Notes: generated from the letters alone by a model not told the origin. DNA of 64,000 nucleotides from Halolamina sp. CBA1230 (GCF_002025255.2 NZ_CP054587.1:2728001-2792000); one strand, 5' to 3'; shown: positions 1-64,000, numbered from the stretch's first letter. Numbers and translations: made by a program.

Positions 1-656
1 GTCGTATCGAGTTCGCGAGACTCGAACTCCTCACGGACAACCTCCCAGACGGGCATGGTTCGCTCCGCGACGGCCACGGCGCCGAACAGGCCGACCATCG
101 CCATTCCCATGAAGAACGGCTCGACCGCGTTGTGGTCAGCAGCGCCGACGAGCGTTCGCCGGAGGAACAGGCCGGGAAGGAGCGCAAGGAGGAACACGCC
201 GAACAGGCCGCCGATGCGGTTGCTGAACCGTTTCCCGATGAAGTAGACGGGGACCACGGCGAGGGCACCGAAGACGGCCGGCGAGACGAGGAGGACTTTG
301 GCGATGAGAGTCTCGCTCGGGGAACCGAGGCCGATGATCAGGGCGACGAGGGCGATCAGCTGGTCGTAGAGCGTCCCGAACTGTCCCGCGAACACGCCAA
401 CTGGGAACCCTGTCCAGGGGTCGTACGGCATGACGCCGGGGAAGTTCAGCGTGCTGTACGTGCTCTGTCGCAGGTGGTACCAGGCGTCGTTCCCGGAGAA
501 GTACACCTCGTTGTTTTGGAGGAACCGGGAGTAGCTCTGCATTCGGACCCAGAACATCCACGCCATCGCGAGGAGGAGCGCGGGGACGTGATACCAGTCA
601 GTTGCCGTATGGCGGAGTGACTGGAGTAAGTCGTCATGTTCGCTGCGCGAACTCAT
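1..656 (-). CDS. aglB: Oligosaccharyltransferase AglB, N-terminal part (runs off left edge)
   Basis: This is the 5' part (about 218 codons) of an STT3-family oligosaccharyltransferase, the enzyme that moves the finished glycan from dolichol phosphate to Asn in N-X-S/T sequons on the outer face of the membrane. Reading the minus strand from the ATG at 656 gives a hydrophobic first helix, then the luminal motif SGNDAWYHLRQ, which matches the first acidic metal-binding motif of STT3/AglB. Further membrane segments follow, then AADHNAVEPFF, which matches the second conserved motif. The frame is open to base 1, so the C-terminal WWDYG region is outside the window. Divergent to aglG, as expected for an agl cluster. 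Very likely correct. Confidence 0.9.
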   Translation of the reverse strand, partial: MSSRSEHDDLLQSLRHTATDWYHVPALLLAMAWMFWVRMQSYSRFLQNNEVYFSGNDAWYHLRQSTYSTLNFPGVMPYDPWTGFPVGVFAGQFGTLYDQLIALVALIIGLGSPSETLIAKVLLVSPAVFGALAVVPVYFIGKRFSNRIGGLFGVFLLALLPGLFLRRTLVGAADHNAVEPFFMGMAMVGLFGAVAVAERTMPVWEVVREEFESRELDT

Positions 657-814
657 TGGCGTGAATCGTAGCAAAAAGGGGATAAGGTTTGTGTATCGCT
701 CTGAGCGAGGCGTCGTCGTCGGTGAGTCCTCGGGTGCAGGGAGCGAGCCCGTCCGATATCGCTGCGATGGAGGAGTCGAACGCTTTTTGCGGGTGTCACG
801 AGTAGCCGCCGCCA

Positions 815-1753
815 ATGAAGGTCTCCGTCGTCATCTGCACGTACTCGATGGATCGGTACGAGGTGTTCTGCGACGCGGTCGACAGTGTGCTCGAGCAGAC
901 GTACGAGCCGGTCGAGATCGTGCTGGTCGTCGACGGTAACGAAACCGTGTTCGAACGCGTGCGCGAGGCGTACGGGGGTATCGAGAACGTCGTCTGCCAC
1001 AACAACGACGAGAACCGCGGGATTTCCTACAGTCGGACGAAGGGCGCGGAGCTCGCGTCGGGGGAGATCGTCGCGTTCATCGACGACGACGCCGCCGCCG
1101 AACCGGACTGGGTGGAACAGCTGGTCGAGGTGTACGAGGAGACGGACGCCATCGCCGTCGGCGGCGACGTGAGGCCCAACTGGCAGACCGAGAAACCGGA
1201 GTTCTTCCCGGAGGAGTTCTACTGGCTCGTTGGCTGTGTGGAACCGGGGTTCGCAGAAGACGGCGAGGAGGTCCGGAACACGTACGGCTCGAACATCTCC
1301 TACCGGCGCGAGAACTTTCTGGAGGTCGGCGGCTACGACCCGAACACGGGGCGGAAGGGGGACAAACATCTGCAGGCCCACGAAGCACCCGTGGGAGTCC
1401 GACTGCTCGAGGAGTACGGGCGGGGGATGGTGTTCACCGAGGACGCGGTGGTCAATCACACGCTGTTCGACTACCGCGGGGAGTTCGACTGGCTGGTGTC
1501 GCGCTCGTTCTGGCAGGGGTACTCCAAACGCGTGATGGATCTGCTGTATCCGGACGCGCCCGACGACAAGAGCGCGTATCTGGAGCAGTTGATGACGGAG
1601 CGCGTTCCGGGGCGGCTGAAGGGGCTGGTGCGGTCGCCGTCGGCGGCGGCGGTGAAGCAGTTGCTCGCGATCTTCGTGTTCACTGGTGCGGTGGGGCTGG
1701 GGTATCTGTACGCGATCCTGACGCCGGACGTGGTGGAGAAGGCTAACTCGTAG
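815..1753 (+). CDS. aglG: GT2 glycosyltransferase, AglG-like
   Basis: 312-residue family-2 glycosyltransferase. The N-terminus MKVSVVICTYSMDRYEVFCD and the nucleotide-sugar/metal motif FIDDDAAAEPDW (about residues 88-99) are typical of the GT-A fold. A hydrophobic segment near the C-terminus (LLAIFVFTGAVGLGYLYAIL) anchors it to the cytoplasmic side of the membrane. In Haloferax volcanii AglG transfers glucuronic acid as the second sugar of the S-layer pentasaccharide, and this protein resembles AglG by memory of that family; the exact sugar is inferred. It is divergent from aglB and its 3' end overlaps the convergent glycosyltransferase gene by 11 bases. AglI-like activity cannot be excluded. 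Confidence 0.8.
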   Translation: MKVSVVICTYSMDRYEVFCDAVDSVLEQTYEPVEIVLVVDGNETVFERVREAYGGIENVVCHNNDENRGISYSRTKGAELASGEIVAFIDDDAAAEPDWVEQLVEVYEETDAIAVGGDVRPNWQTEKPEFFPEEFYWLVGCVEPGFAEDGEEVRNTYGSNISYRRENFLEVGGYDPNTGRKGDKHLQAHEAPVGVRLLEEYGRGMVFTEDAVVNHTLFDYRGEFDWLVSRSFWQGYSKRVMDLLYPDAPDDKSAYLEQLMTERVPGRLKGLVRSPSAAAVKQLLAIFVFTGAVGLGYLYAILTPDVVEKANS

Positions 1754-2648
1754 GCGCCGGGACGTCGTCGCGTTTCTCGCCGAGGAGGAACTCGTAGTAG
1801 TAGCCCAGGCCACGGCAGGCGAGCATGGCGATCGAGAGGAACACGAACGCCAGGCGAGTGAAGGTGGAGTCGGGGTCGTTTTCGTCGCCGTCGCCGATGT
1901 CGTCCCCACTGGGCGTCGGTGGAATACCGGGATTGCCGAATCGGTCCGGGTAGTAGCGCTGTTTCTGACAGAACCCTCGGCCGACACGGAAGTTCTTCTT
2001 CGCCAGCGCGTCGAAGCTGGTGCGCGCGGGATGGTAGACGACAGCGTCCTCGGCGTACCCCTGTTCGTACCCGGCTTCGTGGACGCGCTCGCCGAACTCC
2101 CGGTCGCCGCTGGAGATGAGTCGGCTGTCGAAGGTGCCCACGTCCTCGAACACCTCGCGGCGCACGAGCAGCGCGCACGTGGGCGCGTAGTGTTCGTTCT
2201 CGAGGTACTGCTTCACGGGGAACCCAGTGCGGGCGTTGAACCGACCGACGAGCGTGTCCTCGGGGAGCGTGAGTTCGACGTTGCAGCCGAGGTAGTCGGC
2301 GTTCTGTTCGTCCATCGCCTGGAGGGCGGTTTCGAGCCAGTCGTCGTCGACAGTCTCGTCGGCGTCGATGAAGGCGAGCACGTCGCCGTCGGCGTGTTGG
2401 ATACCTTTGTTGCGGGCGGCGTAGGAACCCTGGATCTCGTCCTCAACGAGGAGGTGAACGTTTTCGTGGTCTTGAGTGTAGTTGCGGATTACGTCGCGGG
2501 TGTCGTCGGTGGAGCCGTTGTCGACGACGAGGATTTCGAGAGTTGCAGGTTGCGTTACCGATTGGGTGATGGAGTCAAGTGTGTCCGAAACCCCAGCAGG
2601 ATCGTTGTACACCGGAATGACCACGGAGACATTGGACTCTCGGGTCAC
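1743..2648 (-). CDS. GT2 glycosyltransferase, AglE-like (paralog 1)
   Basis: 301-residue family-2 glycosyltransferase: SVVIPVYNDPAG at the N-terminus, AARNKGIQHADGDVLAFIDAD as the donor-binding region (split here by family convention at about residues 78-98), DYLGCNVE, APTCALLVRREV and the C-terminal VVYHPARTSFDALAKK. A hydrophobic segment near residues 265-280 (LAFVFLSIAMLACRGLGYYY) suggests membrane anchoring. AglE of Haloferax adds the fourth sugar of the N-glycan; this is the closest recognisable type. It is the last gene of a four-gene minus operon and its ATG overlaps the stop of the FkbM gene (ATGA), so the two are probably translationally coupled. Substrate unknown. Confidence 0.75.
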   Translation of the reverse strand: MTRESNVSVVIPVYNDPAGVSDTLDSITQSVTQPATLEILVVDNGSTDDTRDVIRNYTQDHENVHLLVEDEIQGSYAARNKGIQHADGDVLAFIDADETVDDDWLETALQAMDEQNADYLGCNVELTLPEDTLVGRFNARTGFPVKQYLENEHYAPTCALLVRREVFEDVGTFDSRLISSGDREFGERVHEAGYEQGYAEDAVVYHPARTSFDALAKKNFRVGRGFCQKQRYYPDRFGNPGIPPTPSGDDIGDGDENDPDSTFTRLAFVFLSIAMLACRGLGYYYEFLLGEKRDDVPAPTS

Positions 2649-3463
2649 TCGTCTGTTCGCGTTGCGAGTAAGTGAACTTCGTCGTTACGCTGTCGAAGGA
2701 CCTCCACTGAGAGCCCTCCAGACTCCAACACATCGGTCACCTCGGATTGTTCAACGTGGCTGGGATGTACCTCCACTAGAACGATCCTCGCGTTTCGGAG
2801 TCCATTGTCGAACCCTTCGAGTACATCGAGTTCTCCCCCTTCGACGTCGATTTTCATCACGTCCGGAAGGGGAAGGGACTCCTCTCGGGCCAGTTCGTCG
2901 CCCGGAACGACATTCACGTCGATGGATTCGGAACTTGTGGAGGTGTTCTGAAGTGAGAATGTACCGACCCCGGCAACGCTTTGATCCGACTCCGGGGGCG
3001 CTAAGCTGGCCTTCTCTCGGTGCTCACCGAGAGCGTATTTCACGATGGTAGCATCGATACCGTTCAGCTGGCAGTTTTTCTGTGCTCGTCGAGCGTTGTC
3101 AGGAAACGGTTCGACTGCGATAGTTCGCTCCACCTTCTGTCCGACGTAGCACGAATAAGTGCCGATGTTCGCGCCAATGTCCCAGAAAACGTCGTCCGGA
3201 CGGACCCGTTCCAGAAGGCACTCGATCACGAAATCCTCGTCTTGGTAGTCGGTGACTCGTAAGAATTCACGGAAAGAATCCACGTTGAACGAGGACTCTA
3301 TCTCCCCGACTGATCTCTTGACTGTTCCGGAGTTGAGCCGGTAACGGAGTTGAAGGAGTCGCCATTCCAGATGATCTGTGATAGAGGAAAATACGGAATT
3401 TGCCATTCTTCTTGTAAAGGGCGGCTCGTACCGTTCTAAGTTTTCCGAATCCAGAAACCGCAC
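2645..3463 (-). CDS. FkbM-family SAM-dependent methyltransferase
   Basis: 272 residues. The SAM-binding motif VFWDIGANIGTYSCYVG lies near residues 92-108, AVEPFPDNARRAQKNCQLNG (about 115-134) is the acidic strand after it, and MKIDVEGGELDVLEGF (about 203-218) is the FkbM signature. FkbM proteins O-methylate sugars or polyketides. Here, between two glycosyltransferases in an agl operon, methylation of a glycan hydroxyl or carboxylate is the likely role. It may stand in for AglP, the hexuronic-acid methyltransferase of Haloferax, which I do not see in the window. The gene is AT-richer than aglF or aglM. Start ATG 3463 lies 3 bases after the stop of the upstream glycosyltransferase gene. Confidence 0.85.
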   Translation of the reverse strand: MRFLDSENLERYEPPFTRRMANSVFSSITDHLEWRLLQLRYRLNSGTVKRSVGEIESSFNVDSFREFLRVTDYQDEDFVIECLLERVRPDDVFWDIGANIGTYSCYVGQKVERTIAVEPFPDNARRAQKNCQLNGIDATIVKYALGEHREKASLAPPESDQSVAGVGTFSLQNTSTSSESIDVNVVPGDELAREESLPLPDVMKIDVEGGELDVLEGFDNGLRNARIVLVEVHPSHVEQSEVTDVLESGGLSVEVLRQRNDEVHLLATRTDE

Positions 3464-3466
3464 CGA

Positions 3467-4333
3467 CTACCTCAAGATGTGACGGAAATAAATCCTTACC
3501 GAGCGTAGTGTCTGGATCACCTTCAGAAGATAGGAGATCAAATAGATCCCCAGAGGAAGCTGACTGCTCTGGGTCCTGTTCTTGACTCTTTCAGGAGAGG
3601 GAGGTAGTAAGCGAAGTGGGGATACCGGATGCATGGCGAGGCTGTGTCGCTTCCAGAGTTGCACCTGCCCCTCACCGATTCGGTCAGCCTTCTTCATCAA
3701 GGAAACAAGGGAAGTGCGAGCAGGGTGCTCTACGACTATATCAGGTGCGTAGTCGAGAGTAAAGCCACGATCGCTGACCCTCTTCCCGAATTCCTTGTCA
3801 CCACCAGAAACCAGCGTTTCGTCGAATTGTCCGACCTGCTTGATCACCTCCCGACGCACCGCCAGCGCACACGTGGGAGCGAATCGTTTGGTCTCCAGAT
3901 AGTGTTGCACCGGAAGTCCCATCGCAACATCGTATCGTGCCCAGATCGAGTCCTCGCCGTTGGGAACATACATTTCGACGTTGCAACCGAGGTAGTCTAC
4001 ACTTGAACTCCGGAACTTTTCGGAGATATCCGCTACCCAGCGTTCACCCACCGTGACATCTGCATCGATGAACGCAAGAACCTCCCCAGACGCATGTTGG
4101 ATTCCGGTATTCCGAGCGGCGTACGAACTCTGGATATCCGTTTCGGAGTGGCCAAACACGAGATCGGGGTATCCCTCTTCGAACTCTCTAATCACATCTG
4201 GTGTCGAATCCGTCGAGTCGTTGTCGACGACGATGATCTCGTACTCGGGATGGCTGGATTGTTCCGTCAACGAACGTAGTGTCTCTTTGATCCCTTCCGG
4301 GTCATTGAACACGGGAATTATCACAGATATCAT
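3467..4333 (-). CDS. GT2 glycosyltransferase, AglE-like (paralog 2)
   Basis: 288 residues from ATG 4333; a GTG at 4342 would add three residues but MISVIIPVFNDPEG is the usual family start. It shares with paralog 1 the blocks AARNTGIQHASGEVLAFIDAD (one residue longer than the cited core), DYLGCNVE, FAPTCALAVRREV, GGDKEFGKRV and VVEHPARTS, so the two arose by duplication. The C-terminus (LPLGIYLISYLLKVIQTL) is moderately hydrophobic. It lies 46 bases after the PLP enzyme gene and directly before the FkbM gene in one transcription unit. AT-rich third positions set it apart from aglG. Sugar donor and acceptor are unknown; a branch or terminal sugar of the N-glycan is likely. Confidence 0.75.
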   Translation of the reverse strand: MISVIIPVFNDPEGIKETLRSLTEQSSHPEYEIIVVDNDSTDSTPDVIREFEEGYPDLVFGHSETDIQSSYAARNTGIQHASGEVLAFIDADVTVGERWVADISEKFRSSSVDYLGCNVEMYVPNGEDSIWARYDVAMGLPVQHYLETKRFAPTCALAVRREVIKQVGQFDETLVSGGDKEFGKRVSDRGFTLDYAPDIVVEHPARTSLVSLMKKADRIGEGQVQLWKRHSLAMHPVSPLRLLPPSPERVKNRTQSSQLPLGIYLISYLLKVIQTLRSVRIYFRHILR

Positions 4334-4379
4334 GATGACCACGGAATGTCAGGGTTCATCCCATCGACACCAGAACAGG

Positions 4380-5411
4380 CTAATTCGTGAAGATATCGAA
4401 ATACTGCTCGCCGCCGTCACAGGCGATCAGCACGACATGAGCGTCCTCGTCGTCCTCGGCGATGTCACGAGCGACTTTCAGCGCGGCGCTGCTGGACGTG
4501 CCGATCAGGAGACCGTGTTCGGTCGCGGCAGTTCGAGCGAACGAGACTGCAGTTTCGTCGTCCACAGACTCGACGCGATCGATGTAGTCGAACCACATCG
4601 TCGGTGTCTCACCGCTCTTTCCAAGTCCCTCGATTCGAGTGCTGTACTCGACCGGCTCGTCGCCGTAGAAGGCAGAACTAATGTTCGATTTCTCGGCGTC
4701 GACGCCGACGATTTCGACGGACGGGTCCTGCTCCTTGATGTGTTTCCCGATCCCCGACAGTGTTCCACCGGTCCCCATCGGACAGACGACGTGAGTCAGT
4801 TCGTCGGTCTGGTCCCAGAGCTCCGGGCCGGTCCACTTCTCGTGCACCTGCGGGTTCAGTTGGTTCTGGTACTGGTTCAGGAAGATGCCACCACGCTCGT
4901 CGGCAATAGCTCGGGCGCGGTTCCGATAGTGGTCCTCGTGATCGGAGTCAACGTCGGGGCAGGTGACGAGGTCGGCACCAAGGGACTCGACGTATCCCAT
5001 CTTTTGCCCGCTCGTCGTCTCGGGAGTGGTGATCACGCTCTCGTATCCGAGCCTGTTGGCAGCGAGAGCAACTCCCCCGGCGGTGTTACCGGACGACGCC
5101 TCGACGACGAGGTCGTCCTCGGATAGCTTCCCGGATCGTTGCATCTCCAGAATCATGCCGACAGCAATCCGGTCTTTCATTGATCCGGTGGGGTTCTCTT
5201 TTTCGAGTTTGACTCTGAGGTCGCCGGCGAGCGGTTCCGGATACTCGATCAGTGACGTGCCCCCAATGAGGGAGAGGATAGGGTCTTCGATGTTGTACGG
5301 TAGCATACTGTGTTTCTGTCGTCTCTTATCGCGGTGTTGTTGCATCGCCTTCGCCGTGATCATGCAGCCTCCGCCGTCGGCAATATCGTCGAACGGATTC
5401 TCCTCCCCCAT
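4380..5411 (-). CDS. PLP-dependent cysteine synthase-family enzyme
   Basis: 343 residues from ATG 5411. Fold-type II PLP enzyme: ENPTGSMKDR carries the Schiff-base lysine (about K79), EASSGNTAGG (about 105-114) is the substrate loop, GTGGTLSGIGKHIKE binds the phosphate, and GTSSSAALKVARD follows. This is the layout of O-acetylserine sulfhydrylase, cystathionine beta-synthase and SbnA-type enzymes, which do beta-replacement on an activated serine. The first 35 residues (with HRDKRRQKH) are an unusual basic extension. It leads an operon with two glycosyltransferases and a methyltransferase, which argues against housekeeping cysteine synthesis and for making a glycan precursor amino acid (cysteine, diaminopropionate or similar). 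The product is inferred, not proven. Confidence 0.8.
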   Translation of the reverse strand: MGEENPFDDIADGGGCMITAKAMQQHRDKRRQKHSMLPYNIEDPILSLIGGTSLIEYPEPLAGDLRVKLEKENPTGSMKDRIAVGMILEMQRSGKLSEDDLVVEASSGNTAGGVALAANRLGYESVITTPETTSGQKMGYVESLGADLVTCPDVDSDHEDHYRNRARAIADERGGIFLNQYQNQLNPQVHEKWTGPELWDQTDELTHVVCPMGTGGTLSGIGKHIKEQDPSVEIVGVDAEKSNISSAFYGDEPVEYSTRIEGLGKSGETPTMWFDYIDRVESVDDETAVSFARTAATEHGLLIGTSSSAALKVARDIAEDDEDAHVVLIACDGGEQYFDIFTN

Positions 5412-5496
5412 TATTTGCTGGAACGCAAAGCCGGTTGTTAAACTGATTGGTTTTTTACCCGTCGAAGCGAACGAGTGGCACAAGCCTTCGACTAAG

Positions 5497-7122
5497 ATGA
5501 AATCTAAAATCGAGTTGTCCGATGAGATCTGGTCCGAGCGCGAGAACGTGTTCGTTCGCGGTCACGCTTTCCACGAGGACGAATACATGGAAGCTGCCGA
5601 AATCAGTGAGTTGGTCCGGGAAACTGAGGGAGTGAGCGGACTGGCTTCCCTCCTCAAGGATTTCAACGGCTTCTACTCTATCGTCGTGGACCGAGACGAG
5701 CAAACCCTCATCGCCTCGGATCGGATGCGCACTGGGCCGGTGTTCTACGCCTCGACGGAGAACGATTTTCTGATCACCGATGACTGCGGCTGGATACTCG
5801 AGCGAACGACAGAGAATCACCGATCCGACCTCTCTGAGATTGAATACGAAAGAAGTCGTATTGTAACGGGCCCGAATACGCTGTATCAGGAGATCGACCA
5901 ACTCCAATCCGGAGAGATAGTCGTCCTCGACAAGACAGAGAACGAAATCGAACGTCGTCGACACCACGTCCACACCACCTCAAACGAGGAGTACGATCCC
6001 GAGGAACTCGGAGAGGAGTTCATCGACGTGCTCGACAACGTATTCGACCGAGTGATTCGTGCCGCTCAGGGGAGACAGATCGTTGTCCCACTCAGTGGCG
6101 GCTACGACTCACGCTTGATCGCGCTGATGCTGAAACGATCGGGCTACGAGAACGTCATGACGTACTCGGATAAGTCGAGTGGGTCGAAAAACGCCGAAGT
6201 CGCTAAGAAGGTAGCTGAGAACTTGGATCTACCATGGTCAACCGTAGATATCACCCACTCTGACTGGCGGTCGTTCTACAATTCAGAGAGATGGGGTGAA
6301 TACTTCGACAAGGCTGGGTACCTCGGCAGCTTGCCGATCCCTACTCATATATTCACTCTAGAGAAACTCATCGAAGAAGGCGAAATTACCCGAGACGCCA
6401 TAGTTCTCCCTGGTCATTCCGCTCTGGATACTATGAAGGCGACTCCAGAGAGATTGGAGGGAAAGAGCGACATTGACCTCGGGGAACTGACTTCTCTGAT
6501 CGTCGATCAGCACTTCAAGTACAACACCCACATACAGATACCACAACGAAGACTGGCTAATCGAGTCGCCGGATCGATCGGAATGGACACACCCGATGAA
6601 CCCGAATCGGCTGTAGAAGCGTTCGAACGGTGGCGTTTGAAGGAGCGCAGGACGAAACTGATCGTGAACGGGAATCGCCCGTTTGATTTTGTCGGTTTGG
6701 ACTGCTGGATACCCCTGGAGGACGAGGAGCTGTATCAATTTTGGCGAAACGTGCCGATGGAACAGAAGAGACACAGATCGTTCTACGAACAGTACATTAC
6801 TGATATATATACACGAACGGCTGGCATAAATCCGGAAGAGGCGGACGAGATCGCAGACACTACTCTGAAGACGAAGATAGCGGATGTGATCCGCGAATAC
6901 CCAATTTGGCCACTGGTCAAGAATGGCTACGAACACTGGGAAGAGAGTCGTCTACGACGTGAAATATCCAAACGTTTTGAGGTGCATGAGAGGTACCGAA
7001 GTGACCCCCGGTTAGGAATACTGACCGAAAAACAGTTCAAAAATCTATACAACGGTCAGAACTACCAATTCTATCCTCTACTGGCCCGGATGACAACCGG
7101 GAATATATCAACAGGGGAATAG
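5497..7122 (+). CDS. Asparagine synthetase-like ligase with inactive glutaminase domain
   Basis: 541 residues. The C-terminal half is an Asn-synthetase ATP-pyrophosphatase domain with the PP-loop SGGYDS at residues 200-205. The N-terminal 150 residues resemble a class-II glutamine amidotransferase domain (DFNGFYSIVVDRDEQTLIASD, one stretch before it ends; VFYASTENDFLITDD) but the protein starts MKSK. The catalytic Cys that must follow the initiator Met in working glutaminases is therefore absent. Such glutaminase-dead proteins (beta-lactam synthetase, lasso-peptide cyclase types) activate a carboxylate as an acyl-adenylate and join it to another amine. Divergent from the PLP enzyme across an 85-base intergenic gap. 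Inferred role: amide formation on a glycan uronic acid. AT-rich. Confidence 0.75.
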   Translation: MKSKIELSDEIWSERENVFVRGHAFHEDEYMEAAEISELVRETEGVSGLASLLKDFNGFYSIVVDRDEQTLIASDRMRTGPVFYASTENDFLITDDCGWILERTTENHRSDLSEIEYERSRIVTGPNTLYQEIDQLQSGEIVVLDKTENEIERRRHHVHTTSNEEYDPEELGEEFIDVLDNVFDRVIRAAQGRQIVVPLSGGYDSRLIALMLKRSGYENVMTYSDKSSGSKNAEVAKKVAENLDLPWSTVDITHSDWRSFYNSERWGEYFDKAGYLGSLPIPTHIFTLEKLIEEGEITRDAIVLPGHSALDTMKATPERLEGKSDIDLGELTSLIVDQHFKYNTHIQIPQRRLANRVAGSIGMDTPDEPESAVEAFERWRLKERRTKLIVNGNRPFDFVGLDCWIPLEDEELYQFWRNVPMEQKRHRSFYEQYITDIYTRTAGINPEEADEIADTTLKTKIADVIREYPIWPLVKNGYEHWEESRLRREISKRFEVHERYRSDPRLGILTEKQFKNLYNGQNYQFYPLLARMTTGNISTGE

Positions 7123-7168
7123 CTGCTCTCTGGCAAAATGGAGTCAATAGCAACAACCGTGCGGCTAT

Positions 7169-7885
7169 CTACGCCTCAGCCTGCAATCGCTCCTCCGCCT
7201 CGTCCCGATCCTCCGGATATCCAACGTCGATCCGCCACCCTTCCATCGGGATCGCGTCGATGGTTCGCCCACTCTTGATCAGCAGGTCGATCGCGTCCGA
7301 CAGTTCGTACTCGTCACGATCCGACGGTTGGACCAGCTTACACGCGTGGAAGATCGCCGGTGAGAACGTGTAGAACCCAGTCATCACCAAATTGCTCGGC
7401 GGATCGTCGGGCTTCTCTACAACCTCCTGAATCTCGCCGTAGTCGTTCGTGTCACAGACGCCGTAGCGACTCGCCTCCTCGTACGGGACTTCTTCGACCA
7501 AGAACGCGGCATCAGCCCGATCTTCCTGCTGCCGACTGACCACGTCCTCCAGGTTCGCCTGGAAGATGTTGTCGCCGAGCATCAGCATGAAGTCCTCGTC
7601 GACGTGCTCCTCCGCCTTTAGGAGCGCGTGTGCCAGCCCCTTCTGCTCACGCTGGTGAGCGTACGTGATCGGCACCCCCTCGAACTCGTCGCCGAAGTGG
7701 CTGATGATGTTCTGTTTCTTGTAGCCGACGATGACCACGAGCTTCTCGGCGCCGAGCTCCACCAGCTGCTCGAAGCAGTGCGTGAGGATCGGCTTGCCGG
7801 CGACTTCGACCATCCCTTTGGGTTTATCCTCGGTCAGCGGGCGGAGGCGCGTCCCCTCACCAGCCGCGAGAACCACAGCCTGCAT
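7169..7885 (-). CDS. aglF: UTP-glucose-1-phosphate uridylyltransferase AglF-like
   Basis: 238-residue nucleotidyltransferase. The N-terminal signature VVLAAGEGTRLRPLTEDKPK binds the nucleotide. MLGDNIF carries the metal-binding aspartate, EVVEKPDDPPSN is the usual EKP motif, and GWRIDVGYPEDRDEA is the C-terminal product-site motif. AglF of Haloferax makes UDP-glucose, which AglM then oxidises to UDP-glucuronate; aglM is nearby on the plus strand. No left-handed beta-helix domain follows, so it is the short form. A TATA-like box about 25 bases before the ATG suggests a leaderless transcript. A dTTP-specific RmlA function is the main alternative. Confidence 0.85.
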   Translation of the reverse strand: MQAVVLAAGEGTRLRPLTEDKPKGMVEVAGKPILTHCFEQLVELGAEKLVVIVGYKKQNIISHFGDEFEGVPITYAHQREQKGLAHALLKAEEHVDEDFMLMLGDNIFQANLEDVVSRQQEDRADAAFLVEEVPYEEASRYGVCDTNDYGEIQEVVEKPDDPPSNLVMTGFYTFSPAIFHACKLVQPSDRDEYELSDAIDLLIKSGRTIDAIPMEGWRIDVGYPEDRDEAEERLQAEA

Positions 7886-7906
7886 GACTTCGGATAGCTT
7901 TGCGAC

Positions 7907-7914
7907 ATTTAAAT
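7907..7914 (-). promoter_or_regulatory. TATA-like promoter element of aglF
   Basis: The palindromic AT-rich octamer ATTTAAAT lies about 25 bases upstream of the aglF ATG in otherwise GC-rich DNA. That spacing puts the transcript start at or just before the ATG, the usual leaderless arrangement in haloarchaea. Confidence 0.6.
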
Positions 7915-7978
7915 AGCTTTAGCATGGCATTCAGACGACCGAACGACCGTACCTCGACACTACGAATCGATCCCGGAG

Positions 7979-8986
7979 TTACTTGTAACCGAGATCGCGG
8001 AGGTGCTGCTCCAGTTCGACGCGTTCTCCCCTCTCGCTCTCCAAATCCGGTTCGCGCGTGTGTTCATCACTCGCCGACGTTTCAACCCACGGAACCTTCT
8101 TCACGGTCGGATGGGGGAATCCCTCCGGATGCCCGTACGCACCTCCCTCCCCGAAGGCCTCTCCGTGGTCGGACGTGATGGCAACCCGTTCAGCGTCGAT
8201 GTTCTCCAGTAGGACTTCGACCTCGTCGAGGACGGTTCGGAGCGTTTCCTTGTACAGTTCGTAGATCTCCTCTCGATCCGCGTCCCCCGTTTCGAGATAC
8301 TCGTATCCCTCCCGTTCGAGATCAGTCAGCGGCCGATTCTCACGAATAGCTCGTCCGAGATAGGGAAGATGTGGCTGCATGTAGTGAACCATCAACCGAT
8401 CCGGATCGTCGTTCCTCCCCGCCTCAATGGCATGGTTAGTCATTACGCGAGGAAGGACGATGTTGTACGTGTCGTCGTGGTAATTCTTCCAGATCAGGTC
8501 TACACTGTCGAACGCCGACAGATCAACGAGATTCCACCGCGAGAAGTCTACCGGTGTCGTATTGTTTTTCGGTGGGAGAATATCCCGCTCAAATAGCTGG
8601 CTGGTATGGCCATTCCCGCTCAGGTACTGTGTTCGCTCTATTTCGTCCTGATACTCCTCTGTGAACGTGTTTGCCATCCACTCGTCGGACTGACTTCCGA
8701 CGGACCACATCGTATCGACGCTCTCGATGAAATCGTACTCCGACGAAACCTCCCGAAGAGTATCGACACGGCACGCGTCGAGAATCAGGAGTACGTCCCA
8801 GTCTCGTTCGTACACGTTCGTCCCGATCGGTCGCCGCGAGGTTACCGCGTACCACAGAACGAGATACCACGTATACACGACGTAAAGCGGGGCCCGGGTC
8901 GGATTATTGCGGAATCGCCGACCCATCTCTGCAAGCCACTCGCGGACGTTCGTCTGCATAGATTCGCGGAAGGTAGGAAGAGGCAT
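7979..8986 (-). CDS. Sulfatase-fold (alkaline phosphatase superfamily) hydrolase
   Basis: 335 residues. One membrane segment near residues 34-50 (LYVVYTWYLVLWYAV). WDVLLILDACRVDTLREV (about 63-80) carries the first metal aspartate and the cysteine/serine position of the sulfatase nucleophile. VAITSDHGEAFGEGGAYGHP near residue 270 is the second metal site. Such proteins are common inside haloarchaeal polysaccharide and agl clusters; they may hydrolyse or transfer sulfate or phosphate on glycans, or work as phosphoglycosyl/phosphoethanolamine-type transferases. Which of these applies here cannot be read from the sequence. It follows the aglR-like gene by 12 bases in the same direction, so it is probably co-transcribed with the flippase. 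Confidence 0.75.
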   Translation of the reverse strand: MPLPTFRESMQTNVREWLAEMGRRFRNNPTRAPLYVVYTWYLVLWYAVTSRRPIGTNVYERDWDVLLILDACRVDTLREVSSEYDFIESVDTMWSVGSQSDEWMANTFTEEYQDEIERTQYLSGNGHTSQLFERDILPPKNNTTPVDFSRWNLVDLSAFDSVDLIWKNYHDDTYNIVLPRVMTNHAIEAGRNDDPDRLMVHYMQPHLPYLGRAIRENRPLTDLEREGYEYLETGDADREEIYELYKETLRTVLDEVEVLLENIDAERVAITSDHGEAFGEGGAYGHPEGFPHPTVKKVPWVETSASDEHTREPDLESERGERVELEQHLRDLGYK

Positions 8987-8998
8987 GAAACGACCGGT

Positions 8999-10423
8999 CT
9001 ACTCTCGGAAGATCGGCACCTGAAACGGCAGATTGTCCTCCACAGTGGTCCGGAACTCACGTGACAGCACGAGCAACACGAGGAAGTAGAACCCTGCACC
9101 GATACCCACGAGCACGGTCACGAGGGGAAGTGACTCCCCCACCACCGTCCGAAGCGGGTAGACGACTGCCACCATCGCACCGGCCGCGATCCACTGTTTC
9201 CCGATCTCCGCCAGCGGAACGACGACGTCCAGCACTTGCGAGGCGTAGTAGTAGCCGAGCACCAACCCGATCGCCGCGGAGATCGTCGTCGCCGCCGCCG
9301 CCCCGTACCAGCCGTACTGCCACGTGAGCAGGATGTTCAGGATCAGATTCACTCCGACGAAGACAGCGTTGATACGGAACGTGAGATCTGGACGGTCGAC
9401 AGCGTCGAGTGTCGTGACGAACTGCCCCTGATAGCCGTACAGCAGACGGGCGAACGTCAGAACCAGGAGGACGTAGTAACCCGTTTCGAACCCCGGACCG
9501 TACACCTGGAGGACGATATCGCCGACCAACGCGCCCCCGGCGAGTCCTGGGATGATGAACAGTCCCGAATACGCCAAACTCACTCGAAGGAGCCCTGATA
9601 TCTCCCCACTAATTCCGGACTCGGAGGAGAGCTCGCTGATTTCGGGGAACAGCGTTCGCTGGATCGACGACCCGAAGATGGAGAACAGCGAGGCGAGGTT
9701 CCACGCGATCTCGTAGACGGCGATGACGCTGTTCGAGACGAACACCGCGAGGACGAGCGTGTCCATCGAGAGGAAAGTCCGTCCCTTGATCGAGGCGAGC
9801 CACGAGAACTGTGCGTAGGACTTGAGTCGCGAGAAGTCGCGTTTCGACGGGACCGACAACGACGTCGATACGAAGTACGCGCCGAGGGCTGCACCTACGA
9901 CTGCTCCAGCGACGTATCCGGCGAACGCGCCTGCCACCCCCGCACCTGAGAGCACCAACAGAACCTGGACGATACTTCGGCTCGTCCACTCGACCGGGGT
10001 GAGGATGCTCGAGACGTGTACCAAGTGCTGGGCATCGAGAACGGACTGGACGAAGTTCGCCGCGAGTCGAACAGCCAGGAGGACGATCAAGACCCACGTC
10101 GCTTCGATCTCCATGTATCCGTTCAGGTACGGGCGAGATACCCAGAGGCAGATCGCGACGACAGTGTACAGGCCGGATTGGACGACGATGCCGGCCGAGA
10201 GGTAGTTCCCTTCCGCGGACTCACTGACCCGCTTTTTCACGGCCGCAGTAACTCCGAGGTCGCCAGCGATCGCGACCCACGCGAGCACCGACAGAACCAC
10301 GACGTACGTCCCGTACCGCTCTTGACCGAGCGTGTTCGTGAGGACGATAGTGGCGACGAATCCCGAAAACGACATCACCAGCCGCGACAGGAAGTTCACC
10401 ATTGAGGTGCGGCCGTATCTCAT
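8999..10423 (-). CDS. aglR: Wzx/MATE-type flippase, AglR-like
   Basis: 474-residue integral membrane protein with about 14 hydrophobic segments. It starts MRYGRTSMVNFLSRLVMSF and has the repeated pattern of polysaccharide-biosynthesis (MVF/MATE) flippases, such as TIVLTNTLGQERYGTYVVVL in the first pair of helices. AglR in Haloferax helps bring dolichol-phosphate-mannose across the membrane and lies in the agl cluster, so the location fits. An alternative start is the Met at 10402. It is divergent from aglM over 155 bases, with a TATA-like sequence (GGATAAAG) about 65 bases upstream of its ATG. Which lipid-linked sugar it moves is inferred. Confidence 0.8.
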   Translation of the reverse strand: MRYGRTSMVNFLSRLVMSFSGFVATIVLTNTLGQERYGTYVVVLSVLAWVAIAGDLGVTAAVKKRVSESAEGNYLSAGIVVQSGLYTVVAICLWVSRPYLNGYMEIEATWVLIVLLAVRLAANFVQSVLDAQHLVHVSSILTPVEWTSRSIVQVLLVLSGAGVAGAFAGYVAGAVVGAALGAYFVSTSLSVPSKRDFSRLKSYAQFSWLASIKGRTFLSMDTLVLAVFVSNSVIAVYEIAWNLASLFSIFGSSIQRTLFPEISELSSESGISGEISGLLRVSLAYSGLFIIPGLAGGALVGDIVLQVYGPGFETGYYVLLVLTFARLLYGYQGQFVTTLDAVDRPDLTFRINAVFVGVNLILNILLTWQYGWYGAAAATTISAAIGLVLGYYYASQVLDVVVPLAEIGKQWIAAGAMVAVVYPLRTVVGESLPLVTVLVGIGAGFYFLVLLVLSREFRTTVEDNLPFQVPIFRE

Positions 10424-10578
10424 GAAGGATCACGTAGGGTTCGGCGACGCGGAGACGTTCCGAGCGGAACGGTATCAATACCGCGCTTTATCCCAACACC
10501 GAAACCAGTGATGGGTACCTCTAGCGATGTTGGGGAGACGACGACACGCCTTTACCTCCTTCAGACTTCCACACCCCC

Positions 10579-11889
10579 ATGCACCTCTCCATCGTCGGCA
10601 GCGGCTACGTCGGCTCCACGATCGCCGCCTGTTTCGCCGACCTCGGCCACGACGTCGTCAACATCGACATCGACCAGTCGATCGTCGACACGATCAACGC
10701 GGGCGAAGCCCCGATCCACGAGGACGGGCTCCCCGAGCTCGTCGACGCCCACGCGGGCGAGAACTCAACCAACCGCCTCCGGGCCACCACCGACTACGAC
10801 GCCGTCCTCGACACCGACGTGACGTTTCTCTGTCTCCCGACGCCGCAGGCCGAGGACGGGAGTATCGACCTCTCGATCATGGCCGCCGGCGCGGAGCAGC
10901 TGGGCGAGACCCTCGCCGCGAAGGACGACCGCCACACCGTCGTCGTGAAGAGCACCGTCGTCCCCGGCACCACCGAGGAGGAGATCGCGCCACTCCTCCA
11001 GACACCCTCCGAGCGAGCCGACAGTGGCACCGTCGGCGTCGGCATGAACCCCGAGTTCCAGCGGGAAGGAACCGCCGTTCACGACTTCCGCCACCCGGAC
11101 AAGCTCGTCCTCGGCGCCGACGACGAGCACACGCGCGAGGAGATGCACGCGGTGTTCGCCCCGCTGCTCGAGGAACACGACGCGCCGGTCGTCGAGACCG
11201 ACACCCGGACTGCGGAGATGGCGAAGTACGCGAACAACGCCTTCCTCGCCTCGAAGGTCTCGCTGATCAACGATCTCGGGAACATCTGCAAGCGGTTCGA
11301 CATCGACGCCTACGAGATCGCCGACGCGATCGGCCTCGACGACCGGATCGGCGACCAGTTCCTGCGGAGCGGCCTCGGGTGGGGCGGTAGCTGCTTCCCG
11401 AAGGACACCCGCGCGATCATCCACGCCGCCGAGGAGGCGGGGTACGAGCCGCCGATGCTGAACGCCGCGATCGAGGTGAACGACGGCCAGCCCGAACGAC
11501 TGCTCGAACTCCTCGACGACCACATCGACGTCGACGGAGAACGCGTTGCCGTCCTGGGGCTCGCGTTCAAACCCGGCACCGACGACATCCGGAACGCGCG
11601 CTCCATCCCAGTGATCGAGGGTCTCCAGGAACGGAACGCGACGATCGTGGCCTACGACCCCGTCGCCGCCGACGAGATGCGCGAGCGCTTCCCGGAGATC
11701 GAGTACGCCGACTCGGCCGCCGACGCACTCACGGACGCGAGCGCGGCGCTGATCGTGACCGAGTGGGACGAGTTCGCCGCGCTGGACGAGGAGTTCGAGG
11801 CGATGGCGCGCAAACTGGTCGTCGACGGCCGCCGTGTCGACCTCCCGATCGAGGAGCGCGACCTCGAGTACGAAGGGCTCTGTTGGTAA
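10579..11889 (+). CDS. aglM: UDP-glucose 6-dehydrogenase AglM
   Basis: 436 residues. The Rossmann motif [20 protein letters not shown] opens the NAD domain, [13 protein letters not shown] is the conserved linker, [19 protein letters not shown] is the central helix, and [13 protein letters not shown] contains the catalytic cysteine. [18 protein letters not shown] opens the UDP-binding domain. The enzyme oxidises UDP-glucose twice to UDP-glucuronic acid, the donor for the acidic sugars of the N-glycan. It follows from aglF in the pathway. A TATA-like CCTTTACC about 25 bases upstream suggests a short leader. Family assignment is firm; the UDP-sugar specificity is by family. Confidence 0.92.
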
Positions 11890-12442
11890 CTGTCTGCCCA
11901 CTCGATCGGACTGGCTCGTCGTGAGTTCGTGGTGACGTGGCCCTGTCGACTCGACGTGAACTGCCGAGAAACGAGTCCGAAATGAGAAACATCTCCATAC
12001 CCAGGAGAACGGACGATTCTTTCGCCTCAGCGTTCCTCGGACCCGGGAGACAGTCTTCATAATCGGATTCCCGCTCCGCAAGTGCTGTACTCGTGGGTTT
12101 CGAGAGGTGAGCATGGCCAAACGCGTCGCGATACGCGAGGCGCTCAGGCAGTAGCCGGGGAAAATGAGCGAGAGAGTCCTTCAGTCGCCAGTTCGGAGAG
12201 TTGCACGACTCTGTCGAGAATTCGGTAACCGAACGAGGGAAACCGATTATGAAGAAATATCGGGCATCTTTCGCGGTCGTTCCCCGATCCCACGACCACG
12301 CGATTCTCCGAATATCGCCATTCCTGAGCATCTACCGGCAGGGTTTCACCTTTCCCAGGGATCGTACTACTTCCTGTTTGGCCACACGACACCAACCTAC
12401 TTGCGGGGATCTCGGCCGATTATAGAAAGTACGAGGTGAAAA
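11890..12442. other. Gene-free, lower-GC gap between aglM and the IS element
   Basis: About 550 bases with no convincing gene in any frame. The reading frames present lack haloarchaeal codon bias and recognisable motifs. The DNA is AT-richer than aglM and contains a short inverted repeat TTCGGTAACCGAA near 12220. It probably represents decayed sequence at an insertion hot spot in the agl cluster. Confidence 0.5.
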
Positions 12443-12462
12443 CCCACGGCTTTAGCCGTGGG
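12443..12462. repeat. Left-end hairpin of the tnpB element
   Basis: Perfect 8-base arms CCCACGGC and GCCGTGGG around TTTA. It matches the right-end hairpin at 13782-13801 except for one loop base. Confidence 0.8.
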
Positions 12463-12549
12463 ATGAAACCGACAACTGGGAACTAAACCACGCAACAGTA
12501 GCAGGCTGACTCCCCAGAGTTTAAGAAATACTAGTGCTTCATATAATAT

Positions 12550-13761
12550 ATGGAGGTGCGGCGTACTGTCCCAGTTGCGCTCAACGTAGACAGCGACGAC
12601 GCCGCACTCCTCGAAGACACCGTAGACACCTTCCTCTGGTCGGCACAGTACGTCGTAGACCACGCTTTCCAGGGCGAGTACGTCACCACCAGCAAGACCA
12701 CGCTGGACGACGAAACCTACGACGATGTGCGCGAAGCCACGGATGGATTCAACGGTGGACTGGTACAAGCCGCTCGGAACAAGGCCGCCGAAGCCTGCAA
12801 AAGCGTCGTCGCACGCTGGAAACAGGGTAAGAAAGCCTCGAAACCTACGTTCACCAGCCCACACGTCGTCTACGACCATCGCACCGCCACCTTCCACGAC
12901 GACTACGTGAGCCTCGCCACCACAGACGGACGCATCGAAGCCGACTACGTACTGCCCGACGAGGATAGTAACACACCGCACTCAGAGTACCTGTTTTCAG
13001 ACGAGTACGAAACAACGGGTGCGGAACTCCACTATCACGACGGCGACTGGGTGCTTCACATCCACTGCAAGAAGGAAGTGGAGTCTGACACGCCGGCACA
13101 GGCAACCACTGAGAACGGAACGGTTCTCGGGGTTGACCTCGGCGTGAACAACCTCGCCGTCACATCGACGGGCACGTTCTGGACGGGCGACGAGTTCGAC
13201 CACTGGCGCAGGGAATACGAGAAACGGCGTGGCGACCTCCAGCAATGTGGGACGCGATGGGCGCACGAGAATATGCAGTCCGTCGGACGGAAAGAGGAAG
13301 GGCGGTTCAAGCTCATGATGCATCGAATCGCCAACGGACTCGTCACGGAAGCCCGCGAGAACGAGTGTTCGGTAATTGTGTTCGAGGATTTGACCGACAT
13401 TCGTGAGCGGACTGGTGCGTCGTGGGAACACAAGTGGGCGTTCGACCGCCTCTACAACTACGTTGAGTACAAGGCCGAAGAATACGACATTTCGGCCAAG
13501 CAGGTTGACCCCGAGAACACGTCGCGGCGATGCTCACATTGCGGACTTACTCATCCCGACAACCGCGACGGCGAGGACTTCGAGTGTCTGAAGTGTGGCT
13601 ACCAGAACCACGCGGATTACAACGCTTCGAAGAACATCGGATTGCGGTATCTCCGTCGCAACCAAACTGGAGGCGACGGAGGCGCACCCTTGGGCGTGCG
13701 CTTGAACAGCGGGACAGTGAACGTGAACGGAGGCTATTCTCCTGCCACTACTAGTGGCTAG
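12550..13761 (+). CDS. tnpB: TnpB, RNA-guided nuclease of IS200/IS605 family
   Basis: 403 residues with a complete RuvC-like catalytic set: GVDLGVNN (D196), VIVFEDL (E279) and NHADYNAS (D356). A zinc ribbon CSHC...CLKC (C328, C331, C346, C349) sits between the last two. TnpB proteins are RNA-guided DNA endonucleases that use an omega RNA from the element's right end and help retain the element. Length is normal for the family and no frameshift is seen, so the nuclease is probably functional. The ATG follows an AT-rich stretch (ATATAATATATGG). No tnpA gene accompanies it. The 3' part of the gene overlaps the presumed omega RNA. Confidence 0.92.
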
Positions 13762-13820
13762 AACGGGAGTCCACGCTGAATCCCACGGCTTCAGCCGTGG
13801 GTAGCTCAAGACCGGTCGTA
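13640..13820 (+). ncRNA. Presumed omega RNA (reRNA) at the right end
   Basis: In this family the guide RNA comes from the 3' end of tnpB and the right end, with the guide taken from flanking DNA beyond the element. Here the 3' end of tnpB is rich in inverted repeats (for example GGCGCACCCTTGGGCGTGCG) and runs into the right-end hairpin at 13782-13801. Boundaries are estimated from family knowledge; the guide would begin just after 13801. Confidence 0.4.
13782..13801. repeat. Right-end hairpin of the tnpB element
   Basis: Arms CCCACGGC/GCCGTGGG around TTCA, 20 bases after the tnpB stop. It pairs with the left-end hairpin to define the element. Confidence 0.8.
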
Positions 13821-13982
13821 GCGCGTGTTTCGACGGCGATGAGGATTCATAATCGGTCCCCGTCGTGTGGTTTTGGAGGATCTGGAAATATGCACCGTGC
13901 TCAGCATACTGCCACCCTCAGCGGGTTCGAAAACCGTCGAGACTCGGTCGTTCAGGTGGATCTCGTGAGCCGGAACACGTGA

Positions 13983-14086
13983 GGACCGCTACGCGGGGGC
14001 TCCGGATCGGTCGTACGACTCCGGATCGTCTCGAAGCGACAGGCGGACCTCGATATCGTCGAACGGGACCACTGGCTGCTTCGAAG
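13983..14086 (-). pseudogene. Remnant 3' end of a third antitoxin-like HTH gene
   Basis: Read on the minus strand this stretch encodes a tail that keeps PVVPFDDIEV, LSLRDDPES and a final stop. It nearly matches the C-terminus of the HTH protein encoded at 14557-14970. DNA identity between the two copies extends over about 100 bases. There is no start or helix-turn-helix part, because the intact second HTH gene begins immediately upstream. It looks like the stump left when tandem antitoxin genes recombined. Confidence 0.7.
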
Positions 14087-14087
14087 A

Positions 14088-14513
14088 CTACGCAGACGCG
14101 CCAGTCCGGTCCCCACTCACGTCTCCGGGGAACTGCAACGAGAAGTCGATGCTCGTCGCTCCCCCACGGAGGACCGGCTTCTTGCTCGCGCCGTCCTGTT
14201 CGAACTCGACGACGCCGAGATCTTCCAGCTCCTCCAGGTTCCGGTGAACTTCTTTGTAGTCCCGGTCGACGGCTCGTGCAGCCTCGCTGATGCTCGCCGG
14301 GGCCTCCTCGACAATTGCCTCCAGTAGCTCGAGGTTCGAGGTCCGCATCAGCCGAGCGACGTCGGCGTAGCTCTCGAAGTCCAGCACGAACCGGTCGTCC
14401 TGCTCGACTGCGTCGCCGGTCTCGCCATCGAGCGCTCGCTCGAGCCGCCCACGGCCCGCCTCGCGGAGTTCGTCGCGCTGTCCGTACGTGATTTTTAGCG
14501 TGTCGGTGGTCAT
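14088..14513 (-). CDS. HTH DNA-binding protein, antitoxin-like (copy 2)
   Basis: 141 residues from ATG 14513 (MTTDTLKITYGQ). A winged-helix region LLEAIVEEAPASISEAARAV...YKEVHRNLEELEDLGVVEFE occupies residues 58-110; the tail differs from copy 1. It belongs to the haloarchaeal HTH family I know as HVO_A0114-like, usually encoded beside small TumE-type proteins and thought to act as antitoxin and repressor. It lies 43 bases after copy 1 in the same direction, so it is probably the third gene of the toxin operon. The divergent tail may change its partner or ligand. No toxin gene of its own is visible. Confidence 0.7.
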   Translation of the reverse strand: MTTDTLKITYGQRDELREAGRGRLERALDGETGDAVEQDDRFVLDFESYADVARLMRTSNLELLEAIVEEAPASISEAARAVDRDYKEVHRNLEELEDLGVVEFEQDGASKKPVLRGGATSIDFSLQFPGDVSGDRTGASA

Positions 14514-14556
14514 GGTATAGGACCAAAATGTCGTACGTCGGAACGCGTACGGACCG

Positions 14557-14970
14557 CTACGCGGGTGTTTCGGATCGGTCACCTGACTCCGGATCGTCTC
14601 GAAGTGACAGGTGGACCTCGATGTCGTCGAACGGGACCACTGGTCGCTTCGAGCGGCCCTCCTGTTCGAACTCGACGACGCCGAACTGTTCCAGCTGATT
14701 CAGGTTCCGGGAAACGTCTTTGATGTCCCGGTCCACCAGCCGCGCCGCCTCTCGCATGCTCGCGGGCTCCTCCCGAGCGATTGCGCGGAGGAGCTCGATA
14801 GCGCGCGGGCTGAACACGCGCATGAGTTCGTCCGGATCCTCAAACGTGACCCGACTCGGCGGCGTTTCGTCCGGAAGGTTACCTTCGAGGGCAGCAGCCA
14901 TCGCATCCTCCGTTCGATCCATGGTCTCCTCCAGTGTGCCGACTGTCACGACGAGTGTGTTCTGTGACAT
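14557..14970 (-). CDS. HTH DNA-binding protein, antitoxin-like (copy 1)
   Basis: 137 residues from ATG 14970 (MSQNTLVVTVGTLEE); an in-frame start at 14994 is possible. The helix-turn-helix ELLRAIAREEPASMREAARL followed by DIKDVSRNLNQLEQFGVVEFE is close to that of copy 2. The acidic tail (FDDIEVHLSLRDD) is typical of the family and probably contacts the toxin. It lies 41 bases after the TumE-like gene. Likely functions: neutralise that protein and repress the operon through the inverted repeat at 15342-15359. Function is by family and context. Confidence 0.75.
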   Translation of the reverse strand: MSQNTLVVTVGTLEETMDRTEDAMAAALEGNLPDETPPSRVTFEDPDELMRVFSPRAIELLRAIAREEPASMREAARLVDRDIKDVSRNLNQLEQFGVVEFEQEGRSKRPVVPFDDIEVHLSLRDDPESGDRSETPA

Positions 14971-15011
14971 GGTTGCTCCGTAGGTGGCACCCACCGACAG
15001 AACGCCCGGCC

Positions 15012-15305
15012 CTATGGCCCGAGTACGCCGATCTCCCAGCGAAAGCGGGCTTGTACCTCGATGTACCCTGGGAAGTCGTATCCATCATCCAGTCCGTCTG
15101 CCGTGTGCCGTTCGTGGACGCCGTGGGAGTTATCGTATCGGACGATCGTGTCGCCGCCGACTGTGCCATAGTGAAGCCGGTATTTCACACCATCGGGGAA
15201 CTTCTCCGAGTCCGGAACCGCGAGGATTCGGATTCGGACGATCGTGTTCCCCTCCGGCTTGAAACTCTCGTCGACGATCTCCATGACATCGTCGGCAGGT
15301 GCCAT
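15012..15305 (-). CDS. TumE-family (DUF6516-type) toxin-like protein
   Basis: 97 residues. KYRLHYGTVGGDTIVRYDNS (about 42-61) then HGVHERHTADG and YIEVQARFRWEI match the small family annotated as TumE/DUF6516, usually the first gene before an HVO_A0114-type HTH gene, as here. Members are viewed as toxins of type II-like toxin-antitoxin modules; the biochemical target is not established to my knowledge. Length is close to the family norm, so the gene looks complete. A TATA-like CTTATCG lies about 32 bases upstream of the ATG and is preceded by a perfect inverted repeat that could be the operator. Confidence 0.75.
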   Translation of the reverse strand: MAPADDVMEIVDESFKPEGNTIVRIRILAVPDSEKFPDGVKYRLHYGTVGGDTIVRYDNSHGVHERHTADGLDDGYDFPGYIEVQARFRWEIGVLGP

Positions 15306-15333
15306 CTACAAGCTGTTGGTACTCACCCCATCA

Positions 15334-15340
15334 CGATAAG
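15334..15340 (-). promoter_or_regulatory. TATA-like element of the toxin-antitoxin operon
   Basis: CTTATCG on the minus strand about 30 bases before the toxin ATG, the right distance for a near-leaderless haloarchaeal transcript. Confidence 0.45.
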
Positions 15341-15341
15341 T

Positions 15342-15359
15342 GTTGGGACCAAACCCAAC
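15342..15359. promoter_or_regulatory. Inverted repeat, candidate operator of the toxin-antitoxin operon
   Basis: Perfect 6-base arms GTTGGG/CCCAAC separated by six bases lie directly upstream of the TATA-like box, over the BRE position. An HTH antitoxin bound here would block TFB/TBP, the usual autoregulation of such modules. Confidence 0.45.
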
Positions 15360-15456
15360 GATTGCCGGGTGCCACCGGACAGGGGGTCAGCATCCGCATA
15401 CCGCCCGCCCCAAGTAGAAGCCTTTTCACTTCACCCCTCACCACACGCTAAACGAC

Positions 15457-16377
15457 ATGCCCGATCCCGAGCGCGTCACCGTCCTCCTGCCCACCTACGA
15501 CGAGGAGGCCACCATCGGCGACTGCGTCGACGGGTTCCGCGAACAGGGGTTCGACGACGTGCTCGTGATGGACGGCAACTCCGACGACGACACCCGCGAG
15601 ATCGCCCGCGACCACGGCGCCCGCGTGGAGATCCAGTCCGCCTCCGGCAAGGGGCAGGCGATCCGCGAGGCCGTCCGGGAGCATATCGACCGCGAGTACG
15701 TCCTCATGGCCGACGGCGACGGCACCTACCAGCCGGCGGACGCCGAGCGCATGCTCGCGCCGCTGGACCAGGGGTACGAGCACGTCATCGGCGACCGCTT
15801 CGCCGACATGGAGGACGGCGCGATGACCCGCCTCAATCAGATCGGCAACGGGCTCACCAACCGCCTGTTCAGCTTCATCCACGGCGAGAGCTTCGAGGAC
15901 ATCCTCAGCGGCTACCGCGCGTTCAGCCGCGACTCCTTCGGCCGCCTGAAGCTCTCGGCCGACGGGTTCGGGATCGAGACGGAGATGGCCGTCGAGTGCG
16001 CCAAGCAGGGGATCCCCACGACGGTCGTCCCGATCACCTATCTCGAGCGTCCCGCGGGGTCGAACACGAACCTCCACCCGGTCCGGGACGGCGGGATCAT
16101 CTTCCTCGAACTGTTCCGGCGCGCGAAAACGAACAACCCCCTGTTCTACTTCGGGAGCGTCGGCGTCGTCTCCGGGCTCGCCGGCACGGTGATCGCCGCC
16201 TTCGTCGCGATCGAGTGGTTCGTCTACGGCGTTCCCCACCAGATCTGGGCGCTCGCCGGTGCAGCGGGGATCATCCTCGGCGTCCAGCTCCTGATGTTCG
16301 GCGTGCTCTCGGACCTGATCCTCACCCTCCACCGCGAGCAGCTCGACCGGATCGAGTCCATCACCGCCGACGATTGA
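15457..16377 (+). CDS. aglJ: Dolichol-phosphate glycosyltransferase AglJ
   Basis: 306 residues: GT2 domain (VTVLLPTYDEEATIGDCVDG; VLMADGDGTYQPADAERM with the DGD metal motif), SGYRAFSRDSF and the conserved ERPAGSNTNLHPVRDG loop. Two C-terminal membrane segments follow (about 226-250 and 255-280). This is the dolichol-phosphate-mannose synthase-like type to which AglJ belongs; AglJ charges dolichol phosphate with the first sugar of the N-glycan. In Haloferax aglJ is within the agl cluster; here it is separated from aglM by the tnpB element and the toxin-antitoxin genes. Assignment rests on family and locus. Confidence 0.82.
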   Translation: MPDPERVTVLLPTYDEEATIGDCVDGFREQGFDDVLVMDGNSDDDTREIARDHGARVEIQSASGKGQAIREAVREHIDREYVLMADGDGTYQPADAERMLAPLDQGYEHVIGDRFADMEDGAMTRLNQIGNGLTNRLFSFIHGESFEDILSGYRAFSRDSFGRLKLSADGFGIETEMAVECAKQGIPTTVVPITYLERPAGSNTNLHPVRDGGIIFLELFRRAKTNNPLFYFGSVGVVSGLAGTVIAAFVAIEWFVYGVPHQIWALAGAAGIILGVQLLMFGVLSDLILTLHREQLDRIESITADD

Positions 16378-16487
16378 CGAGGTCGACGGCACGTGGAGGC
16401 GTCGACGGCTGACGATGTTGCCGGCCCGGTGAGCCGTCGACATCCGTAGCCGGCGTGTTTTTCCCCGCCCGCGCCCGACCGACGGGT

Positions 16488-16697
16488 ATGACCGAGTACA
16501 CCACCGTCTCTATCCCGACCGAGCTCGCCGACCGCGTCGACGAGACGATCGAGGGGACGAGCTTCTCGAGCACGAGCGACCTCGTTCGCTTCCTGCTGCG
16601 CAGTATCGTGATCAAACACCAGGAGCGCGGGGAGCTCACTGAAGCGGAGTTCGAGGAGATCGCCCAGCAACTCGAGGATCTGGGGTATCTCGAGTGA
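16488..16697 (+). CDS. Ribbon-helix-helix (CopG-like) regulator
   Basis: 69 residues from ATG 16488. The beta-strand TEYTTVSIPTELADRVDE followed by two helices (STSDLVRFLLRSIVIKHQER) is the classic ribbon-helix-helix fold. The acidic C-terminus is LTEAEFEEIAQQLEDLGYLE. Such small dimeric proteins bind operator DNA. It is monocistronic between aglJ and a small membrane protein gene. Target genes are unknown; the upstream ATG at 16455 has no support in the protein pattern. Confidence 0.75.
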   Translation: MTEYTTVSIPTELADRVDETIEGTSFSSTSDLVRFLLRSIVIKHQERGELTEAEFEEIAQQLEDLGYLE

Positions 16698-16800
16698 AAG
16701 GTCGCTGACTGCGCCGAGCCAGTTCACGGTGCAGTCTTGCGGTTCTCTGCCCATTTCTCGTTTATCAGTATCTAGTATCAAACCACGTAATATCTATCCA

Positions 16801-16810
16801 CTTATATAGC
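16801..16810 (+). promoter_or_regulatory. TATA box of the 42-residue protein gene
   Basis: CTTATATAGC lies about 27 bases upstream of the ATG at 16832. The spacing predicts a leaderless messenger. Confidence 0.6.
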
Positions 16811-16831
16811 GACGTATTGGCATGGAGTGTA

Positions 16832-16960
16832 ATGTCCGAACTCAAGTCGTACCTGGCTGACAACCCGAAGATGATGGGCGTGCTGTTCACGATGCTACTG
16901 TTCCTCTCGCAGGCCGGCACTGCGATTGCCGGGAACGCCAAGCCCGTCGCTGGTCCGTAA
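16832..16960 (+). CDS. 42-residue single-span membrane protein
   Basis: A short gene with start MSELKSYLADNPKMMGVLFT and one hydrophobic segment (MGVLFTMLLFLSQAGTAIAG) ending in AKPVAGP. Proteins of this size and shape (polar 'ENPRM'-like head, one helix, A-G-P tail) recur in haloarchaea; I recall the name DUF7503 but cannot verify it. The clear TATA box and haloarchaeal codon use argue that it is real. It ends 23 bases from the 3' end of the CHAT protein gene, facing it. No function is known; signal peptide or membrane partner are both possible. Confidence 0.7.
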   Translation: MSELKSYLADNPKMMGVLFTMLLFLSQAGTAIAGNAKPVAGP

Positions 16961-16983
16961 ACTGAGGGATCGTTAAGGTCGTC

Positions 16984-19077
16984 TCACGCCAAATCCGATA
17001 ACCACGTTAGCTCGCCCTCGTAGCGACCGAGATCCTCCTCAGAATCGTCTAACAGACTCTCGAGATCCTTGTAACGCACCTCGCCGAGAATTCCCGGTGC
17101 AAGGTGGTGACGATTGTCGTCACCCAGTGCCATCGATGCCATCCCACCGGTGCTCAGGTCACTGTCTGGATACACCCGAACCCGGGCGACGTACTCGTCA
17201 CCGTCTTGTTCAATGTCGGTGATCGACGCACCGATACTCTCACCCTGAACGACATCGACGTCCCCGTCGCCGACCACCGAGTACTGTCCGCCGACGAACG
17301 ACTGCTCGCTCGCCACGTTGATCGCCGAGTGGATCGGGAACCCGTGGTTCAGCAGCTTCACCATCGCTTCCCCGACCCGCGTCGCACCACTGTTGACCAC
17401 CTCGGTCAGCGTCACGACGCCGCCGACGGCGCCGTTCTCGAGCAGCGCTATCCCCTGATCGTACGACGCACAGCCGTTGAGGAAGAACGCGTCGACGCCG
17501 ACCGAGTCGAGTTCGCGCGCGTCCAGCCGGCCGTCCGTACACTCGAACCCGTCGTGCTCGATGTGACCGACGTAGTGGAGGAACTCCCGATCGGTCTCCA
17601 GGACGGCTTTCAGTCGGTCGGTGGTGAGGTTGCGGTACACCCGGAGGTCGAACGGGAACTCCGTGTCGTCGCCGTACACCTCCTCGGCGACGGTCCCCTC
17701 CTCGTCCATCCCCTCGTCGTTGACGACGACGGTGACGCCGATCTCTTCGGACGGCGTGTGTTCGAGTCCGTTACGGTAGCCGTCGACCGACGCCTTCGTC
17801 GCGCCGACCGGGACGCCGTCGTCGGCCCAGACCGTCTCGAACGCGCCGGTCGGCTCCGGATCGACCAGATCCGGCAACGGCCCCTCGGGTTTCTGTGCGC
17901 GCTCCATCTCCGTACTGCGCGCGGTGCTGCGCGTCGGCCCCGCGAGCGTGTCCGCGCTCGGCGCCGAGCCGGCGCGCGCGAAGTCGAACAGCGAGTCGGT
18001 CTGGACCTGCTCGGCGGTCGTCGCCTCCCCCGCGGGCGTGCGGATCGTCGCCAGATCGTCGAGCAGGTACGGGAGCAGTTCGGCGTTCTCCGGGTCGGGC
18101 GCGACGTAGCCGGCGGTTTTCCACTTCGGCACGCAGTCGGCGATCCGCTCGTAGGGGATCGAGAGGTAAGCGTCCAGCTGTTCCGAGAGCGACCGGCCGT
18201 AGAGATCGGCCCAGTCGAGGTCGACCAGCGCGTCGACGTCCTCACGCTCGGCCAGATCGATCTCGTAGAACCCCTCGGTGCGGGCGACGCAGTCGAACAG
18301 GACTGTCTGCTTGAGCGTCTCGCCGACCGTCTGTTCGAACCCGTTGGCGCCGTCGAGCCGGTAGCTGAACCCGTCTTCGCCGACGAGCCGGGGGACCGGC
18401 CCGGGAACGATCTCGGCGCCGAGGTAGAACGCCAGCGGCGCGACCGGATAGACGAAGCGCAGCCGCGGCGGCGCCTCGATCCGGACGCCGGCGTCGGCCG
18501 CGGTCATCCCGTCGGGGATCTCCAGCTCGTCGCCGAGTTCGATCTCCGGCGGGTGGCCACGGAGCGTGGGGTAGGAGCGCTCGACGGAGGTCGTCTTCAG
18601 CGAGGAGGACATCGCCGACACTGCGCGCATCATCTCGCGGGGCTCCCCAGTCGTCGTGATCGTCCCCGCGGGGTGGTTGTGCCGGGAGCGCCCGGCGACG
18701 AACAGATCGCCGTCGGTGCCGATCGTCGTCGTCATCCCGCTGGTCTCGACGTGCAGCGACCCCTCGATCCGGACGTACAGCTTCACCGGCTGCTCGAGTT
18801 CGATCAGGTACTCGCCGGGGTCAAGGTCGACGCCGTCGGCCCGATCCATCTGGGCGACCACGTCACCGTCGCCGTTCCGGATGAACGTCGCGACGTAGCT
18901 CCCCAGCGTGATGCTCTCGGTGTCGATCCGCGCGGTAGCGTCGACTGGGAAGTAGAACCGCTCGCCGTCGATCGGCTCCGCGGCGGCCGGCTCGGGCATC
19001 CGCAGCACGCACTGGCGCTGCTCGACGCTGTCAGTGACGTGCAGCGAGGTCCCACGGGTGGCGATGTCGATGCTCAC
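16984..19077 (-). CDS. CHAT-domain (caspase-like) protease-like protein
   Basis: 697 residues from GTG 19077 (MSIDIATRGTSLHVTD). The N-terminal 300 residues are beta-rich without a known motif. The C-terminal third carries a CHAT/caspase-type fold: FLHYVGHIEHDG (His about 505) and DAFFLNGCASYDQG (Cys about 536), followed by AVGGVVTLTEVVNSGATRVG, where the His-Cys dyad and the following glycine-rich strand are typical. CHAT proteins are peptidases in bacterial defence and cell-death systems; substrate here is unknown. A TATA-like GGCTATAAAGG lies upstream, and a 15-codon open frame overlaps the GTG start. A longer start (GTG 19095) is possible. Confidence 0.75.
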   Translation of the reverse strand: MSIDIATRGTSLHVTDSVEQRQCVLRMPEPAAAEPIDGERFYFPVDATARIDTESITLGSYVATFIRNGDGDVVAQMDRADGVDLDPGEYLIELEQPVKLYVRIEGSLHVETSGMTTTIGTDGDLFVAGRSRHNHPAGTITTTGEPREMMRAVSAMSSSLKTTSVERSYPTLRGHPPEIELGDELEIPDGMTAADAGVRIEAPPRLRFVYPVAPLAFYLGAEIVPGPVPRLVGEDGFSYRLDGANGFEQTVGETLKQTVLFDCVARTEGFYEIDLAEREDVDALVDLDWADLYGRSLSEQLDAYLSIPYERIADCVPKWKTAGYVAPDPENAELLPYLLDDLATIRTPAGEATTAEQVQTDSLFDFARAGSAPSADTLAGPTRSTARSTEMERAQKPEGPLPDLVDPEPTGAFETVWADDGVPVGATKASVDGYRNGLEHTPSEEIGVTVVVNDEGMDEEGTVAEEVYGDDTEFPFDLRVYRNLTTDRLKAVLETDREFLHYVGHIEHDGFECTDGRLDARELDSVGVDAFFLNGCASYDQGIALLENGAVGGVVTLTEVVNSGATRVGEAMVKLLNHGFPIHSAINVASEQSFVGGQYSVVGDGDVDVVQGESIGASITDIEQDGDEYVARVRVYPDSDLSTGGMASMALGDDNRHHLAPGILGEVRYKDLESLLDDSEEDLGRYEGELTWLSDLA

Positions 19078-19121
19078 CGGGAGGCCACCCCCCACGGAGC
19101 CGGATACCCGGGTTTCGCCAT
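19074..19121 (-). CDS. 15-codon upstream open reading frame before the CHAT gene
   Basis: ATG 19121 starts a frame MAKPGYPAPWGVASR whose stop TGA overlaps the GTG of the CHAT gene (GTGA). The TATA-like box at 19145-19155 predicts transcription starting at about 19122-19125, so this ATG would be leaderless. It may be a coupling leader peptide, or the two frames may be joined by a sequencing error. Confidence 0.4.
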   Translation of the reverse strand: MAKPGYPAPWGVASR

Positions 19122-19144
19122 CTACCTATCGATGTTGATGCTTT

Positions 19145-19155
19145 GGCTATAAAGG
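19145..19155 (-). promoter_or_regulatory. TATA-like promoter of the CHAT gene
   Basis: Minus-strand CCTTTATAGCC, the only TATA-like sequence in the region, about 27 bases before the upstream ATG at 19121. Confidence 0.5.
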
Positions 19156-19212
19156 CTTCGTCGCGACGGGGACTGTTCCGAACTGTATCACGACCCGCCG
19201 CGCCGAACGGGA

Positions 19213-19986
19213 TCAGTCCGCCAGTTCGCTCGCCTCGCGGTGCCAGCGCCGCAGGCGCTGTTCGGAGATGCCGGTCACGTCCGACAGCAGTTCGGGGCTG
19301 GCGGTCGCGAGCGAACGAATCGAGGTGACGCCCGCCTCCGCCAGCCGGTCGGCGTAGCTCTCGCCGACGCCCGAGATCTCGGTCAGCGGCGTCGGCTTCG
19401 ATCGCTCGCGCCACGCGGCCTCGGCTGCCATCGGGTCGCCGCTCCCGTCGGCAGTAGTCGAGGCGTCCGCCACCCACGCCGCCTTCCCGTCCGACTCGTC
19501 CGGCTCCTCCGGCGTTTCGGGGGCGGTGGCCGACTGGTCGACCCACGCGGCCTCCTCGTCCGTCCCATCATCGGTCGCTTCCGTCTCGTCCGTCGGTTCG
19601 GTTTCGTTGGTCGACTGCTCGATCCACGCCGCCTCTTCGTCCGTCTCCTCGTCGGCGTGGACCGTCTCGACCTCGCTCTCCTCCCCGTGGCTGGAGGCGA
19701 CCCACTCGGCCTCGTCGTCTTTGAGCCCCCGGACCTGCTCGGACCGGCGGTCGAGATCGCCGTCGTTGTCGAACGACCACGGCAGCGAGTGGTGGCGGCG
19801 GATCTTCGCGGCCACGCCGGGGTTGACGCCCGCTTCGGTCAGCATCCGGTAGGACACCTCCTTGTCGGCGACGCCCTGCGCCGAGAAGCCGGCCGCCGTG
19901 ATGGCGTCGGCCGTCGCCGGACCGACGAACTTCAGGTCGGTCGGCGCGTCGACCGAACGGCGCTCCTCGCCGTCGACGTCGGCCAT
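19213..19986 (-). CDS. Helix-hairpin-helix protein with acidic AAW repeats
   Basis: 257 residues from ATG 19986; a GTG at 20010 (VTRLLEHL) is a plausible longer start. Both ends have helix-hairpin-helix motifs: DLKFVGPATADAITAAGF near the N-terminus and ISGVGESYADRLAEAGVTSI at the C-terminus, as in proteins that bind DNA without sequence specificity. The middle is a long acidic linker with a spaced motif: EAEWVASS, EEAAWIEQS, EEAAWVDQS, GKAAWVADAS, EAAWRERS. The repeats may be contact points for a partner. It is divergent from the hydroxyacyl-CoA dehydrogenase gene. The role is unknown; a DNA repair or chromatin function is a guess from the motif. Confidence 0.65.
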   Translation of the reverse strand: MADVDGEERRSVDAPTDLKFVGPATADAITAAGFSAQGVADKEVSYRMLTEAGVNPGVAAKIRRHHSLPWSFDNDGDLDRRSEQVRGLKDDEAEWVASSHGEESEVETVHADEETDEEAAWIEQSTNETEPTDETEATDDGTDEEAAWVDQSATAPETPEEPDESDGKAAWVADASTTADGSGDPMAAEAAWRERSKPTPLTEISGVGESYADRLAEAGVTSIRSLATASPELLSDVTGISEQRLRRWHREASELAD

Positions 19987-20170
19987 CAGGTGCTCGAGCA
20001 GGCGGGTCACGTTGGCACTGGATCGTGCCCAAAGGCACTTGAAGCTTTGTGTGAATACCCGCCGATGCGCCGGCGTAGAGACGCTGTACGCGGGATCGAT
20101 CGGGTTCTCGAAAGCTCGCTGTCGGGCGGTTGTCGCTACCCTTACGGTGCTGCCGGGCCCAGCGCCGACC

Positions 20171-21034
20171 ATGTACGGACTGGCGGACGTGGAGACGGTC
20201 GGTGTCGTCGGCGCCGGGACGATGGGCGCCGGGATCGCACAGGTCGCCGCGACCGCGGGCTACGACGTGGTGATGCGGGACGTCGAGCAGTCGTTCCTCG
20301 ACGACGGGTTCGAGACGATCGACGACTCGCTCTCGCGGCTGGTCGGGCGCGACGCCCTGACCGAGGCGGAGGCCGAGGACGCGAAAGCGCGGATCACGGG
20401 CACCACGGAGCTCGACGACCTCGCCGGCGCGGAGATCGTCGTCGAGGCCGCGCCCGAGGAGATGGAGCTCAAACAGTCGATCTTCGCCGACCTCGACGAC
20501 GTTCTCGACGAGGGGGCGCTGCTCGCGACCAACACGTCGACGCTGTCGATCACGACCATCGCGAGCGCGACCGAGCGCGCGGACGCGGTCGCCGGGCTCC
20601 ACTTCATGAACCCCGTCCCGATCATGGACGGCGTCGAGGTCGTCACCGGCGAACGCACCAGCGACGAAGCGACGGCGCTCTCGCACGCGTTCGCGGAGGA
20701 CCTCGGGAAGGAGACGTGGGAGTCCGACGACAAGCCCGGCTTCGTCACGAACCGCATCCTGATGCCCTGGATCAACGAGGGGATCCGCGCGTTCGACGAG
20801 GGCGTCGCCGAGAAGGAGGATATCGACCGCGGGATGACGCTCGGGACGAACGTCCCGATGGGGCCGCTCGAACTCGCGGACCACATCGGTCTCGACGTCT
20901 GCCTCCACGCGAGCGAGACGCTCCACGAGGAGTTGGGTGACCGCTACACGCCGGCGTACCTGCTGAAGCGGAAGGTCGAAGCCGGCGACCTCGGCAAGAA
21001 GACGGGACGGGGCTTCTACGAGTACGAGGAGTAG
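20171..21034 (+). CDS. 3-hydroxyacyl-CoA dehydrogenase
   Basis: 287 residues. The NAD-binding motif VGVVGAGTMGAGIAQVAA, the conserved EAAPEEMELKQSIF, NTSTLSIT, and GLHFMNPVPIMDGVEVV (catalytic His) define the family. NRILMPWINEGIRAFDEGVA and LELADHIGLDVCLHA cover the C-terminal helical domain. It oxidises 3-hydroxyacyl-CoA in beta-oxidation or acts on 3-hydroxybutyryl-CoA. The carboxylase gene follows 72 bases downstream in the same direction, suggesting a shared role in acyl-CoA catabolism. Complete and of normal length. Confidence 0.92.
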   Translation: MYGLADVETVGVVGAGTMGAGIAQVAATAGYDVVMRDVEQSFLDDGFETIDDSLSRLVGRDALTEAEAEDAKARITGTTELDDLAGAEIVVEAAPEEMELKQSIFADLDDVLDEGALLATNTSTLSITTIASATERADAVAGLHFMNPVPIMDGVEVVTGERTSDEATALSHAFAEDLGKETWESDDKPGFVTNRILMPWINEGIRAFDEGVAEKEDIDRGMTLGTNVPMGPLELADHIGLDVCLHASETLHEELGDRYTPAYLLKRKVEAGDLGKKTGRGFYEYEE

Positions 21035-21106
21035 TCGGCCGCGACGACCGGGTCGACCGACTACGCTTTCGGACCCTTTTTGCCCCGCTCGGCCGACCCC
21101 TCACGC

Positions 21107-22900
21107 ATGCACGTCCGCATCGGCGACGGTGCCACCGACGAGGAAGCGTCGGCGGTCGCCGCCGCGCTGGCCGAACATCTCGGCGTCGACATCGAGGTGC
21201 TGGTCGGCGACGCCGACGAACCGGCCGCCACCGCCACGGCCCCCGAAACCGAGTACCCGCTCGACGACGACCTCGGCCCGACCGAGCGCGAGCGGAAGCT
21301 CCGCGAGGAGATCGAGGAGATCCTCGGTGGCGGCCCCGAGAAGTACAAACAGCGCCTGCCCGAACAGGGGAAGCTGTTCGTCCGCGACCGACTCGATCTC
21401 TGGTTCGGCGAGGACGGCGAGGGCGGCCCCGGCGACGCGGACCGCGAGGACGCCGCCGACGGGATCCAGTTCGAGGACGGGAAGTTCGCCGCGTTCGACG
21501 AGTGGCATCCCGACTCCCCCGAGGTCGAGGAGTACGACGAGGGCAACCGCCTGCCGGGCGACGGCCTCCTCACGGGAGCGGCGACGTTCGAGGGCCGGGA
21601 CGTCCACTGGATGGCCAACGACTTCACGGTCAAGGCGGGGTCGATGGCCGAACGCGGCGTCGAGAAGTTCCTCCGGATGCAGCAGCGCGCGCTCAAATCC
21701 GGCAACCCAGTGCTGTACCTGATGGACTCCTCAGGTGGTCGGATCGACCAGCAGACCGGCTTCTTCGCCAACCGCGAGGGGATCGGGAAGTACTACTACA
21801 ACCACTCGATGCTCTCGGGGTACGTCCCGCAGATCTGCGTGCTGTACGGCCCCTGTATCGCGGGTGCGGCGTACACCCCCGTCTTCGCGGACTTCACGAT
21901 CATGGTCGAGGGGATGAGCGCGATGGCGATCGCCTCACCGCGGATGGTGAAGATGGTGACCGGCGAGGAGATCGACATGCAGGACCTCGGCGGTCCCGCC
22001 GTCCACGCCAAACACTCCGGCAGCGCCGACCTCGTCGCGGAAGACGAGCAGGAGGCCCGCGAGTACGCCGCGAAGCTGATGGAGTACCTCCCCGACAAGG
22101 CGGGTGAGAAACCACCGCGTTCGGAGCTCGAGAACCCCACGTTCTCGCCGGAGGGGATCGACGAGGTCGTTCCGGACAACCCGAACAAGGCCTACGACGT
22201 GCACGATCTGCTCGACCGGATCTGTGACGCCGAGTCCGTCTTCGAACTCAAACCGGAGTACGGCCAGGAGATCGTCACCGCGTTCGCCCGGATCGACGGC
22301 CGGCCCGTCGGGATCGTCGCGAACCAGCCCGACCACCGCTCGGGCGCCATCTTCCCCGACGCCGCCGAGAAGGCCGCGGAGTTCATCTGGACCTGCGACG
22401 CCTACGAGATCCCCCTGCTGTACCTGTGTGACACCCCCGGCTTCATGGCCGGCTCGGGCGTCGAGAAGGACGCGATCCTCGAGAAGGGGAAGAAGTTCAT
22501 CTACGCCACCTCCTCCGCGACCGTCCCCAAGCAGACCGTCGTCGTGCGCAAGGCGTACGGCGCGGGGATCTACGCGATGGGTGGGCCCGCCTACGACCCC
22601 GAGAGCGTCATCGCGCTCCCCTCCGGCGAGATCGCCATCATGGGCCCGGAGGCGGCGATCAACGCGGTGTACGCCAACAAGCTCGACGAGATCGACGACC
22701 CCGAGGAGCGCAAGCAGCGCGAACAGGAGCTCCGCGAGGAGTACCGCCAGGACATCGACGCCCACCGGATGGCCAGCGAGGTCGTGATCGACGACGTGGT
22801 GCCGCCGTCGACGCTCCGCCAGGAGCTGGTCAACCGCTTCGCGTTCTACGAGGACGTCCAGAAGGAGCTGCCCGACAAGAAACACGGGACCGTTCTCTAG
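21107..22900 (+). CDS. Acyl-CoA carboxylase carboxyltransferase subunit with fused epsilon-like domain
   Basis: 597 residues from ATG 21107. The first 45 residues (MHVRIGDGATDEEASAVAAA then LAEHLGVDIEVLV) resemble the small epsilon subunit (PccX/AccE type) that elsewhere is a separate gene. An acidic linker leads to the carboxyltransferase domain with YLMDSSGGRIDQQTG, GPCIAGAAYTPVFADF, AVHAKHSGSADLV and CDTPGFMAGSGVEKD. The enzyme transfers carboxyl from biotin to propionyl- or acetyl-CoA; the biotin carboxylase/BCCP subunit must be elsewhere. In haloarchaea this reaction feeds propionyl-CoA into methylmalonyl-CoA. The fusion would be an economical arrangement of two subunits. Confidence 0.85.
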   Translation: MHVRIGDGATDEEASAVAAALAEHLGVDIEVLVGDADEPAATATAPETEYPLDDDLGPTERERKLREEIEEILGGGPEKYKQRLPEQGKLFVRDRLDLWFGEDGEGGPGDADREDAADGIQFEDGKFAAFDEWHPDSPEVEEYDEGNRLPGDGLLTGAATFEGRDVHWMANDFTVKAGSMAERGVEKFLRMQQRALKSGNPVLYLMDSSGGRIDQQTGFFANREGIGKYYYNHSMLSGYVPQICVLYGPCIAGAAYTPVFADFTIMVEGMSAMAIASPRMVKMVTGEEIDMQDLGGPAVHAKHSGSADLVAEDEQEAREYAAKLMEYLPDKAGEKPPRSELENPTFSPEGIDEVVPDNPNKAYDVHDLLDRICDAESVFELKPEYGQEIVTAFARIDGRPVGIVANQPDHRSGAIFPDAAEKAAEFIWTCDAYEIPLLYLCDTPGFMAGSGVEKDAILEKGKKFIYATSSATVPKQTVVVRKAYGAGIYAMGGPAYDPESVIALPSGEIAIMGPEAAINAVYANKLDEIDDPEERKQREQELREEYRQDIDAHRMASEVVIDDVVPPSTLRQELVNRFAFYEDVQKELPDKKHGTVL

Positions 22901-22986
22901 CTCCCGGATAACCGGAGTCAGGCGGGGGCTACCCGCCCTTACGCTGTGATTACTCTTGGCGTTCCGTCCCGATCTGTCGACCGACG

Positions 22987-23367
22987 ATGGTCGACGACTC
23001 CGGCGCTCCGGGACGGCGAACGCTGTTCCAGCAGGGCGTCGACGGCGTGCTCTCGCGCCCGCGGACGCTGTGGGCCCTCGCCGCGCTCGCGATGGCGCTG
23101 GACGTCGCGATCACCGGTCTCGGCCTCTCGATCGGCCTCGCGGAACGCAACCCGCTTGCGGACGCGACGATCGACGCCGTCGGCCTCTTCGGCGCCGGCG
23201 TGGTTCTCAAAGGCGGAGCCCTCGCGGTCGGCTACGCCGGCTGGCGGCTGCTCCCGCGGTTCGTCCCGGGGACGGCCTCCCTGCGGAACCTCGTCCCGCT
23301 CGGGGTGGCGCTCCCCTCGTGGATCGCCGTCGGGATCAACACGGGACTGGTGCTCTCGGTGATATGA
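22987..23367 (+). CDS. Three- to four-helix membrane protein of unknown function
   Basis: 126 residues with hydrophobic segments at about 30-52 (LWALAALAMALDVAITGLGL), 62-85 and 100-125. The motif LAERNPLADATIDAVG between helices resembles the E-x-N-P motif of the small membrane family DUF5658, common in haloarchaea. No enzymatic residues are apparent. It has haloarchaeal codon bias and a start shortly after a TATA-poor gap. It ends 6 bases from the convergent MaoC gene. Function unknown. Confidence 0.65.
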   Translation: MVDDSGAPGRRTLFQQGVDGVLSRPRTLWALAALAMALDVAITGLGLSIGLAERNPLADATIDAVGLFGAGVVLKGGALAVGYAGWRLLPRFVPGTASLRNLVPLGVALPSWIAVGINTGLVLSVI

Positions 23368-23373
23368 GTCCGC

Positions 23374-23904
23374 TCACTCGGCGTGTTCCTTCTTCAGGCT
23401 GAGCGCGGTGCGATCGAACTCGCAGACGAGCGTGTCCTCGCCCTCGGACTCGTCGCCTCGCGGGTCGGTTCCCTCCCCGCTCGGGTCCCCCGAGGCGTCG
23501 TCCGACGCCTCGCTCACTTTGAACGCCTCGACGTGCATCTCCACGACCCCGCGCTCGCCGTCGCTGGTCTCGCGTTTGTCCGTGACGGTCGTCTGCGCGT
23601 AGACGGTGTCGCCGTGGAACACGGGGTTGGGGTGTTCGACGTTGTCGTAGGAGAGGTTCGCGACGATCGTGCCGTCGGTCGTGTCGGGGATCGTCAGCCC
23701 AACCGCCAGCGACATGGTGTACAGTCCGTTGACCAGTCGCTCGCCGAACTGGCTGTCCGCGGCGAAGTCGGCATCGAGATGGAGCGGCTGCTGGTTCATC
23801 GTCATGTCGCAGAACGTCTGGTTGTCCGACTCCGAGACGGTCCGGCGCTTCCCGTGTTCGATCGTCTCGCCGACCTCGAACTCCTCGTAGTAGCGTCCGG
23901 TCAT
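23374..23904 (-). CDS. MaoC-family (hot-dog) dehydratase
   Basis: 176 residues from ATG 23904. The hydratase-2 motif FCDMTMNQQPLHLDADFA carries the Asp/His pair, and GERLVNGLYTMSLAVGL and PNPVFHGDTVYAQTTVTDKR complete the hot-dog fold. The C-terminal 40 residues include an acidic serine-rich linker. MaoC proteins hydrate enoyl-CoA; a mesaconyl-CoA hydratase role is tempting because a CitE-type lyase gene is divergent 97 bases away and glutamate dehydrogenase follows it, but that enzyme is usually a longer two-domain protein. Substrate therefore open. Confidence 0.8.
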   Translation of the reverse strand: MTGRYYEEFEVGETIEHGKRRTVSESDNQTFCDMTMNQQPLHLDADFAADSQFGERLVNGLYTMSLAVGLTIPDTTDGTIVANLSYDNVEHPNPVFHGDTVYAQTTVTDKRETSDGERGVVEMHVEAFKVSEASDDASGDPSGEGTDPRGDESEGEDTLVCEFDRTALSLKKEHAE

Positions 23905-24001
23905 ACCCGGCGGCTGGGGCGGTCGGCGCAAAACGCTGCCGACTCCTCGACGCCGGGCGAATCCCCAACCAGTTATACTCCGCGCCGACCCAGCCACGGG
24001 T

Positions 24002-24850
24002 ATGGCACGCAGAAGCCTCCTGTTCTCGCCGGGCGACCGCCCGGAGCTGATGCGCAAAGCCCCCGAATCCGGGGCGGACACGATCTGTTTCGACCTCGAA
24101 GACGCCGTCGCACCGAGCCAGCGCGAGGCGGCGCGGGCGTCGGTTCGGGAACTGCTCGCTGACCCCGAGTTCGACCCCGACTGCGAGGTGACCGTGCGCG
24201 TGAGTGTCGACGCCGCCGCCGACGTCGACGCGCTGCTCGACACCGAGGCGTCGGTCCGTCTCGACGGCGTGATGGTGCCGAAAGTCGCGGAGGCCGCCGA
24301 CGTGCAGTGGGTCGCCGACCTGTTCGACGAGCACGACGCCGACCCCGCGCTGCTCGCGCTGGTGGAGACCGCCCGCGGCGTGTTGCGAGCCGAGGAGATC
24401 GCCGACGCGCCGGCGACGGACGCGCTGGTGTTCGGCGCCGAGGATCTCGCCGCCGACCTCGGCGCGACCCGGACCGACGAGGGGACGGAGGTGCTCGGCG
24501 CCCGTCAGCAGGTGCTGCTGGCCGCGAGCGCGGCAGGGATCGACGCGATCGACACGGTTCACACGGATTACGAGGACGAGGCGGGGCTGCGGGAGTCGAC
24601 CGAGTTCGCGCTCCAGCTGGGGTACGACGGGAAGCTGGCGATCCACCCCACGCAGGTGCCCGTGATCAACGACGCGTTCACGCCCGCTCCCGAGCGCGTC
24701 GAGTGGGCCGAACGCGTGCTCGAAGCGCGCGACGAGGCCGAAGCCGAGGGGCGTGCGGTGTTCAGCGTCGACGGCGAGATGATCGACCCGCCGCTGATCG
24801 CGCAGGCCGAGCGCGTGCTCGAGCGGGCTGCTGCGGGCGACGAGCGGTAA
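24002..24850 (+). CDS. CitE/HpcH-type CoA lyase
   Basis: 282 residues. RRSLLFSPGDRPELMRKAPE at the N-terminus, CFDLEDAVAPSQREAAR (metal-binding Glu/Asp), ALVETARGVLRAEEIA, FGAEDLAADLGA and GYDGKLAIHPTQVPVIN define the CitE-like family that includes L-malyl-CoA/beta-methylmalyl-CoA lyase. These enzymes split malyl-type CoA thioesters to acetyl- or propionyl-CoA and glyoxylate, as in the haloarchaeal methylaspartate cycle. Neighbouring MaoC hydratase and glutamate dehydrogenase genes fit that pathway, but the carbon-skeleton mutase genes are not in the window. Citrate lyase itself is unlikely because the other subunits are absent. Confidence 0.82.
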   Translation: MARRSLLFSPGDRPELMRKAPESGADTICFDLEDAVAPSQREAARASVRELLADPEFDPDCEVTVRVSVDAAADVDALLDTEASVRLDGVMVPKVAEAADVQWVADLFDEHDADPALLALVETARGVLRAEEIADAPATDALVFGAEDLAADLGATRTDEGTEVLGARQQVLLAASAAGIDAIDTVHTDYEDEAGLRESTEFALQLGYDGKLAIHPTQVPVINDAFTPAPERVEWAERVLEARDEAEAEGRAVFSVDGEMIDPPLIAQAERVLERAAAGDER

Positions 24851-24883
24851 TCCTTCACAAACGTCCCGTTAGGACTTCGGCAG

Positions 24884-24892
24884 GCTTATTCG
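24884..24892 (+). promoter_or_regulatory. TATA-like promoter of glutamate dehydrogenase gene
   Basis: GCTTATTCG about 30 bases before the ATG at 24918 gives a very short leader. Confidence 0.45.
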
Positions 24893-24917
24893 AGCTACGG
24901 CCGAATTTCTCGCCGGA

Positions 24918-26171
24918 ATGTCAGACGAGGCTAACCCGTTCGAGAGTCTGCAGGAGCAGATCGACGACGCAGCCGCGTACCTCGACGTCGACGACGACGT
25001 CATCCACCGGCTCAAGTACCCCGAGCGCGTGCTGGAGACGAACCTCTCTGTGGACATGGACGACGGGTCGATCGAGCGCTTCAAGGCGTTCCGATCGCAG
25101 TTCAACGGCGACCGGGGCCCCTACAAGGGCGGCATCCGGTACCACCCGGGCGTCACCCGCGACGAGGTCAAGGCGCTGTCGGGCTGGATGGTGTACAAAT
25201 GCGCCGTCGTCGACATCCCCTACGGCGGCGGGAAAGGAGGGATCGTCGTCGATCCCTCGGAGTACTCCGCGGGCGAACTCGAACGGCTCACCCGATCGTT
25301 CGCCGAGGAGCTGCGGCCGCTCGTCGGCGAGGACAAGGACGTCCCCGCGCCCGACGTGAACACGGGCCAGCGGGAGATGAACTGGATCAAGGACACCTAC
25401 GAGACGCTGGAGAACACGACCGAGCCCGGCGTCGTCACCGGGAAATCCATCGAGGCCGGCGGGAGCGCGGGCCGCGTCGAGGCGACCGGTCGCTCGACGA
25501 TGCTCACCGCGCGTGAGGCGTTCGACTACCTCGGCCGCGACATCGAGGGCGCGAGCGTCGCCGTCCAGGGGTACGGCAACGCGGGCTGGATCGCCGCCAA
25601 GCTGATCGACGAGCTCGGCGCCGACGTCGTCGCCGTCTCGGACTCCTCGGGCGCGATCCACGATCCCGACGGGCTCGACCCGGTTTCCGTCAAGGAGTTC
25701 AAACGCGAGTCCGGCTCGGTCTCGGGGTACGACGACGCCGAGTCGCTCTCGAACGAGGTGCTGCTCACGATGGACGTCGATCTGCTGGTCCCCGCGGCGC
25801 TGGAGAACGCCATCGACGGCGACCTCGCGGCGGACGTCAGCGCGGACGTGATCGTCGAGGCCGCGAACGGCCCGCTCACGCCCGACGCCGACGACGTGCT
25901 GACCGAGAAGGACGTTCACGTGTTCCCGGACATCCTCGCCAACGCCGGCGGCGTGACCGTCTCCTACTTCGAGTGGGTGCAGAACCGCCAGCGCTTCTAC
26001 TGGGACGAGCAGCGGGTCAACGAGGAACTGGAGGCGATCATCACGAACGCGTTCGACGACCTGACGACCGCCTACGAGGCGTTCGACGTGCCGAACTTCC
26101 GGACCGCGGCGTACGTCGTCGCGATCCAGCGCGTCGTCGACGCGTTCACCGACAACGGCAACTGGCCCTAG
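24918..26171 (+). CDS. gdhB: Glutamate dehydrogenase
   Basis: 417 residues. [18 protein letters not shown] includes the substrate lysine, [17 protein letters not shown] is the dehydrogenase signature with the catalytic lysine, and [20 protein letters not shown] is the NAD(P)-binding motif. The C-terminal [21 protein letters not shown] is typical of archaeal Glu/Leu/Phe/Val dehydrogenases. It interconverts glutamate and 2-oxoglutarate plus ammonia. Haloarchaea have several paralogs; the cofactor cannot be decided from these motifs, and the symbol is by resemblance. A separate TATA-like box precedes it. Confidence 0.88.
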
Positions 26172-26294
26172 ACGGCTTTCGTCGCTCCGGAACGGCGCAC
26201 GCAGTGTGTTTCTCCGTCTCGATCACCTGTCAGCCTCGGCTGTCCGAATCGCCCGCTTCGGTAGTTCTTTCATCGACGGTGCCGAGGATCGCGT

Positions 26295-26699
26295 ATGGTG
26301 AATCTCGGACTCGTGGTAGCGCAGTTCAACGCCTCCGTCACCGAGCGGATGGCGGACGCGGCGACAGACGCCGCCGCGGAACGGGGCGTCGAGATCGACG
26401 AGACCGTGCACGTGCCGGGGGTGTACGACAGCCCGCTGGCCGCTGATCGACTGGCCCGGCGCGACGAGATCGACGCCGTCGCGGTCGTCGGCGCGGTGGT
26501 CACGGGCGATACGGATCACGATCAGGTGATCAGCGACGCGACCGCCGAGTCGCTCCAGTCGGTCGGGCTCGACCGGGACACGCCGGTGACCTACGGGATC
26601 ACCGGTCCCGGACAGAGCGGGGCGGAAGCGCGCGAGCGTGTCGACAAGGGTGCCGACGCGGTCGACGCCGCGGTCGACATGGTGGAGGCCCTCGCATGA
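26295..26699 (+). CDS. ribH: 6,7-dimethyl-8-ribityllumazine synthase
   Basis: 134 residues. LGLVVAQFNASVTERMADAA is the family N-terminus, TVHVPGVYDSPLAADRLARR is the substrate-binding region, and VAVVGAVVTGDTDHDQVISD contains the catalytic histidine. VTYGITGPGQSGAEARERVD closes the fold. The enzyme makes lumazine, the penultimate step of riboflavin synthesis. It is slightly shorter than bacterial homologs, usual for archaea. The ATG of the aminotransferase gene overlaps its stop (ATGA), so the two are translationally coupled although functionally unrelated. Confidence 0.92.
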   Translation: MVNLGLVVAQFNASVTERMADAATDAAAERGVEIDETVHVPGVYDSPLAADRLARRDEIDAVAVVGAVVTGDTDHDQVISDATAESLQSVGLDRDTPVTYGITGPGQSGAEARERVDKGADAVDAAVDMVEALA

Positions 26700-27853
26700 G
26701 CGAGCACGAGTGGGGGTTCGCCGAGCGCGTCGGCCGTGTCGAGCCGTCGGCGACCGTCGCGGTCGGCAACAAGGCGAGCGAACTCCAGGAGCAGGGCGTC
26801 GACGTGGTCGACCTCTCCGTGGGCGAACCGGACTTCCCGACGCCCGAACGAATCCGTGAGGCCGGCCAGCAGGCGATCGCGGAGGGGAACACCGGCTACA
26901 CCGCCTCCAGCGGCATCCCCGAACTCCGGCAGGCGATCTCGACCGACCTGAAAGCGAAAGGCGTCGCCTGCGGTCCCGAGAACGTCGTCGTCACCCCCGG
27001 TGCGAAGCAGGCGCTGTTCGAAACCGTGCAGGCGCTCGTCGACGAGGGCGACGAGGTGATCCTGCTCGACCCGGCGTGGGTCTCCTACGAGGCGATGGTG
27101 AAACTCGCCGGCGGCGACCTCACGCGGGTCGATCTGGGCCAGCACGACTTCGACCTCGAACCTGCGCTGGACGACCTGGCGGCGGCGATCTCCGACGAGA
27201 CGCAGTTACTGCTCGTGAACTCCCCCTCGAACCCGACGGGTGCGGTGTTCTCCGACGCCGCGCTGGAGGGGGTGCGTGATCTCGCGGTCGAGCACGACGT
27301 GACCGTCGTCGCCGACGAGATCTACGACCGGATCACGTACGACGCCGACCCGACCTCCCTCGCGTCGTTCGACGGGATGGCCGAGCGGACGGTGACGGTC
27401 AACGGGTTCTCGAAGGCGTACTCGATGACGGGCTGGCGGCTGGGCTACCTCGCCGCGCCCGAGGCGCTGGTCGATCAGGTGTCGAAGATCCACGGCCACT
27501 CGGTGACGTGTGCGCCCAACTTCGTCCAGCACGCCGGCGTCGAGGCGCTGCGCAGCGTCGAGAGCGACGTGGCGACGATGGTCGAGGCGTTCGAGCGCCG
27601 CCGCGACCTCGTGGTCGACCTGCTCGCGGACCACGGGAAGGTGATCCCGCGACCACAGGGCGCGTTCTACGCGATGATCCCGACCCCCAACGACGACGTC
27701 GAGTGGGCCGACGCGGCCATCGAGGACGCCCACGTCGCGACGGTCCCCGGCAGCGCGTTCAACGCCCCCGGATACGCCCGGATCTCCTACGCCGCCAGCG
27801 AGGAACGGCTGAAGGAAGGGTTCGAGCGGCTGGCCGCGGAAGGGCTGATGTAA
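26696..27853 (+). CDS. Class I/II aminotransferase (aspartate aminotransferase-type)
   Basis: 385 residues. VVDLSVGEPDFPTPERIREA at the N-terminus, NSPSNPTGAVFSDAAL, VVADEIYDRITYDAD (PLP Asp/Tyr) and VNGFSKAYSMTGWRLGYLAA with the Schiff-base lysine are class I/II markers. The C-terminus has GSAFNAPGYARISYAASEER with the substrate arginine. The family transaminates aspartate, tyrosine or related amino acids using 2-oxoglutarate; substrate cannot be told. Overlaps ribH by 4 bases. The tail of a decayed tnpB element begins 2 bases beyond its stop codon. Confidence 0.88.
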   Translation: MSEHEWGFAERVGRVEPSATVAVGNKASELQEQGVDVVDLSVGEPDFPTPERIREAGQQAIAEGNTGYTASSGIPELRQAISTDLKAKGVACGPENVVVTPGAKQALFETVQALVDEGDEVILLDPAWVSYEAMVKLAGGDLTRVDLGQHDFDLEPALDDLAAAISDETQLLLVNSPSNPTGAVFSDAALEGVRDLAVEHDVTVVADEIYDRITYDADPTSLASFDGMAERTVTVNGFSKAYSMTGWRLGYLAAPEALVDQVSKIHGHSVTCAPNFVQHAGVEALRSVESDVATMVEAFERRRDLVVDLLADHGKVIPRPQGAFYAMIPTPNDDVEWADAAIEDAHVATVPGSAFNAPGYARISYAASEERLKEGFERLAAEGLM

Positions 27854-27854
27854 A

Positions 27855-27960
27855 CTACCCCGCCCTACTCGCTCCCTCCCGCCTTGCGACGGTCGGTCAC
27901 TCCTTGAGGGCGGGGCTTTGCCGAAACGACATTGTGCCCCACGACCCCGTGCATGGGCGT
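27855..27960 (-). pseudogene. tnpB: Relic of a tnpB 3' end (IS1341-type right end)
   Basis: On the minus strand the frame reads SFRQSPALKE, then a TGA, then an unbroken ASRAG before a TAG stop. The intact tnpB at 34056-35324 ends with GSPCLKERAAPPRVSRQG. The relic keeps the alignment, including the right-end hairpin 27858-27915 (arms CCCCGCCCT/AGGGCGGGG), but has a stop where the intact gene has Arg. No RuvC part is recognisable upstream. Confidence 0.65.
27858..27915. repeat. Right-end-type hairpin directly after the aminotransferase stop
   Basis: Perfect 9-base arms CCCCGCCCT and AGGGCGGGG around a 40-base loop. It has the same layout as the right end of the intact IS element at 34059-34107 and could serve as a terminator for the aminotransferase gene. 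Confidence 0.65.
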
Positions 27961-28379
27961 GGCCCGACTTCCTCTTGCCGTCCTTGCCTCGGCGTGGGCG
28001 CGATTTGATACGCCTCCCACTCCGACCGAGGCCGGGATTGTCCCGCCGATTTAATTCCCGGTGTTCTCACGCTCTACCCCAAGACGGGGACGGAGTTGAA
28101 CCGTTCGCGGTCGTCGTTCCCGAGTACAGGGTGCGTTGGGATCGCACCACAGGAGCCAGTTTACTCGTGGCTCCTGCCGTCCCCGACGTGTGCGAGGGCG
28201 ACAGTAGCATGGGATACGTCGCGGGTAGTATTAAGCGTGTACGAACTCGCTTCCTCTCCTCCCTACTCGCTTCGCTCGTTGAGGAAGGAAGCTCCGCGCT
28301 ACCGTTTGCTGACCCGCTACGCGATCAGTTTTCTACCGAACTGGGAGATGCGTGTCCGGGCAGCCGGAACGCGACACGC
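27961..28379. other. Gene-free DNA behind the tnpB relic
   Basis: About 420 bases with no convincing gene on either strand; frames are broken by stops. It probably includes decayed transposon DNA. A second right-end-like hairpin sits at 28249-28290. Confidence 0.5.
28249..28290. repeat. Second right-end-like hairpin
   Basis: Arms CTTCCTCTCCTC and GAGGAAGGAAG pair with one bulge; the loop CCTACTCGCTTCGCTCGTT shows the same CTACTCGC...CGTTGAGG pattern as the other IS ends. Confidence 0.5.
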
Positions 28380-29357
28380 TCACTCGTGACCCGAGACTTC
28401 GACCGGCTGGTACGGCTCTTCCAGGTACTCGACCTCCGACGAGCTCAGCGACACCGAGAGCGCCTCGACCGCGTCCTCGAGGTGTTCGACGCTGGTGGTG
28501 CCGACGACGGGGGCGTCGACGGCGTCCTTGTGTAGCAGCCACGCCAGCGCGATCTGGGCCATCTTCAGGTCCTTCTCGGCGGCGAGCTCCTCGACGCGCT
28601 CGTTGATCTCGCGCCCGCCGTTCGCCAGGTACGGGTGGCGGTCGGACTCGACTTCGTTCTGCCCGCGGGTCGTGGCTTCGAGCTCCTCGTGTGGGCGCGC
28701 GAGGAAGCCGCGAGCCAGCGGCGACCACGGGAGCACGCCGACGTTCTCCCGCGCACACAGCGGCAGCATCTCGCGTTCCTCCTCGCGGTAAAGGAGGTTG
28801 TAGTGATCCTGCATCGTCGCGTACCGTTCGAGGTTCTCGCGGTCGCTGGTGTGCAGCGCCTCGGCGAACTGGTGGGCCCACATCGACGACGTACCGACGT
28901 GGCGGGCCTTCCCGCGGCGGACAGCGTCGTCGAGCGCGCGCATCGTGGTCTCGATGGGTGTGTCGTCGTCCCAGCGGTGAGTCTGGTAGAGGTCGACGGT
29001 GTCCATCCCGAGCCGATCGAGCGAGGCGTCGAGCTCCTGTTCGATCGCCTTCCGCGAGAGGCCGCCCGAGTTGGGGTCGTCCTCTCGCATCTGGAAGTAC
29101 CCCTTGGTGGCGACCACCATCTCGTCGCGGTCGTACTCCGCGAGCGCGTCGCCGAGCACGCGCTCGGACTCGCCGCGGGAGTACATGTTCGCCGTATCGA
29201 AGAAGTTCACCCCGAGTTCGACCGCGCGGTCGATCAGTTCCGTCCCTTCCTCCTCGTCGAGCACCCAGTCGCGCCATCCGGAGTCGCCGAAGCTCATGCA
29301 GCCGAGCGCGATCCGCGAAACCTGCATCCCGGTGTCGCCGAGTGTCGTGTACTCCAT
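28380..29357 (-). CDS. Aldo/keto reductase
   Basis: 325 residues. VSRIALGCMSFGDSGWRDWV at the start, FFDTANMYSRGESERVLG with the catalytic Asp and Tyr, VVATKGYF with the lysine, and LYQTHRWDDDTPIETTMRAL with the histidine form the catalytic tetrad. The C-terminal NADPH-binding part is VVGTTSVEHLEDAVEAL. The enzyme reduces carbonyls with NADPH on a TIM barrel in the cytoplasm; physiological substrate unknown. It is preceded by a small membrane protein gene in the same direction with a 63-base gap. Confidence 0.9.
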   Translation of the reverse strand: MEYTTLGDTGMQVSRIALGCMSFGDSGWRDWVLDEEEGTELIDRAVELGVNFFDTANMYSRGESERVLGDALAEYDRDEMVVATKGYFQMREDDPNSGGLSRKAIEQELDASLDRLGMDTVDLYQTHRWDDDTPIETTMRALDDAVRRGKARHVGTSSMWAHQFAEALHTSDRENLERYATMQDHYNLLYREEEREMLPLCARENVGVLPWSPLARGFLARPHEELEATTRGQNEVESDRHPYLANGGREINERVEELAAEKDLKMAQIALAWLLHKDAVDAPVVGTTSVEHLEDAVEALSVSLSSSEVEYLEEPYQPVEVSGHE

Positions 29358-29420
29358 GGGAGACGGTTACGCGCTTGGCGCAAAAAGCCACGCCCGTCGG
29401 CGAACGCGACGGGGACCGAG

Positions 29421-29627
29421 CTAGTCCCGGAAGCTCGCCGTGTAGACCAGGAACGCGCCGGTGATTAGGACGAACGCGAGGAACGTCACGAGCGCGAGCA
29501 CGACCACCAGCGGCTCCAGAATGCCGAGGTACGACTCGCCGGCGGGTGTCGTCGACAGCGCGATCGACGCCAGCAGCGCAGCGATCAGCCCGAGCAACCA
29601 GTCCCGAAGGATGTTTTCGTACTCCAT
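29421..29627 (-). CDS. Small two-span membrane protein
   Basis: 68 residues: MEYENILRDWLLGLIAALLA starts the first helix, a short polar turn TTPAGESY separates it from the second helix (LEPLVVVLALVTFLAFVLIT). The GC-biased third positions and clean ends support a real gene. Nothing in it suggests a function. Immediately upstream of the aldo/keto reductase gene in the same direction; possibly one transcript. Confidence 0.6.
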   Translation of the reverse strand: MEYENILRDWLLGLIAALLASIALSTTPAGESYLGILEPLVVVLALVTFLAFVLITGAFLVYTASFRD

Positions 29628-29862
29628 ACGGTGAGTCCCCGGCCCAGCAGGGAAACTCCACCGGCCGATCGGCTGGTCGGGCGACGGGAGTAGCGAACAG
29701 GCGACCCAGCGACGGACCGTGGGCCGGTGGGTCGCGCTCCGGCCTCGTTCAGCCCACGGCGGTGTTCACCGCACGGGGAGGCTGGTCGCGCTATCGGTCA
29801 TAAACGTTCGCCGGAGCTGGCGCTTCCGGCCGTCAAAAAGCGGTGAGAACTGCGGGGCGTCG

Positions 29863-30147
29863 TCAGTGCTGGTGACCCATCGCCTCGGACAGCGAGAGGC
29901 CGAAGCGCTCCTCGAACAGCTCTTCGAGCGCCTCGTTCGCGTCCTCGACCTCGTCGGCCACGCCGCCCTCGGCGTGGTGGACGCGGGCGTGGGCCTGCTG
30001 GGCGAACGCCTGCAGCACGATGTCCGCGATGATCTCGGCGTCCGACTCGTCGCCCTCTTGCATCAGCTCGAGCATAACGGGCGGCACGTCGACAGTGTCG
30101 GTTTCGCCGTCGGGACCCTCGACAGTGAACGTCTTCGTCTCGGCCAT
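29863..30147 (-). CDS. Conserved small acidic haloarchaeal protein
   Basis: 94 residues from ATG 30147. It starts MAETKTFTVEGPDGETDTVD, has a middle helix (AEIIADIVLQAFAQQAHARV) and the His-rich HHAEGGVADEVED. It ends RFGLSLSEAMGHQH. I recall this as a conserved haloarchaeal family often beside thioredoxin reductase (DUF7545 from memory, unverified). Histidines at both the middle and the end could bind a metal, but that is a guess. It lies downstream of trxB, beyond the tandem hairpin repeats. Confidence 0.6.
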   Translation of the reverse strand: MAETKTFTVEGPDGETDTVDVPPVMLELMQEGDESDAEIIADIVLQAFAQQAHARVHHAEGGVADEVEDANEALEELFEERFGLSLSEAMGHQH

Positions 30148-30217
30148 ACCCACGAGTTGGTGGTCGGACGTAAGGCTCTGTGGGTCTCGGCTCGCGGGAG
30201 AAGGGGATTCGGCAGTC

Positions 30218-30299
30218 AGTCGTCGCCGGCTGTTCGCCTCGGCGACACCGTTAGTCGTCGCCGGCTGCCCGCTCCGGCGACACCGTTAGTCGTCGCCCG
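30218..30299. repeat. Tandem 35-base repeat with hairpins at the trxB 3' end
   Basis: Units 30218-30252 and 30253-30287 are close copies, and a partial third covers the last trxB codons from 30288. Each full unit contains an inverted repeat such as GTCGCCGG/CCGGCGAC and one copy of the trxB stop context. It looks like slippage duplication of the gene end and can act as tandem terminators. Confidence 0.7.
30259..30283 (-). terminator. Likely intrinsic stem-loop terminator of trxB
   Basis: Arms GTCGCCGG/CCGGCGAC around a 9-base loop just behind the trxB stop at 30286; a second, similar stem follows at about 30224-30245. No U-run follows, so termination is inferred. Confidence 0.35.
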
Positions 30300-31380
30300 C
30301 GGCAGGCTCGGGGGTCGCGTCGATGCCGAGTTCGTCGGCGCGCTCGCGCTCCTCCAGCCAGTCGTCGGCGTCGAGCGCGGCCTCGCTGCCCATGCCGGCG
30401 GCGGTCACCGCCTGCTGGTAGTGGTGGTCGACCACGTCGCCGGCGCCGAACAGCCCCGGCACGTCGGTCGCCGTCTGGTTGGCGCCGCGGCCGCCCTCCG
30501 TGATGATGTACCCCTCGTCGTCGAGTTCGACGCCCGTATCGTCGAGGTAGCCGGTGTTCGGCGTGTGACCGATGGCGTAGAACACCGCGCCCACGTCCAT
30601 CTCGAACGTCTCGACGCCGTCGTCGCCGGCCTCGAACTTCTCCTTGGGGTGGCCCTCGGGGTGGCGGACGAGCGAGGCGTAATCGATCCCCTCGTCTGGA
30701 GTGCCGTGGATCTCCGTGAGCTCGGTGTTCCAGAGGATCTCCACCTCGCCCTCGTCGACTTTCTCCATGATGCGGTCGATCCAGTAGTCCTCGGCGCGGA
30801 ACTCGTCGCGTCGGTGGGCGATGTAGACGGTGTCGGCGAACTTGGTGAGGAAGTTCGCCTCCTCCATCGCGGCGTCGCCGCCGCCGACCACGAGCATGTC
30901 CTCGTCGCGGAAGAACGCGCCGTCACACGTCGCACACGTCGAGAGCCCGTACCCCATCAGCTCGTCCTCGCCGGGAACGCCGAGCGTGCGCGCGGAGGCG
31001 CCCGAGGCAGCGATGAACGCGTCGCAGGTGTAGACGGTGCCGTCGCGCATCTCGACACGGAACGGCGAGCCGTCGGTGCCGTCCTCGTCCCCGAGCCCGG
31101 TCACGTCGACGACGATCCCGTGGTCGAGTTCGGCGCCGAAGCGCTCGGCCTGCTCCTTCATGTTGTTCACGAGGTCCGGCCCGGAGATCCCCTCGGGGAA
31201 GCCGGGGTAGTTGTCGACCTCGGTGGTCAGCGTGAGCTGGCCGCCCGGCTCGTCACCTTCGAACACCAGGGGGTCGTTGTTCGACCGGCCGGCGTAGATC
31301 GCCGCGGTCAGCCCCGCGATCCCCGTGCCGGCGATGATCAGGCGACGGTGTTCGGTCGCCTCCTCGACGTTCTCGCTCAT
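30286..31380 (-). CDS. trxB: Thioredoxin reductase-type flavoprotein
   Basis: 364 residues. IIAGTGIAGLTAAIYAGRSN binds FAD; STCATCDGAFF carries the redox CxxC pair; VVGGGDAAMEEANFLTKFAD binds NADPH; and VPGLFGAGDVVDHHYQQAVT is the C-terminal FAD motif. This is the low-molecular-weight thioredoxin reductase layout, acting in the cytoplasm to reduce thioredoxin. The N-terminal GTGIAG differs from the common GSGPAG, so cofactor or partner preference may differ. The C-terminus has a 25-residue acidic extension whose last codons form the third unit of the tandem repeat. Divergent gene at 31475. Confidence 0.88.
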   Translation of the reverse strand: MSENVEEATEHRRLIIAGTGIAGLTAAIYAGRSNNDPLVFEGDEPGGQLTLTTEVDNYPGFPEGISGPDLVNNMKEQAERFGAELDHGIVVDVTGLGDEDGTDGSPFRVEMRDGTVYTCDAFIAASGASARTLGVPGEDELMGYGLSTCATCDGAFFRDEDMLVVGGGDAAMEEANFLTKFADTVYIAHRRDEFRAEDYWIDRIMEKVDEGEVEILWNTELTEIHGTPDEGIDYASLVRHPEGHPKEKFEAGDDGVETFEMDVGAVFYAIGHTPNTGYLDDTGVELDDEGYIITEGGRGANQTATDVPGLFGAGDVVDHHYQQAVTAAGMGSEAALDADDWLEERERADELGIDATPEPAAGDD

Positions 31381-31474
31381 GAACCGAAGTAGGTGGGTGT
31401 GCGGTATGTACGTTATGTTGTGGGCAGTTGCCACGCTCCGACAGCCTTACCGCCGGCGCGCCGGAGTCCCGACC

Positions 31475-31774
31475 ATGGCCGCCGACTTGGCAGAGAAGAC
31501 CGACCGCTACGGCGAGATGCTCGCCGACGCCCTCGACGCCGCCGAGCCTGCGGCCCCGCCGGGGACGCCCCTGGGTGAGGCCGCCGCGGAGACGTACGAG
31601 ATGGCCGACTCCTACCTCGACGACGGTCGCCACTTCCGCGAGGCCGACGACCCCGTGAACGCGCTGGCCTCCTTCTCCTACGGCTACGGCTGGCTCGACG
31701 CAGGTGTGCGGTTCGGGCTGTTCGAGATCCCCGAGGACACGGAGCTGTTCACGACTGACGCGGGCGACGGATAG
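31475..31774 (+). CDS. DUF357-family protein
   Basis: 99 residues: helices AADLAEKTDRYGEMLADALD, EAAAETYEMADSYLDDGRHF and DPVNALASFSYGYGWLDAGV. The last block (ALASFSYGYGWLDAG) is the signature of the archaeal DUF357 family of small helical proteins. No biochemical role is known to me. It is divergent from trxB and ends 18 bases from the convergent cysS gene. Length is normal for the family. Confidence 0.75.
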   Translation: MAADLAEKTDRYGEMLADALDAAEPAAPPGTPLGEAAAETYEMADSYLDDGRHFREADDPVNALASFSYGYGWLDAGVRFGLFEIPEDTELFTTDAGDG

Positions 31775-31792
31775 GCGACTCGCAACCGACCG

Positions 31793-33271
31793 TCAGTCGA
31801 ACCGGTACGTCGGCCCGTCGTCGCTGTCCTCGACCTCGACGCCCAGCGCCTCCAGTCGGTCCCGGAGATCGTCGGCGCGCTCGTAGTTGCCCGCGTCGCG
31901 CTCCTCCTCGCGCACGTCGAGCACCAGCTCCACGAGGTCCTCGGCGATCTCGGCCTCGCCCTCGGTCACGTCGCCGAACTGGAGGCCGAACACGCCCTCA
32001 CCGTACTCCTCGAAGAACTCGATCGACTCCCGGAGCGCGCGGTAGTCGTAGGGGGCACCGTCCTCGACGTGACGATTGATCGCGGTCGCGACTTCGAGCA
32101 GTTCCGCCATCGCCTCGCGGGCGTTGAGGTCGTCGTTCATCGCGGCCTCGAAGCCGGCGCGGGCCGCCGCGAGGTCGTCGCGGAACTCCGAGTCCTCGGT
32201 TTTCGTGAGCGCGTCGGCGCTGTCGGCGTACTCGACGGCGGTCTCGTAGGCCCGTTCGAGGCGCTCCCAGCGCCGGCGGGCCTCCTCGATCGTCTCTTCG
32301 GTGTACGCCTGCTGGGAGCGGTACTCCGCCGAGGCGTAGAAGGTGCGGAGCACGTTCGGGCCGAACTCCCGGACGGCGTCCCCGACGGTGAAGTAGTTCC
32401 CCAGCGAGGAGGACATCTTCTCGCTGCCGGCCTGCATGAAGCCGACGTGCAGCCAGTAGTTCGCGAAGCGCTGGCCCGTCGCCGCCTCGCTCTGGGCGAT
32501 CTCGTTCTCGTGGTGGGGGAAGACGAGATCCTGCCCGCCCATGTGGATGTCAAGCGTGTCGCCGAGGTGGGTCATCGACATCGCGGAGCACTCGACGTGC
32601 CAGCCGGGGCGACCCTCCCCCCACGGCGACTCCCAGGTCTGGCCCTCGGGCAGGTCGCCCTCGTGGTCGTGTTTGCGGTGTTCCTCGACCGCGTCGGCGC
32701 CGACGCCGCCGGCTTTCCAGAGCGCGAAGTCGGCGGGGTTGCGCTTCTCGCTTCGCTCGTCGGGGTCGCCCTGCTCCTCGAGTTCGTCGACGGTCTGGTT
32801 CGAGAGCTTCCCGTACTCCGCGAACTCGCTCACGTCGAAGTACACCGAGCCGTTGGACTCGTAGGCGTACCCCCCCTCGATCAGCGTCTCCACGAGCTCG
32901 ACGATCTCCGGGACGTGCTCGGAGACTCGCGGGTAGACTTCCGCGCGCAGGAGGTTCAGGTCCCGCATGCGCTGGAGCACCTCCTCGGTGTAGTGGCGGG
33001 CCACGTCGGCTTCCGTGTCCCACTCCTCGCGTTCACCGACGCGAGCGGTGATCTTCTCGTTCACGTCGGTGACGTTCTCGACGTGGCGCACGTCGTACCC
33101 CTCGTGGGCGAGCCAGCGGTGGAGGATGTCCGCCTGCGCCCAGAGGCGGGCGTGGCCGAGGTGGGGGTCGTCCGAGACCGTCAGCCCGCAGACGTAGAGC
33201 AGCACCGAGTCGCCGCTGGGTTCGAACTCCTCGCGCTCGCCCGACAGGGTGTCGGTCAGCGACAGGGTCAT
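31793..33271 (-). CDS. cysS: Cysteinyl-tRNA synthetase
   Basis: 492 residues. YVCGLTVSDDPHLGHARLW joins the zinc cysteine to the HIGH-type motif, CSAMSM and HHENE contribute the other zinc ligands, and GSEKMSSSLGN is the KMSKS loop. GWHVECSAMSM and DIHMGGQDLVFPHHENEIAQ are strongly conserved in CysRS. The enzyme charges tRNA-Cys. The C-terminal 100 residues form the usual helical anticodon-binding domain. Full length for the family and presumably essential. It precedes the small ACT-like protein gene by 62 bases divergently upstream. Confidence 0.95.
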   Translation of the reverse strand: MTLSLTDTLSGEREEFEPSGDSVLLYVCGLTVSDDPHLGHARLWAQADILHRWLAHEGYDVRHVENVTDVNEKITARVGEREEWDTEADVARHYTEEVLQRMRDLNLLRAEVYPRVSEHVPEIVELVETLIEGGYAYESNGSVYFDVSEFAEYGKLSNQTVDELEEQGDPDERSEKRNPADFALWKAGGVGADAVEEHRKHDHEGDLPEGQTWESPWGEGRPGWHVECSAMSMTHLGDTLDIHMGGQDLVFPHHENEIAQSEAATGQRFANYWLHVGFMQAGSEKMSSSLGNYFTVGDAVREFGPNVLRTFYASAEYRSQQAYTEETIEEARRRWERLERAYETAVEYADSADALTKTEDSEFRDDLAAARAGFEAAMNDDLNAREAMAELLEVATAINRHVEDGAPYDYRALRESIEFFEEYGEGVFGLQFGDVTEGEAEIAEDLVELVLDVREEERDAGNYERADDLRDRLEALGVEVEDSDDGPTYRFD

Positions 33272-33333
33272 GGAGGAGCGTTCTCCAGCCGGCGGTTTGA
33301 AGCCGTCGGATGGGCGCTCGCGCCGGCGATGAC

Positions 33334-33831
33334 TCAGGCGGGCACCCGTTCGAGCGCGTCCTCGACCGCCCGGAGCGCCGCCACGCCCTCGCGCCGGTCG
33401 ACGACGACGAGGAGGGTTCCGTTCCCGACCGCCGCCGCCTCGGCGTCGATCCCCTCGGCGTCGAGTCGGCCACAGACCGCACCGAGCGCGGCGGTGTCCA
33501 CGTCACCGGTCGCGAGCACCGCGGTCAGCGATCCAGCGTCGGGGACGACCGCGCTGCCGCCGACCGAGAGCAGTGCGTCTTCGGCGGCCTCCGCCCCCGT
33601 GTCGACGAGGCCGACACCGCTCTCCATCCGGACTCGAGCGCTCGTCTCGTGCGTCTCGAACTCGGGCAGGTCCTCGGCGAACCGGCGGAGCGCGGTCGCG
33701 ACGGCGTCGTTGCCGGCGTCGAGGTCGAGTCGCTCGGCGGCGGCGGTGTAGTTGACCACGCCGGCACGGAGCGCGAGCAGGAGGAACGGCCGCTCGCGGA
33801 CCGCCTCACGGGTCGCTGCTGCGGTGGACAT
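33334..33831 (-). CDS. Conserved haloarchaeal protein of unknown function
   Basis: 165 residues from ATG 33831. It has an N-terminal helix-turn-helix-like stretch (PFLLLALRAGVVNYTAAAER) followed by a compact alpha/beta part with DAGSLTAVLATGDVDTAALG and GNGTLLVVVDRREGVAALRA, which looks like an ACT-type regulatory fold. Only haloarchaea have it as far as I know (I recall the label DUF7523, unverified). It lies upstream of cysS in the same direction, so the two may be co-transcribed. No function can be assigned. Confidence 0.6.
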   Translation of the reverse strand: MSTAAATREAVRERPFLLLALRAGVVNYTAAAERLDLDAGNDAVATALRRFAEDLPEFETHETSARVRMESGVGLVDTGAEAAEDALLSVGGSAVVPDAGSLTAVLATGDVDTAALGAVCGRLDAEGIDAEAAAVGNGTLLVVVDRREGVAALRAVEDALERVPA

Positions 33832-34029
33832 GGTGGGGAGTGACGCGGGCGACGGCAAAAGTCCATCCACCCGCGGGCGGCGCTCCGATGCCGGGTACGG
33901 TCGGTTCGATCGGCGCCACACCCGGCAGCGGTGATGGTGTGCGGTAGCGGCTGTGGTGCGGTCGCGGTCGCAAGTGGTCAACGATCGAGCTGCTGTTGCG
34001 GTCGCGGTCGTCGACGAATCGGGGGACTA

Positions 34030-34190
34030 CACCGGCAGCAAGAACGACTCGTGAACTACCCCTGCCTACTCACTCGCGGCGGAGCCGCTCGTTCCTTGAG
34101 GCAGGGGCTTCCTGCTTCCAAGACGCGCTTTGCAGGAACCAGGGTGGTTCCCGCAGGGAGCGCAGTCTCCACAGGCGTTGATTCGGAGTG
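34030..34190 (-). ncRNA. Presumed omega RNA of the tnpA-tnpB element
   Basis: By family rule the guide RNA overlaps the tnpB 3' end and the right-end hairpin at 34059-34107, with its guide read from flanking DNA below 34055. Limits are estimates. Confidence 0.4.
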
Positions 34191-35324
34191 ACCCACTCCT
34201 AGGTCGCTGAGTCCGCGAGAAAGAATGTTCCACGCTGCGTTTGCGTCTCTGTCCGCCTCGAAGCCACAGGCAGGACAGGAGTGCTCACGCACCCACAGCG
34301 GTTTGTCGGTTTCGACGCCACACTGCGCGCACTCTTTGGTGGTTCCGTCGGGTTCAACTTCCACGAAGTGCGTGCCTTCGCGCTCACACTTCGTTTCGAG
34401 CAGATCGGTGAAGGTGTTCCACGCCGCCGAGGCTGTGTTGCGGCTGTTACGCGGCGATTCCAGCATGGCTTTCACGTCGAGGTCTTCGACGGCCACCAGT
34501 TCGTACTCCCGAGCGTAGTAGTTCGAGAGTTTGTGCAGGAAATCACGCCGCTTGCGCTTGATGTCGAGATGGCACTCAGCGACACGCCGACGTTGGTTCT
34601 CCCAGTTGTTCGACTCGTACTCTTTGCGCGAGAGCTTCCGTTGCTCTCGTTCGAGCCTGTCGCGTTCTTCCGAGAGGTCGAGTGATTCGACTGCCGTCCC
34701 GTCAGTATCATGGGCATACTTCAGAATGCCCACGTCGATGCCGACCACCTCCTCGGCGTCGATCTCCTCCAGCGGTGGCTTGGCTGGCGGTTCTGTGTCC
34801 ATCTCGATGCCGAAGATGGCGAACCACTCGCCAGTTTTCTCTTTTTTGAGCGTGACTTCTTTGAGGGTGGCGTCCTCGGGCAGCGGTCGGTGCAGTTCGA
34901 TGGGAATGTCTGCGAGTTTCGACAGCGACAACACGGTCTGACCACCCTTCTTGTCGAGTTCGAAGCCAGACTGGTTGTAGGTGAAACTGCGAAACTCGCG
35001 TGGTGATTTCCATTGGAGTTCACCAACCTTGTAGCCCTGTTCTTTGAGTTCCCCGAGTGCGTTGATGTTTTTCGCGATCCGCATGACGGTGGGCTGGAGC
35101 ACCTTCGAGTAGATGTCGGTGAGTGCGTCCCACCAGTCTTTGAGGTCGGGAAGCTCGTCACGAATCTTGCGGACACGCTGTTTGACAGTGCCCTCGTCTT
35201 CGGGGATCTGGTTGAAGCGGTAGAGGGCGTGGTTGTAGAGTTGGCGACAGGTATCGCGGTGGTAGTCCAGCGTCTCACGCTGGCTGTCGGTCAGCCTGAG
35301 GCGATACCTGTAGTTGTAGTTCAT
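34056..35324 (-). CDS. tnpB: TnpB, RNA-guided nuclease
   Basis: 422 residues from ATG 35324 (MNYNYRYRLRLTDSQRETLD). The catalytic set is GIDVGILKYA (D197), VAVEDLDVKAM (E280) and DRDANAAWNIL (D360), with the zinc ribbon CAQC...CPAC (C332, C335, C350, C353). The C-terminal GSPCLKERAAPPRVSRQG is translated from the right-end/omega RNA region. It is the IS-type TnpB, about 20-25% alike at most to the other TnpB in the window by eye, so the two elements belong to different groups. The ATG overlaps the tnpA stop, so expression is coupled. No inactivating change is seen. Confidence 0.92.
   Translation of the reverse strand: MNYNYRYRLRLTDSQRETLDYHRDTCRQLYNHALYRFNQIPEDEGTVKQRVRKIRDELPDLKDWWDALTDIYSKVLQPTVMRIAKNINALGELKEQGYKVGELQWKSPREFRSFTYNQSGFELDKKGGQTVLSLSKLADIPIELHRPLPEDATLKEVTLKKEKTGEWFAIFGIEMDTEPPAKPPLEEIDAEEVVGIDVGILKYAHDTDGTAVESLDLSEERDRLEREQRKLSRKEYESNNWENQRRRVAECHLDIKRKRRDFLHKLSNYYAREYELVAVEDLDVKAMLESPRNSRNTASAAWNTFTDLLETKCEREGTHFVEVEPDGTTKECAQCGVETDKPLWVREHSCPACGFEADRDANAAWNILSRGLSDLGVGHSESTPVETALPAGTTLVPAKRVLEAGSPCLKERAAPPRVSRQG
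34059..34107. repeat. Right-end hairpin of the tnpA-tnpB element
   Basis: Perfect 9-base arms CCCCTGCCT/AGGCAGGGG next to the tnpB stop. An inner stem GCGGC/GCCGC lies in the loop. Confidence 0.7.
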
Positions 35325-35725
35325 GTTCGCTGGTTTTCGACGTACTCTTTCAACACATCCAGTGAGACTTGTCCTGTCGAGATGAGACAGTACGAGTCGT
35401 TCCAGAACGAGCCGCCCCACAGGTCGGTTTTGAGTTCATCTTCGTACTCGTTGCGGATGCGTCGAGCAGTCGCACCTTTGACGGTGTTGATGAACTTCAC
35501 GAGGTCTGTGGTTGGTTCAGCCCGGAACAGGATGTGAACGTGGTCGTCTTCACCGTCGAGATTGGTCAGTGTGACACCATACTTGTCCGCGAACCCCTCG
35601 ATGACCCCGCGAATATATTGGGTTCGCTCCTCGGTGAGCACACCACGACGATACTTGGTGGTGAGTATCAGGTGGTAGTGGAGTGAATACACCGAGTGTG
35701 CTCCCGTGTCGAGGTCGTACTCCAT
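35321..35725 (-). CDS. tnpA: TnpA, Y1/HUH transposase of IS200/IS605 family
   Basis: 134 residues. The HUH motif is DHVHILF (H62, H64) and the nucleophile is Tyr112 in NDSYCLISTGQVS; SVYSLHYHLILTTKYRRGVL is the conserved N-terminal strand. These enzymes cut and join single-stranded DNA at subterminal hairpins, excising the element from the lagging strand. The length matches the family and the motifs are complete, so it is probably active. Starts about 25 bases downstream of an AT-rich promoter-like stretch (ATAAATATTGACC) and overlaps tnpB by 4 bases. Confidence 0.93.
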   Translation of the reverse strand: MEYDLDTGAHSVYSLHYHLILTTKYRRGVLTEERTQYIRGVIEGFADKYGVTLTNLDGEDDHVHILFRAEPTTDLVKFINTVKGATARRIRNEYEDELKTDLWGGSFWNDSYCLISTGQVSLDVLKEYVENQRT

Positions 35726-35830
35726 TGGGTTCGGTCAATATTTATGTATCCTAGTAGAAAGAAGTTACGACTGCGTGGGCCTGTGGGTTGGGAATAGAAC
35801 AGTATATGGAAGACGATGACGGCGCTGTAT

Positions 35831-35890
35831 CCCCTCCCTACTGCGCTCCTTGTCCGCTGGCGCGGACTGCGGTGCTCCTTGAGGGAGGGG
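35831..35890. repeat. Third IS right-end-type hairpin
   Basis: Arms CCCCTCCCT/AGGGAGGGG, same geometry and orientation as the ends at 34059 and 27858. The minus frame keeps PPSLKEH, like LKER of the TnpB tail. No tnpB body remains before the next gene at 35922. Confidence 0.6.
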
Positions 35891-35921
35891 GGCTTAGCGC
35901 CTGCATTCAGCTAAACCACGA

Positions 35922-36467
35922 TCACGTCAACGCTACGACGACGCCGACGACGGTGACCAGCGCCACGACCGCCGCGGCGGCGCCGACGACGGCACTCTCC
36001 ACCAGCAGCGCCACGGCGACCGCCGCGAGCAGCGCGACGCCCGCTAGGGCGAGCAGGCCGACTGCCTCGGCGTCCAACGCCTCCCGGATCGACTCCTCGG
36101 TTCGTGGGCTGCCGAGCTCCTCGTCGATATCGATCCCGTACCCCTCCGCACGGGACGGCTCGATGCGGAGGTCGACGCGACGGCTCTCGGTGCCGTAGCC
36201 GGTCGAGATCGTGAGCTGGCCCGTGACGGGCTGGTCGATCTCGGCGGCGTCGACGCCGATCCGGGTCGTCGACTCGCGATCGACGTACTCGTCCTCGCCC
36301 CGGAGTCGCGCTACCCCCGCCAGCGACTCGTCGAGCGCGAGGTGGACGTGCGAGCCGGCGCCGTGGTTCACGAGCGCAACGTCGAACGGGCCGTCGGCCA
36401 CGAACGACGCCGGCGCATCGATCCCGCGGGGCTGGCCCCGGTTGAGGTGGACTTCGAGTGCCGACAC
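35922..36467 (-). CDS. Haloarchaeal membrane-anchored protein with beta-sandwich domain
   Basis: 181 residues from ATG 36467. The first 110 residues (MSALEVHLNRGQPRGIDAPA, VNHGAGSHVHLALDE, GQLTISTGYGTESRRVDLRI) look like a beta-sandwich exposed domain. The C-terminus has two hydrophobic segments (AVGLLALAGVALLAAVAVAL and AAAAVVALVTVVGVVVAL). I recall a haloarchaeal family with this layout (DUF7524, unverified). The relic IS end hairpin lies 32 bases beyond its stop codon. Function unknown; structural or surface role possible. Confidence 0.6.
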   Translation of the reverse strand: MSALEVHLNRGQPRGIDAPASFVADGPFDVALVNHGAGSHVHLALDESLAGVARLRGEDEYVDRESTTRIGVDAAEIDQPVTGQLTISTGYGTESRRVDLRIEPSRAEGYGIDIDEELGSPRTEESIREALDAEAVGLLALAGVALLAAVAVALLVESAVVGAAAAVVALVTVVGVVVALT

Positions 36468-36563
36468 GCTTGTGGGTGAGACCTAAGGGAGCAAAAACGT
36501 TCACCCGAACTGGCTCCCACGAGGAATCGACAACAGACGCTCGCTGTGGGGTGTTTCCGGGAA

Positions 36564-36573
36564 AAGTTTATGT
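36564..36573 (+). promoter_or_regulatory. TATA-like element of the 63-residue protein gene
   Basis: AAGTTTATGT about 29 bases before the ATG at 36597, consistent with a leaderless messenger. Confidence 0.45.
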
Positions 36574-36596
36574 ACTCGTCGGCGCACTCTCCACGT

Positions 36597-36788
36597 ATGG
36601 GTACCAGTAGCACACCACCCGTCGTTCGCGACGCTCCGGCCCGCGATCACGGGCCGGACCTGTCGACCGTCGGCACCGACCTCGTGATCGCCGACGGCGA
36701 GGTGATGACCTACGGCGAGTACCGGCGACAGGCTCGCGCTCGGGAGACGGAGCCCGACGGCCGCGAGAAAGAACTGCTGGAACGCTGA
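36597..36788 (+). CDS. Small conserved haloarchaeal protein
   Basis: 63 residues from ATG 36597 (MGTSSTPPVVRDAPARDHGP). The C-terminal half ADGEVMTYGEYRRQARARET is a helix-rich basic/acidic stretch. The upstream in-frame ATGs are excluded by the TATA-like box position. It ends 9 bases from the convergent OsmC gene. There is no cysteine pair, membrane span or known motif, and no function can be proposed. Confidence 0.55.
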   Translation: MGTSSTPPVVRDAPARDHGPDLSTVGTDLVIADGEVMTYGEYRRQARARETEPDGREKELLER

Positions 36789-36797
36789 GTCGCCGGT

Positions 36798-37193
36798 CTA
36801 GAACGCGTCGCCTTCGAACGTCGTCTCGGCGTGGAGACTCTCCTTCAGCGCGTCGTGAACCTTACAGAGGTCGAACGCGCGGTCGATCGCTTCCTCACCC
36901 TCCTCCTCGGTCACGTCGGCGCCGACGGCGACGTCGAAGTGGATGCTATCGAGCTTGTCGTCGTCGTTGAGTTCGCCAGTGATCGAGAGCTCGATCTTCC
37001 CGAGCTCGCCGACGTCGCGCTGCTTGGCGCCGACGCGCAGCGCCGGAACGTAGCACGCGCCGTAGGAGGCGAGCAGCGACTCCAGCGTGTCGGGCGCGGA
37101 CTCGCCGCCGGGGTCGATGTCGACGGAGAAGTCGCGGATCTCGGTCGTGGAATCGTAGCCGTCCTCGGAGACAGTAGTGACCTGTTTGCTCAT
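36798..37193 (-). CDS. OsmC-family peroxiredoxin-like protein
   Basis: 131 residues. SLLASYGACYVPALRVGAKQ contains the first conserved cysteine and DLCKVHDALKESLHAET the second; together they form the OsmC/Ohr thiol pair. OsmC proteins reduce organic hydroperoxides using dihydrolipoamide or similar thiols. Whether it is the Ohr or the YhfA subtype is not clear from this sequence. It begins 66 bases before the metallo-hydrolase gene in a same-strand arrangement (the hydrolase lies upstream). Confidence 0.85.
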   Translation of the reverse strand: MSKQVTTVSEDGYDSTTEIRDFSVDIDPGGESAPDTLESLLASYGACYVPALRVGAKQRDVGELGKIELSITGELNDDDKLDSIHFDVAVGADVTEEEGEEAIDRAFDLCKVHDALKESLHAETTFEGDAF

Positions 37194-37257
37194 CGCGGTC
37201 GACGGTTGGGTCGTTCGGGGCCTAAATCTTGCTGCCCCGGCCTCGCGGCGACGGGCG

Positions 37258-37989
37258 CTACTCGGCGAGGGTGTAGCGCTCGTCGCCGTCGAGCACGACC
37301 GCCTCGGCGTCGCTGCCCGTCGCCTTCACCTCACGGACGAACTCGTCGGTGTCGATCTCGATCGGCGGGAACGTGTCGTAGTGCATCGGGAACGCCACGT
37401 CCGCATCCACCCAGTCGACCGCGACGGCGGCCTGTGCCGGCCCCATCGTGAAGTGGTCGCCCGCGGGCACCGCGGCGGCGTCGGGTTCGAGGAACGGCGC
37501 GATCACGTCCTTCATCTCGGAGTGGAGCGAGGTGTCGCCGGCGTGGTAGAACGTGGTGGCGTCGGCGTCCGCCTCCTGGGTGGGCTTCTTGTCGCTGATC
37601 ACGAAGCCGGCGGGCATCCCCGCGGAGGTGCCGTAGCCGGTCTCGATCCCGTTGGAGTGGTCCGCACGCACCATCGTCACCCAGGCGTCGCCGCACTCGA
37701 CGGTGCCGCCGAGGTTCATCCCCATGCCGCCGACGGCGTTCTCGTGGCCGAAGTTGTCCTCGAGGTAGCCGGCCAGCTCCGGCGTCGCGACCACGGTCGC
37801 GCCCTCGTAGCGGTCGACGTCGCCGATGTGGTCGGCGTGGCCGTGGGTCAACAGCAGGTAGTCGGGGTCCAGTTCCTCGGGCGAGGTGTCCGTCTTGGGG
37901 TTGTCGAAGAACGGGTCGATCAGGAGTTCGGTGTCGTCGACGGTGACTGCCCAGGTCGAGTGGCCGTGCCAGGTGAGTTCGAACGTCAT
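37258..37989 (-). CDS. UPF0173-type metallo-beta-lactamase-fold hydrolase
   Basis: 243 residues. [20 protein letters not shown] at the start, [17 protein letters not shown] as the metal-binding HxHxDH motif, [36 protein letters not shown] and [17 protein letters not shown] define the family of metal-dependent hydrolases (UPF0173 / UlaG relatives). Two divalent metals would be bound. The substrate is unknown for most members. ATG 37989 is preceded by GC-rich DNA with TATA-poor spacing; divergent to xdhC. Confidence 0.85.
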
Positions 37990-38083
37990 GCAGTCGACAG
38001 TCGGGGCGCGCGGGCCGTGAATCTTACTGCTACCGAGGGGGATGTGCGACATCCCTAAGTCCCGAGAGCGGTCAGTGCGGCCA

Positions 38084-38857
38084 ATGGGAGTCCACGGACG
38101 GGCGGCCGAACTCACCGACGAGGGCGAGACGGTCGCGATCGCCACGGTGACCGAGGTCGAGGGCAGCGCCCCCCGCGACCCCGGTGCGACGATGCTCGTC
38201 CGGGCGAACGGCGAGATCGAGGGCACCATCGGCGGCGGCACCGTCGAGGCGCTGACGAAGGAGGCCGCCCTCGAGGCGATCGAGGAGCGCGAACCGCGGC
38301 GCGAGCGCTGGGAGCTGACCCGCGACGGCAACACGGGGATGGTCTGCGGGGGCGAGATGGCCGTGTTCATCAACGTGCTCGTCGGCGCGCCGGAACTCGT
38401 GATCGCGGGCGCGGGGCACATCGCGGTGCCGCTCAGCCGGATGGCGAACGAGATGGGGTACGACACGTTCGTCGTCGACGACCGCGAGGGGTACGCCGAC
38501 CCCGAGCGCTTTCCCGACGCGGAACTGTTCACCGGTGACTACGACGAGGGGATCGCCGAGTTCGGCGTCGGCTCGAACACCGCGGTCGCGATCGCCAGCC
38601 GGAGCGGCACGTTCGACCGGGTTGCGGCGGCCGAGGCGCTCCGGCGCGGCGCCTACTACGTCGGGCTGGTGGCCTCCGCGGAGAAAGCCGACCACGTCCG
38701 CGAGGGCCTTCGCGACGAGGGAATCGACGACGAAGCGATGGAACGCCTCCACGCACCCGTGGGGATCGAGGTCGGCGGCGGCGCGCCCGAGGACGTGGCG
38801 CTGTCGATCCTCGCGGAGCTCAACCGCGTGCGCCACGGGCTCTCCGCCGAAATCTGA
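38084..38857 (+). CDS. xdhC: XdhC/CoxI-family molybdoenzyme maturation factor
   Basis: 257 residues from ATG 38084. [20 protein letters not shown] and [20 protein letters not shown] are the N-terminal CoxI motifs, [13 protein letters not shown] is the central block, and [20 protein letters not shown] opens the C-terminal Rossmann domain. XdhC proteins bind the molybdenum cofactor and deliver it, sulfurated, to xanthine dehydrogenase-type hydroxylases. A MocA-like gene is convergent and a coxSML-type hydroxylase lies 7.6 kb away, its likely client. The upstream start at 38042 has no family support. Confidence 0.85.
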
Positions 38858-38866
38858 TCCGCCGTC

Positions 38867-39478
38867 CTACGTGTGCGTCTTGATCGCGTCCCAGTACTCC
38901 GCCGGCGTGTCGACGTCGACGAAGATCCGCTCGTCGTCGACGTCCACCTCCCGGGTGTCGGTGTCGTCGGCGTAGACGACCGCCCGCGCTCCCCGTTCTT
39001 CCGTCGCCGGATCGTGTAACAGCGTGTCGAACGTCGAGGCGGCGAACAGGGGCGGGTGGCCGCGTTCCCCGTCGGTCGTCGGCTGGATCACGTCCGCCGC
39101 CCGGTCGGCGGCGAACGCCTCGGCCACGAAGCGGACGACCGACGCCGGAATCAGCGGGTAGTCCACGGGCGAGAGCAGCAGGCCGTCGGCGTCACGTGCC
39201 CGTGCTTCGCGCACGCCGGCCCGAACCGAACTGAGCATCCCCGCCTCGTACTGTTCGTTCTCGATCACCGTCGCGCCGGTCAGGTCCGCACGGGCACGCA
39301 CCTCGTCGGCTTCGTACCCCAGCACCACGACCGGTTCGACACCGGCTCGCCCGTACTGCTCGATCAGTCGCTCCACGAACCGCTGCCGGTCAACCGTCAG
39401 CAGCGGCTTGGGGAACCCACCCATCCGGGTTGACTCCCCAGCCGCCGTGATCAGGCCGAGTAGGCTGGGGTCACTCAT
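38867..39478 (-). CDS. MocA-type molybdenum cofactor cytidylyltransferase
   Basis: 203 residues from ATG 39478. LGLITAAGESTRMGGFPKPL is the nucleotide-binding signature of the MobA/MocA family. VVVLGYEADEVRARADLTGA, LLSPVDYPLIPASVVRFVAE (metal Asp) and GHPPLFAASTFDTLL follow. MocA adds CMP to molybdopterin, giving the MCD cofactor of xanthine-oxidase-family enzymes. The placement beside xdhC and near a coxSML operon supports this over a sugar nucleotidyltransferase. Confidence 0.8.
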   Translation of the reverse strand: MSDPSLLGLITAAGESTRMGGFPKPLLTVDRQRFVERLIEQYGRAGVEPVVVLGYEADEVRARADLTGATVIENEQYEAGMLSSVRAGVREARARDADGLLLSPVDYPLIPASVVRFVAEAFAADRAADVIQPTTDGERGHPPLFAASTFDTLLHDPATEERGARAVVYADDTDTREVDVDDERIFVDVDTPAEYWDAIKTHT

Positions 39479-39603
39479 CGCCGGCACCGCGTCCGGCGGC
39501 TCGCTCGCGGGCGTAGGAAGGCATTACGCCGGAGGACGCGCCGGGAGGGTCATAAACTCACGGCTCACCCGTTCCGTGGCCGACAGTCTGGTTGGATAGG
39601 ACA

Positions 39604-39617
39604 GGTGTTCAAACACC
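39604..39617. promoter_or_regulatory. Short palindrome upstream of the ABC transporter operon
   Basis: GGTGTTCAAACACC has perfect 6-base arms and lies about 120 bases upstream of the TATA-like box. It is a candidate regulator site with no further support. Confidence 0.25.
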
Positions 39618-39724
39618 AGATATCACCAGTACCAGGCAGATTTGCACAGTTCAGGATTCTCCTGTACAGTTCGACGGTACGATGCTGTTTCCCATGGGTG
39701 AAAGAACCATGTTACCGAACGACA

Positions 39725-39733
39725 AGTTTATAC
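39725..39733 (+). promoter_or_regulatory. TATA-like promoter of the ABC transporter operon
   Basis: AGTTTATAC about 30 bases before the ATG at 39760. Confidence 0.55.
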
Positions 39734-39759
39734 AATGGATCGAGGTATACGCATAGCAC

Positions 39760-41664
39760 ATGTCTGACCTTATTGACCAAGGCGAAGACAGTCACCCGAA
39801 GATGAACCGGCGGCGATGGCTCCAGGGCCTCGGCATCGCCGGTACTGCCGGCCTGGCCGGCTGTACGGGCGGCGACGGGACGGACTCGCCGACGTCGACG
39901 TCGACCGAGCCGGACCCGGAAGCGACGGAGCCGGACACCCCGACCGCGACCGAACGGCAGGAGCTCCCCGAGCGAACCGGTCCGTACCAGCGGACGATCG
40001 CCAACGCGGCGTCGACGCTCAACCCCCTCTACAACAACGTGGACGGGGTCGGCACGCTGATCGGCTACACGATGGACATGGGGTACACGTTCATGCCCGG
40101 GACGGAGTTCCTCCCGCAGCTCTACGACCTCTCCTCCGACAACGGTGAGGTGTGGGTCGCGGAGCTCCGTGACAACCTCATGTTCGGCGGCGAGTACGAG
40201 CGCCAGGTGACCGCCGAGGACTTCGTCTATCAGGTTCAGGAGATCCACCAGAGCAGCTGGGCCGGCACCCCCGACTCGCCCAACTGGCCCACGGGCGAGG
40301 AGGGGTACAACATCGAGCAGACCGGCGAGCTGGAGTTCCAGATCGAGCTCCCGAGCTCGAACGTGCTCTACCCCGAATCCTACGAGCCGCTCCTCTACGC
40401 GATCCCGAAGGAGATCATGGAGCCCTACGTCGCGGAGGAGGACTCCCAGGGCCTCCAGCAGGACGAGGATCTGCTCGAGCTCACGTTCACCGGGAACCTC
40501 GGCGCCTACCAGCTCGACGAGTGGAACCGTGGCAGCGCCCAGATCTTCTCGCGGAACGACGACTACTACCTCCGCGATGCGACCGACGTGGATCCGCTGT
40601 TCGAGGAAGCCCCGTACTTCGAGGGGATCGAATCCCAGGTCGTCCAGGAGGAGGCCTCCCGGCTGGGTGCCTTGGAGACGGGCGAGTCCGACGTTGCCGG
40701 TCTCCCGCCGAACCGCGTCTCGGAGTTCCAGCAGATGGAGAGCGTCGACGTGAACATCACGCCGACGCCGTTCCAGAGCCTCATCACCTGGAACATGCGT
40801 AACAACGGCTGGAACACCGGCCCGGGCAACCTCTTCCGCGACCGCTCGTTCCGACAGGGGCTGGCCTGCGCCGTCAGCAAGAACCAGGTCGTCCAGGGAA
40901 TCTACCGTGGGTTCGCCGACCCGGCGTACACGTTCCAGCCCGAGTGGTCCACGTTCTACCCCGAGGACGACTCCGCGATCGATCAGTGGGGGACCGGCGA
41001 CCTCTACGGTCCCGAGCCCGCGCGGAGCCGGATCCGCGACGCGATCGAGGACACCGACTACAGCTACGACGGCCAGGGCCGCCTGCTTAACCCCGACGGC
41101 GACCAGTGTACCATCACGCTGCACCACTCGGCGTCGTCGAACACCAACCAGTCCCTCGCGGAGTTCATCGCCCAGGAGTACGAGGAGAACGCCGGGATCG
41201 TCGTCGAGACGACCGCGACCCAGTCCTCGCAGTTCCTGACGAACTACTTCCAGCAGGAGGCACCGGAGGGCGAGACCGAGTGGAACGCCGGCCCGTTCAA
41301 CCGCGGTCCGCGTGACGTGACGAGCGCGGAGAGCTGGGACATGACGGTCATCTACGGCTACAACACCTACCCACTCAACCCCACCGTCAGCGACGTGTTC
41401 TTCCTGCAGGACGGGAGCACCAACCCGCAGGGGTACTACCCGCAGTGGGACGCCGAGGAGCTCTACAACCAGGCGAACAACGCGACCAGTCGGGAGGAGC
41501 TCGCCGACGCGATGGTGGAGATCTTCGTCAACCTCAACCAGGCCCAGCCGATCGGGATGCTGACGTTCAGCTCCAACACCATCGGCTACGCCGCCGACAT
41601 CGAAGGGCCCATCGAGGACTTCTTCAGCGGCTGGGACTTCCCGGCCTGGTACCGAGAGGACTGA
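39760..41664 (+). CDS. Oligopeptide-type ABC transporter substrate-binding lipoprotein
   Basis: 634 residues. A Tat signal MNRRRWLQGLGIAGTAGLAG followed by the lipobox cysteine exports and anchors it to the outer membrane face. A Ser/Thr/Pro/Glu-rich linker follows. The body is a family-5 (DppA/OppA) solute-binding protein: IANAASTLNPLYNNVDGVG, SQIFSRNDDYYLR-type strands and FYPEDDSAIDQWGTGDLYGP. The substrate may be a peptide, nickel chelate or sugar; location between molybdoenzyme genes does not settle it. It is the first gene of a five-gene operon; a 178-base gap with a hairpin separates it from the permease genes. Confidence 0.88.
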   Translation: MSDLIDQGEDSHPKMNRRRWLQGLGIAGTAGLAGCTGGDGTDSPTSTSTEPDPEATEPDTPTATERQELPERTGPYQRTIANAASTLNPLYNNVDGVGTLIGYTMDMGYTFMPGTEFLPQLYDLSSDNGEVWVAELRDNLMFGGEYERQVTAEDFVYQVQEIHQSSWAGTPDSPNWPTGEEGYNIEQTGELEFQIELPSSNVLYPESYEPLLYAIPKEIMEPYVAEEDSQGLQQDEDLLELTFTGNLGAYQLDEWNRGSAQIFSRNDDYYLRDATDVDPLFEEAPYFEGIESQVVQEEASRLGALETGESDVAGLPPNRVSEFQQMESVDVNITPTPFQSLITWNMRNNGWNTGPGNLFRDRSFRQGLACAVSKNQVVQGIYRGFADPAYTFQPEWSTFYPEDDSAIDQWGTGDLYGPEPARSRIRDAIEDTDYSYDGQGRLLNPDGDQCTITLHHSASSNTNQSLAEFIAQEYEENAGIVVETTATQSSQFLTNYFQQEAPEGETEWNAGPFNRGPRDVTSAESWDMTVIYGYNTYPLNPTVSDVFFLQDGSTNPQGYYPQWDAEELYNQANNATSREELADAMVEIFVNLNQAQPIGMLTFSSNTIGYAADIEGPIEDFFSGWDFPAWYRED

Positions 41665-41842
41665 GCGTCTCTCGCCCCGAGTTTTTGGGTTCGAGGGGCC
41701 AGCTATCGAAACACACATTATTCGAGATGCGGTACAGAAACACACTCTGTGTGACAACCGATACCATTGCCAGAACGGGAACGGCGGTTGTCACCGGCGG
41801 ATACAGCGATTTCGGAGACAGACACACATGAGGATTTAACAT

Positions 41843-42817
41843 ATGGGAATGGAATGGTACATCGTCCGACGGGTCGCGTGGGCGGCCATCGTGACGTTCA
41901 TCATCGTTTCGATCACGTGGGGGCTGATGATGGCGGCGCCGAACCCCAACGTCCAGCAGGCAGTCACACAAGCCGCGCTCGCCGGCGACGACCCCGAGGC
42001 GGCGGCCGAGCGCGCGGAGGAGCGGTTGGGGCTCGACCGCCCGGCACACGAACGGTACCTCGACTACGTCGTGGGCATCTACACGTTCCACTGGGGGTGG
42101 TCCGAAAGTCGCAACCAACCCGTAACGGTGGCGCTACTCCAGGCGCTCTACTACACCGCGCAGTACTCGGTCCCCTGGACGATACTGACGATCTTGATCG
42201 GCCCGATCGTGGGACTGTACTCGGCAGCTAACCAGTACAGTTGGAAGGACCACGTCGCCACAGGCTTCGCCTTCTTCGGCTACGCGATCCCGAACTTCTT
42301 CTTCGGGATCATCCTGTTACTGATATTCGGGGTGACGTTGGAGTGGATACCGGTGATATACCAGACGGACGTTCCGGTGTTCAGCCTCGCGAACGTGAAC
42401 CAGCTCGCAGTACCGGTGTTCGTGCTGGTGACGGGGTCGATCGGCGGGATCATGCGGGTCTCCCGGAACGAGTCCGCGGAGTACGTCAACGCCGACTTCG
42501 TCAAGACCGCGCGGGCGAAGGGGGTCTCGACGTACAAGATCTACTTCCAGCACATCCTCAGACCGACGATGGTCCCGCTGTCGACGACGATGGTGAGTCA
42601 GCTGTTGGCACTGTTCACGGGTGCGTCCCTGCTCGTGGAGGTGGTGTTCAGCATCCCGGGGCTCGGCACGACGCTGTACCGGGCGATCACCGCCCAGGAC
42701 ACGAGCCTCGTGCTCGGCTCCACGCTGTTTTTCACCTTCATCGCCACGATCGGGAACCTGCTTCAGGACCTGGTGTACACCATGCTCGACCCACGCATTA
42801 GCTTCGAGGATCGATAA
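41843..42817 (+). CDS. ABC transporter permease, DppB type
   Basis: 324 residues. The first helix is YIVRRVAWAAIVTFIIVSIT; a periplasmic-side loop with AERAEERLGLDRPAHERYLDYV and five more helices follow. The coupling motif EYVNADFVKTARAKGVSTYK (EAA loop) contacts the ATPases. It is the first of two permease subunits of the family-5 oligopeptide importers. The stop overlaps the start of the next gene (TAATG). Start at ATG 41843; the Met at 41849 is an alternative. Confidence 0.9.
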   Translation: MGMEWYIVRRVAWAAIVTFIIVSITWGLMMAAPNPNVQQAVTQAALAGDDPEAAAERAEERLGLDRPAHERYLDYVVGIYTFHWGWSESRNQPVTVALLQALYYTAQYSVPWTILTILIGPIVGLYSAANQYSWKDHVATGFAFFGYAIPNFFFGIILLLIFGVTLEWIPVIYQTDVPVFSLANVNQLAVPVFVLVTGSIGGIMRVSRNESAEYVNADFVKTARAKGVSTYKIYFQHILRPTMVPLSTTMVSQLLALFTGASLLVEVVFSIPGLGTTLYRAITAQDTSLVLGSTLFFTFIATIGNLLQDLVYTMLDPRISFEDR

Positions 42818-44040
42818 TGGCGACCGACAGATCCACCTTCGACCAAGTCGACTGGGAGCAGATCTCCGAGGAGTCCGACCGCGAGCTGTCGCCGAACTTC
42901 GTCGGCACGGCGGTGTCGCTCGGCGTGCTCACGGCGTTGATACTGTACGACTACTTCCTGGTCACCCGCCCCTACGACAAGATGCTGGGGCTGGATCTGG
43001 GCGGGCAGTACACGCCGACGTTCGCACCGATCGGCTGGGAGTACGACGTGACCCAGCTCGACTGGCTGTTCGCCGTCTCGCTGGTCCTGTTCGCGTTCTA
43101 CATCGTGCTCCCGCTGTACCAGAACGCGCGGATGACGAAGTACTACTGGCGGGAGATGAAGCGCAACCGGCCGGCGATGGTGAGCCTGGGCTGGCTGATC
43201 TTCATCTTCGTCATCGGCGTGCTGGGGCCGGTCGTGATCCCCGCACCCGAGTCGGAGCTGTTCCTGAAGTACCAGCCGCCGATGTTCATGGAGATCTCCC
43301 AGAACTACCCGATCAACTGTGCCGGGCCGATCGTCGACGGCGCCTGTCAGGGGACGCTCCAGTACCCGCTGGGGACGACACAGAACGGCAAGGACATCTT
43401 CAAAATCATCGTGTACGGGATGCAGATCAGCATGAAGATCGGCTTCATCGCGACGCTGATCGTCATCACCATCGGCACCGCCGTCGGGACCGTCTCGGCG
43501 TACGCCGGCGGGCTCGTCGACGAGGTGCTGATGCGGTGGGTGGACATCCAGCAGTCGTTCCCCGCCTTCATCCTCTACCTGCTGATCCTCTACATCTGGG
43601 GTGGCGGCCTGTTCCTGTTCATCGTCCTGTTCGGGCTGTTCGCCTGGGAGGGGACCGCACGCTACGTGCGGAGCAACGCGCTCGCGAAGACCGAGGAGGA
43701 GTACATCAAGGCTACCCAGCTCAGCGGCGCGAGCACGTACCGGATCATCCGGGCCCACATCGTGCCCAACAGCGCGAGCAGTATCATCACCAACATCACG
43801 CTGCTGGTGCCGGGGTTCATCCTCGCGGAGGCACAGCTGGCGTTCCTCGGCCTCGGTGACTCGGCGGTTCCCTCGTGGGGACAGCTGATCGCCGCGGGCC
43901 GGACCGATCTCGGGTTCGCGCCCTGGATCACGCTCGCGCCCGGGATGTTCCTCTTCTTCACCATCCTGGCGTTCAACTTCCTCGGGGACGCGCTCCTCGA
44001 CGCACTGAACCCCGAAGCCGACGCGGAGTCAGAACAATGA
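42817..44040 (+). CDS. ABC transporter permease, DppC type
   Basis: 407 residues, longer than usual for DppC because of a 110-residue N-terminal extension with two helices (around LGVLTALILYDYFLV and LFAVSLVLFAFYIVLPLYQN). The C-terminal half has five helices and the EAA loop EYIKATQLSGASTYRIIRAH. YPLGTTQNGKDIFKIIVYGM is the conserved DppC start of the transmembrane domain. It pairs with the DppB subunit upstream. The start ATG overlaps the previous stop (TAATG) and its own stop overlaps the next ATG. Confidence 0.9.
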   Translation: MATDRSTFDQVDWEQISEESDRELSPNFVGTAVSLGVLTALILYDYFLVTRPYDKMLGLDLGGQYTPTFAPIGWEYDVTQLDWLFAVSLVLFAFYIVLPLYQNARMTKYYWREMKRNRPAMVSLGWLIFIFVIGVLGPVVIPAPESELFLKYQPPMFMEISQNYPINCAGPIVDGACQGTLQYPLGTTQNGKDIFKIIVYGMQISMKIGFIATLIVITIGTAVGTVSAYAGGLVDEVLMRWVDIQQSFPAFILYLLILYIWGGGLFLFIVLFGLFAWEGTARYVRSNALAKTEEEYIKATQLSGASTYRIIRAHIVPNSASSIITNITLLVPGFILAEAQLAFLGLGDSAVPSWGQLIAAGRTDLGFAPWITLAPGMFLFFTILAFNFLGDALLDALNPEADAESEQ

Positions 44041-45080
44041 CAGACGAGCCACTACTCACGGTCGAAGGACTCACGACGGAGTTCACGACGGACAAAGGAA
44101 CGCTGACCGCCGTCGACGGTATCGACTTCGAGATCCCCCGCGGCGAGACGGTCTGTCTCGTCGGGGAGTCGGGGTCGGGGAAGACGGTCGCCAGCGAGTC
44201 GATCACCCGAATCGTCCCGACGCCGCCGGGCGAGGTCACGGGGAGCGTGACGTTCGACGGGCGGGAGGTCACGACGATGAGCGAGTCCGAACTTCAGGAG
44301 ATCCGCGGCGGGCGGATCGCTCACGTGTTCCAGAACCCACAGGACGCGCTCAACCACTGCTACACGGTCGGCTGGCAGATCGTCGAGGCGGTCCAGACCC
44401 ACGAGCCGGACGTCTCCAAGCAGAGGGCCCGCGAGCGCGCGGTCGACCTCCTCAACGAGGTGGGTGTCGCCAACGCCGCCGCCCGGCTGGACGACTACCC
44501 CCACGAGTTCTCCGGCGGCCAGAAACAGCGCGTGATGATCGCGATGGCGCTGGTCACCAACCCGGACCTGCTGATCGCGGACGAGCCGACGACCGCGCTC
44601 GACGTGACGGTGCAGGCCCAGATCCTGAACCTGCTCGAGCGGCTCCAGGACGAGTACGACATGTCGATCCTGTTCGTCACCCACGACCTCGGGGTCGTCG
44701 CCGGCATCGCCGACTACGTGGTCGTGATGTACGCCGGGAAGGTGATGGAACGGGGGACCGTCGACGAGATATTCAACGACCCCTCACACCCCTACACCAG
44801 GGCCCTGCTCGAGTGTCTGCCCGGGCAGGCCCGCGCCGCGGAGGGGATCCCGGGGACGCTCCCCTCGCCGATCAACCCCCCGGACGGCTGCCGGTTCGCG
44901 CCCCGGTGTGACTACGCGGTCGAGGAGTGTCGCGCCGGCGAGCAGCCTCCCGAGGAGCCGATCTCGGACACCCACGCCGTCTCGTGTGTCCACTACCAGC
45001 AGGGGTACGACGCGTCGACGGTGAAAGGCGACGCCCACCAGGAGGACGGCGCGGCCAGCGGAGGTGTTACCAGTGACTGA
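44037..45080 (+). CDS. ABC transporter ATPase, DppD type
   Basis: 347 residues. Walker [10 protein letters not shown]-loop [10 protein letters not shown], signature [14 protein letters not shown], Walker [13 protein letters not shown] and H-loop [10 protein letters not shown] are all intact. The C-terminal [17 protein letters not shown] holds the cysteine cluster typical of oligopeptide ATPases, which can bind an Fe-S cluster. ATG overlaps the previous stop by 4 bases, showing operon coupling. Confidence 0.93.
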
Positions 45081-46416
45081 CGAACCGCTCGTCTCGGTCA
45101 AGAACCTCAAGAAGCACTACCCGATCACCGAGGGGATCCTCTCCCGACAGGTCGGCGCCGCCAAGGCCGTCGACGGGATCAGCTTCGACATCGCGGAGGG
45201 CGAGACGCTCGGGCTGGTCGGCGAGTCCGGCTGTGGGAAATCCACCGCCGCCTCCTCGATCATTCGGCTGGAGGAGGCGACCGACGGCGAAGTCATCTTC
45301 AACGGCGGCGGGCGCGCCGGCCACGAACGGAACGCGGACGGCACCCACCCCAACGACGTCACGACGTTCGACGATAAGGAGCTCAAGAAGTTCCGCCGGG
45401 ACGCCCAGATGATCTTCCAGGACCCGTCCTCGAGCCTCGACCCGCGGATGACCGTCGGGAGTTCGGTCGCGGAGCTGTTGATGGTCCACGGGATGACCGA
45501 CAAGCAGCGCCGCCGCGAGATCGTCGAGGACCTGCTCGAGCGCGTGGGGCTCGAAGCCGACTACTACGACCGCTACCCCCACGAGTTCTCCGGCGGGCAG
45601 AAACAGCGCATCGCGCTGGCCCGCGCGCTCGTGCTCAACCCCGAGTTCATCGTGGCCGACGAGCCCGTCTCGGCGCTCGACGTGTCGATCCGCGCGGAGA
45701 TCCTCTCGCTACTGAACGACATCCAGGAGGAGTTCGGGCTGTCGATGCTGTTCATCAGCCACGACATGAGCGTCGTCCGGGAGGTGTGTGACCGCGTCGC
45801 GGTGATGTATCTGGGCGAGATCGTCGAGATCGGCGACACCGACGAGGTGTTCAAGAACCCGCAGCACCCCTACACGGAGGCGCTGCTGTCGGCGATCCCG
45901 CTGCCGGACCCGTCGGCCCAGCGCGAGAACATCGAACTCAAGGGGACCGTCCCCAGCCCCATCAGCCCGCCGTCGGGCTGTAAGTTCCACACGCGCTGTC
46001 ACATGGTGATCCAGTCCGACGAGTACGACCTCGAACAGGAGAACTGGCGCGCGCTGCTCACGTTCCGGGACAAGGTCCGGACCGGCGAGGTCAACCCCGA
46101 GGGGATCCGACAGGCGCTCTCGGCCGACGACGCCGACCCGTCGGCCGTCGACGACGAGACCGTCGAGTCACAGCTCCGCGTGGAGTTCGACCTGCCCGAG
46201 ACGCTCGAGGACGACGAGGCCGAAGCGATCCTCGAACGGTCGCTCGACGCGCTCACGACGGGCGACGTCGAGACCGCCGAGGAGGAGCTCTCGGCGTTCA
46301 CCACGCCCTGCGAGGAGGAGGAGCCGGAGGCGACCGACCACGGGAACGGCCACCTCTCGGCGTGTCTGCGGAACAAACCCGAAACCGAACACGGCGCCCC
46401 GCTCGCGGACGACTGA
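45073..46416 (+). CDS. ABC transporter ATPase, DppF type
   Basis: 447 residues from GTG 45073 ([20 protein letters not shown]); a GTG at 45064 is also open. Walker A GESGCGKST, Q-loop IFQDPSSSLDPRMTVG, signature SGGQKQRIALARAL, Walker B FIVADEPVSALD and FISHDMSVV are complete. The extra 130 C-terminal residues are strongly acidic, with DEAEAILERSLDALTTGDVE and a final Cys-containing segment (CKFHTRCHMV upstream, ACLRNKPE later). It overlaps DppD by 8 bases. Its long acidic tail is unusual compared with bacterial DppF. Confidence 0.9.
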   Translation: MTDEPLVSVKNLKKHYPITEGILSRQVGAAKAVDGISFDIAEGETLGLVGESGCGKSTAASSIIRLEEATDGEVIFNGGGRAGHERNADGTHPNDVTTFDDKELKKFRRDAQMIFQDPSSSLDPRMTVGSSVAELLMVHGMTDKQRRREIVEDLLERVGLEADYYDRYPHEFSGGQKQRIALARALVLNPEFIVADEPVSALDVSIRAEILSLLNDIQEEFGLSMLFISHDMSVVREVCDRVAVMYLGEIVEIGDTDEVFKNPQHPYTEALLSAIPLPDPSAQRENIELKGTVPSPISPPSGCKFHTRCHMVIQSDEYDLEQENWRALLTFRDKVRTGEVNPEGIRQALSADDADPSAVDDETVESQLRVEFDLPETLEDDEAEAILERSLDALTTGDVETAEEELSAFTTPCEEEEPEATDHGNGHLSACLRNKPETEHGAPLADD

Positions 46417-46425
46417 GCGGGCCGC

Positions 46426-48768
46426 TCAGTCCTCCGACGCCGCCCGCACTCGTTCTTCGGAAAGCGGCATGTCGAGGTGATCGACGCCCAGCGCGTCAGT
46501 GACGGCGTTGACCAGCGCCGGCGGCGCCGCGATCGTGCCGGCCTCGCCGATCCCTTTCACGCCGAGTTCGTTGCCCGGACTCGGCGTCTCCTTTGCCCGG
46601 GTCTCGATCTCCGGGAGATCGCTCGCCCGCGGGAGCGCGTAGTCGAGCATCGTCGACGCCGCCAGTTCGCCGTCGTCCGCGTAGGTCGCCCGCTCCGACT
46701 GCGCCTGCCCGAGCCCCTGGGCGACGCCGCCGTGGATCTGCCCCTCGACGATCCGGGGGTTCACCCGGACGCCGCAGTCGTCGACGGCGACGTAGCGTTC
46801 GATCTCGAACGCGCCCGTCTCTGGGTCGACCGCCACCGCGACTGCGTGCGTGCCGAACGTGTAGGCGGTGTCCTCGAGCTCGTAGAACGTCGTCGCCTCC
46901 AGCCCCGGCGAGAGCCCCGCGGGGAGCCCCCGACCGTAGGCGGCGCCCGCCACGTCCGCGAACGAGCAGCGGCGTTCGTCCGCCCCGGCCGCGTCGGCCC
47001 GGAACCCCGACTCGGTCTGTTCGAGTTCATCGGGGTCGGCGTCGAGCTCGTGGGCCGCGATTCGTTCGGCCTTCGCGAGCACGTCCGCGGCGCTCTCCGC
47101 GACCGCGTTGCCGCCGACGACCGTGCTCCGGGAGCCGAACGTTCCCGTGCCGGTAGGGATCTTGTCGGTGTCACCCTCCACGACCTCGATCTCGCCCGCC
47201 CCGACGGGGAGTTCGTCGGCGACGATCTGGGCGTAGATCGTTCCGTGGCCCTGCCCGTGGTCGTGTGTGCCCGCCGAAACCGTCACGCCGCCGTCGGGGT
47301 GGACGCGGACGACGCCGCTCTCGAACCCGCCGCCGGTGCTCTCGACGTAGCTCGCGATCCCCACCCCGCGCAGGCGGCCGTCGTCGTCACGCTCGCCGCC
47401 GCTCGGGTACTCCGAGACGGCGTCGATCGCTTCGTCGAGCGCCGGTTCGTAGTTCCCACTGTCGTACGTCGCGCCGACAGCGGTCTCGTGGGGGAACGCC
47501 TCGGGATCGATCAGGTTCCGCCGCCGGAGTTCGACGGGATCGACGCCGAGCTCGTCGGCGGCGACGTCGACCAGCCGCTCTGTGACGTAGATCGCCTCCG
47601 GTCGCCCCGCGCCGCGGTAGGAGTGGACCGGCGCCGTCGTGGTGAACACGCAGCGCGACCGGCAGTAGATCGCGGGAATCTCGTACTGGCTAGCGAGCAG
47701 GCGGCCGTACCAGCCCGGCATCGCGCCGCCGCCACCGAGCGCGTAGCCGCCGATGCCGGCGTACGTGTCGGCCCTCAGGCCGAGGAACTGCCCGTCGGAA
47801 TCGAGCGCGAGTTCGGCGGTCGTCCGGTGGTCGCGGCCGTGGGCACCCTCGCGGTAGTTCGCCGACCGCGTGGCGGTCCACTTCACCGCCTCGCCGAGCT
47901 CGCGGGCGGCCCAGGCGGCCATCGCCTCGCCGGGGTGGTGGTGGCCCTTGTGCCCGAACCCGCCGCCCACGTCGGGCGAGATGACCCGGATCTGGCGTTC
48001 CGGCACGCCGAGCGTGTGCGAGAGCTTCCGCCGGTGGCCGTGGGGCGATTGGCTGGTCATCGTCACCGTGAACCCCGCCGTCCGGTCGTGCTCCGCCAGC
48101 GCCGCGCGCGGTTCGAGCGCGCTCGGGATCAGGCGGTTGTTCTCCAGCTCGACGCTGACGATCTCCGCAGCCTCGGCGAACGCGCGGTCCGTCTCCTCCC
48201 GGTCGCCGAGCTCGCCGACGGCGGCGACGTTGTCCGGCGCCGCGTCGAACAGCGTGGGCGCGTCCTCGCTCACGGCCTCGCGCGGGTCGTCCTCGACGGG
48301 CAGGGGATCGTACTCGACGTCGACGGCTTCGACGCCGTCGGCGGCGTGGTAGCGGTCCTGCGCGACCACGGCGGCGACTGGCTGGCCGTCGTAGCGCACG
48401 CGGTCGCCGGCCAGCACGGGGTGGCCCGGCACCTCGCAGTCGAGCGGGCCGGTCCGGACCGGGAGCCGCATCGGCGCGTCGCCCGCGGCCAGGTCTTCCC
48501 ACGTGTACACCGCCGTTACGCCGTCGATGGCCTCCGCGGCGTCGGTGTCGATACTCTCTACGTGTGCGTGGGCGTGTGGGCTCCGGACGAACGCCAGCGC
48601 GGCGGCCTCCCGCCCGAAGTCGTCGGTGTACGTCGTCTCCCCGCGGAGCGCGCGGGCGTCCTCGCGGCGGTACGGGCTGTCGCCGATCCCCGCCGCACCC
48701 TCGGCCGCGTCGTCGGCGGTCGCGGGTACGGACCCCTCGGCCTCGATGACGCTCTCCTCGCCGCTCAT
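46426..48768 (-). CDS. Molybdenum hydroxylase large subunit (form II CoxL-like)
   Basis: 780 residues. The Mo-binding regions include GGGFGHKGHHHPGEAMAAWA, VHSYRGAGRPEAIYVTERLV, and the C-terminal GVKGIGEAGTIAAPPALVNA, whose Glu is the catalytic base. The active-site loop is SYRGAGR, not the AYRCSFR loop with cysteine that marks true CO dehydrogenase. It is therefore a form II or related aldehyde/xanthine/nicotinate-type hydroxylase; substrate unknown. The ATG overlaps the FAD subunit stop (ATGA). The operon runs opposite to the ABC transporter, whose last gene ends 9 bases away. Confidence 0.88.
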   Translation of the reverse strand: MSGEESVIEAEGSVPATADDAAEGAAGIGDSPYRREDARALRGETTYTDDFGREAAALAFVRSPHAHAHVESIDTDAAEAIDGVTAVYTWEDLAAGDAPMRLPVRTGPLDCEVPGHPVLAGDRVRYDGQPVAAVVAQDRYHAADGVEAVDVEYDPLPVEDDPREAVSEDAPTLFDAAPDNVAAVGELGDREETDRAFAEAAEIVSVELENNRLIPSALEPRAALAEHDRTAGFTVTMTSQSPHGHRRKLSHTLGVPERQIRVISPDVGGGFGHKGHHHPGEAMAAWAARELGEAVKWTATRSANYREGAHGRDHRTTAELALDSDGQFLGLRADTYAGIGGYALGGGGAMPGWYGRLLASQYEIPAIYCRSRCVFTTTAPVHSYRGAGRPEAIYVTERLVDVAADELGVDPVELRRRNLIDPEAFPHETAVGATYDSGNYEPALDEAIDAVSEYPSGGERDDDGRLRGVGIASYVESTGGGFESGVVRVHPDGGVTVSAGTHDHGQGHGTIYAQIVADELPVGAGEIEVVEGDTDKIPTGTGTFGSRSTVVGGNAVAESAADVLAKAERIAAHELDADPDELEQTESGFRADAAGADERRCSFADVAGAAYGRGLPAGLSPGLEATTFYELEDTAYTFGTHAVAVAVDPETGAFEIERYVAVDDCGVRVNPRIVEGQIHGGVAQGLGQAQSERATYADDGELAASTMLDYALPRASDLPEIETRAKETPSPGNELGVKGIGEAGTIAAPPALVNAVTDALGVDHLDMPLSEERVRAASED

Positions 48769-49664
48769 GCGCCCACCCCCTCCCGCCCGACGGCGCGAGC
48801 GACCGCGCTCGAGATCGCTTGCTCGGCGTACGTCGGTAACGTTGCGCGGCGCTGCTCGGCGGAGACGACGTGGTCCTCGCGAACCGACCCGTCGACGCGC
48901 TCGCCCGCCCGCTCCGCCGCGGCCGCGACCGTCTCCACCGGCGCGCCCGCGTCGGCGCCGTCGAGTTCGTTTTCTACCGCTTCCAGCCGCGTCGGCGCGT
49001 CACAGAGGCCGACCGCCGCGACCCGCGGGTCGGTCACGACGCCGTCGACTACTTCGACTCGCGCGGCAACACCGACCGACGCGTACCCCGTCGACGGGTG
49101 TGTCTTCCGCCGGTACGCGCTCCCGGCGGTCGGGGAGAGCGGCAGGGAAACTCGGGTCAGCAGTTCGTCGCCCTCGCGGACGGTCTCGTGGTCGCCGGTC
49201 GCGAACTCGCCGGCGGGCACCGTGCGGTCGCCGTCGGGGCCGACGAGGTGGAGTCGCGCGTCGCCGGCCAGCGTCGCTGCGGGGATGTCGCTTGCAGGGT
49301 GGGCGGCCGCGAGGTTCCCGCCGACCGTGCCGCGGTTCCGGATCTGTGCGTCGCCCACTGCCCGCGTCGCGTCGAGCAGACCCTCGACTCCTGCCGGGTC
49401 GGCGTCGAGCAGGTCCGCGTCGGTGGTGAGCGCGCCGATCGAGAGCCGTTCGGTCGCGCCCTCGTCGGTGACCACACGTTCGACGCCCCGGAGTTCCGCG
49501 AGGCCGCCGAGGTCGACGACCGTGTCGGGGTCGCGTTCGCGGGCTTTGAGCAGCGGGAGGAGGTCGTGCCCGCCCGCGAGCGGGACCGCGCCCTCGGCCG
49601 CGAGCGCGTCGAGTGCGGCGTCGAGGCTGTCCGGTCGCTCGTAGTCGAACTTCGGCGGGAACAT
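48765..49664 (-). CDS. Molybdenum hydroxylase FAD-binding subunit (CoxM type)
   Basis: 299 residues. The FAD motif GAVPLAGGHDLLPLLKARER is followed by QIRNRGTVGGNLAAAHPASD, the second flavin-binding loop typical of CoxM/XdhB. RKTHPSTGYASVGVAARVEV marks the C-terminal domain. The subunit takes electrons from the 2Fe-2S subunit to an acceptor. It sits in the middle of the operon; its ATG overlaps the small-subunit stop (TGATG) and its stop overlaps the large-subunit start. Confidence 0.9.
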   Translation of the reverse strand: MFPPKFDYERPDSLDAALDALAAEGAVPLAGGHDLLPLLKARERDPDTVVDLGGLAELRGVERVVTDEGATERLSIGALTTDADLLDADPAGVEGLLDATRAVGDAQIRNRGTVGGNLAAAHPASDIPAATLAGDARLHLVGPDGDRTVPAGEFATGDHETVREGDELLTRVSLPLSPTAGSAYRRKTHPSTGYASVGVAARVEVVDGVVTDPRVAAVGLCDAPTRLEAVENELDGADAGAPVETVAAAAERAGERVDGSVREDHVVSAEQRRATLPTYAEQAISSAVARAVGREGVGA

Positions 49665-50251
49665 CAGTCGCCACCCCCGTCGGTGGTCGAGCCGTTGCCC
49701 TCCGCTTCCGGGGCCGCTCCACTGTCGGTTTCGATCGGTTCGAGCTTCGCGGCCGCGGCCTCGACGGCGTCGACGACGTTCTCGTACCCCGTGCAGCGGC
49801 AGACGTTCCCTTTCAGCCCCGCGCGGATCTCCTCGCGGTCCGGGTCGGGGTTGTCGGCGAGCAGGTCCCGGCTCCGGAGCACCATCCCCGGCGTGCAGTA
49901 GCCACACTGGAGCCCGTGTTCCTCGTGGAAGCTGCGCTGGACCGGCCCGAACTCGCCGTCGGATTCGGGAGCGTCGTCGTCGACCGCCGTGAGCCCCTCG
50001 GGTGCGCCCTCGATCCCGCCGACGGTCGTGATCTCGCTGCCGTCGGCCTGCACCGCCAGCACGCAGCAGGATTTGACGATCTCGCCGTCCATCTCGACGG
50101 TGCAGGCGCCACACTTCCCGGACTCGCAGCCGACGGTGGGCTGGGTGTACCCCCAGTCCTCCCGGAGCGCGTGGACCAGCAGCCGCCGGGCCTCGACGGT
50201 CGCCGTCTCGGTCGCCCCGTCGACGGTCGCCGTGACTTCGTGTTCGGACAT
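49664..50251 (-). CDS. Molybdenum hydroxylase 2Fe-2S subunit (CoxS type)
   Basis: 195 residues from ATG 50251. The plant-type cluster is bound by GCESGKCGACTVEMDGEIVK and a following Cys-Cys pair; the second cluster by HGLQCGYCTPGMVLRS and NVCRCTGYENVVDAVEAAA. This is the complete pattern of XDH-family small subunits. The C-terminal 30 residues are an acidic haloarchaeal extension. First gene of the three-gene operon transcribed towards the ABC transporter. Confidence 0.93.
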   Translation of the reverse strand: MSEHEVTATVDGATETATVEARRLLVHALREDWGYTQPTVGCESGKCGACTVEMDGEIVKSCCVLAVQADGSEITTVGGIEGAPEGLTAVDDDAPESDGEFGPVQRSFHEEHGLQCGYCTPGMVLRSRDLLADNPDPDREEIRAGLKGNVCRCTGYENVVDAVEAAAAKLEPIETDSGAAPEAEGNGSTTDGGGD

Positions 50252-50361
50252 ACCCGTGGGTTGCGCCGAGGCACCATATTGGTTGGTGCGGCCCGGGGCG
50301 TTGCCGGTGGCGTGGCCCGTCACCGAGAGGCGTATCACCCTCCAGATCCAAGCCGCGCGTG

Positions 50362-50748
50362 ATGCTCTCCGGGCTCGGCGTCCCGCTCGCGGCCGGCGTC
50401 CACGGGCGCGACCCCGTGACGTTCGCCCTGCTCTCGCTGGCGGCCGTGCTGACCGCCGTCGTCGCCGGCGTCGGGATCGCGGCGTTCGTCCGGCGGCGCT
50501 CGCGGCGCTACCTGCTGGTGGCGCTGGCGCTGTCGACGCTGCTCGCCCGCAGCGCGATCGGGCTGGGCGCCTACGCCGGCGCGGTCGGCCCGGGACCCCA
50601 CCACACGCTCGAACACGCCCTCGACGTGGTGATGGCGGCACTCGTGATCGCGGCCGTCTATCTGGTCGGAACGCCCGCCGACTCGGGTGCCGCCCGGGCG
50701 GACGGCGGCGATCCGGGAGATCTCCGGGACGGGGGTGACGAGCGATGA
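50362..50748 (+). CDS. Small membrane protein paired with a regulator
   Basis: 128 residues from ATG 50362. There are hydrophobic segments at about 21-46 (FALLSLAAVLTAVVAGVGIA), 50-73 and 86-102, and a polar, charged C-terminal tail. No catalytic motif is visible. Its stop overlaps the start of the winged-helix gene (ATGA). A coupled membrane protein and regulator often forms a sensor pair; that is only an inference. I recall a haloarchaeal DUF of this size but cannot name it safely. Confidence 0.65.
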   Translation: MLSGLGVPLAAGVHGRDPVTFALLSLAAVLTAVVAGVGIAAFVRRRSRRYLLVALALSTLLARSAIGLGAYAGAVGPGPHHTLEHALDVVMAALVIAAVYLVGTPADSGAARADGGDPGDLRDGGDER

Positions 50749-51254
50749 GCGAGGTCCGCGACCGACTGCTCGAACACGTCCGTGACCACCCCGGCCGCCA
50801 CGCCAGCGCGCTGGGCCGGGAGTTAGACCTCGCGACCGGGCAGCTCCAGTACCACCTCCGCCGGCTGCGCCGCGAGGACCGCGTCGTCGCCGACGATCGC
50901 TACGGCCGCACCCACTACTTCCCGCCGGGGTACGACGAGCGCGACCGCGAGCGGATCGCGCTGGCCCGGCGGGAGACCGCCCGGGCGATCCTCGCGGCGC
51001 TGCTCTCCGGAGAGACGCCCGCGGCCGATCTCGCCGACCGCCTCGGTATCGCCCGGAGCACGCTCTCCTACCACGTCGACCGGCTCAGCGAGGCGGGGCT
51101 CGTCGACGAGCGGCGCGACGAGTGCGGGCGGGTCCACCTCTCGCCGTCGGACCCCGGGACGACCGAGTCGCTGCTCGCGACGGTCGACCCCGACGCGAGC
51201 GACCGGCTCGTGGATCGGTTCACCCGGCTGGTCGACGAGCTACTCGACGGGTAG
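50745..51254 (+). CDS. Winged-helix transcriptional regulator with two HTH domains
   Basis: 169 residues. First HTH: RLLEHVRDHPGRHASALGRE then LDLATGQLQYHLRRLRREDR; second HTH: ILAALLSGETPAADLADRLG then IARSTLSYHVDRLSEAGLVD. Two tandem winged helices of the MarR/ArsR type with LQYHL and LSYHV recognition helices are common in archaeal regulators. No ligand or metal-binding cysteines are seen. It is coupled to the membrane protein gene upstream and may regulate that gene or the iron-related genes 70 bases downstream. Confidence 0.85.
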   Translation: MSEVRDRLLEHVRDHPGRHASALGRELDLATGQLQYHLRRLRREDRVVADDRYGRTHYFPPGYDERDRERIALARRETARAILAALLSGETPAADLADRLGIARSTLSYHVDRLSEAGLVDERRDECGRVHLSPSDPGTTESLLATVDPDASDRLVDRFTRLVDELLDG

Positions 51255-51322
51255 GGCGGCGCTCGCCGCGGTTTCGAGAGGCGCACCAGAACCCACTTTC
51301 CCGTCGATCCCGTTCCGGTGGT

Positions 51323-52633
51323 ATGAGCGACTCCCACGGCATCGACCGCCGCGCGTTCGTGAAATCCGCCGTCGCGATCGGCGGCGCGGCGGCGCTGTCG
51401 GCCTGCCTGAACCGCGGTGCGGAGATCGACGTCCCACGGGGGCCCGAGGAGCCCGACGCCGAGTTCCCCGACCGCCAGCACGCCTGGAACGCGTTCCTGC
51501 CCACGAACGACGCGGGCAACAACCATCACCCGCGCCACCGCGTGCTGCTCGCGCTGGAGTACGGCGACGGGACGCCGACCGACGAGGAGCGCGAGGCCGT
51601 CGAAACCGCGCTGACTGGGATCGAGCGCGCCTACGAACGTTCGGCCGCGGGGCTGCTGTTCACGGTCAGCTACTCGCCGTACTACTTCGACCGCTTCGAT
51701 TCGGATCTCCCCGACAGCATCGACCTGCCCGAGCCGCGGGCGCTCTCCTCGTTCGAGGACCCCGACGCCGACGACGTGGACGCGATCGTCCACCTCGCCA
51801 GCGACCACGGCGAGGTCGTGATGGGCGCCGAGGAGGCGCTGAAGGGGGAACTCGACGAACTCAACGGCGTCTCCCAGCCCGACGCCGCGCTGACGGACGC
51901 GTTCACGGTCCGGGAGCGCCGAACGGGGTTCATCGGCGACGGCCTCCCCGCCGAGCACCAGGACGTCGACGGCGTACCCGACGACGGCCCGGTGCCGGAG
52001 GACGCGCCGATGTACATGGGGTTCGAGTCGGTGTACGAGGGGAACCAGCCCGGCGAGGACCGCGTGACGATCCAGGACGGCCCCTTCGCTGGCGGGACGA
52101 CCCAGCAGCTCTCGACGCTGACGCTGAACCTGACCCAGTGGTACGAGCAGGACTCCCGCGAGCAGCGCGTCGCCAAGATGTTCTGTCCCCACCACGCCGA
52201 GAACGACCTCGTGGAGGACGCCGGCGAGAACCTCGGCACCGACCCGCGGATGGACGACTGCGACGAGCCGATGGACACCGCCCGGAACAAGGGTGTCGTC
52301 GGCCACGGCCAGAAGATGGTCGACGTGCGTGAGAACGACAAGCCGATCATCCTCCGCCGGGATTTCGACTCCACCGACGGCGACCGCGCGAGCGTCCACT
52401 TCCTCGCGCTCCAGCGGACCATCTCGGACTTCGTCACCACGCGCGAGGCGATGAACGGCGAGGAGGTCGACCGCAACTCCGCGGTCGGTCAGCGCACCAA
52501 CAACGGGATCCTGCAGTACATCGACACGGTGCGCCGGGGGAACTTCCTCGTCCCGCCGCGCTCCCTGCGGGCGCTCCCGCCCGCGAACCCCGCCGCCGAG
52601 ACAGCCGAAAACCCGGAGGTGGCCCGTGCGTAA
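51323..52633 (+). CDS. Tat-exported DyP-type peroxidase-like protein
   Basis: 436 residues. Tat signal GIDRRAFVKSAVAIGGAAAL then a Cys that suggests a lipobox (SACLN). The C-terminal region has GVVGHGQKMVDVRENDKPII, then LRRDFDSTDGDRASVHFLAL and QRTISDFVTTREAM, which match the DyP pattern of proximal His, ILRR and the final FLALQ strand. The GFIGDGLPAEHQD block aligns with the GXXDG heme motif with changes. It may be a heme peroxidase/deferrochelatase such as EfeB. The next gene overlaps it by 8 bases and encodes a P19-like protein, supporting a joint iron function. Confidence 0.7.
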   Translation: MSDSHGIDRRAFVKSAVAIGGAAALSACLNRGAEIDVPRGPEEPDAEFPDRQHAWNAFLPTNDAGNNHHPRHRVLLALEYGDGTPTDEEREAVETALTGIERAYERSAAGLLFTVSYSPYYFDRFDSDLPDSIDLPEPRALSSFEDPDADDVDAIVHLASDHGEVVMGAEEALKGELDELNGVSQPDAALTDAFTVRERRTGFIGDGLPAEHQDVDGVPDDGPVPEDAPMYMGFESVYEGNQPGEDRVTIQDGPFAGGTTQQLSTLTLNLTQWYEQDSREQRVAKMFCPHHAENDLVEDAGENLGTDPRMDDCDEPMDTARNKGVVGHGQKMVDVRENDKPIILRRDFDSTDGDRASVHFLALQRTISDFVTTREAMNGEEVDRNSAVGQRTNNGILQYIDTVRRGNFLVPPRSLRALPPANPAAETAENPEVARA

Positions 52634-53696
52634 GCCGTCCCGTCGATCGTTCCTCGCCGGCCTCGGCGCCGCCGGCGCCGTCGGCACCGCGGGCTGTCTC
52701 GGGTTCGAACTCCAGTCGGGCACCCAGGAGCCGCCGCTGGTCGAGGACCGGCCCGACGCCGTCTACGTCCCCACCCACACCGAGGGGATGGCGATGGCGG
52801 GGATGGCCAGCGACGGCGGCTACAGCTGTGCGCTGACGTACAACTTCCCCCACCGCTTCTGGACCATCACCAACAACGACACGACGCAGGTGAAAGTCGG
52901 GCAGAACGACGCGCTCCACCTCATGCCCATCGTCTGGCACAGCGAGACGGGTATCGTTCCCTCCGACGTGAACCCCCAGGTCGATCTCACACGGAACGGC
53001 GAATCGGTCATCAGCGGCCTCAACCCCTGGGCGATGATCTCACAGAACATGGGATTTCACTTCGGTGATAACGTCGAACTCCCTCAGCAGGGCGAGTACG
53101 ACGTGACCGTCTCGGTGGGCGAGGGCGGCAGCCGCCGGACCGGCGCGCTCACCGAGACCGGCGCCGCGGAGTTCGAGTTCACCCTCGACTACCAGCGTTC
53201 GGAACTGCGTGACATCCCGTTCAACCAGATCGAGGAGTCCCGGCAGGGGAGCCGCGGCGCCGTCGAGCCGATGGAGATGGAGATGGTCCCGATCCGGCGG
53301 GCACCCGCGGTCGACGACCTCCCGGGGACTGGCCACGGCACCACCGAGAGCGGCGACGCCGTGCTGGCGGTCCAGCGCCTCGACGACGCGACCGCGTTCG
53401 GCGGCGACGACGACCAGCAGTACCTCGCCGTCTCGCCGCGCACGCCGTACAACCGCTTCCCGCTGCCGGGGATGTCGCTGTCCGCGACGCTGACCCGCGA
53501 CGGCGAGACGGCGTTCGACGACTACCTCTACGAGTGGCTCGACGCCGACCTCGGCGTCCACTACGGCGCGGTCGTCGACGGCGTCGAGACCGGCGACGAA
53601 CTGGCGATCAGCGTCGACACGCCGCCCCAGCTCGCCCGGCACGAGGGGTACGAGACCGCGTTCCTGAACATGCCCGAGGCGACGCTGACGCTCTGA
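52626..53696 (+). CDS. Tat lipoprotein with P19/Tp34-like metal-binding domain
   Basis: 356 residues from GTG 52626. Signal RKPSRRSFLAGLGAAGAVGT then AGC gives a Tat lipoprotein. The middle has MAMAGMASDGGYSCALTYNF, LHLMPIVWHSETGIVPSDVN and MGFHFGDNVELPQQGEYDVT, close to P19 (FetP) and Tp34, periplasmic proteins that bind Fe/Cu and aid ferrous iron uptake. The C-terminal 130 residues form a second beta-rich domain specific to haloarchaea (I recall DUF7350, unverified). It overlaps the DyP-like gene by 8 bases. An iron-acquisition role is inferred from the pair. Confidence 0.72.
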   Translation: MRKPSRRSFLAGLGAAGAVGTAGCLGFELQSGTQEPPLVEDRPDAVYVPTHTEGMAMAGMASDGGYSCALTYNFPHRFWTITNNDTTQVKVGQNDALHLMPIVWHSETGIVPSDVNPQVDLTRNGESVISGLNPWAMISQNMGFHFGDNVELPQQGEYDVTVSVGEGGSRRTGALTETGAAEFEFTLDYQRSELRDIPFNQIEESRQGSRGAVEPMEMEMVPIRRAPAVDDLPGTGHGTTESGDAVLAVQRLDDATAFGGDDDQQYLAVSPRTPYNRFPLPGMSLSATLTRDGETAFDDYLYEWLDADLGVHYGAVVDGVETGDELAISVDTPPQLARHEGYETAFLNMPEATLTL

Positions 53697-53726
53697 ACGG
53701 CCCTCCCGCCCCGCCACCTCACCGCT

Positions 53727-55709
53727 CTACTCCACTCGCCGCACCGACCGCTGCCCCTCGTGCAGTTTGATCTCCGGGATCTCGTCGGCCGGCGTGAAGC
53801 CGAACGTCTCGCCGTAGAACGCGAGTTCGAGTTCGAGCGCCCGCCGGCTCGCCTCGGCGGTCCGGAACCCGTGGCGCTCCTCGGGGAACAGCGCGTAGGC
53901 GTAGGGGGTCTCGGTCTCGACCAGGGCGTCGACCATGTCCTCGGCCTGTTCCTGGGGAACCACGCGGTCCTCGCCACCCTGGAGCAGCAGGAGCGGCGCG
54001 TCGATCGATTCGGCGTGGAACGCGGGCGAGCGTTCCTCGTACGTCTCCTTCGCCTCGGGAAGCGGGCCGACCAGCCCGTCGAGGTAGCGCGACTCGAACT
54101 TGTGGGTGCCCGTCGCGAGCGCCTCGAGGTCGGCGACGCCGTAGTGGCTCGCGCCGGCGTCGAACGTGTCGTGGAACGCCAGCGCACAGAGCACTGCGTA
54201 GCCGCCCGCGCTGCCGCCGGTGATCGCCAGCCGATCCGGGTCGGCGCGACCCGTCTCCGCGAGGTACTCCGCGGTGTCGACGCAGTCGGCGGTGTCGAGC
54301 ACGCCCCACTCCCCCTGGAGCGCGTCACGGTACGCGCGGCCGTACCCCGTCGAGCCGCGGTAGTTCACGTCCGCGACCGCGAACCCGCGGGTGGTGAAGA
54401 ACTGGATCGCGAGGTTCGCGACGGGCAGGGTCTGGCTGGTCGGGCCGCCGTGGACCATCGTCACCAGCGGCGGATCCTCGCCCGCCGGCGCGCGCTCGTC
54501 GGCGTTCGTCGGCGGGTAGTAGTAGGCGTGAGTGGTCTCGCCGTCCCGTGTGGGCACGTCGACGTGCGCCGGTTCGGACACCATCCCCTCGGACAGGTCG
54601 AGCGAGAACGACTGCCGGAGCGCGGTCGGCTCGTCGTCGCCCGGAGCCCAGCGCGCGACGGTCGCCGGCATCTCCGGCCCGCCGCCGACGAACGCGAGCG
54701 TCCCGCCGTCGGTCGCGATCCGGGCGTGGGGGTACGCCGAGAACGGGAGATCCGTTTCGGAGCGTTCGTCGTCGCTGTCGAGCAGGCAGAGCGACCACTC
54801 GCCGTCGCTGTTCCGGAGCACTGCCACGCGGCCGTCGTCGAGGAACGCGTACGTCGCCGAGCCAAAGGACCACTGCGGGACGCCGAACTCGGCGTCCTCG
54901 GGCGTTCGGTTCCGGGGATTCTCCTCGCCGTCGGCGTCGACTTCGTAGAGGTTCCACCAGCCCGTTCGGTCCGAGACGGCGTGGAGTTGGCCGTCGGGGC
55001 TCCAGCCGGGCTGGAACACCGACTCCGCCGGCCCGCCCAGAACCACGCGCTCGTCGCGGAGGCTGCCGTCCTCGGCAACGTCCGCAACGTGGAGTTCAGT
55101 GCCGTCCCACGGCATCCGCGGGTGGTCCCAGGTCGTCCACGCCAGCCGCTCGCCCTCGGGGTCGAGCCGCGGGAACGAGTAGAAGTCGTGGCCCGAGGCG
55201 ACGACCTCCGGCGCCTCGCCGCCGTCGGCGGGCAGCGTCACGAGTTCGTTGCTCACGTCCTCGGCGTCGTCGCCCTCGTGGCGCTCCCGGACCGCGTAGA
55301 GGCGGTCGCCGTCGGGACCGACCTCCACGTCCGCGTAGCGCAGGCCGTGTTCGCGCTCGGGTTCGGGCGTGATCGGCGTCGGCTCCTCGCCGCCCGCGTC
55401 GAGGCGGTAGAGTCGCTGGTCCCCGAACGCGGCGTAGAACACGGTGCCGTCCTGCACCGCGAAGTCGCCGCCGCCGTACTCGTGGACAAGCGTGCGGACG
55501 TCGACGTCTTCGGGCGTTACCTCGACCGGCTCGTCGGGTGCGCCCGCGTCGGCGCGGACGACCACGCCGCGACCCTCCTCGTCGGGGCGGCGCTCCAGCC
55601 AGTAGACGCTGCCGTCGTCCACGGAGACGGGGCCGAACCGCAGCGTGTCGGCGGCCACGTCGGCCGCGGAGACGGGTGACTCCCACTCGCCGTACGGTGT
55701 CTCGGACAT
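53727..55709 (-). CDS. S9-family prolyl oligopeptidase-like serine peptidase
   Basis: 660 residues from ATG 55709. The N-terminal 400 residues form a beta-propeller with repeats such as FSFPRLDPEGERLAWTTWDH-type blades. The C-terminal hydrolase has VTMVHGGPTSQTLPVANLAI, VNYRGSTGYGRAYRDALQG, the nucleophile GGSAGGY, LLLLQGGEDRVVPQEQAEDM (Asp) and PEERHGFRTAEASRRA (His). It is most like acylaminoacyl/dipeptidyl peptidases of the S9C group, cytoplasmic since no signal is present. Complete length for the family. Confidence 0.9.
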   Translation of the reverse strand: MSETPYGEWESPVSAADVAADTLRFGPVSVDDGSVYWLERRPDEEGRGVVVRADAGAPDEPVEVTPEDVDVRTLVHEYGGGDFAVQDGTVFYAAFGDQRLYRLDAGGEEPTPITPEPEREHGLRYADVEVGPDGDRLYAVRERHEGDDAEDVSNELVTLPADGGEAPEVVASGHDFYSFPRLDPEGERLAWTTWDHPRMPWDGTELHVADVAEDGSLRDERVVLGGPAESVFQPGWSPDGQLHAVSDRTGWWNLYEVDADGEENPRNRTPEDAEFGVPQWSFGSATYAFLDDGRVAVLRNSDGEWSLCLLDSDDERSETDLPFSAYPHARIATDGGTLAFVGGGPEMPATVARWAPGDDEPTALRQSFSLDLSEGMVSEPAHVDVPTRDGETTHAYYYPPTNADERAPAGEDPPLVTMVHGGPTSQTLPVANLAIQFFTTRGFAVADVNYRGSTGYGRAYRDALQGEWGVLDTADCVDTAEYLAETGRADPDRLAITGGSAGGYAVLCALAFHDTFDAGASHYGVADLEALATGTHKFESRYLDGLVGPLPEAKETYEERSPAFHAESIDAPLLLLQGGEDRVVPQEQAEDMVDALVETETPYAYALFPEERHGFRTAEASRRALELELAFYGETFGFTPADEIPEIKLHEGQRSVRRVE

Positions 55710-55763
55710 GTCCGCCCGTTGGGAAGCGGACGGTTTCACCGTTCGGGTGGGCAGGAGGTTGGC

Positions 55764-56780
55764 CTACTCTCCGTCGGTCCGGAGGTGGTGGAACACGTAC
55801 GTCTGGGTGTAGCCCGCGTAGGCGTCGGCGCCGCTCTCGCCGAACACCTCGTCGCGTTCGGGCAGGCCGGCGCCGAGCCGATCCCGGATCGCTCGCGAGG
55901 TCTCGGCGTAGCTGCCGCCGTCGCAGTCGGGGAAGTAGTCGCCGATGGCGGTGTTGATCCACGTGTCAATCGGGATCGACTGGAGGTAGCCCAGCGAGAA
56001 CAGCAGCACGCAGTCGGCCACCTTGTCGCCGACGCCGACGAACTGCGTGAGCTCCTCGCGCGCCGCCTCGAAGGGAAGCCCGCGAGCGTCCTCCGGATGA
56101 GCCTCGCCTGTCGCCACCATCTCGGCGGTGCGCTGGACGTACGGCGCGCGGTAGCCCAGACTTAGGTCGCGGAGTTCGCCCTCGGTTCGGGCGGCGAGCG
56201 CCTCCGGCGTCGGGTAGGCGTGCACCGTTCGGTCGCCCAGATCGACCGGCGTGCCGTACTGCTCCCGGAGCGAGCGCTGCATGCCGAAGATGCGGCTCAC
56301 CCGCATCTGCGCCGAGCAGATGAAGGAGATCAGACAGGGGAACGGCGGGTCACGGACGAGCCGCAGCCCGCGGTAGCGATCGTAGGCGCGCTCCAGTAGC
56401 GGGCGGTCGTCGGTCGCGTCGTAGATCGCGTCGAGGTTGTCGTCGAGGCGGAGGAGGTGGGTGAGGACCGCCTCGCCGTCGACCGGTTCGGTCGGTGCCG
56501 CGGGGCCGTCGACGTCAGTCGGGACGCCGCCGGCCTCCCACTCGATCGTGCCGTCGTCCACGCCACCGACCTGCCGGGCACGGACGACCGTCGGGCGGTC
56601 GACGAGCCCGGGCGTCGGCGGGAGGACGGTCTCGTACCACGCGTCGCCGCCGTAGGCGGCCGACTCGCTGTACCCCTCGCCGTCGGCGCGCTCCCAGAGA
56701 TACGTCTGACCGCTCTCGAGGGTCGACTGCAGGTCGAACGGTCCGGCGAGCGAGGAAACGTCGATGCGGCCCGACTCCAT
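55764..56780 (-). CDS. ogg: Ogg1-type 8-oxoguanine DNA glycosylase
   Basis: 338 residues from ATG 56780. The N-terminal domain starts SSLAGPFDLQSTLESGQTYL. The helix-hairpin-helix-GPD part holds FVGVGDKVADCVLLFSLGYL with the Schiff-base lysine and IPIDTWINTAIGDYF with the catalytic aspartate. CLISFICSAQMRVSRIFGMQ is the conserved helix before it. The enzyme removes 8-oxoguanine and cuts the backbone. A 60-residue insertion (residues 45-105) is longer than in eukaryotic OGG1. The gene is followed upstream by a tandem repeat region at 56830-57000. Confidence 0.85.
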   Translation of the reverse strand: MESGRIDVSSLAGPFDLQSTLESGQTYLWERADGEGYSESAAYGGDAWYETVLPPTPGLVDRPTVVRARQVGGVDDGTIEWEAGGVPTDVDGPAAPTEPVDGEAVLTHLLRLDDNLDAIYDATDDRPLLERAYDRYRGLRLVRDPPFPCLISFICSAQMRVSRIFGMQRSLREQYGTPVDLGDRTVHAYPTPEALAARTEGELRDLSLGYRAPYVQRTAEMVATGEAHPEDARGLPFEAAREELTQFVGVGDKVADCVLLFSLGYLQSIPIDTWINTAIGDYFPDCDGGSYAETSRAIRDRLGAGLPERDEVFGESGADAYAGYTQTYVFHHLRTDGE

Positions 56781-57007
56781 TACGCGGGAGTGGGCCGTGT
56801 GTGGGTTTCCCGGTTTCGGTATCGTCAATCACGGCGCGAGACCGGCAGCCGACCTCGTGTCGGCTGCACGGAACCCCTGCCGTGACTGTGCAGCGTCGAA
56901 CACGGCGAGTGACCGGCAGCGCCCGTCGGGGCGCTGCATGGAACTCGATGCCGTGACTGTGCGGAGCCGAACGCGATCGACAACAGGCAGCGCCCGACGA
57001 CCGGCGA
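56781..57007. other. Intergenic tract with two tandem 71-base repeats
   Basis: No gene in this tract (frames are broken). It contains the 71-base direct repeats annotated separately. Confidence 0.7.
56830..56971. repeat. 71-base tandem repeat, two copies plus partial third
   Basis: Copies 56830-56900 and 56901-56971 share blocks CACGGCG, ACCGGCAG, GCTGCA, GGAAC, and TGCCGTGACTGTGC. A degenerate third copy continues to about 57000. Each copy has a 9-base hairpin: GCAGCCGAC/GTCGGCTGC (56845-56867) and GCAGCGCCC/GGGCGCTGC (56916-56937). The arms differ in sequence but both pair perfectly. Confidence 0.75.
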
Positions 57008-57118
57008 TCAGCCCCCGAACAGCTCCCGGCTGGCGCCGTCGGCGACGGCGCCGGCGGCCATCTGCATCGCTCTGTGCATCTCGGCGAAGTCGGCAGTCCG
57101 GCGTGTGGAGGTTTGCAT
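57008..57118 (-). CDS. Possible 36-residue protein
   Basis: A minus frame from ATG 57118 encodes MQTSTRRTADFAEMHRAMQM with a C-terminal end REFG-like LFGG. Codon use is haloarchaeal and a helix is predictable, but no family is recognised and there is no clear promoter or ribosome-binding site. It could be a chance frame. If real it would be a leaderless or very short-leader peptide between two gene starts. Confidence 0.25.
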   Translation of the reverse strand: MQTSTRRTADFAEMHRAMQMAAGAVADGASRELFGG

Positions 57119-57220
57119 GACACGAAATCACACGGTCCAGCTTTGAGTATCTTCGGGGGGTTCGACAGCCAGTCAGGCGACGTCACAACGGCTATGGGCC
57201 GTCCGGCCGGAACGCGACAC

Positions 57221-58054
57221 ATGACCACGAGCGACTGGGGCGACTGGCTCCCGCGGGCGATCGAGTCGGCCGACCCCGACGGCGTCGCCGTCTGGTACCT
57301 CGGCTGCAACGGGTTCGTGCTGAAGGGCAGCGACGGGACGACCCTGTTCGTCGACCCGTACCTGGGTACCGGCGACCCGCCGCGGACGATCCGGATGATC
57401 CCCGTGCCGTTCGACCCGGCGGACGTGACCGACGCCGACGCGGTGTTCGCGACCCACGAGCACAGCGACCACGTCCACGGCGAGTCCCAGGCGCCGATCC
57501 TGGAGTCGACGGGCGCACCCTTTGTCGCACCTGATGCCGCCATGGCGGCCGCACGCGAGGAGCAGTCCTGGGAGGAGCGCTGGGCGCTCGACGCCGAGCA
57601 GTTTCGCGAGGTGGTCGAGGGGGACGTTCTGGAGTTCGGGGAGTTCACGGTCCACGTCGTCGAGGTGAACGACCCCGACGCCGAGCATCCGGTCGGCTAC
57701 GTGTTCGAGCACGAGAGCGGGACGGTGTTCCACCCCGGCGACTCCCGCCCGGCTGACTCGTTCGGGCGGCTGGGTCGGGAGTTCGATATCGACCTCGGTA
57801 TCGTCGCGTTCGGGACCGCGGGGATGATCCCGGACAAGCGGACCCGCGAGCCCAACTACACCAAGTGGTACAACGACGAGGGAGAAGCTGTCGAGGCCGC
57901 GAGCGCGCTCCGGGTCGACCGCCTGCTGCCGAGCCACTGGGACATGTGGAAGGGGCTCACCGCCGACCCGACCGCGCTCCACGACCACGTCGACTCGTTC
58001 GAGCACCCCCACAGCCTGGAGCTGGTCGAGATCGGCGACAGAGTCGACGTCTGA
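57221..58054 (+). CDS. Metallo-beta-lactamase-fold hydrolase, UlaG-like
   Basis: 277 residues from ATG 57221. VWYLGCNGFVLKGSDGTTLF opens the fold, AVFATHEHSDHVHGESQAPI is the metal motif HxHxDH, HPGDSRPADSFGRL carries a metal-binding aspartate, and LLPSHWDMWKGLTADP the final histidine. UlaG/L-ascorbate 6-phosphate lactonase relatives act on phosphorylated sugar lactones; the actual substrate is unknown. An upstream in-frame ATG at 57194 (MGRPAGTRH) is weaker support. It lies after the repeat tract and before the convergent carbonic anhydrase gene. Confidence 0.85.
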   Translation: MTTSDWGDWLPRAIESADPDGVAVWYLGCNGFVLKGSDGTTLFVDPYLGTGDPPRTIRMIPVPFDPADVTDADAVFATHEHSDHVHGESQAPILESTGAPFVAPDAAMAAAREEQSWEERWALDAEQFREVVEGDVLEFGEFTVHVVEVNDPDAEHPVGYVFEHESGTVFHPGDSRPADSFGRLGREFDIDLGIVAFGTAGMIPDKRTREPNYTKWYNDEGEAVEAASALRVDRLLPSHWDMWKGLTADPTALHDHVDSFEHPHSLELVEIGDRVDV

Positions 58055-58100
58055 TCGCTCGGCGACGAGCAGGCCGAGTGCGGGTCCCAGTTCTCCGGGT

Positions 58101-58781
58101 TCAGTACGTCCAGAGCCGCTGCACCCGCGAGTCGATCGCCGGGTGGCGTTCACGGAGCCGCTCCGGGGCGGTCTCGCCGTCGACGTTGATCACGTGGACC
58201 TCGCCGCGCCGCCCGTCGTAGGCGTCCTGGAAGTCGTACACTGCGCCGACGACCTGGACACCCTCGGCCACGTCGTCGCTGTCGAGCAGGAACTCGACCT
58301 GCCGGTCGACGTTGTACTCGACGAGCCGGTTCACGGCCTCGTCGCGATCCAGTCCGGCCGGGAGCTTCTCCACGCCCCCCTCGAGCCCGGGCGCGAGCAG
58401 GTCGATGCAGTGCTCGATCCCCGGCGGCTCCGACAGCCCGTCGGTGAGCTCGTCGTACGTCGCGGTGACCGCCCCGCAGCCGGTGTGGCCGAGGACGACC
58501 GCGAGGTCGGTGTCGGTGTGTGCCAGCGGGTAGAGCACGTCGCCCGACACCTGCGGCCCCTCGTCGGTGCGCTGGACGACGCGGTTGCCGATGTTGCCAC
58601 AGCTGAACAGGTGGCCGGGCTCGTCGTTCCCCCAGACGTGGTCCTGGAGCACCCGGGAGTCCGAACAGCAGACCGTGACCGCCTCGGGTCGCTGTTCGTG
58701 CTGGAGGTCGTCGAACCGCGACGCGAACGCGTCGGCGTGGTCGGCGTTGCGTTCCAGCATCTCGAGGAACGTCTCGTCCAT
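58101..58781 (-). CDS. Beta-type carbonic anhydrase
   Basis: 226 residues from ATG 58781. The zinc ligands are VCCSDSRVLQDHVWGND (Cys, Asp, Arg dyad) and VLGHTGCGAVTATYDELTDG (His and Cys). SCGNIGNRVV follows the first motif. This is the complete beta-class set, giving reversible hydration of CO2 to bicarbonate in the cytoplasm. Bicarbonate would supply the acyl-CoA carboxylase and other carboxylases. Length is normal; divergent from the membrane protein gene at 58868. Confidence 0.92.
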   Translation of the reverse strand: MDETFLEMLERNADHADAFASRFDDLQHEQRPEAVTVCCSDSRVLQDHVWGNDEPGHLFSCGNIGNRVVQRTDEGPQVSGDVLYPLAHTDTDLAVVLGHTGCGAVTATYDELTDGLSEPPGIEHCIDLLAPGLEGGVEKLPAGLDRDEAVNRLVEYNVDRQVEFLLDSDDVAEGVQVVGAVYDFQDAYDGRRGEVHVINVDGETAPERLRERHPAIDSRVQRLWTY

Positions 58782-58867
58782 ACGCGACGCCCCGGCCCCT
58801 CGTCCCATAGCTCCGACGATCCACGCCGCCCGAAAAAGTTAGTACACTGACTGAACGATCAACCGAC

Positions 58868-59356
58868 GTGTCTCGGACCACGGGGCTCCCCGCGCGGATG
58901 GCGCTCGCGCTCGCGGGAGCCACCGCGGTCGTCGCCGCCGAACTCGCCGCGATCGCGCTCTCGGTCCGGCTCTCCGCGGCAGCAGTCGACGGGGTCGTTC
59001 CGGCGTCGACGCCGCCGCTCCCGCTCGTGGTCGTGGGTCTCGCCGCGGCGGGGCTCGCCGTCGGCGTCCGGCGTCGTGCCGGCGAGGGCACGCCGCTCGC
59101 GGTCGGCGGCGTGGCGCTGATCGTCGCCGCGCCGTTCACGGCGTTCGGCGGCGGCTGTGGGGTGACAACCGGGGGGCTGACCGTGTTCCGGAGCGGCGTC
59201 CGTATCGGCATCGGCGTCGACAGCTGTGTCGCGTTCTCCAACGGGGCGCTGCTGGTGGTGGGCTACGGCCTGCTCTCGGCGGGGCTCTGGCTCGCGGCCG
59301 ACGCGCTCCCGCTCCCGAGTCTCGATCGCTGGCGCGTTCCGCGACGCCCGGACTAA
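58868..59356 (+). CDS. Membrane protein of unknown function
   Basis: 162 residues from GTG 58868. Four hydrophobic segments: MALALAGATAVVAAELAAIA, LPLVVVGLAAAGLAVGV, LAVGGVALIVAAPFTAFGGG and FSNGALLVVGYGLLSAGLWL. The short loop GGGCGVTTGG may be exposed. No motif is recognised. A TATA-like GTTAGTACA lies about 30 bases before the GTG. It ends by 4 bases inside the convergent methyltransferase gene. Confidence 0.6.
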   Translation: MSRTTGLPARMALALAGATAVVAAELAAIALSVRLSAAAVDGVVPASTPPLPLVVVGLAAAGLAVGVRRRAGEGTPLAVGGVALIVAAPFTAFGGGCGVTTGGLTVFRSGVRIGIGVDSCVAFSNGALLVVGYGLLSAGLWLAADALPLPSLDRWRVPRRPD

Positions 59357-59967
59357 CCCCACTCGATCCGGAACAGTTCGACGTCGATCTCCGCACGTTC
59401 CTGCTCGTGGTGTTCGTACAGCCGCGGGACCTCGAACTCCGCCGCGAACGCGTGGGTCACCTCACCCCCCTCGTCGGCGGCGAACGATTCGACGAAATCG
59501 CGGCTCCCGGCGTTGTGGATCGAGTAGGAGACGTCCGCGAGCGACGCCGCGGTCCGGAGGAACGCCCGGTCCGCGCCCTCGTTCCCGGACTGGGCGCCGA
59601 ACGGCGGGTTCGTGACGACCGTCGAGACGGCGGAGAGCGGCGGCCGCGTCGCGTCGGCGCGGAGCCAGTCGACCGACGTTCCGGGCGCGATCGCGCGCTC
59701 GTTCTCGCGGGCGACAGCGAGCGCGTCGGCGTCGCGTTCGAGGCCGAGCACGCGCGCGGGATCGCGGCAGGCGGCCGCGAGCGCGAGGATACCGGTCCCC
59801 GTACCGAGATCGAGTACGTCCCGCCCGGCGATATCCCCCTGGAGATCCGCGAGGTGGAGAAGATGCGCTGCGAGGTCCGGCGGCGTCGGGTACTGTTCGA
59901 GGCGCACGTCGGGGTCGCGGAACCCCGCGAGCCCGTGGAGTCGTTCCGCCAGCGCCCGTTTGCCCAT
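59353..59967 (-). CDS. METTL5-like RNA methyltransferase
   Basis: 204 residues. LEQYPTPPDLAAHLLHLADL is the N-terminal signature shared with METTL5, VLDLGTGTGILALAAACRDP binds SAM, and VVTNPPFGAQSGNEGADRAF is the N6-adenine catalytic NPPF motif. YSIHNAGSRDFVESFAAD follows. Eukaryotic METTL5 methylates A1832 of 18S rRNA; archaeal homologs are thought to modify rRNA. Starts directly after the stop of the neighbour gene (TGAATG), implying coupling. Confidence 0.88.
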   Translation of the reverse strand: MGKRALAERLHGLAGFRDPDVRLEQYPTPPDLAAHLLHLADLQGDIAGRDVLDLGTGTGILALAAACRDPARVLGLERDADALAVARENERAIAPGTSVDWLRADATRPPLSAVSTVVTNPPFGAQSGNEGADRAFLRTAASLADVSYSIHNAGSRDFVESFAADEGGEVTHAFAAEFEVPRLYEHHEQERAEIDVELFRIEWG

Positions 59968-60363
59968 TCAAGCCGGCACGTCGAGGCCGTCGACCGAAAG
60001 GGTGACGCCTTCCCGGCGGGCGCGCTCCTCGAGCGCTTCCAGCGCCGGGCGGACTTTCTCGGGGTCGCTCACGTCTTCGATCTCGACGCGGACGACGCCG
60101 ACGCCGAGGAACGCCCCCGCACGGACCACGTCGCGCAGGCGGTCGGCCTCCTTCTGTGTCGCGAGCGAGCAGTCCTCCGCGAAGCAGGCCTCGACCGTGA
60201 GCTCCGCGGGCTGGTACCCCTGGGCGGCGAGCTCGGCTTTCACCTCCCGCAGGTACTCCGGCGCGGTCGTCGACAGCGACGACGCCGCGAGTTCGACGGG
60301 CTCGACGTTCGAGGGGCGACAGGAGTCGACAGCCGATTCGACGCGCGTGGGGCTCGTGCTCAT
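59968..60363 (-). CDS. Conserved haloarchaeal protein, METTL5 neighbour
   Basis: 131 residues from ATG 60363. A flexible N-terminus MSTSPTRVESAVDSCRPSNV, a helix EYLREVKAELAAQGYQPAEL, two cysteines in VEACFAEDCSLATQKEADRL, and a C-terminal alpha/beta part GVVRVEIEDVSDPEKVRPAL. No known domain. Its stop abuts the start of the METTL5-like gene, so a linked role in RNA modification is possible. The two cysteines are 5 residues apart, too close for a zinc finger without partners. Confidence 0.6.
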   Translation of the reverse strand: MSTSPTRVESAVDSCRPSNVEPVELAASSLSTTAPEYLREVKAELAAQGYQPAELTVEACFAEDCSLATQKEADRLRDVVRAGAFLGVGVVRVEIEDVSDPEKVRPALEALEERARREGVTLSVDGLDVPA

Positions 60364-60529
60364 ACCACTGCATAGCCACTGGTTATCCAAAAAGGTTTCT
60401 CAATGCACAATAGTAATCACGCTTCGGCGACTTCCGGCCGTCCTTGGTCGCAGGCGAAGCACGGCGGAAACTCGGCAGCACCGCCACGTCTAGCGATTAG
60501 TTCTGTGTCTTACGTGAGGACGAAAAAAG

Positions 60530-60538
60530 CCTTATCTG
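60530..60538 (+). promoter_or_regulatory. TATA-like promoter of tfb
   Basis: CCTTATCTG about 28 bases before the ATG at 60562, preceded by an A-rich run, predicts a leaderless transcript. Confidence 0.55.
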
Positions 60539-60561
60539 TCGGGGTCACCAGAAACCTTTTA

Positions 60562-61521
60562 ATGGAACGTCCGAGCCGGGAGCGACAGCGGGAGTCCGAG
60601 GACGAGGACGAGTCGGCGGCCGACGAGGTTCTCACCTGCCCGGAGTGCGGGTCAGACGAGGTCATCACCGACGACGACCAGGGCGAACTCGTCTGTGACG
60701 ACTGCGGACTGGTGCTCGACGAGCGCCAGATCGACCGCGGCCCGGAGTGGCGGGCGTTCAACCACTCCGAGCGCCAGAGCAAATCCCGCGTCGGTGCGCC
60801 GATCACCGAGACGATGCACGACCGCGGGCTGACGACGACGATCGACTGGAAGGACAAGGACGCCTACGGTCGATCGCTGTCCTCCGAGAAGCGCAGTCAG
60901 ATGCACCGGCTGCGGAAGTGGCAGGAGCGCATCCGGACGAAGGACGCGGGCGAGCGGAACCTCCAGTTCGCGCTCTCGGAGGTCGACCGCATGGCCTCCG
61001 CACTCGGTGTCCCGCGTTCGGTCCGGGAGGTCGCGTCGGTGATCTACCGTCGCGCGCTCAACGAGGACCTGATCCGGGGACGCTCGATCGAGGGCGTCGC
61101 CACCGCCGCGCTGTACGCGGCCTGCCGACAGGAGGGGATCCCGCGCAGCCTCGACGAGGTCGCGGAGGTCTCCCGCGTGCCCCAGAAGGAGATCGGCCGC
61201 ACCTACCGCTACATCTCTCAGGAGCTCGGCCTCGAGCTCAAGCCCGTCGACCCCAAGCAGTTCGTCCCGCGCTTTGCCTCCGAGCTCGGCCTGAGCGAGG
61301 AGGTCCAGTCGAAGGCGACCGAGATCATCGATGTCTCCGCCGAGCAGGGGCTGCTCTCGGGGAAGTCACCGACGGGCTTTGCCGCCGCGGCGATCTACGC
61401 GGCGTCGCTGCTCTGTAACGAGAAGAAGACCCAGCGCGAGGTCGCCGACGTGGCCCAGGTGACGGAGGTCACCATCCGGAACCGCTACCAGGAACAGATC
61501 GAAGCGATGGGCTTCCGGTAG
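60562..61521 (+). CDS. tfb: Transcription initiation factor TFB (TFIIB)
   Basis: 319 residues from ATG 60562. Zinc ribbon [20 protein letters not shown] followed by DDCG; the B-finger and linker [18 protein letters not shown]; then two cyclin repeats around [20 protein letters not shown] and [20 protein letters not shown], with [20 protein letters not shown] and a final [26 protein letters not shown] recruits RNA polymerase to TBP-DNA. Haloarchaea have several tfb genes; which one this is cannot be told. The upstream stretch to 60403 is intergenic. Confidence 0.95.
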
Positions 61522-61545
61522 GCTCCGACCCCGTTCTGCCGTTCT

Positions 61546-63204
61546 TCACTCGCCGTTTCGTTCCGTCACGAACACGATCAGCCGTCGGTTCGTGAGCCCC
61601 TGCTCGATCGTGTATCGGTCGTAGCCCGACAGTCGATCGCCGACCGCGAGCCGGTGATCGGGCGTCGTGACGACGATCGGCGGGGGTGACGACGACATCG
61701 CGTCCGGTTCGGCGACGCTCGCCGTCTCGGCGTCGGCGCGCTCGACGTACCACGACAGCGGCAGGCGTGCCGAGAACGCGGCCTGTGCGCGCTCCGGAAC
61801 GGGCGGGCTATCGAGTGCCGACTCGTCGTCGACCACGATATCGCTGCCGACGTAGAGCACGTCGGTTCCGTCGTTACCCTCGACAGCTCCTTCCATCGCG
61901 GTCACGGCCGTCTGGTACTCGAACCCGGGCTGGGCGTACCCCGGGAGCGAATCGCCGGCCACGGGGTCGTCGTACACCTCGCCCGCGGCCACCGCGCCGG
62001 TGTGGACGCCCGCTGCGGAGAGGAGCAGGAGCGCCGCGGCGACCCGGGCAGCGTCGCCGGCGCTGATACTCGCTCTCGCGTACCGCCAGAGCGCCGTGAG
62101 CCCGACGGCTGCGGGGAGCGTCGCGGGGACGAGCACGTGAACGGCGACCCAGGGCTGGCTCACCTCCGACGCGACCGGGAACAGGAGGAGTCCGGCGCCG
62201 GCCCAGTAGGCGGCGAAGTTCACCAGCGGCCGCGACCGGCCGGCGTAGCGCTCCCGGAAGAACCCCCAGACGGCGAGCGCGACGACGGGCAGCGCCGTCG
62301 CCAGCAGCACCTCGGCGGTGCCGGCGACGAAGGGGAGCAGCGGGTGGTCGTTGGTGTACGTCGGCGGCGCGTACCGACCGAGCACGCGCACCGAGAGGAA
62401 CCGCTGCATGGCGCCGAGGGTGCCGGCTTCCAGCGCCGACAGCAGCGTCGACGGCTCCGTGAGGTCGACGCGGCCCCGGGGGAGGTAGAACGCGAGCGCG
62501 ACGACGACCGTGATCGCGGCGGCGCGCAGTAGCGCGACGGACCGATTGGCGAGGGCGTCGACGCCGGAACGGGCGCGTTCGCGGAGCGTCGCCGGATCGT
62601 CCCCACGAACGCGCACCTCGTCGACGGTCAGCAGCGCCGCGACCAGCCAGCAGCCGAACACCGCGAACACGAACCCCGAAGTGGTGAGCGCGAGGCCGAC
62701 GGCCGCCGCCGCGGCGTACAGCGCGCGGCGACTTCCCCGATCCCGCGCGCGCCACGCGAAGCCCACGGCGACGAGCGAGAACGCCGCCAGCGGGAGATCG
62801 CCGCGGAGAACACGGGCGTAGTACAGCAGCGGCGGCGCGAGCGCGAGTAGTGTCGCGAGTGCGGCGGTTTCTCCCCCCGAGAGCCCGTTTCGGTCGGGGT
62901 CGCGCCGGCGGAACAGCAGCGCCCCGAGCGGCAGCAGGCCGCCGATCAGGGCGACGGGGAGGCGGGCCGCGGCGTCGCTCGTGAGTCCGAGCGCGAACAG
63001 TCGGCGGCCGACGACGTAGAGGAACGGCCCGCCAGCGACGGGGCGGTACTCGTAGACGCCCGTCTCGAGCGAACGGAGCGTCCAGTAGCCCACTCGGGCC
63101 TCGTCCCAGTGGAACGGGCGCGCGCCGATGCCGACCAATCGAGCGAAGACTGCGAGCGCCGTCAGTGCGACGACGGCCCGCTCGACCCGATCGAGTCGGC
63201 GCAT
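61546..63204 (-). CDS. Flippase-associated membrane protein Agl23
   Basis: 552 residues from ATG 63204. The N-terminal ALAVFARLVGIGARPFHWDE has the ArnT/PMT-like luminal motif (FHWDEARVGYW), and about 11 hydrophobic segments follow. The C-terminal soluble domain runs from DSLPGYAQPGFEYQTAVTAM to the end, VVTTPDHRLAVGDRLSGYDR. This matches the family annotated as 'flippase activity-associated protein Agl23' (TIGR03663), a predicted glycosyltransferase-fold partner of N-glycan flipping. It is far from the main agl cluster but in the same window. Function is inferred. Confidence 0.8.
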   Translation of the reverse strand: MRRLDRVERAVVALTALAVFARLVGIGARPFHWDEARVGYWTLRSLETGVYEYRPVAGGPFLYVVGRRLFALGLTSDAAARLPVALIGGLLPLGALLFRRRDPDRNGLSGGETAALATLLALAPPLLYYARVLRGDLPLAAFSLVAVGFAWRARDRGSRRALYAAAAAVGLALTTSGFVFAVFGCWLVAALLTVDEVRVRGDDPATLRERARSGVDALANRSVALLRAAAITVVVALAFYLPRGRVDLTEPSTLLSALEAGTLGAMQRFLSVRVLGRYAPPTYTNDHPLLPFVAGTAEVLLATALPVVALAVWGFFRERYAGRSRPLVNFAAYWAGAGLLLFPVASEVSQPWVAVHVLVPATLPAAVGLTALWRYARASISAGDAARVAAALLLLSAAGVHTGAVAAGEVYDDPVAGDSLPGYAQPGFEYQTAVTAMEGAVEGNDGTDVLYVGSDIVVDDESALDSPPVPERAQAAFSARLPLSWYVERADAETASVAEPDAMSSSPPPIVVTTPDHRLAVGDRLSGYDRYTIEQGLTNRRLIVFVTERNGE

Positions 63205-63254
63205 GGGCGTCCCTGCCGCGCGCTGTGGCAAGAAGGTTCGGAAGCGCTATCGGC

Positions 63255-63333
63255 GCGAGGGAACGTTCGGAAGCGGCCCCGCCGCGAGGGAACGTTCGGA
63301 AGCGGCCCCGCCGCGAGGGAACGTTCGGAAGCG
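63255..63333. repeat. 29-base tandem repeat with central AACGTT palindrome
   Basis: Copies at 63255-63283 and 63284-63312 are identical and a third starts at 63313 (about 21 bases conserved); a weaker copy precedes them at 63235-63254. The unit has the core GGGAACGTTCGGAAGCGG. There are no unique spacers, so it is not a CRISPR. It lies between two divergent gene starts. Confidence 0.8.
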
Positions 63334-63362
63334 CCTTTGGGGCGAGCGCCCGACCGTCGGCC

Positions 63363-63650
63363 ATGAGCGTGCTCGACTCCCTCCCGGATCGCCCGCTGAC
63401 CGACGCCGAACTCGCCTCGTTCAACCGCTCGGACGCGCTGGAGATCGCCGTCGACGTGGCGGACCGCGAGGGCGCCGGCGAAGGGGCGATCGTGGGGCTG
63501 CTCCTCGCGACGGAGGACTGGGTGAAGGGGATCGTGTACGACCACGACGGCTGGCGCGTCGCGGAGACGGTCCCGCTCGGTGAGGGGGAGAACGAGCGCT
63601 ACGAGGGGATGCAGACCTGTGAGTCGGCGGTACGGGCGGCGCTGGACTGA
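63363..63650 (+). CDS. Conserved haloarchaeal small protein
   Basis: 95 residues from ATG 63363. MSVLDSLPDRPLTDAELASF then EIAVDVADREGAGEGAIVGL and DHDGWRVAETVPLGEGENER form an alpha/beta protein without recognised motif. The start lies 30 bases after the tandem 29-base repeats, which therefore occupy its promoter region. It is monocistronic; a UspA gene follows 41 bases later in the same direction and may share the promoter. Function unknown. Confidence 0.65.
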   Translation: MSVLDSLPDRPLTDAELASFNRSDALEIAVDVADREGAGEGAIVGLLLATEDWVKGIVYDHDGWRVAETVPLGEGENERYEGMQTCESAVRAALD

Positions 63651-63691
63651 ACCGTGGTTTCTAATCCCTCCCGCCCTACGGTCACGACGAG

Positions 63692-64000
63692 ATGTACGAC
63701 GACATCCTCGTTCCCACCGACGGAAGCCCCGCGGCGACCGCCGCGATCGACCACGCCGTCTCGCTCGCGGAGACGTACGACGCCACCATCCACGCGCTGT
63801 ACGTCGTCGACGCCAGCGCGTTCTCCTCGATCGAGTCCGGCTCCGAACTGGTGATCGACGCGCTGGAGGAGGAGGGCCAGCGGGCGGTCGAGGAGGTCGT
63901 CGACGCCGCCGAGGCCGCGGGCATCGACATCGAGACCCATATCGTCTCCGGCACCGCCTACCGCCGCATCCTCGACTACGTCGACAGCGAGGACGTCGAT
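63692..64000 (+). CDS. Universal stress protein, UspA family (cut at right edge)
   Basis: The first 103 codons: MYDDILVPTDGSPAATAAID is the N-terminal strand and DGS motif of the UspA fold, followed by SLAETYDATIHALYVVDASA and SGSELVIDALEEEGQRAVEE. It continues VSGTAYRRILDYVDSEDVD at the window edge. The ATP-binding GxxGxxG(S) motif lies beyond. Usp proteins in haloarchaea are many and mostly of unknown role. Confidence 0.9.
   Translation, partial: MYDDILVPTDGSPAATAAIDHAVSLAETYDATIHALYVVDASAFSSIESGSELVIDALEEEGQRAVEEVVDAAEAAGIDIETHIVSGTAYRRILDYVDSEDVD

Follow-up and report, generated by a model that had tools for sequence, protein, structure and literature searches.

Why would an enzyme with the fold of a cysteine synthase and a relative of asparagine synthetase be encoded back to back within a cluster for protein N-glycosylation? 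This question is raised by two divergent genes in the window analysed here, a stretch of 64,000 nt (G000:C1:2728001-2792000) from the 3.47-Mb genome of the haloarchaeon Halolamina sp. CBA1230. An earlier note on this DNA had proposed that the two proteins make an amino acid and couple it to the carboxylate of a glycan. We analysed both proteins and followed their relatives through a sample of 391 Halobacteria genomes. We propose that the pair forms a module that decorates the agl N-glycan: it would make cysteate and link it as an amide to a glycan carboxylate. We hold this full reading with slightly less than even confidence, allowing that it may be right only in part with respect to the acceptor.

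The gene pair within the agl locus

The features of the locus are compiled in Table 1. AglG, with AglB beyond it, is encoded on one side of the pair, and AglF, a sulfatase-fold protein, a flippase and AglM on the other. AglG, AglF and AglM all score above their NCBIfam equivalog cut-offs and AglB lies directly upstream, which places the pair in an agl locus, the context that the earlier note had assigned to it. AglM is the source of UDP-glucuronate, and AglG adds a carboxylate sugar to the lipid-linked glycan. Since AglG, AglF and AglM exceed the equivalog cut-offs, we take glucuronate to be both made and added at this locus.

The gene of the pyridoxal phosphate (PLP) enzyme opens a tight minus-strand run, in which it is followed by a glycosyltransferase gene (GT2), the FkbM-family methyltransferase gene and a further GT2 gene, with gaps of 37 bp and 3 bp and then a 4-bp overlap. 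The claim that a PLP enzyme with a GSMKDR motif leads an operon of two glycosyltransferases and a methyltransferase was thus borne out. Homologues of the first GT2 of this run (3467-4342) are present in two other loci containing the pair (G176 and G199). The ligase gene is transcribed from the plus strand, divergently from the PLP gene, and both promoters are presumed to lie in the 85 bp between them.

Base composition sets the region apart. The GC content is 51.7% in the ligase gene and 59.2% in the PLP gene, compared to 66.2% in the window, and values of 52-59% extend over the FkbM, GT2, PLP and ligase genes (2645-7122). This segment is likely an acquired glycan-decoration island. A search of five further genomes of the genus found neither the PLP gene nor the ligase gene; AT-richness and absence from these five congeners are as expected for a variable surface-glycan island. 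An open reading frame with zinc-ribbon motifs at the margin of the locus (12550-13761, plus strand) resembles, judged by eye, an IS200/IS605-type TnpB.

Table 1. Features in and around the PLP/ligase gene pair (positions in the window).
Feature	Position	Strand	Basis and remarks
AglB oligosaccharyltransferase, N-terminal part	3..656	-	L009:15273-18815; remainder upstream of the window; named from sequence and neighbours
AglG glucuronosyltransferase	815..1753	+	NF041394, 519 bits (cut-off 440)
GT2 glycosyltransferase	1743..2648	-	PF00535, 116 bits
FkbM-family methyltransferase	2645..3463	-	TIGR01444, 108.7 bits (cut-off 37.7)
GT2 glycosyltransferase, in the run of the PLP gene	3467..4342	-	PF00535, 99 bits
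PLP fold-II beta-replacement enzyme (P0001), 343 aa; proposed cysteate-synthase-like	4380..5411	-	PF00291, 219 bits
Intergenic region, 85 bp, between the divergent PLP and ligase genes	5412..5496		47.1% GC (window 66.2%)
Asn-synthetase-like PP-loop ligase, glutaminase-less, 541 aa	5497..7122	+	PF00733, 30.7 bits (cut-off 21)
AglF, UTP-glucose-1-phosphate uridylyltransferase	7169..7885	-	NF041313, 443.6 bits (cut-off 400)
Sulfatase/alkaline-phosphatase-fold protein	7979..8986	-	PF00884, 26.1 bits (cut-off 25)
Wzx/MurJ-type flippase	8999..10423	-	PF01943, 63.6 bits
AglM, UDP-glucose 6-dehydrogenase	10579..11889	+	NF041297, 757 bits (cut-off 670)

The ligase belongs to a family without the glutaminase cysteine

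The ligase starts with MKSK and carries an intact PP-loop, SGGYDSR. On the model of glutamine-hydrolysing asparagine synthetase B (TIGR01536) it reaches 50.1 bits against a cut-off of 267, and the glutaminase nucleophile Cys2, a defining feature of that enzyme, is missing from its truncated N-domain. This domain is about 60 residues short, family position 57 being aligned with residue 117 of beta-lactam synthetase; therefore, the segment with the catalytic cysteine is absent and not mutated. In this respect the earlier description has to be amended. It had correctly reported MKSK in place of the Met-Cys start and an intact SGGYDS, but the stretch concerned is missing altogether. Because none of the 14 family members aligned has Cys2, not even a paralogue from the same genome, the loss of the glutaminase is a family trait and not specific to this locus.

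A search of the PDB with the family profile gave beta-lactam synthetase as the top match (1jgt, E 3.9e-10), with an alignment that spans 1jgt residues 117-300 only, and also retrieved CarA (1q15). The ligase resembles both enzymes in the domain order of asparagine synthetase, where a dead N-domain precedes a synthetase domain with an intact PP-loop (the PP-loop core is invariant), and in the use of an amine that would not come from glutamine. However, beta-lactam synthetase and CarA close a ring inside one substrate, whereas the window ligase is proposed to join two, and its N-domain falls about 60 residues short of that of beta-lactam synthetase. From these features, we predict the ligase to be the kind of asparagine synthetase relative that forms amides without glutamine. 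A single-sequence AlphaFold model of the ligase had a pLDDT of 34, a value too low for use.

When contigs were scanned with the ligase as query, the sole match was a relative of 27% identity in a Bacillota contig, and no PLP gene was recognised among its neighbours. The genome of the window encodes a second glutaminase-less asparagine synthetase-like protein (L044:9219-10928; G000:C1:1517219-1518928), which is located near an SMC-like gene. No PLP or glycan genes were recognised alongside this paralogue and it has no NCBIfam match; its family is widely scattered among haloarchaea.

The PLP enzyme resembles several beta-replacement enzymes

Besides GSMKDR, the PLP enzyme contains an SSGNT motif. 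Its translation could start at the ATG at 5411 (343 aa) or at an alternative ATG at 5363 (327 aa). The start at 5411 is likely because the stretch GGCMxTAxAM upstream of the second ATG is kept in G176 and G023, and it replaced the start at 5363 after this comparison with homologues.

The enzyme falls below every curated cut-off, that of cysteate synthase included. It scores 217.4 bits on the CysK/CysM model (TIGR01136, cut-off 344), 208 bits on the CapA cysteate synthase model (NF053679, cut-off 600), 182 bits on the model of the 2,3-diaminopropionate synthase SbnA (TIGR03945, cut-off 350) and 212 bits on the cystathionine beta-synthase (CBS) model, again below the cut-off. The other CysK-like protein of the genome reaches 327.6 bits on the CysK/CysM model.

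CapA is the cysteate synthase of bacterial sulfonolipid synthesis, and its product is used for lipid. The window enzyme shares 38% identity with CapA (PDB 9k2p; 181 bits) and 37% with the CysK-like protein of its own genome (136 bits). This greater nearness to CapA is one of two pointers to cysteate as the product, the better one being the linked racemases described below. Among PDB entries, 9k2p is the third-best match (E 3.3e-50), within 2 bits of the best; it was identified as CapA by a model score of 599 bits against the cut-off of 600, its sequence being partial. The best CysK of the PDB (8srt) matches the window enzyme equally well, with 176 bits compared to 174 bits for CapA. Both CapA and the window enzyme are fold-II PLP enzymes and have SSGNT, NQYxNxLNP and IEGxGK features in common. 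Unlike CapA, however, the window enzyme lies outside the equivalog group (208 versus 600 bits), and its proposed product would be destined for a glycan. Taken alone, the predicted protein does not decide among CysK/M, CBS, CapA and SbnA.

PLP genes recur beside glutaminase-less ligases of several families

Close homologues of the ligase (46-53% identity) occur in only three of the 391 genomes besides that of the window, and in all three the PLP gene is adjacent or one gene away. The PLP clade is present in 19 genomes of the sample. In ten of these, an asparagine synthetase-like gene is adjacent to the PLP gene or one gene from it. These ten ligases fall into three families: family A (the window, G176, G199 and G107), family B (G023, G207 and G108; 571-600 aa, starting M-x-R-F) and family C (G321, G241 and G270; starting MVGICG, with valine instead of cysteine at position 2). 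All ten lack Cys2 and retain the PP-loop (S/T)GGxDSR. A crude model that ignores shared descent gives a probability of about 2e-17 for ten pairings among 19 PLP genes. The pairing is not a matter of chance.

Further support for a common pathway is provided by a partner swap. The PLP enzyme of G023 is 72% identical to that of the window and nested in its clade (support 99/99), yet it is accompanied by a family B ligase. As such swapping of ligases beside the same PLP clade is otherwise hard to explain, we regard the product of the PLP enzyme as the probable substrate of the ligase. Judging by this gene pattern, the PLP enzyme probably supplies a ligase that forms amides, and there is a good likelihood that the two act in one pathway of amide formation. 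The closest family B (39-43%) and family C (70-72%) ligases are found in the company of PLP genes only, in this sample, and remote relatives occur in genomes without such a pair.

Two more loci have other partners. A fourth PP-loop protein (616 aa, FSGGADS), assigned by motif and length with a sub-threshold match to the PP-loop profile, is encoded 28 bp from the PLP gene of G371. In G351, a TupA-like ATP-grasp protein (L087:10614-11576; PF14305, 158 bits) is encoded 191 bp from the PLP homologue in an agl-type locus. This protein represents another class of amide ligases and possibly substitutes for the PP-loop ligase. No amide ligase was recognised near the remaining seven of the 19 PLP genes, most of which lie outside glycan loci; one of the seven (G195) sits near a contig end.

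The idea of a functional pair, put forward in the earlier note, gains support from these data, since the close homologues are mostly located in agl or other surface-sugar loci. Likewise, every PP-loop partner of the PLP enzyme lacks the glutaminase cysteine, as had been claimed for the ligase of the window. Confinement of the homologues to sites outside agl loci, which the note had named as evidence against its reading, was looked for and did not hold: eight of the ten clear pairs are located with aglB/aglG.

A dead glutaminase is common to these ligase families as a whole, and their members are mostly found without a PLP gene. Relatives of family C occur in 63 of the 391 genomes, and they start with MVGICG, MAGLCG or similar; Cys2 was present in none of nine extra relatives read. 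Glutaminase loss had been considered as a marker of PLP coupling and was rejected, as family A and C relatives without a PLP gene also lack Cys2. Haloarchaea thus contain a large uncharacterised set of glutaminase-less asparagine synthetase-like proteins.

Linked racemases point to cysteate

In three other loci (G023, G207 and G108), all with family B ligases, the PLP gene has a gene of the Asp/Glu-racemase family in its vicinity. The operon order PLP-racemase-ligase, seen in G207 and G108, equals the order of the proposed pathway. The three racemases score 217, 231 and 225 bits, respectively, on the CuyB model (NF052483) by hmmscan, all above the cut-off of 190; their CuyB scores span 217-233 bits. 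CuyB is a cysteate racemase of sulfonate breakdown (PMC11382572), whereas the haloarchaeal racemases are proposed to serve synthesis. No other racemase of the 391 genomes exceeds this cut-off; the runner-up reaches 183 bits, and the majority of the haloarchaeal racemases found lie at 77-144 bits. The model is not perfectly specific, as one of 14 control genomes also yields a score above the cut-off. Both catalytic cysteines are kept in the three proteins, within the conserved PCNTAH and (G/A)C(T/S)D. An aspartate racemase-like fold suits cysteate because cysteate is an analogue of aspartate.

A CuyB-type racemase is absent from the genome of the window, and the pointer to cysteate is thus carried over from relatives whose ligases belong to another family (B, not A). 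On this comparison, the amino acid that the earlier note had left unspecified is probably cysteate; once the pathway is granted, we put this identity at about an even chance. CysE scores 47 bits in the genome of the window against a cut-off of 211, which, short of proof, would favour phosphoserine or serine as the donor. A protein of the PAPS-reductase family is present in the same genome and gives a weak hint of a sulfite supply.

A proposed route to an aminoacylated glycan and its alternatives

In the proposed pathway, the PLP enzyme would convert a serine derivative, probably O-phosphoserine, to PLP-bound aminoacrylate, and addition of sulfite would yield L-cysteate, as by CapA in sulfonolipid synthesis. 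In the relatives with a racemase, L-cysteate would be converted to the D form. Since the genome of the window lacks a CuyB-type racemase, the L form would be used here. The ligase would adenylate a carboxylate by means of its PP-loop, as beta-lactam synthetase does, and the amine of the PLP product would take the place of ammonia from glutamine, giving an amide. We consider it likely that the acceptor of the amino acid is a glycan. It would be a glycan carboxylate, most likely that of glucuronate made by AglM and added by AglG, on a lipid-linked or nucleotide-linked precursor. In loci with nonulosonic-acid genes the acceptor could be the carboxylate of that sugar; alternatively, the direction might be reversed, with a sugar amine as the acceptor. 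Extended to haloarchaea in general, the proposal is more tentative: cysteate would be made in N-glycosylation loci and its L or D form amide-linked to uronic or nonulosonic sugars by a PLP enzyme, an optional racemase and interchangeable ligases.

The same module might couple another amino acid to the glycan carboxylate, namely 2,3-diaminopropionate from an SbnA-like reaction, cysteine or some other beta-substituted alanine. Fold-II beta-replacement enzymes take many nucleophiles, scores of 182-217 bits on the CysK/M, CBS and SbnA models do not discriminate, and the ligase pairing serves equally as evidence for such a product. We nevertheless regard this as rather unlikely, since the linked racemases, and only those, match the cysteate racemase model and the SbnA score lies under those of the CysK/M, CBS and CapA models. 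Furthermore, no SbnB-like partner was recognised, and a separate CysK-like gene is present in the genome. That the PLP gene encodes an ordinary cysteine synthase, placed here by chance or for regulation, would agree with its fold and the presence of all core motifs. This appears highly improbable: the other CysK-like protein scores far higher on the CysK/CysM model (328 versus 217 bits), and the PLP gene has a patchy distribution (19 of 391 genomes, absent from the five others sampled in the genus) and recurs in surface-sugar loci. A housekeeping cysteine synthase is therefore disfavoured.

The direction of the ligase reaction was considered as well. The ligase could adenylate the PLP-derived amino acid at its carboxylate and join it to a sugar amine as an N-acyl group, as canonical asparagine synthetase activates an amino-acid carboxylate. 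Indeed, genes for nonulosonic acids (NeuB/PseI-like, PseG and WbuX) accompany the pairs of family B and of G371, and nonulosonic acids bear N-acyl groups. This is improbable, as the sugar genes recognised around the pair in the window include none for an amino sugar, AglM and AglG provide glucuronate, and the sulfonate of cysteate is not adenylatable like the beta-carboxylate of aspartate. Quite improbable, too, is a ligase that makes a uronamide from free ammonia while the PLP enzyme serves another purpose nearby. Families A and C, which lack the glutaminase, are often found where no PLP gene is present (family C in 63 of 391 genomes), and many of these ligases therefore have some other amine; however, this leaves unexplained why at least three ligase families stand beside the same PLP clade and why the partner was swapped in G023.

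Comparison with known aminoacylated glycans

The earlier note had regarded an aminoacylated uronic acid as an undescribed agl modification. The ligase idea found support, but this kind of modification is known. In the flagellin N-glycan of Methanococcus, threonine is amide-linked to C6 of ManNAcA, and the enzyme responsible had not been identified at the time of a 2010 review (PMC2952790). The likeness is that an archaeal N-glycan carries an amino acid on the C6 of a uronic acid, and the difference lies in the use of a common amino acid. In Vibrio cholerae VPS (PMC11637428), glycine forms an amide at C6 of a modified gulose (guluronic acid); this again is an amino acid at uronic-acid C6 of a surface polymer, but in a bacterial exopolysaccharide and with glycine. 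A sulfonated sugar, sulfoquinovose, occurs in the N-glycan of Sulfolobus (PMC2952790). No report of cysteate or of an asparagine synthetase-like ligase in haloarchaeal glycans was found in the open literature searched, an absence that is weak evidence. What we propose as new is that a haloarchaeal glycan carries a sulfonic amino acid, provided by a PLP enzyme of its own and attached by a ligase that lacks the glutaminase.

The gene pair offers a concrete, deletable candidate for the aminoacylation of uronic acids in archaeal N-glycans, with an exact mass prediction. If the amino acid is cysteate, it would have a biosynthetic role in archaeal surface glycans, and the pair would provide a route to a permanently charged sulfonate, and thus a new way to a strong negative charge, on the surface of a halophile. 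Such sulfonate decoration would be a parallel to O-sulfation. A possible function would also be at hand for part of the large unexplained set of asparagine synthetase-like proteins in haloarchaea.

Diverged relatives of the PLP enzyme

The PLP genes of G336, G195 and G351 (L085, L086 and L087) form a diverged subclade with about 48% identity. Their products have SHKDR, and STCG or GTCG in place of the phosphate-binding loop GTGGT. G195 also has a racemase-like gene, in whose product one catalytic cysteine is replaced by serine. In G344, outside any recognised glycan locus, a gene for a DUF1611 protein (L078:8439-9482) adjoins the PLP homologue.
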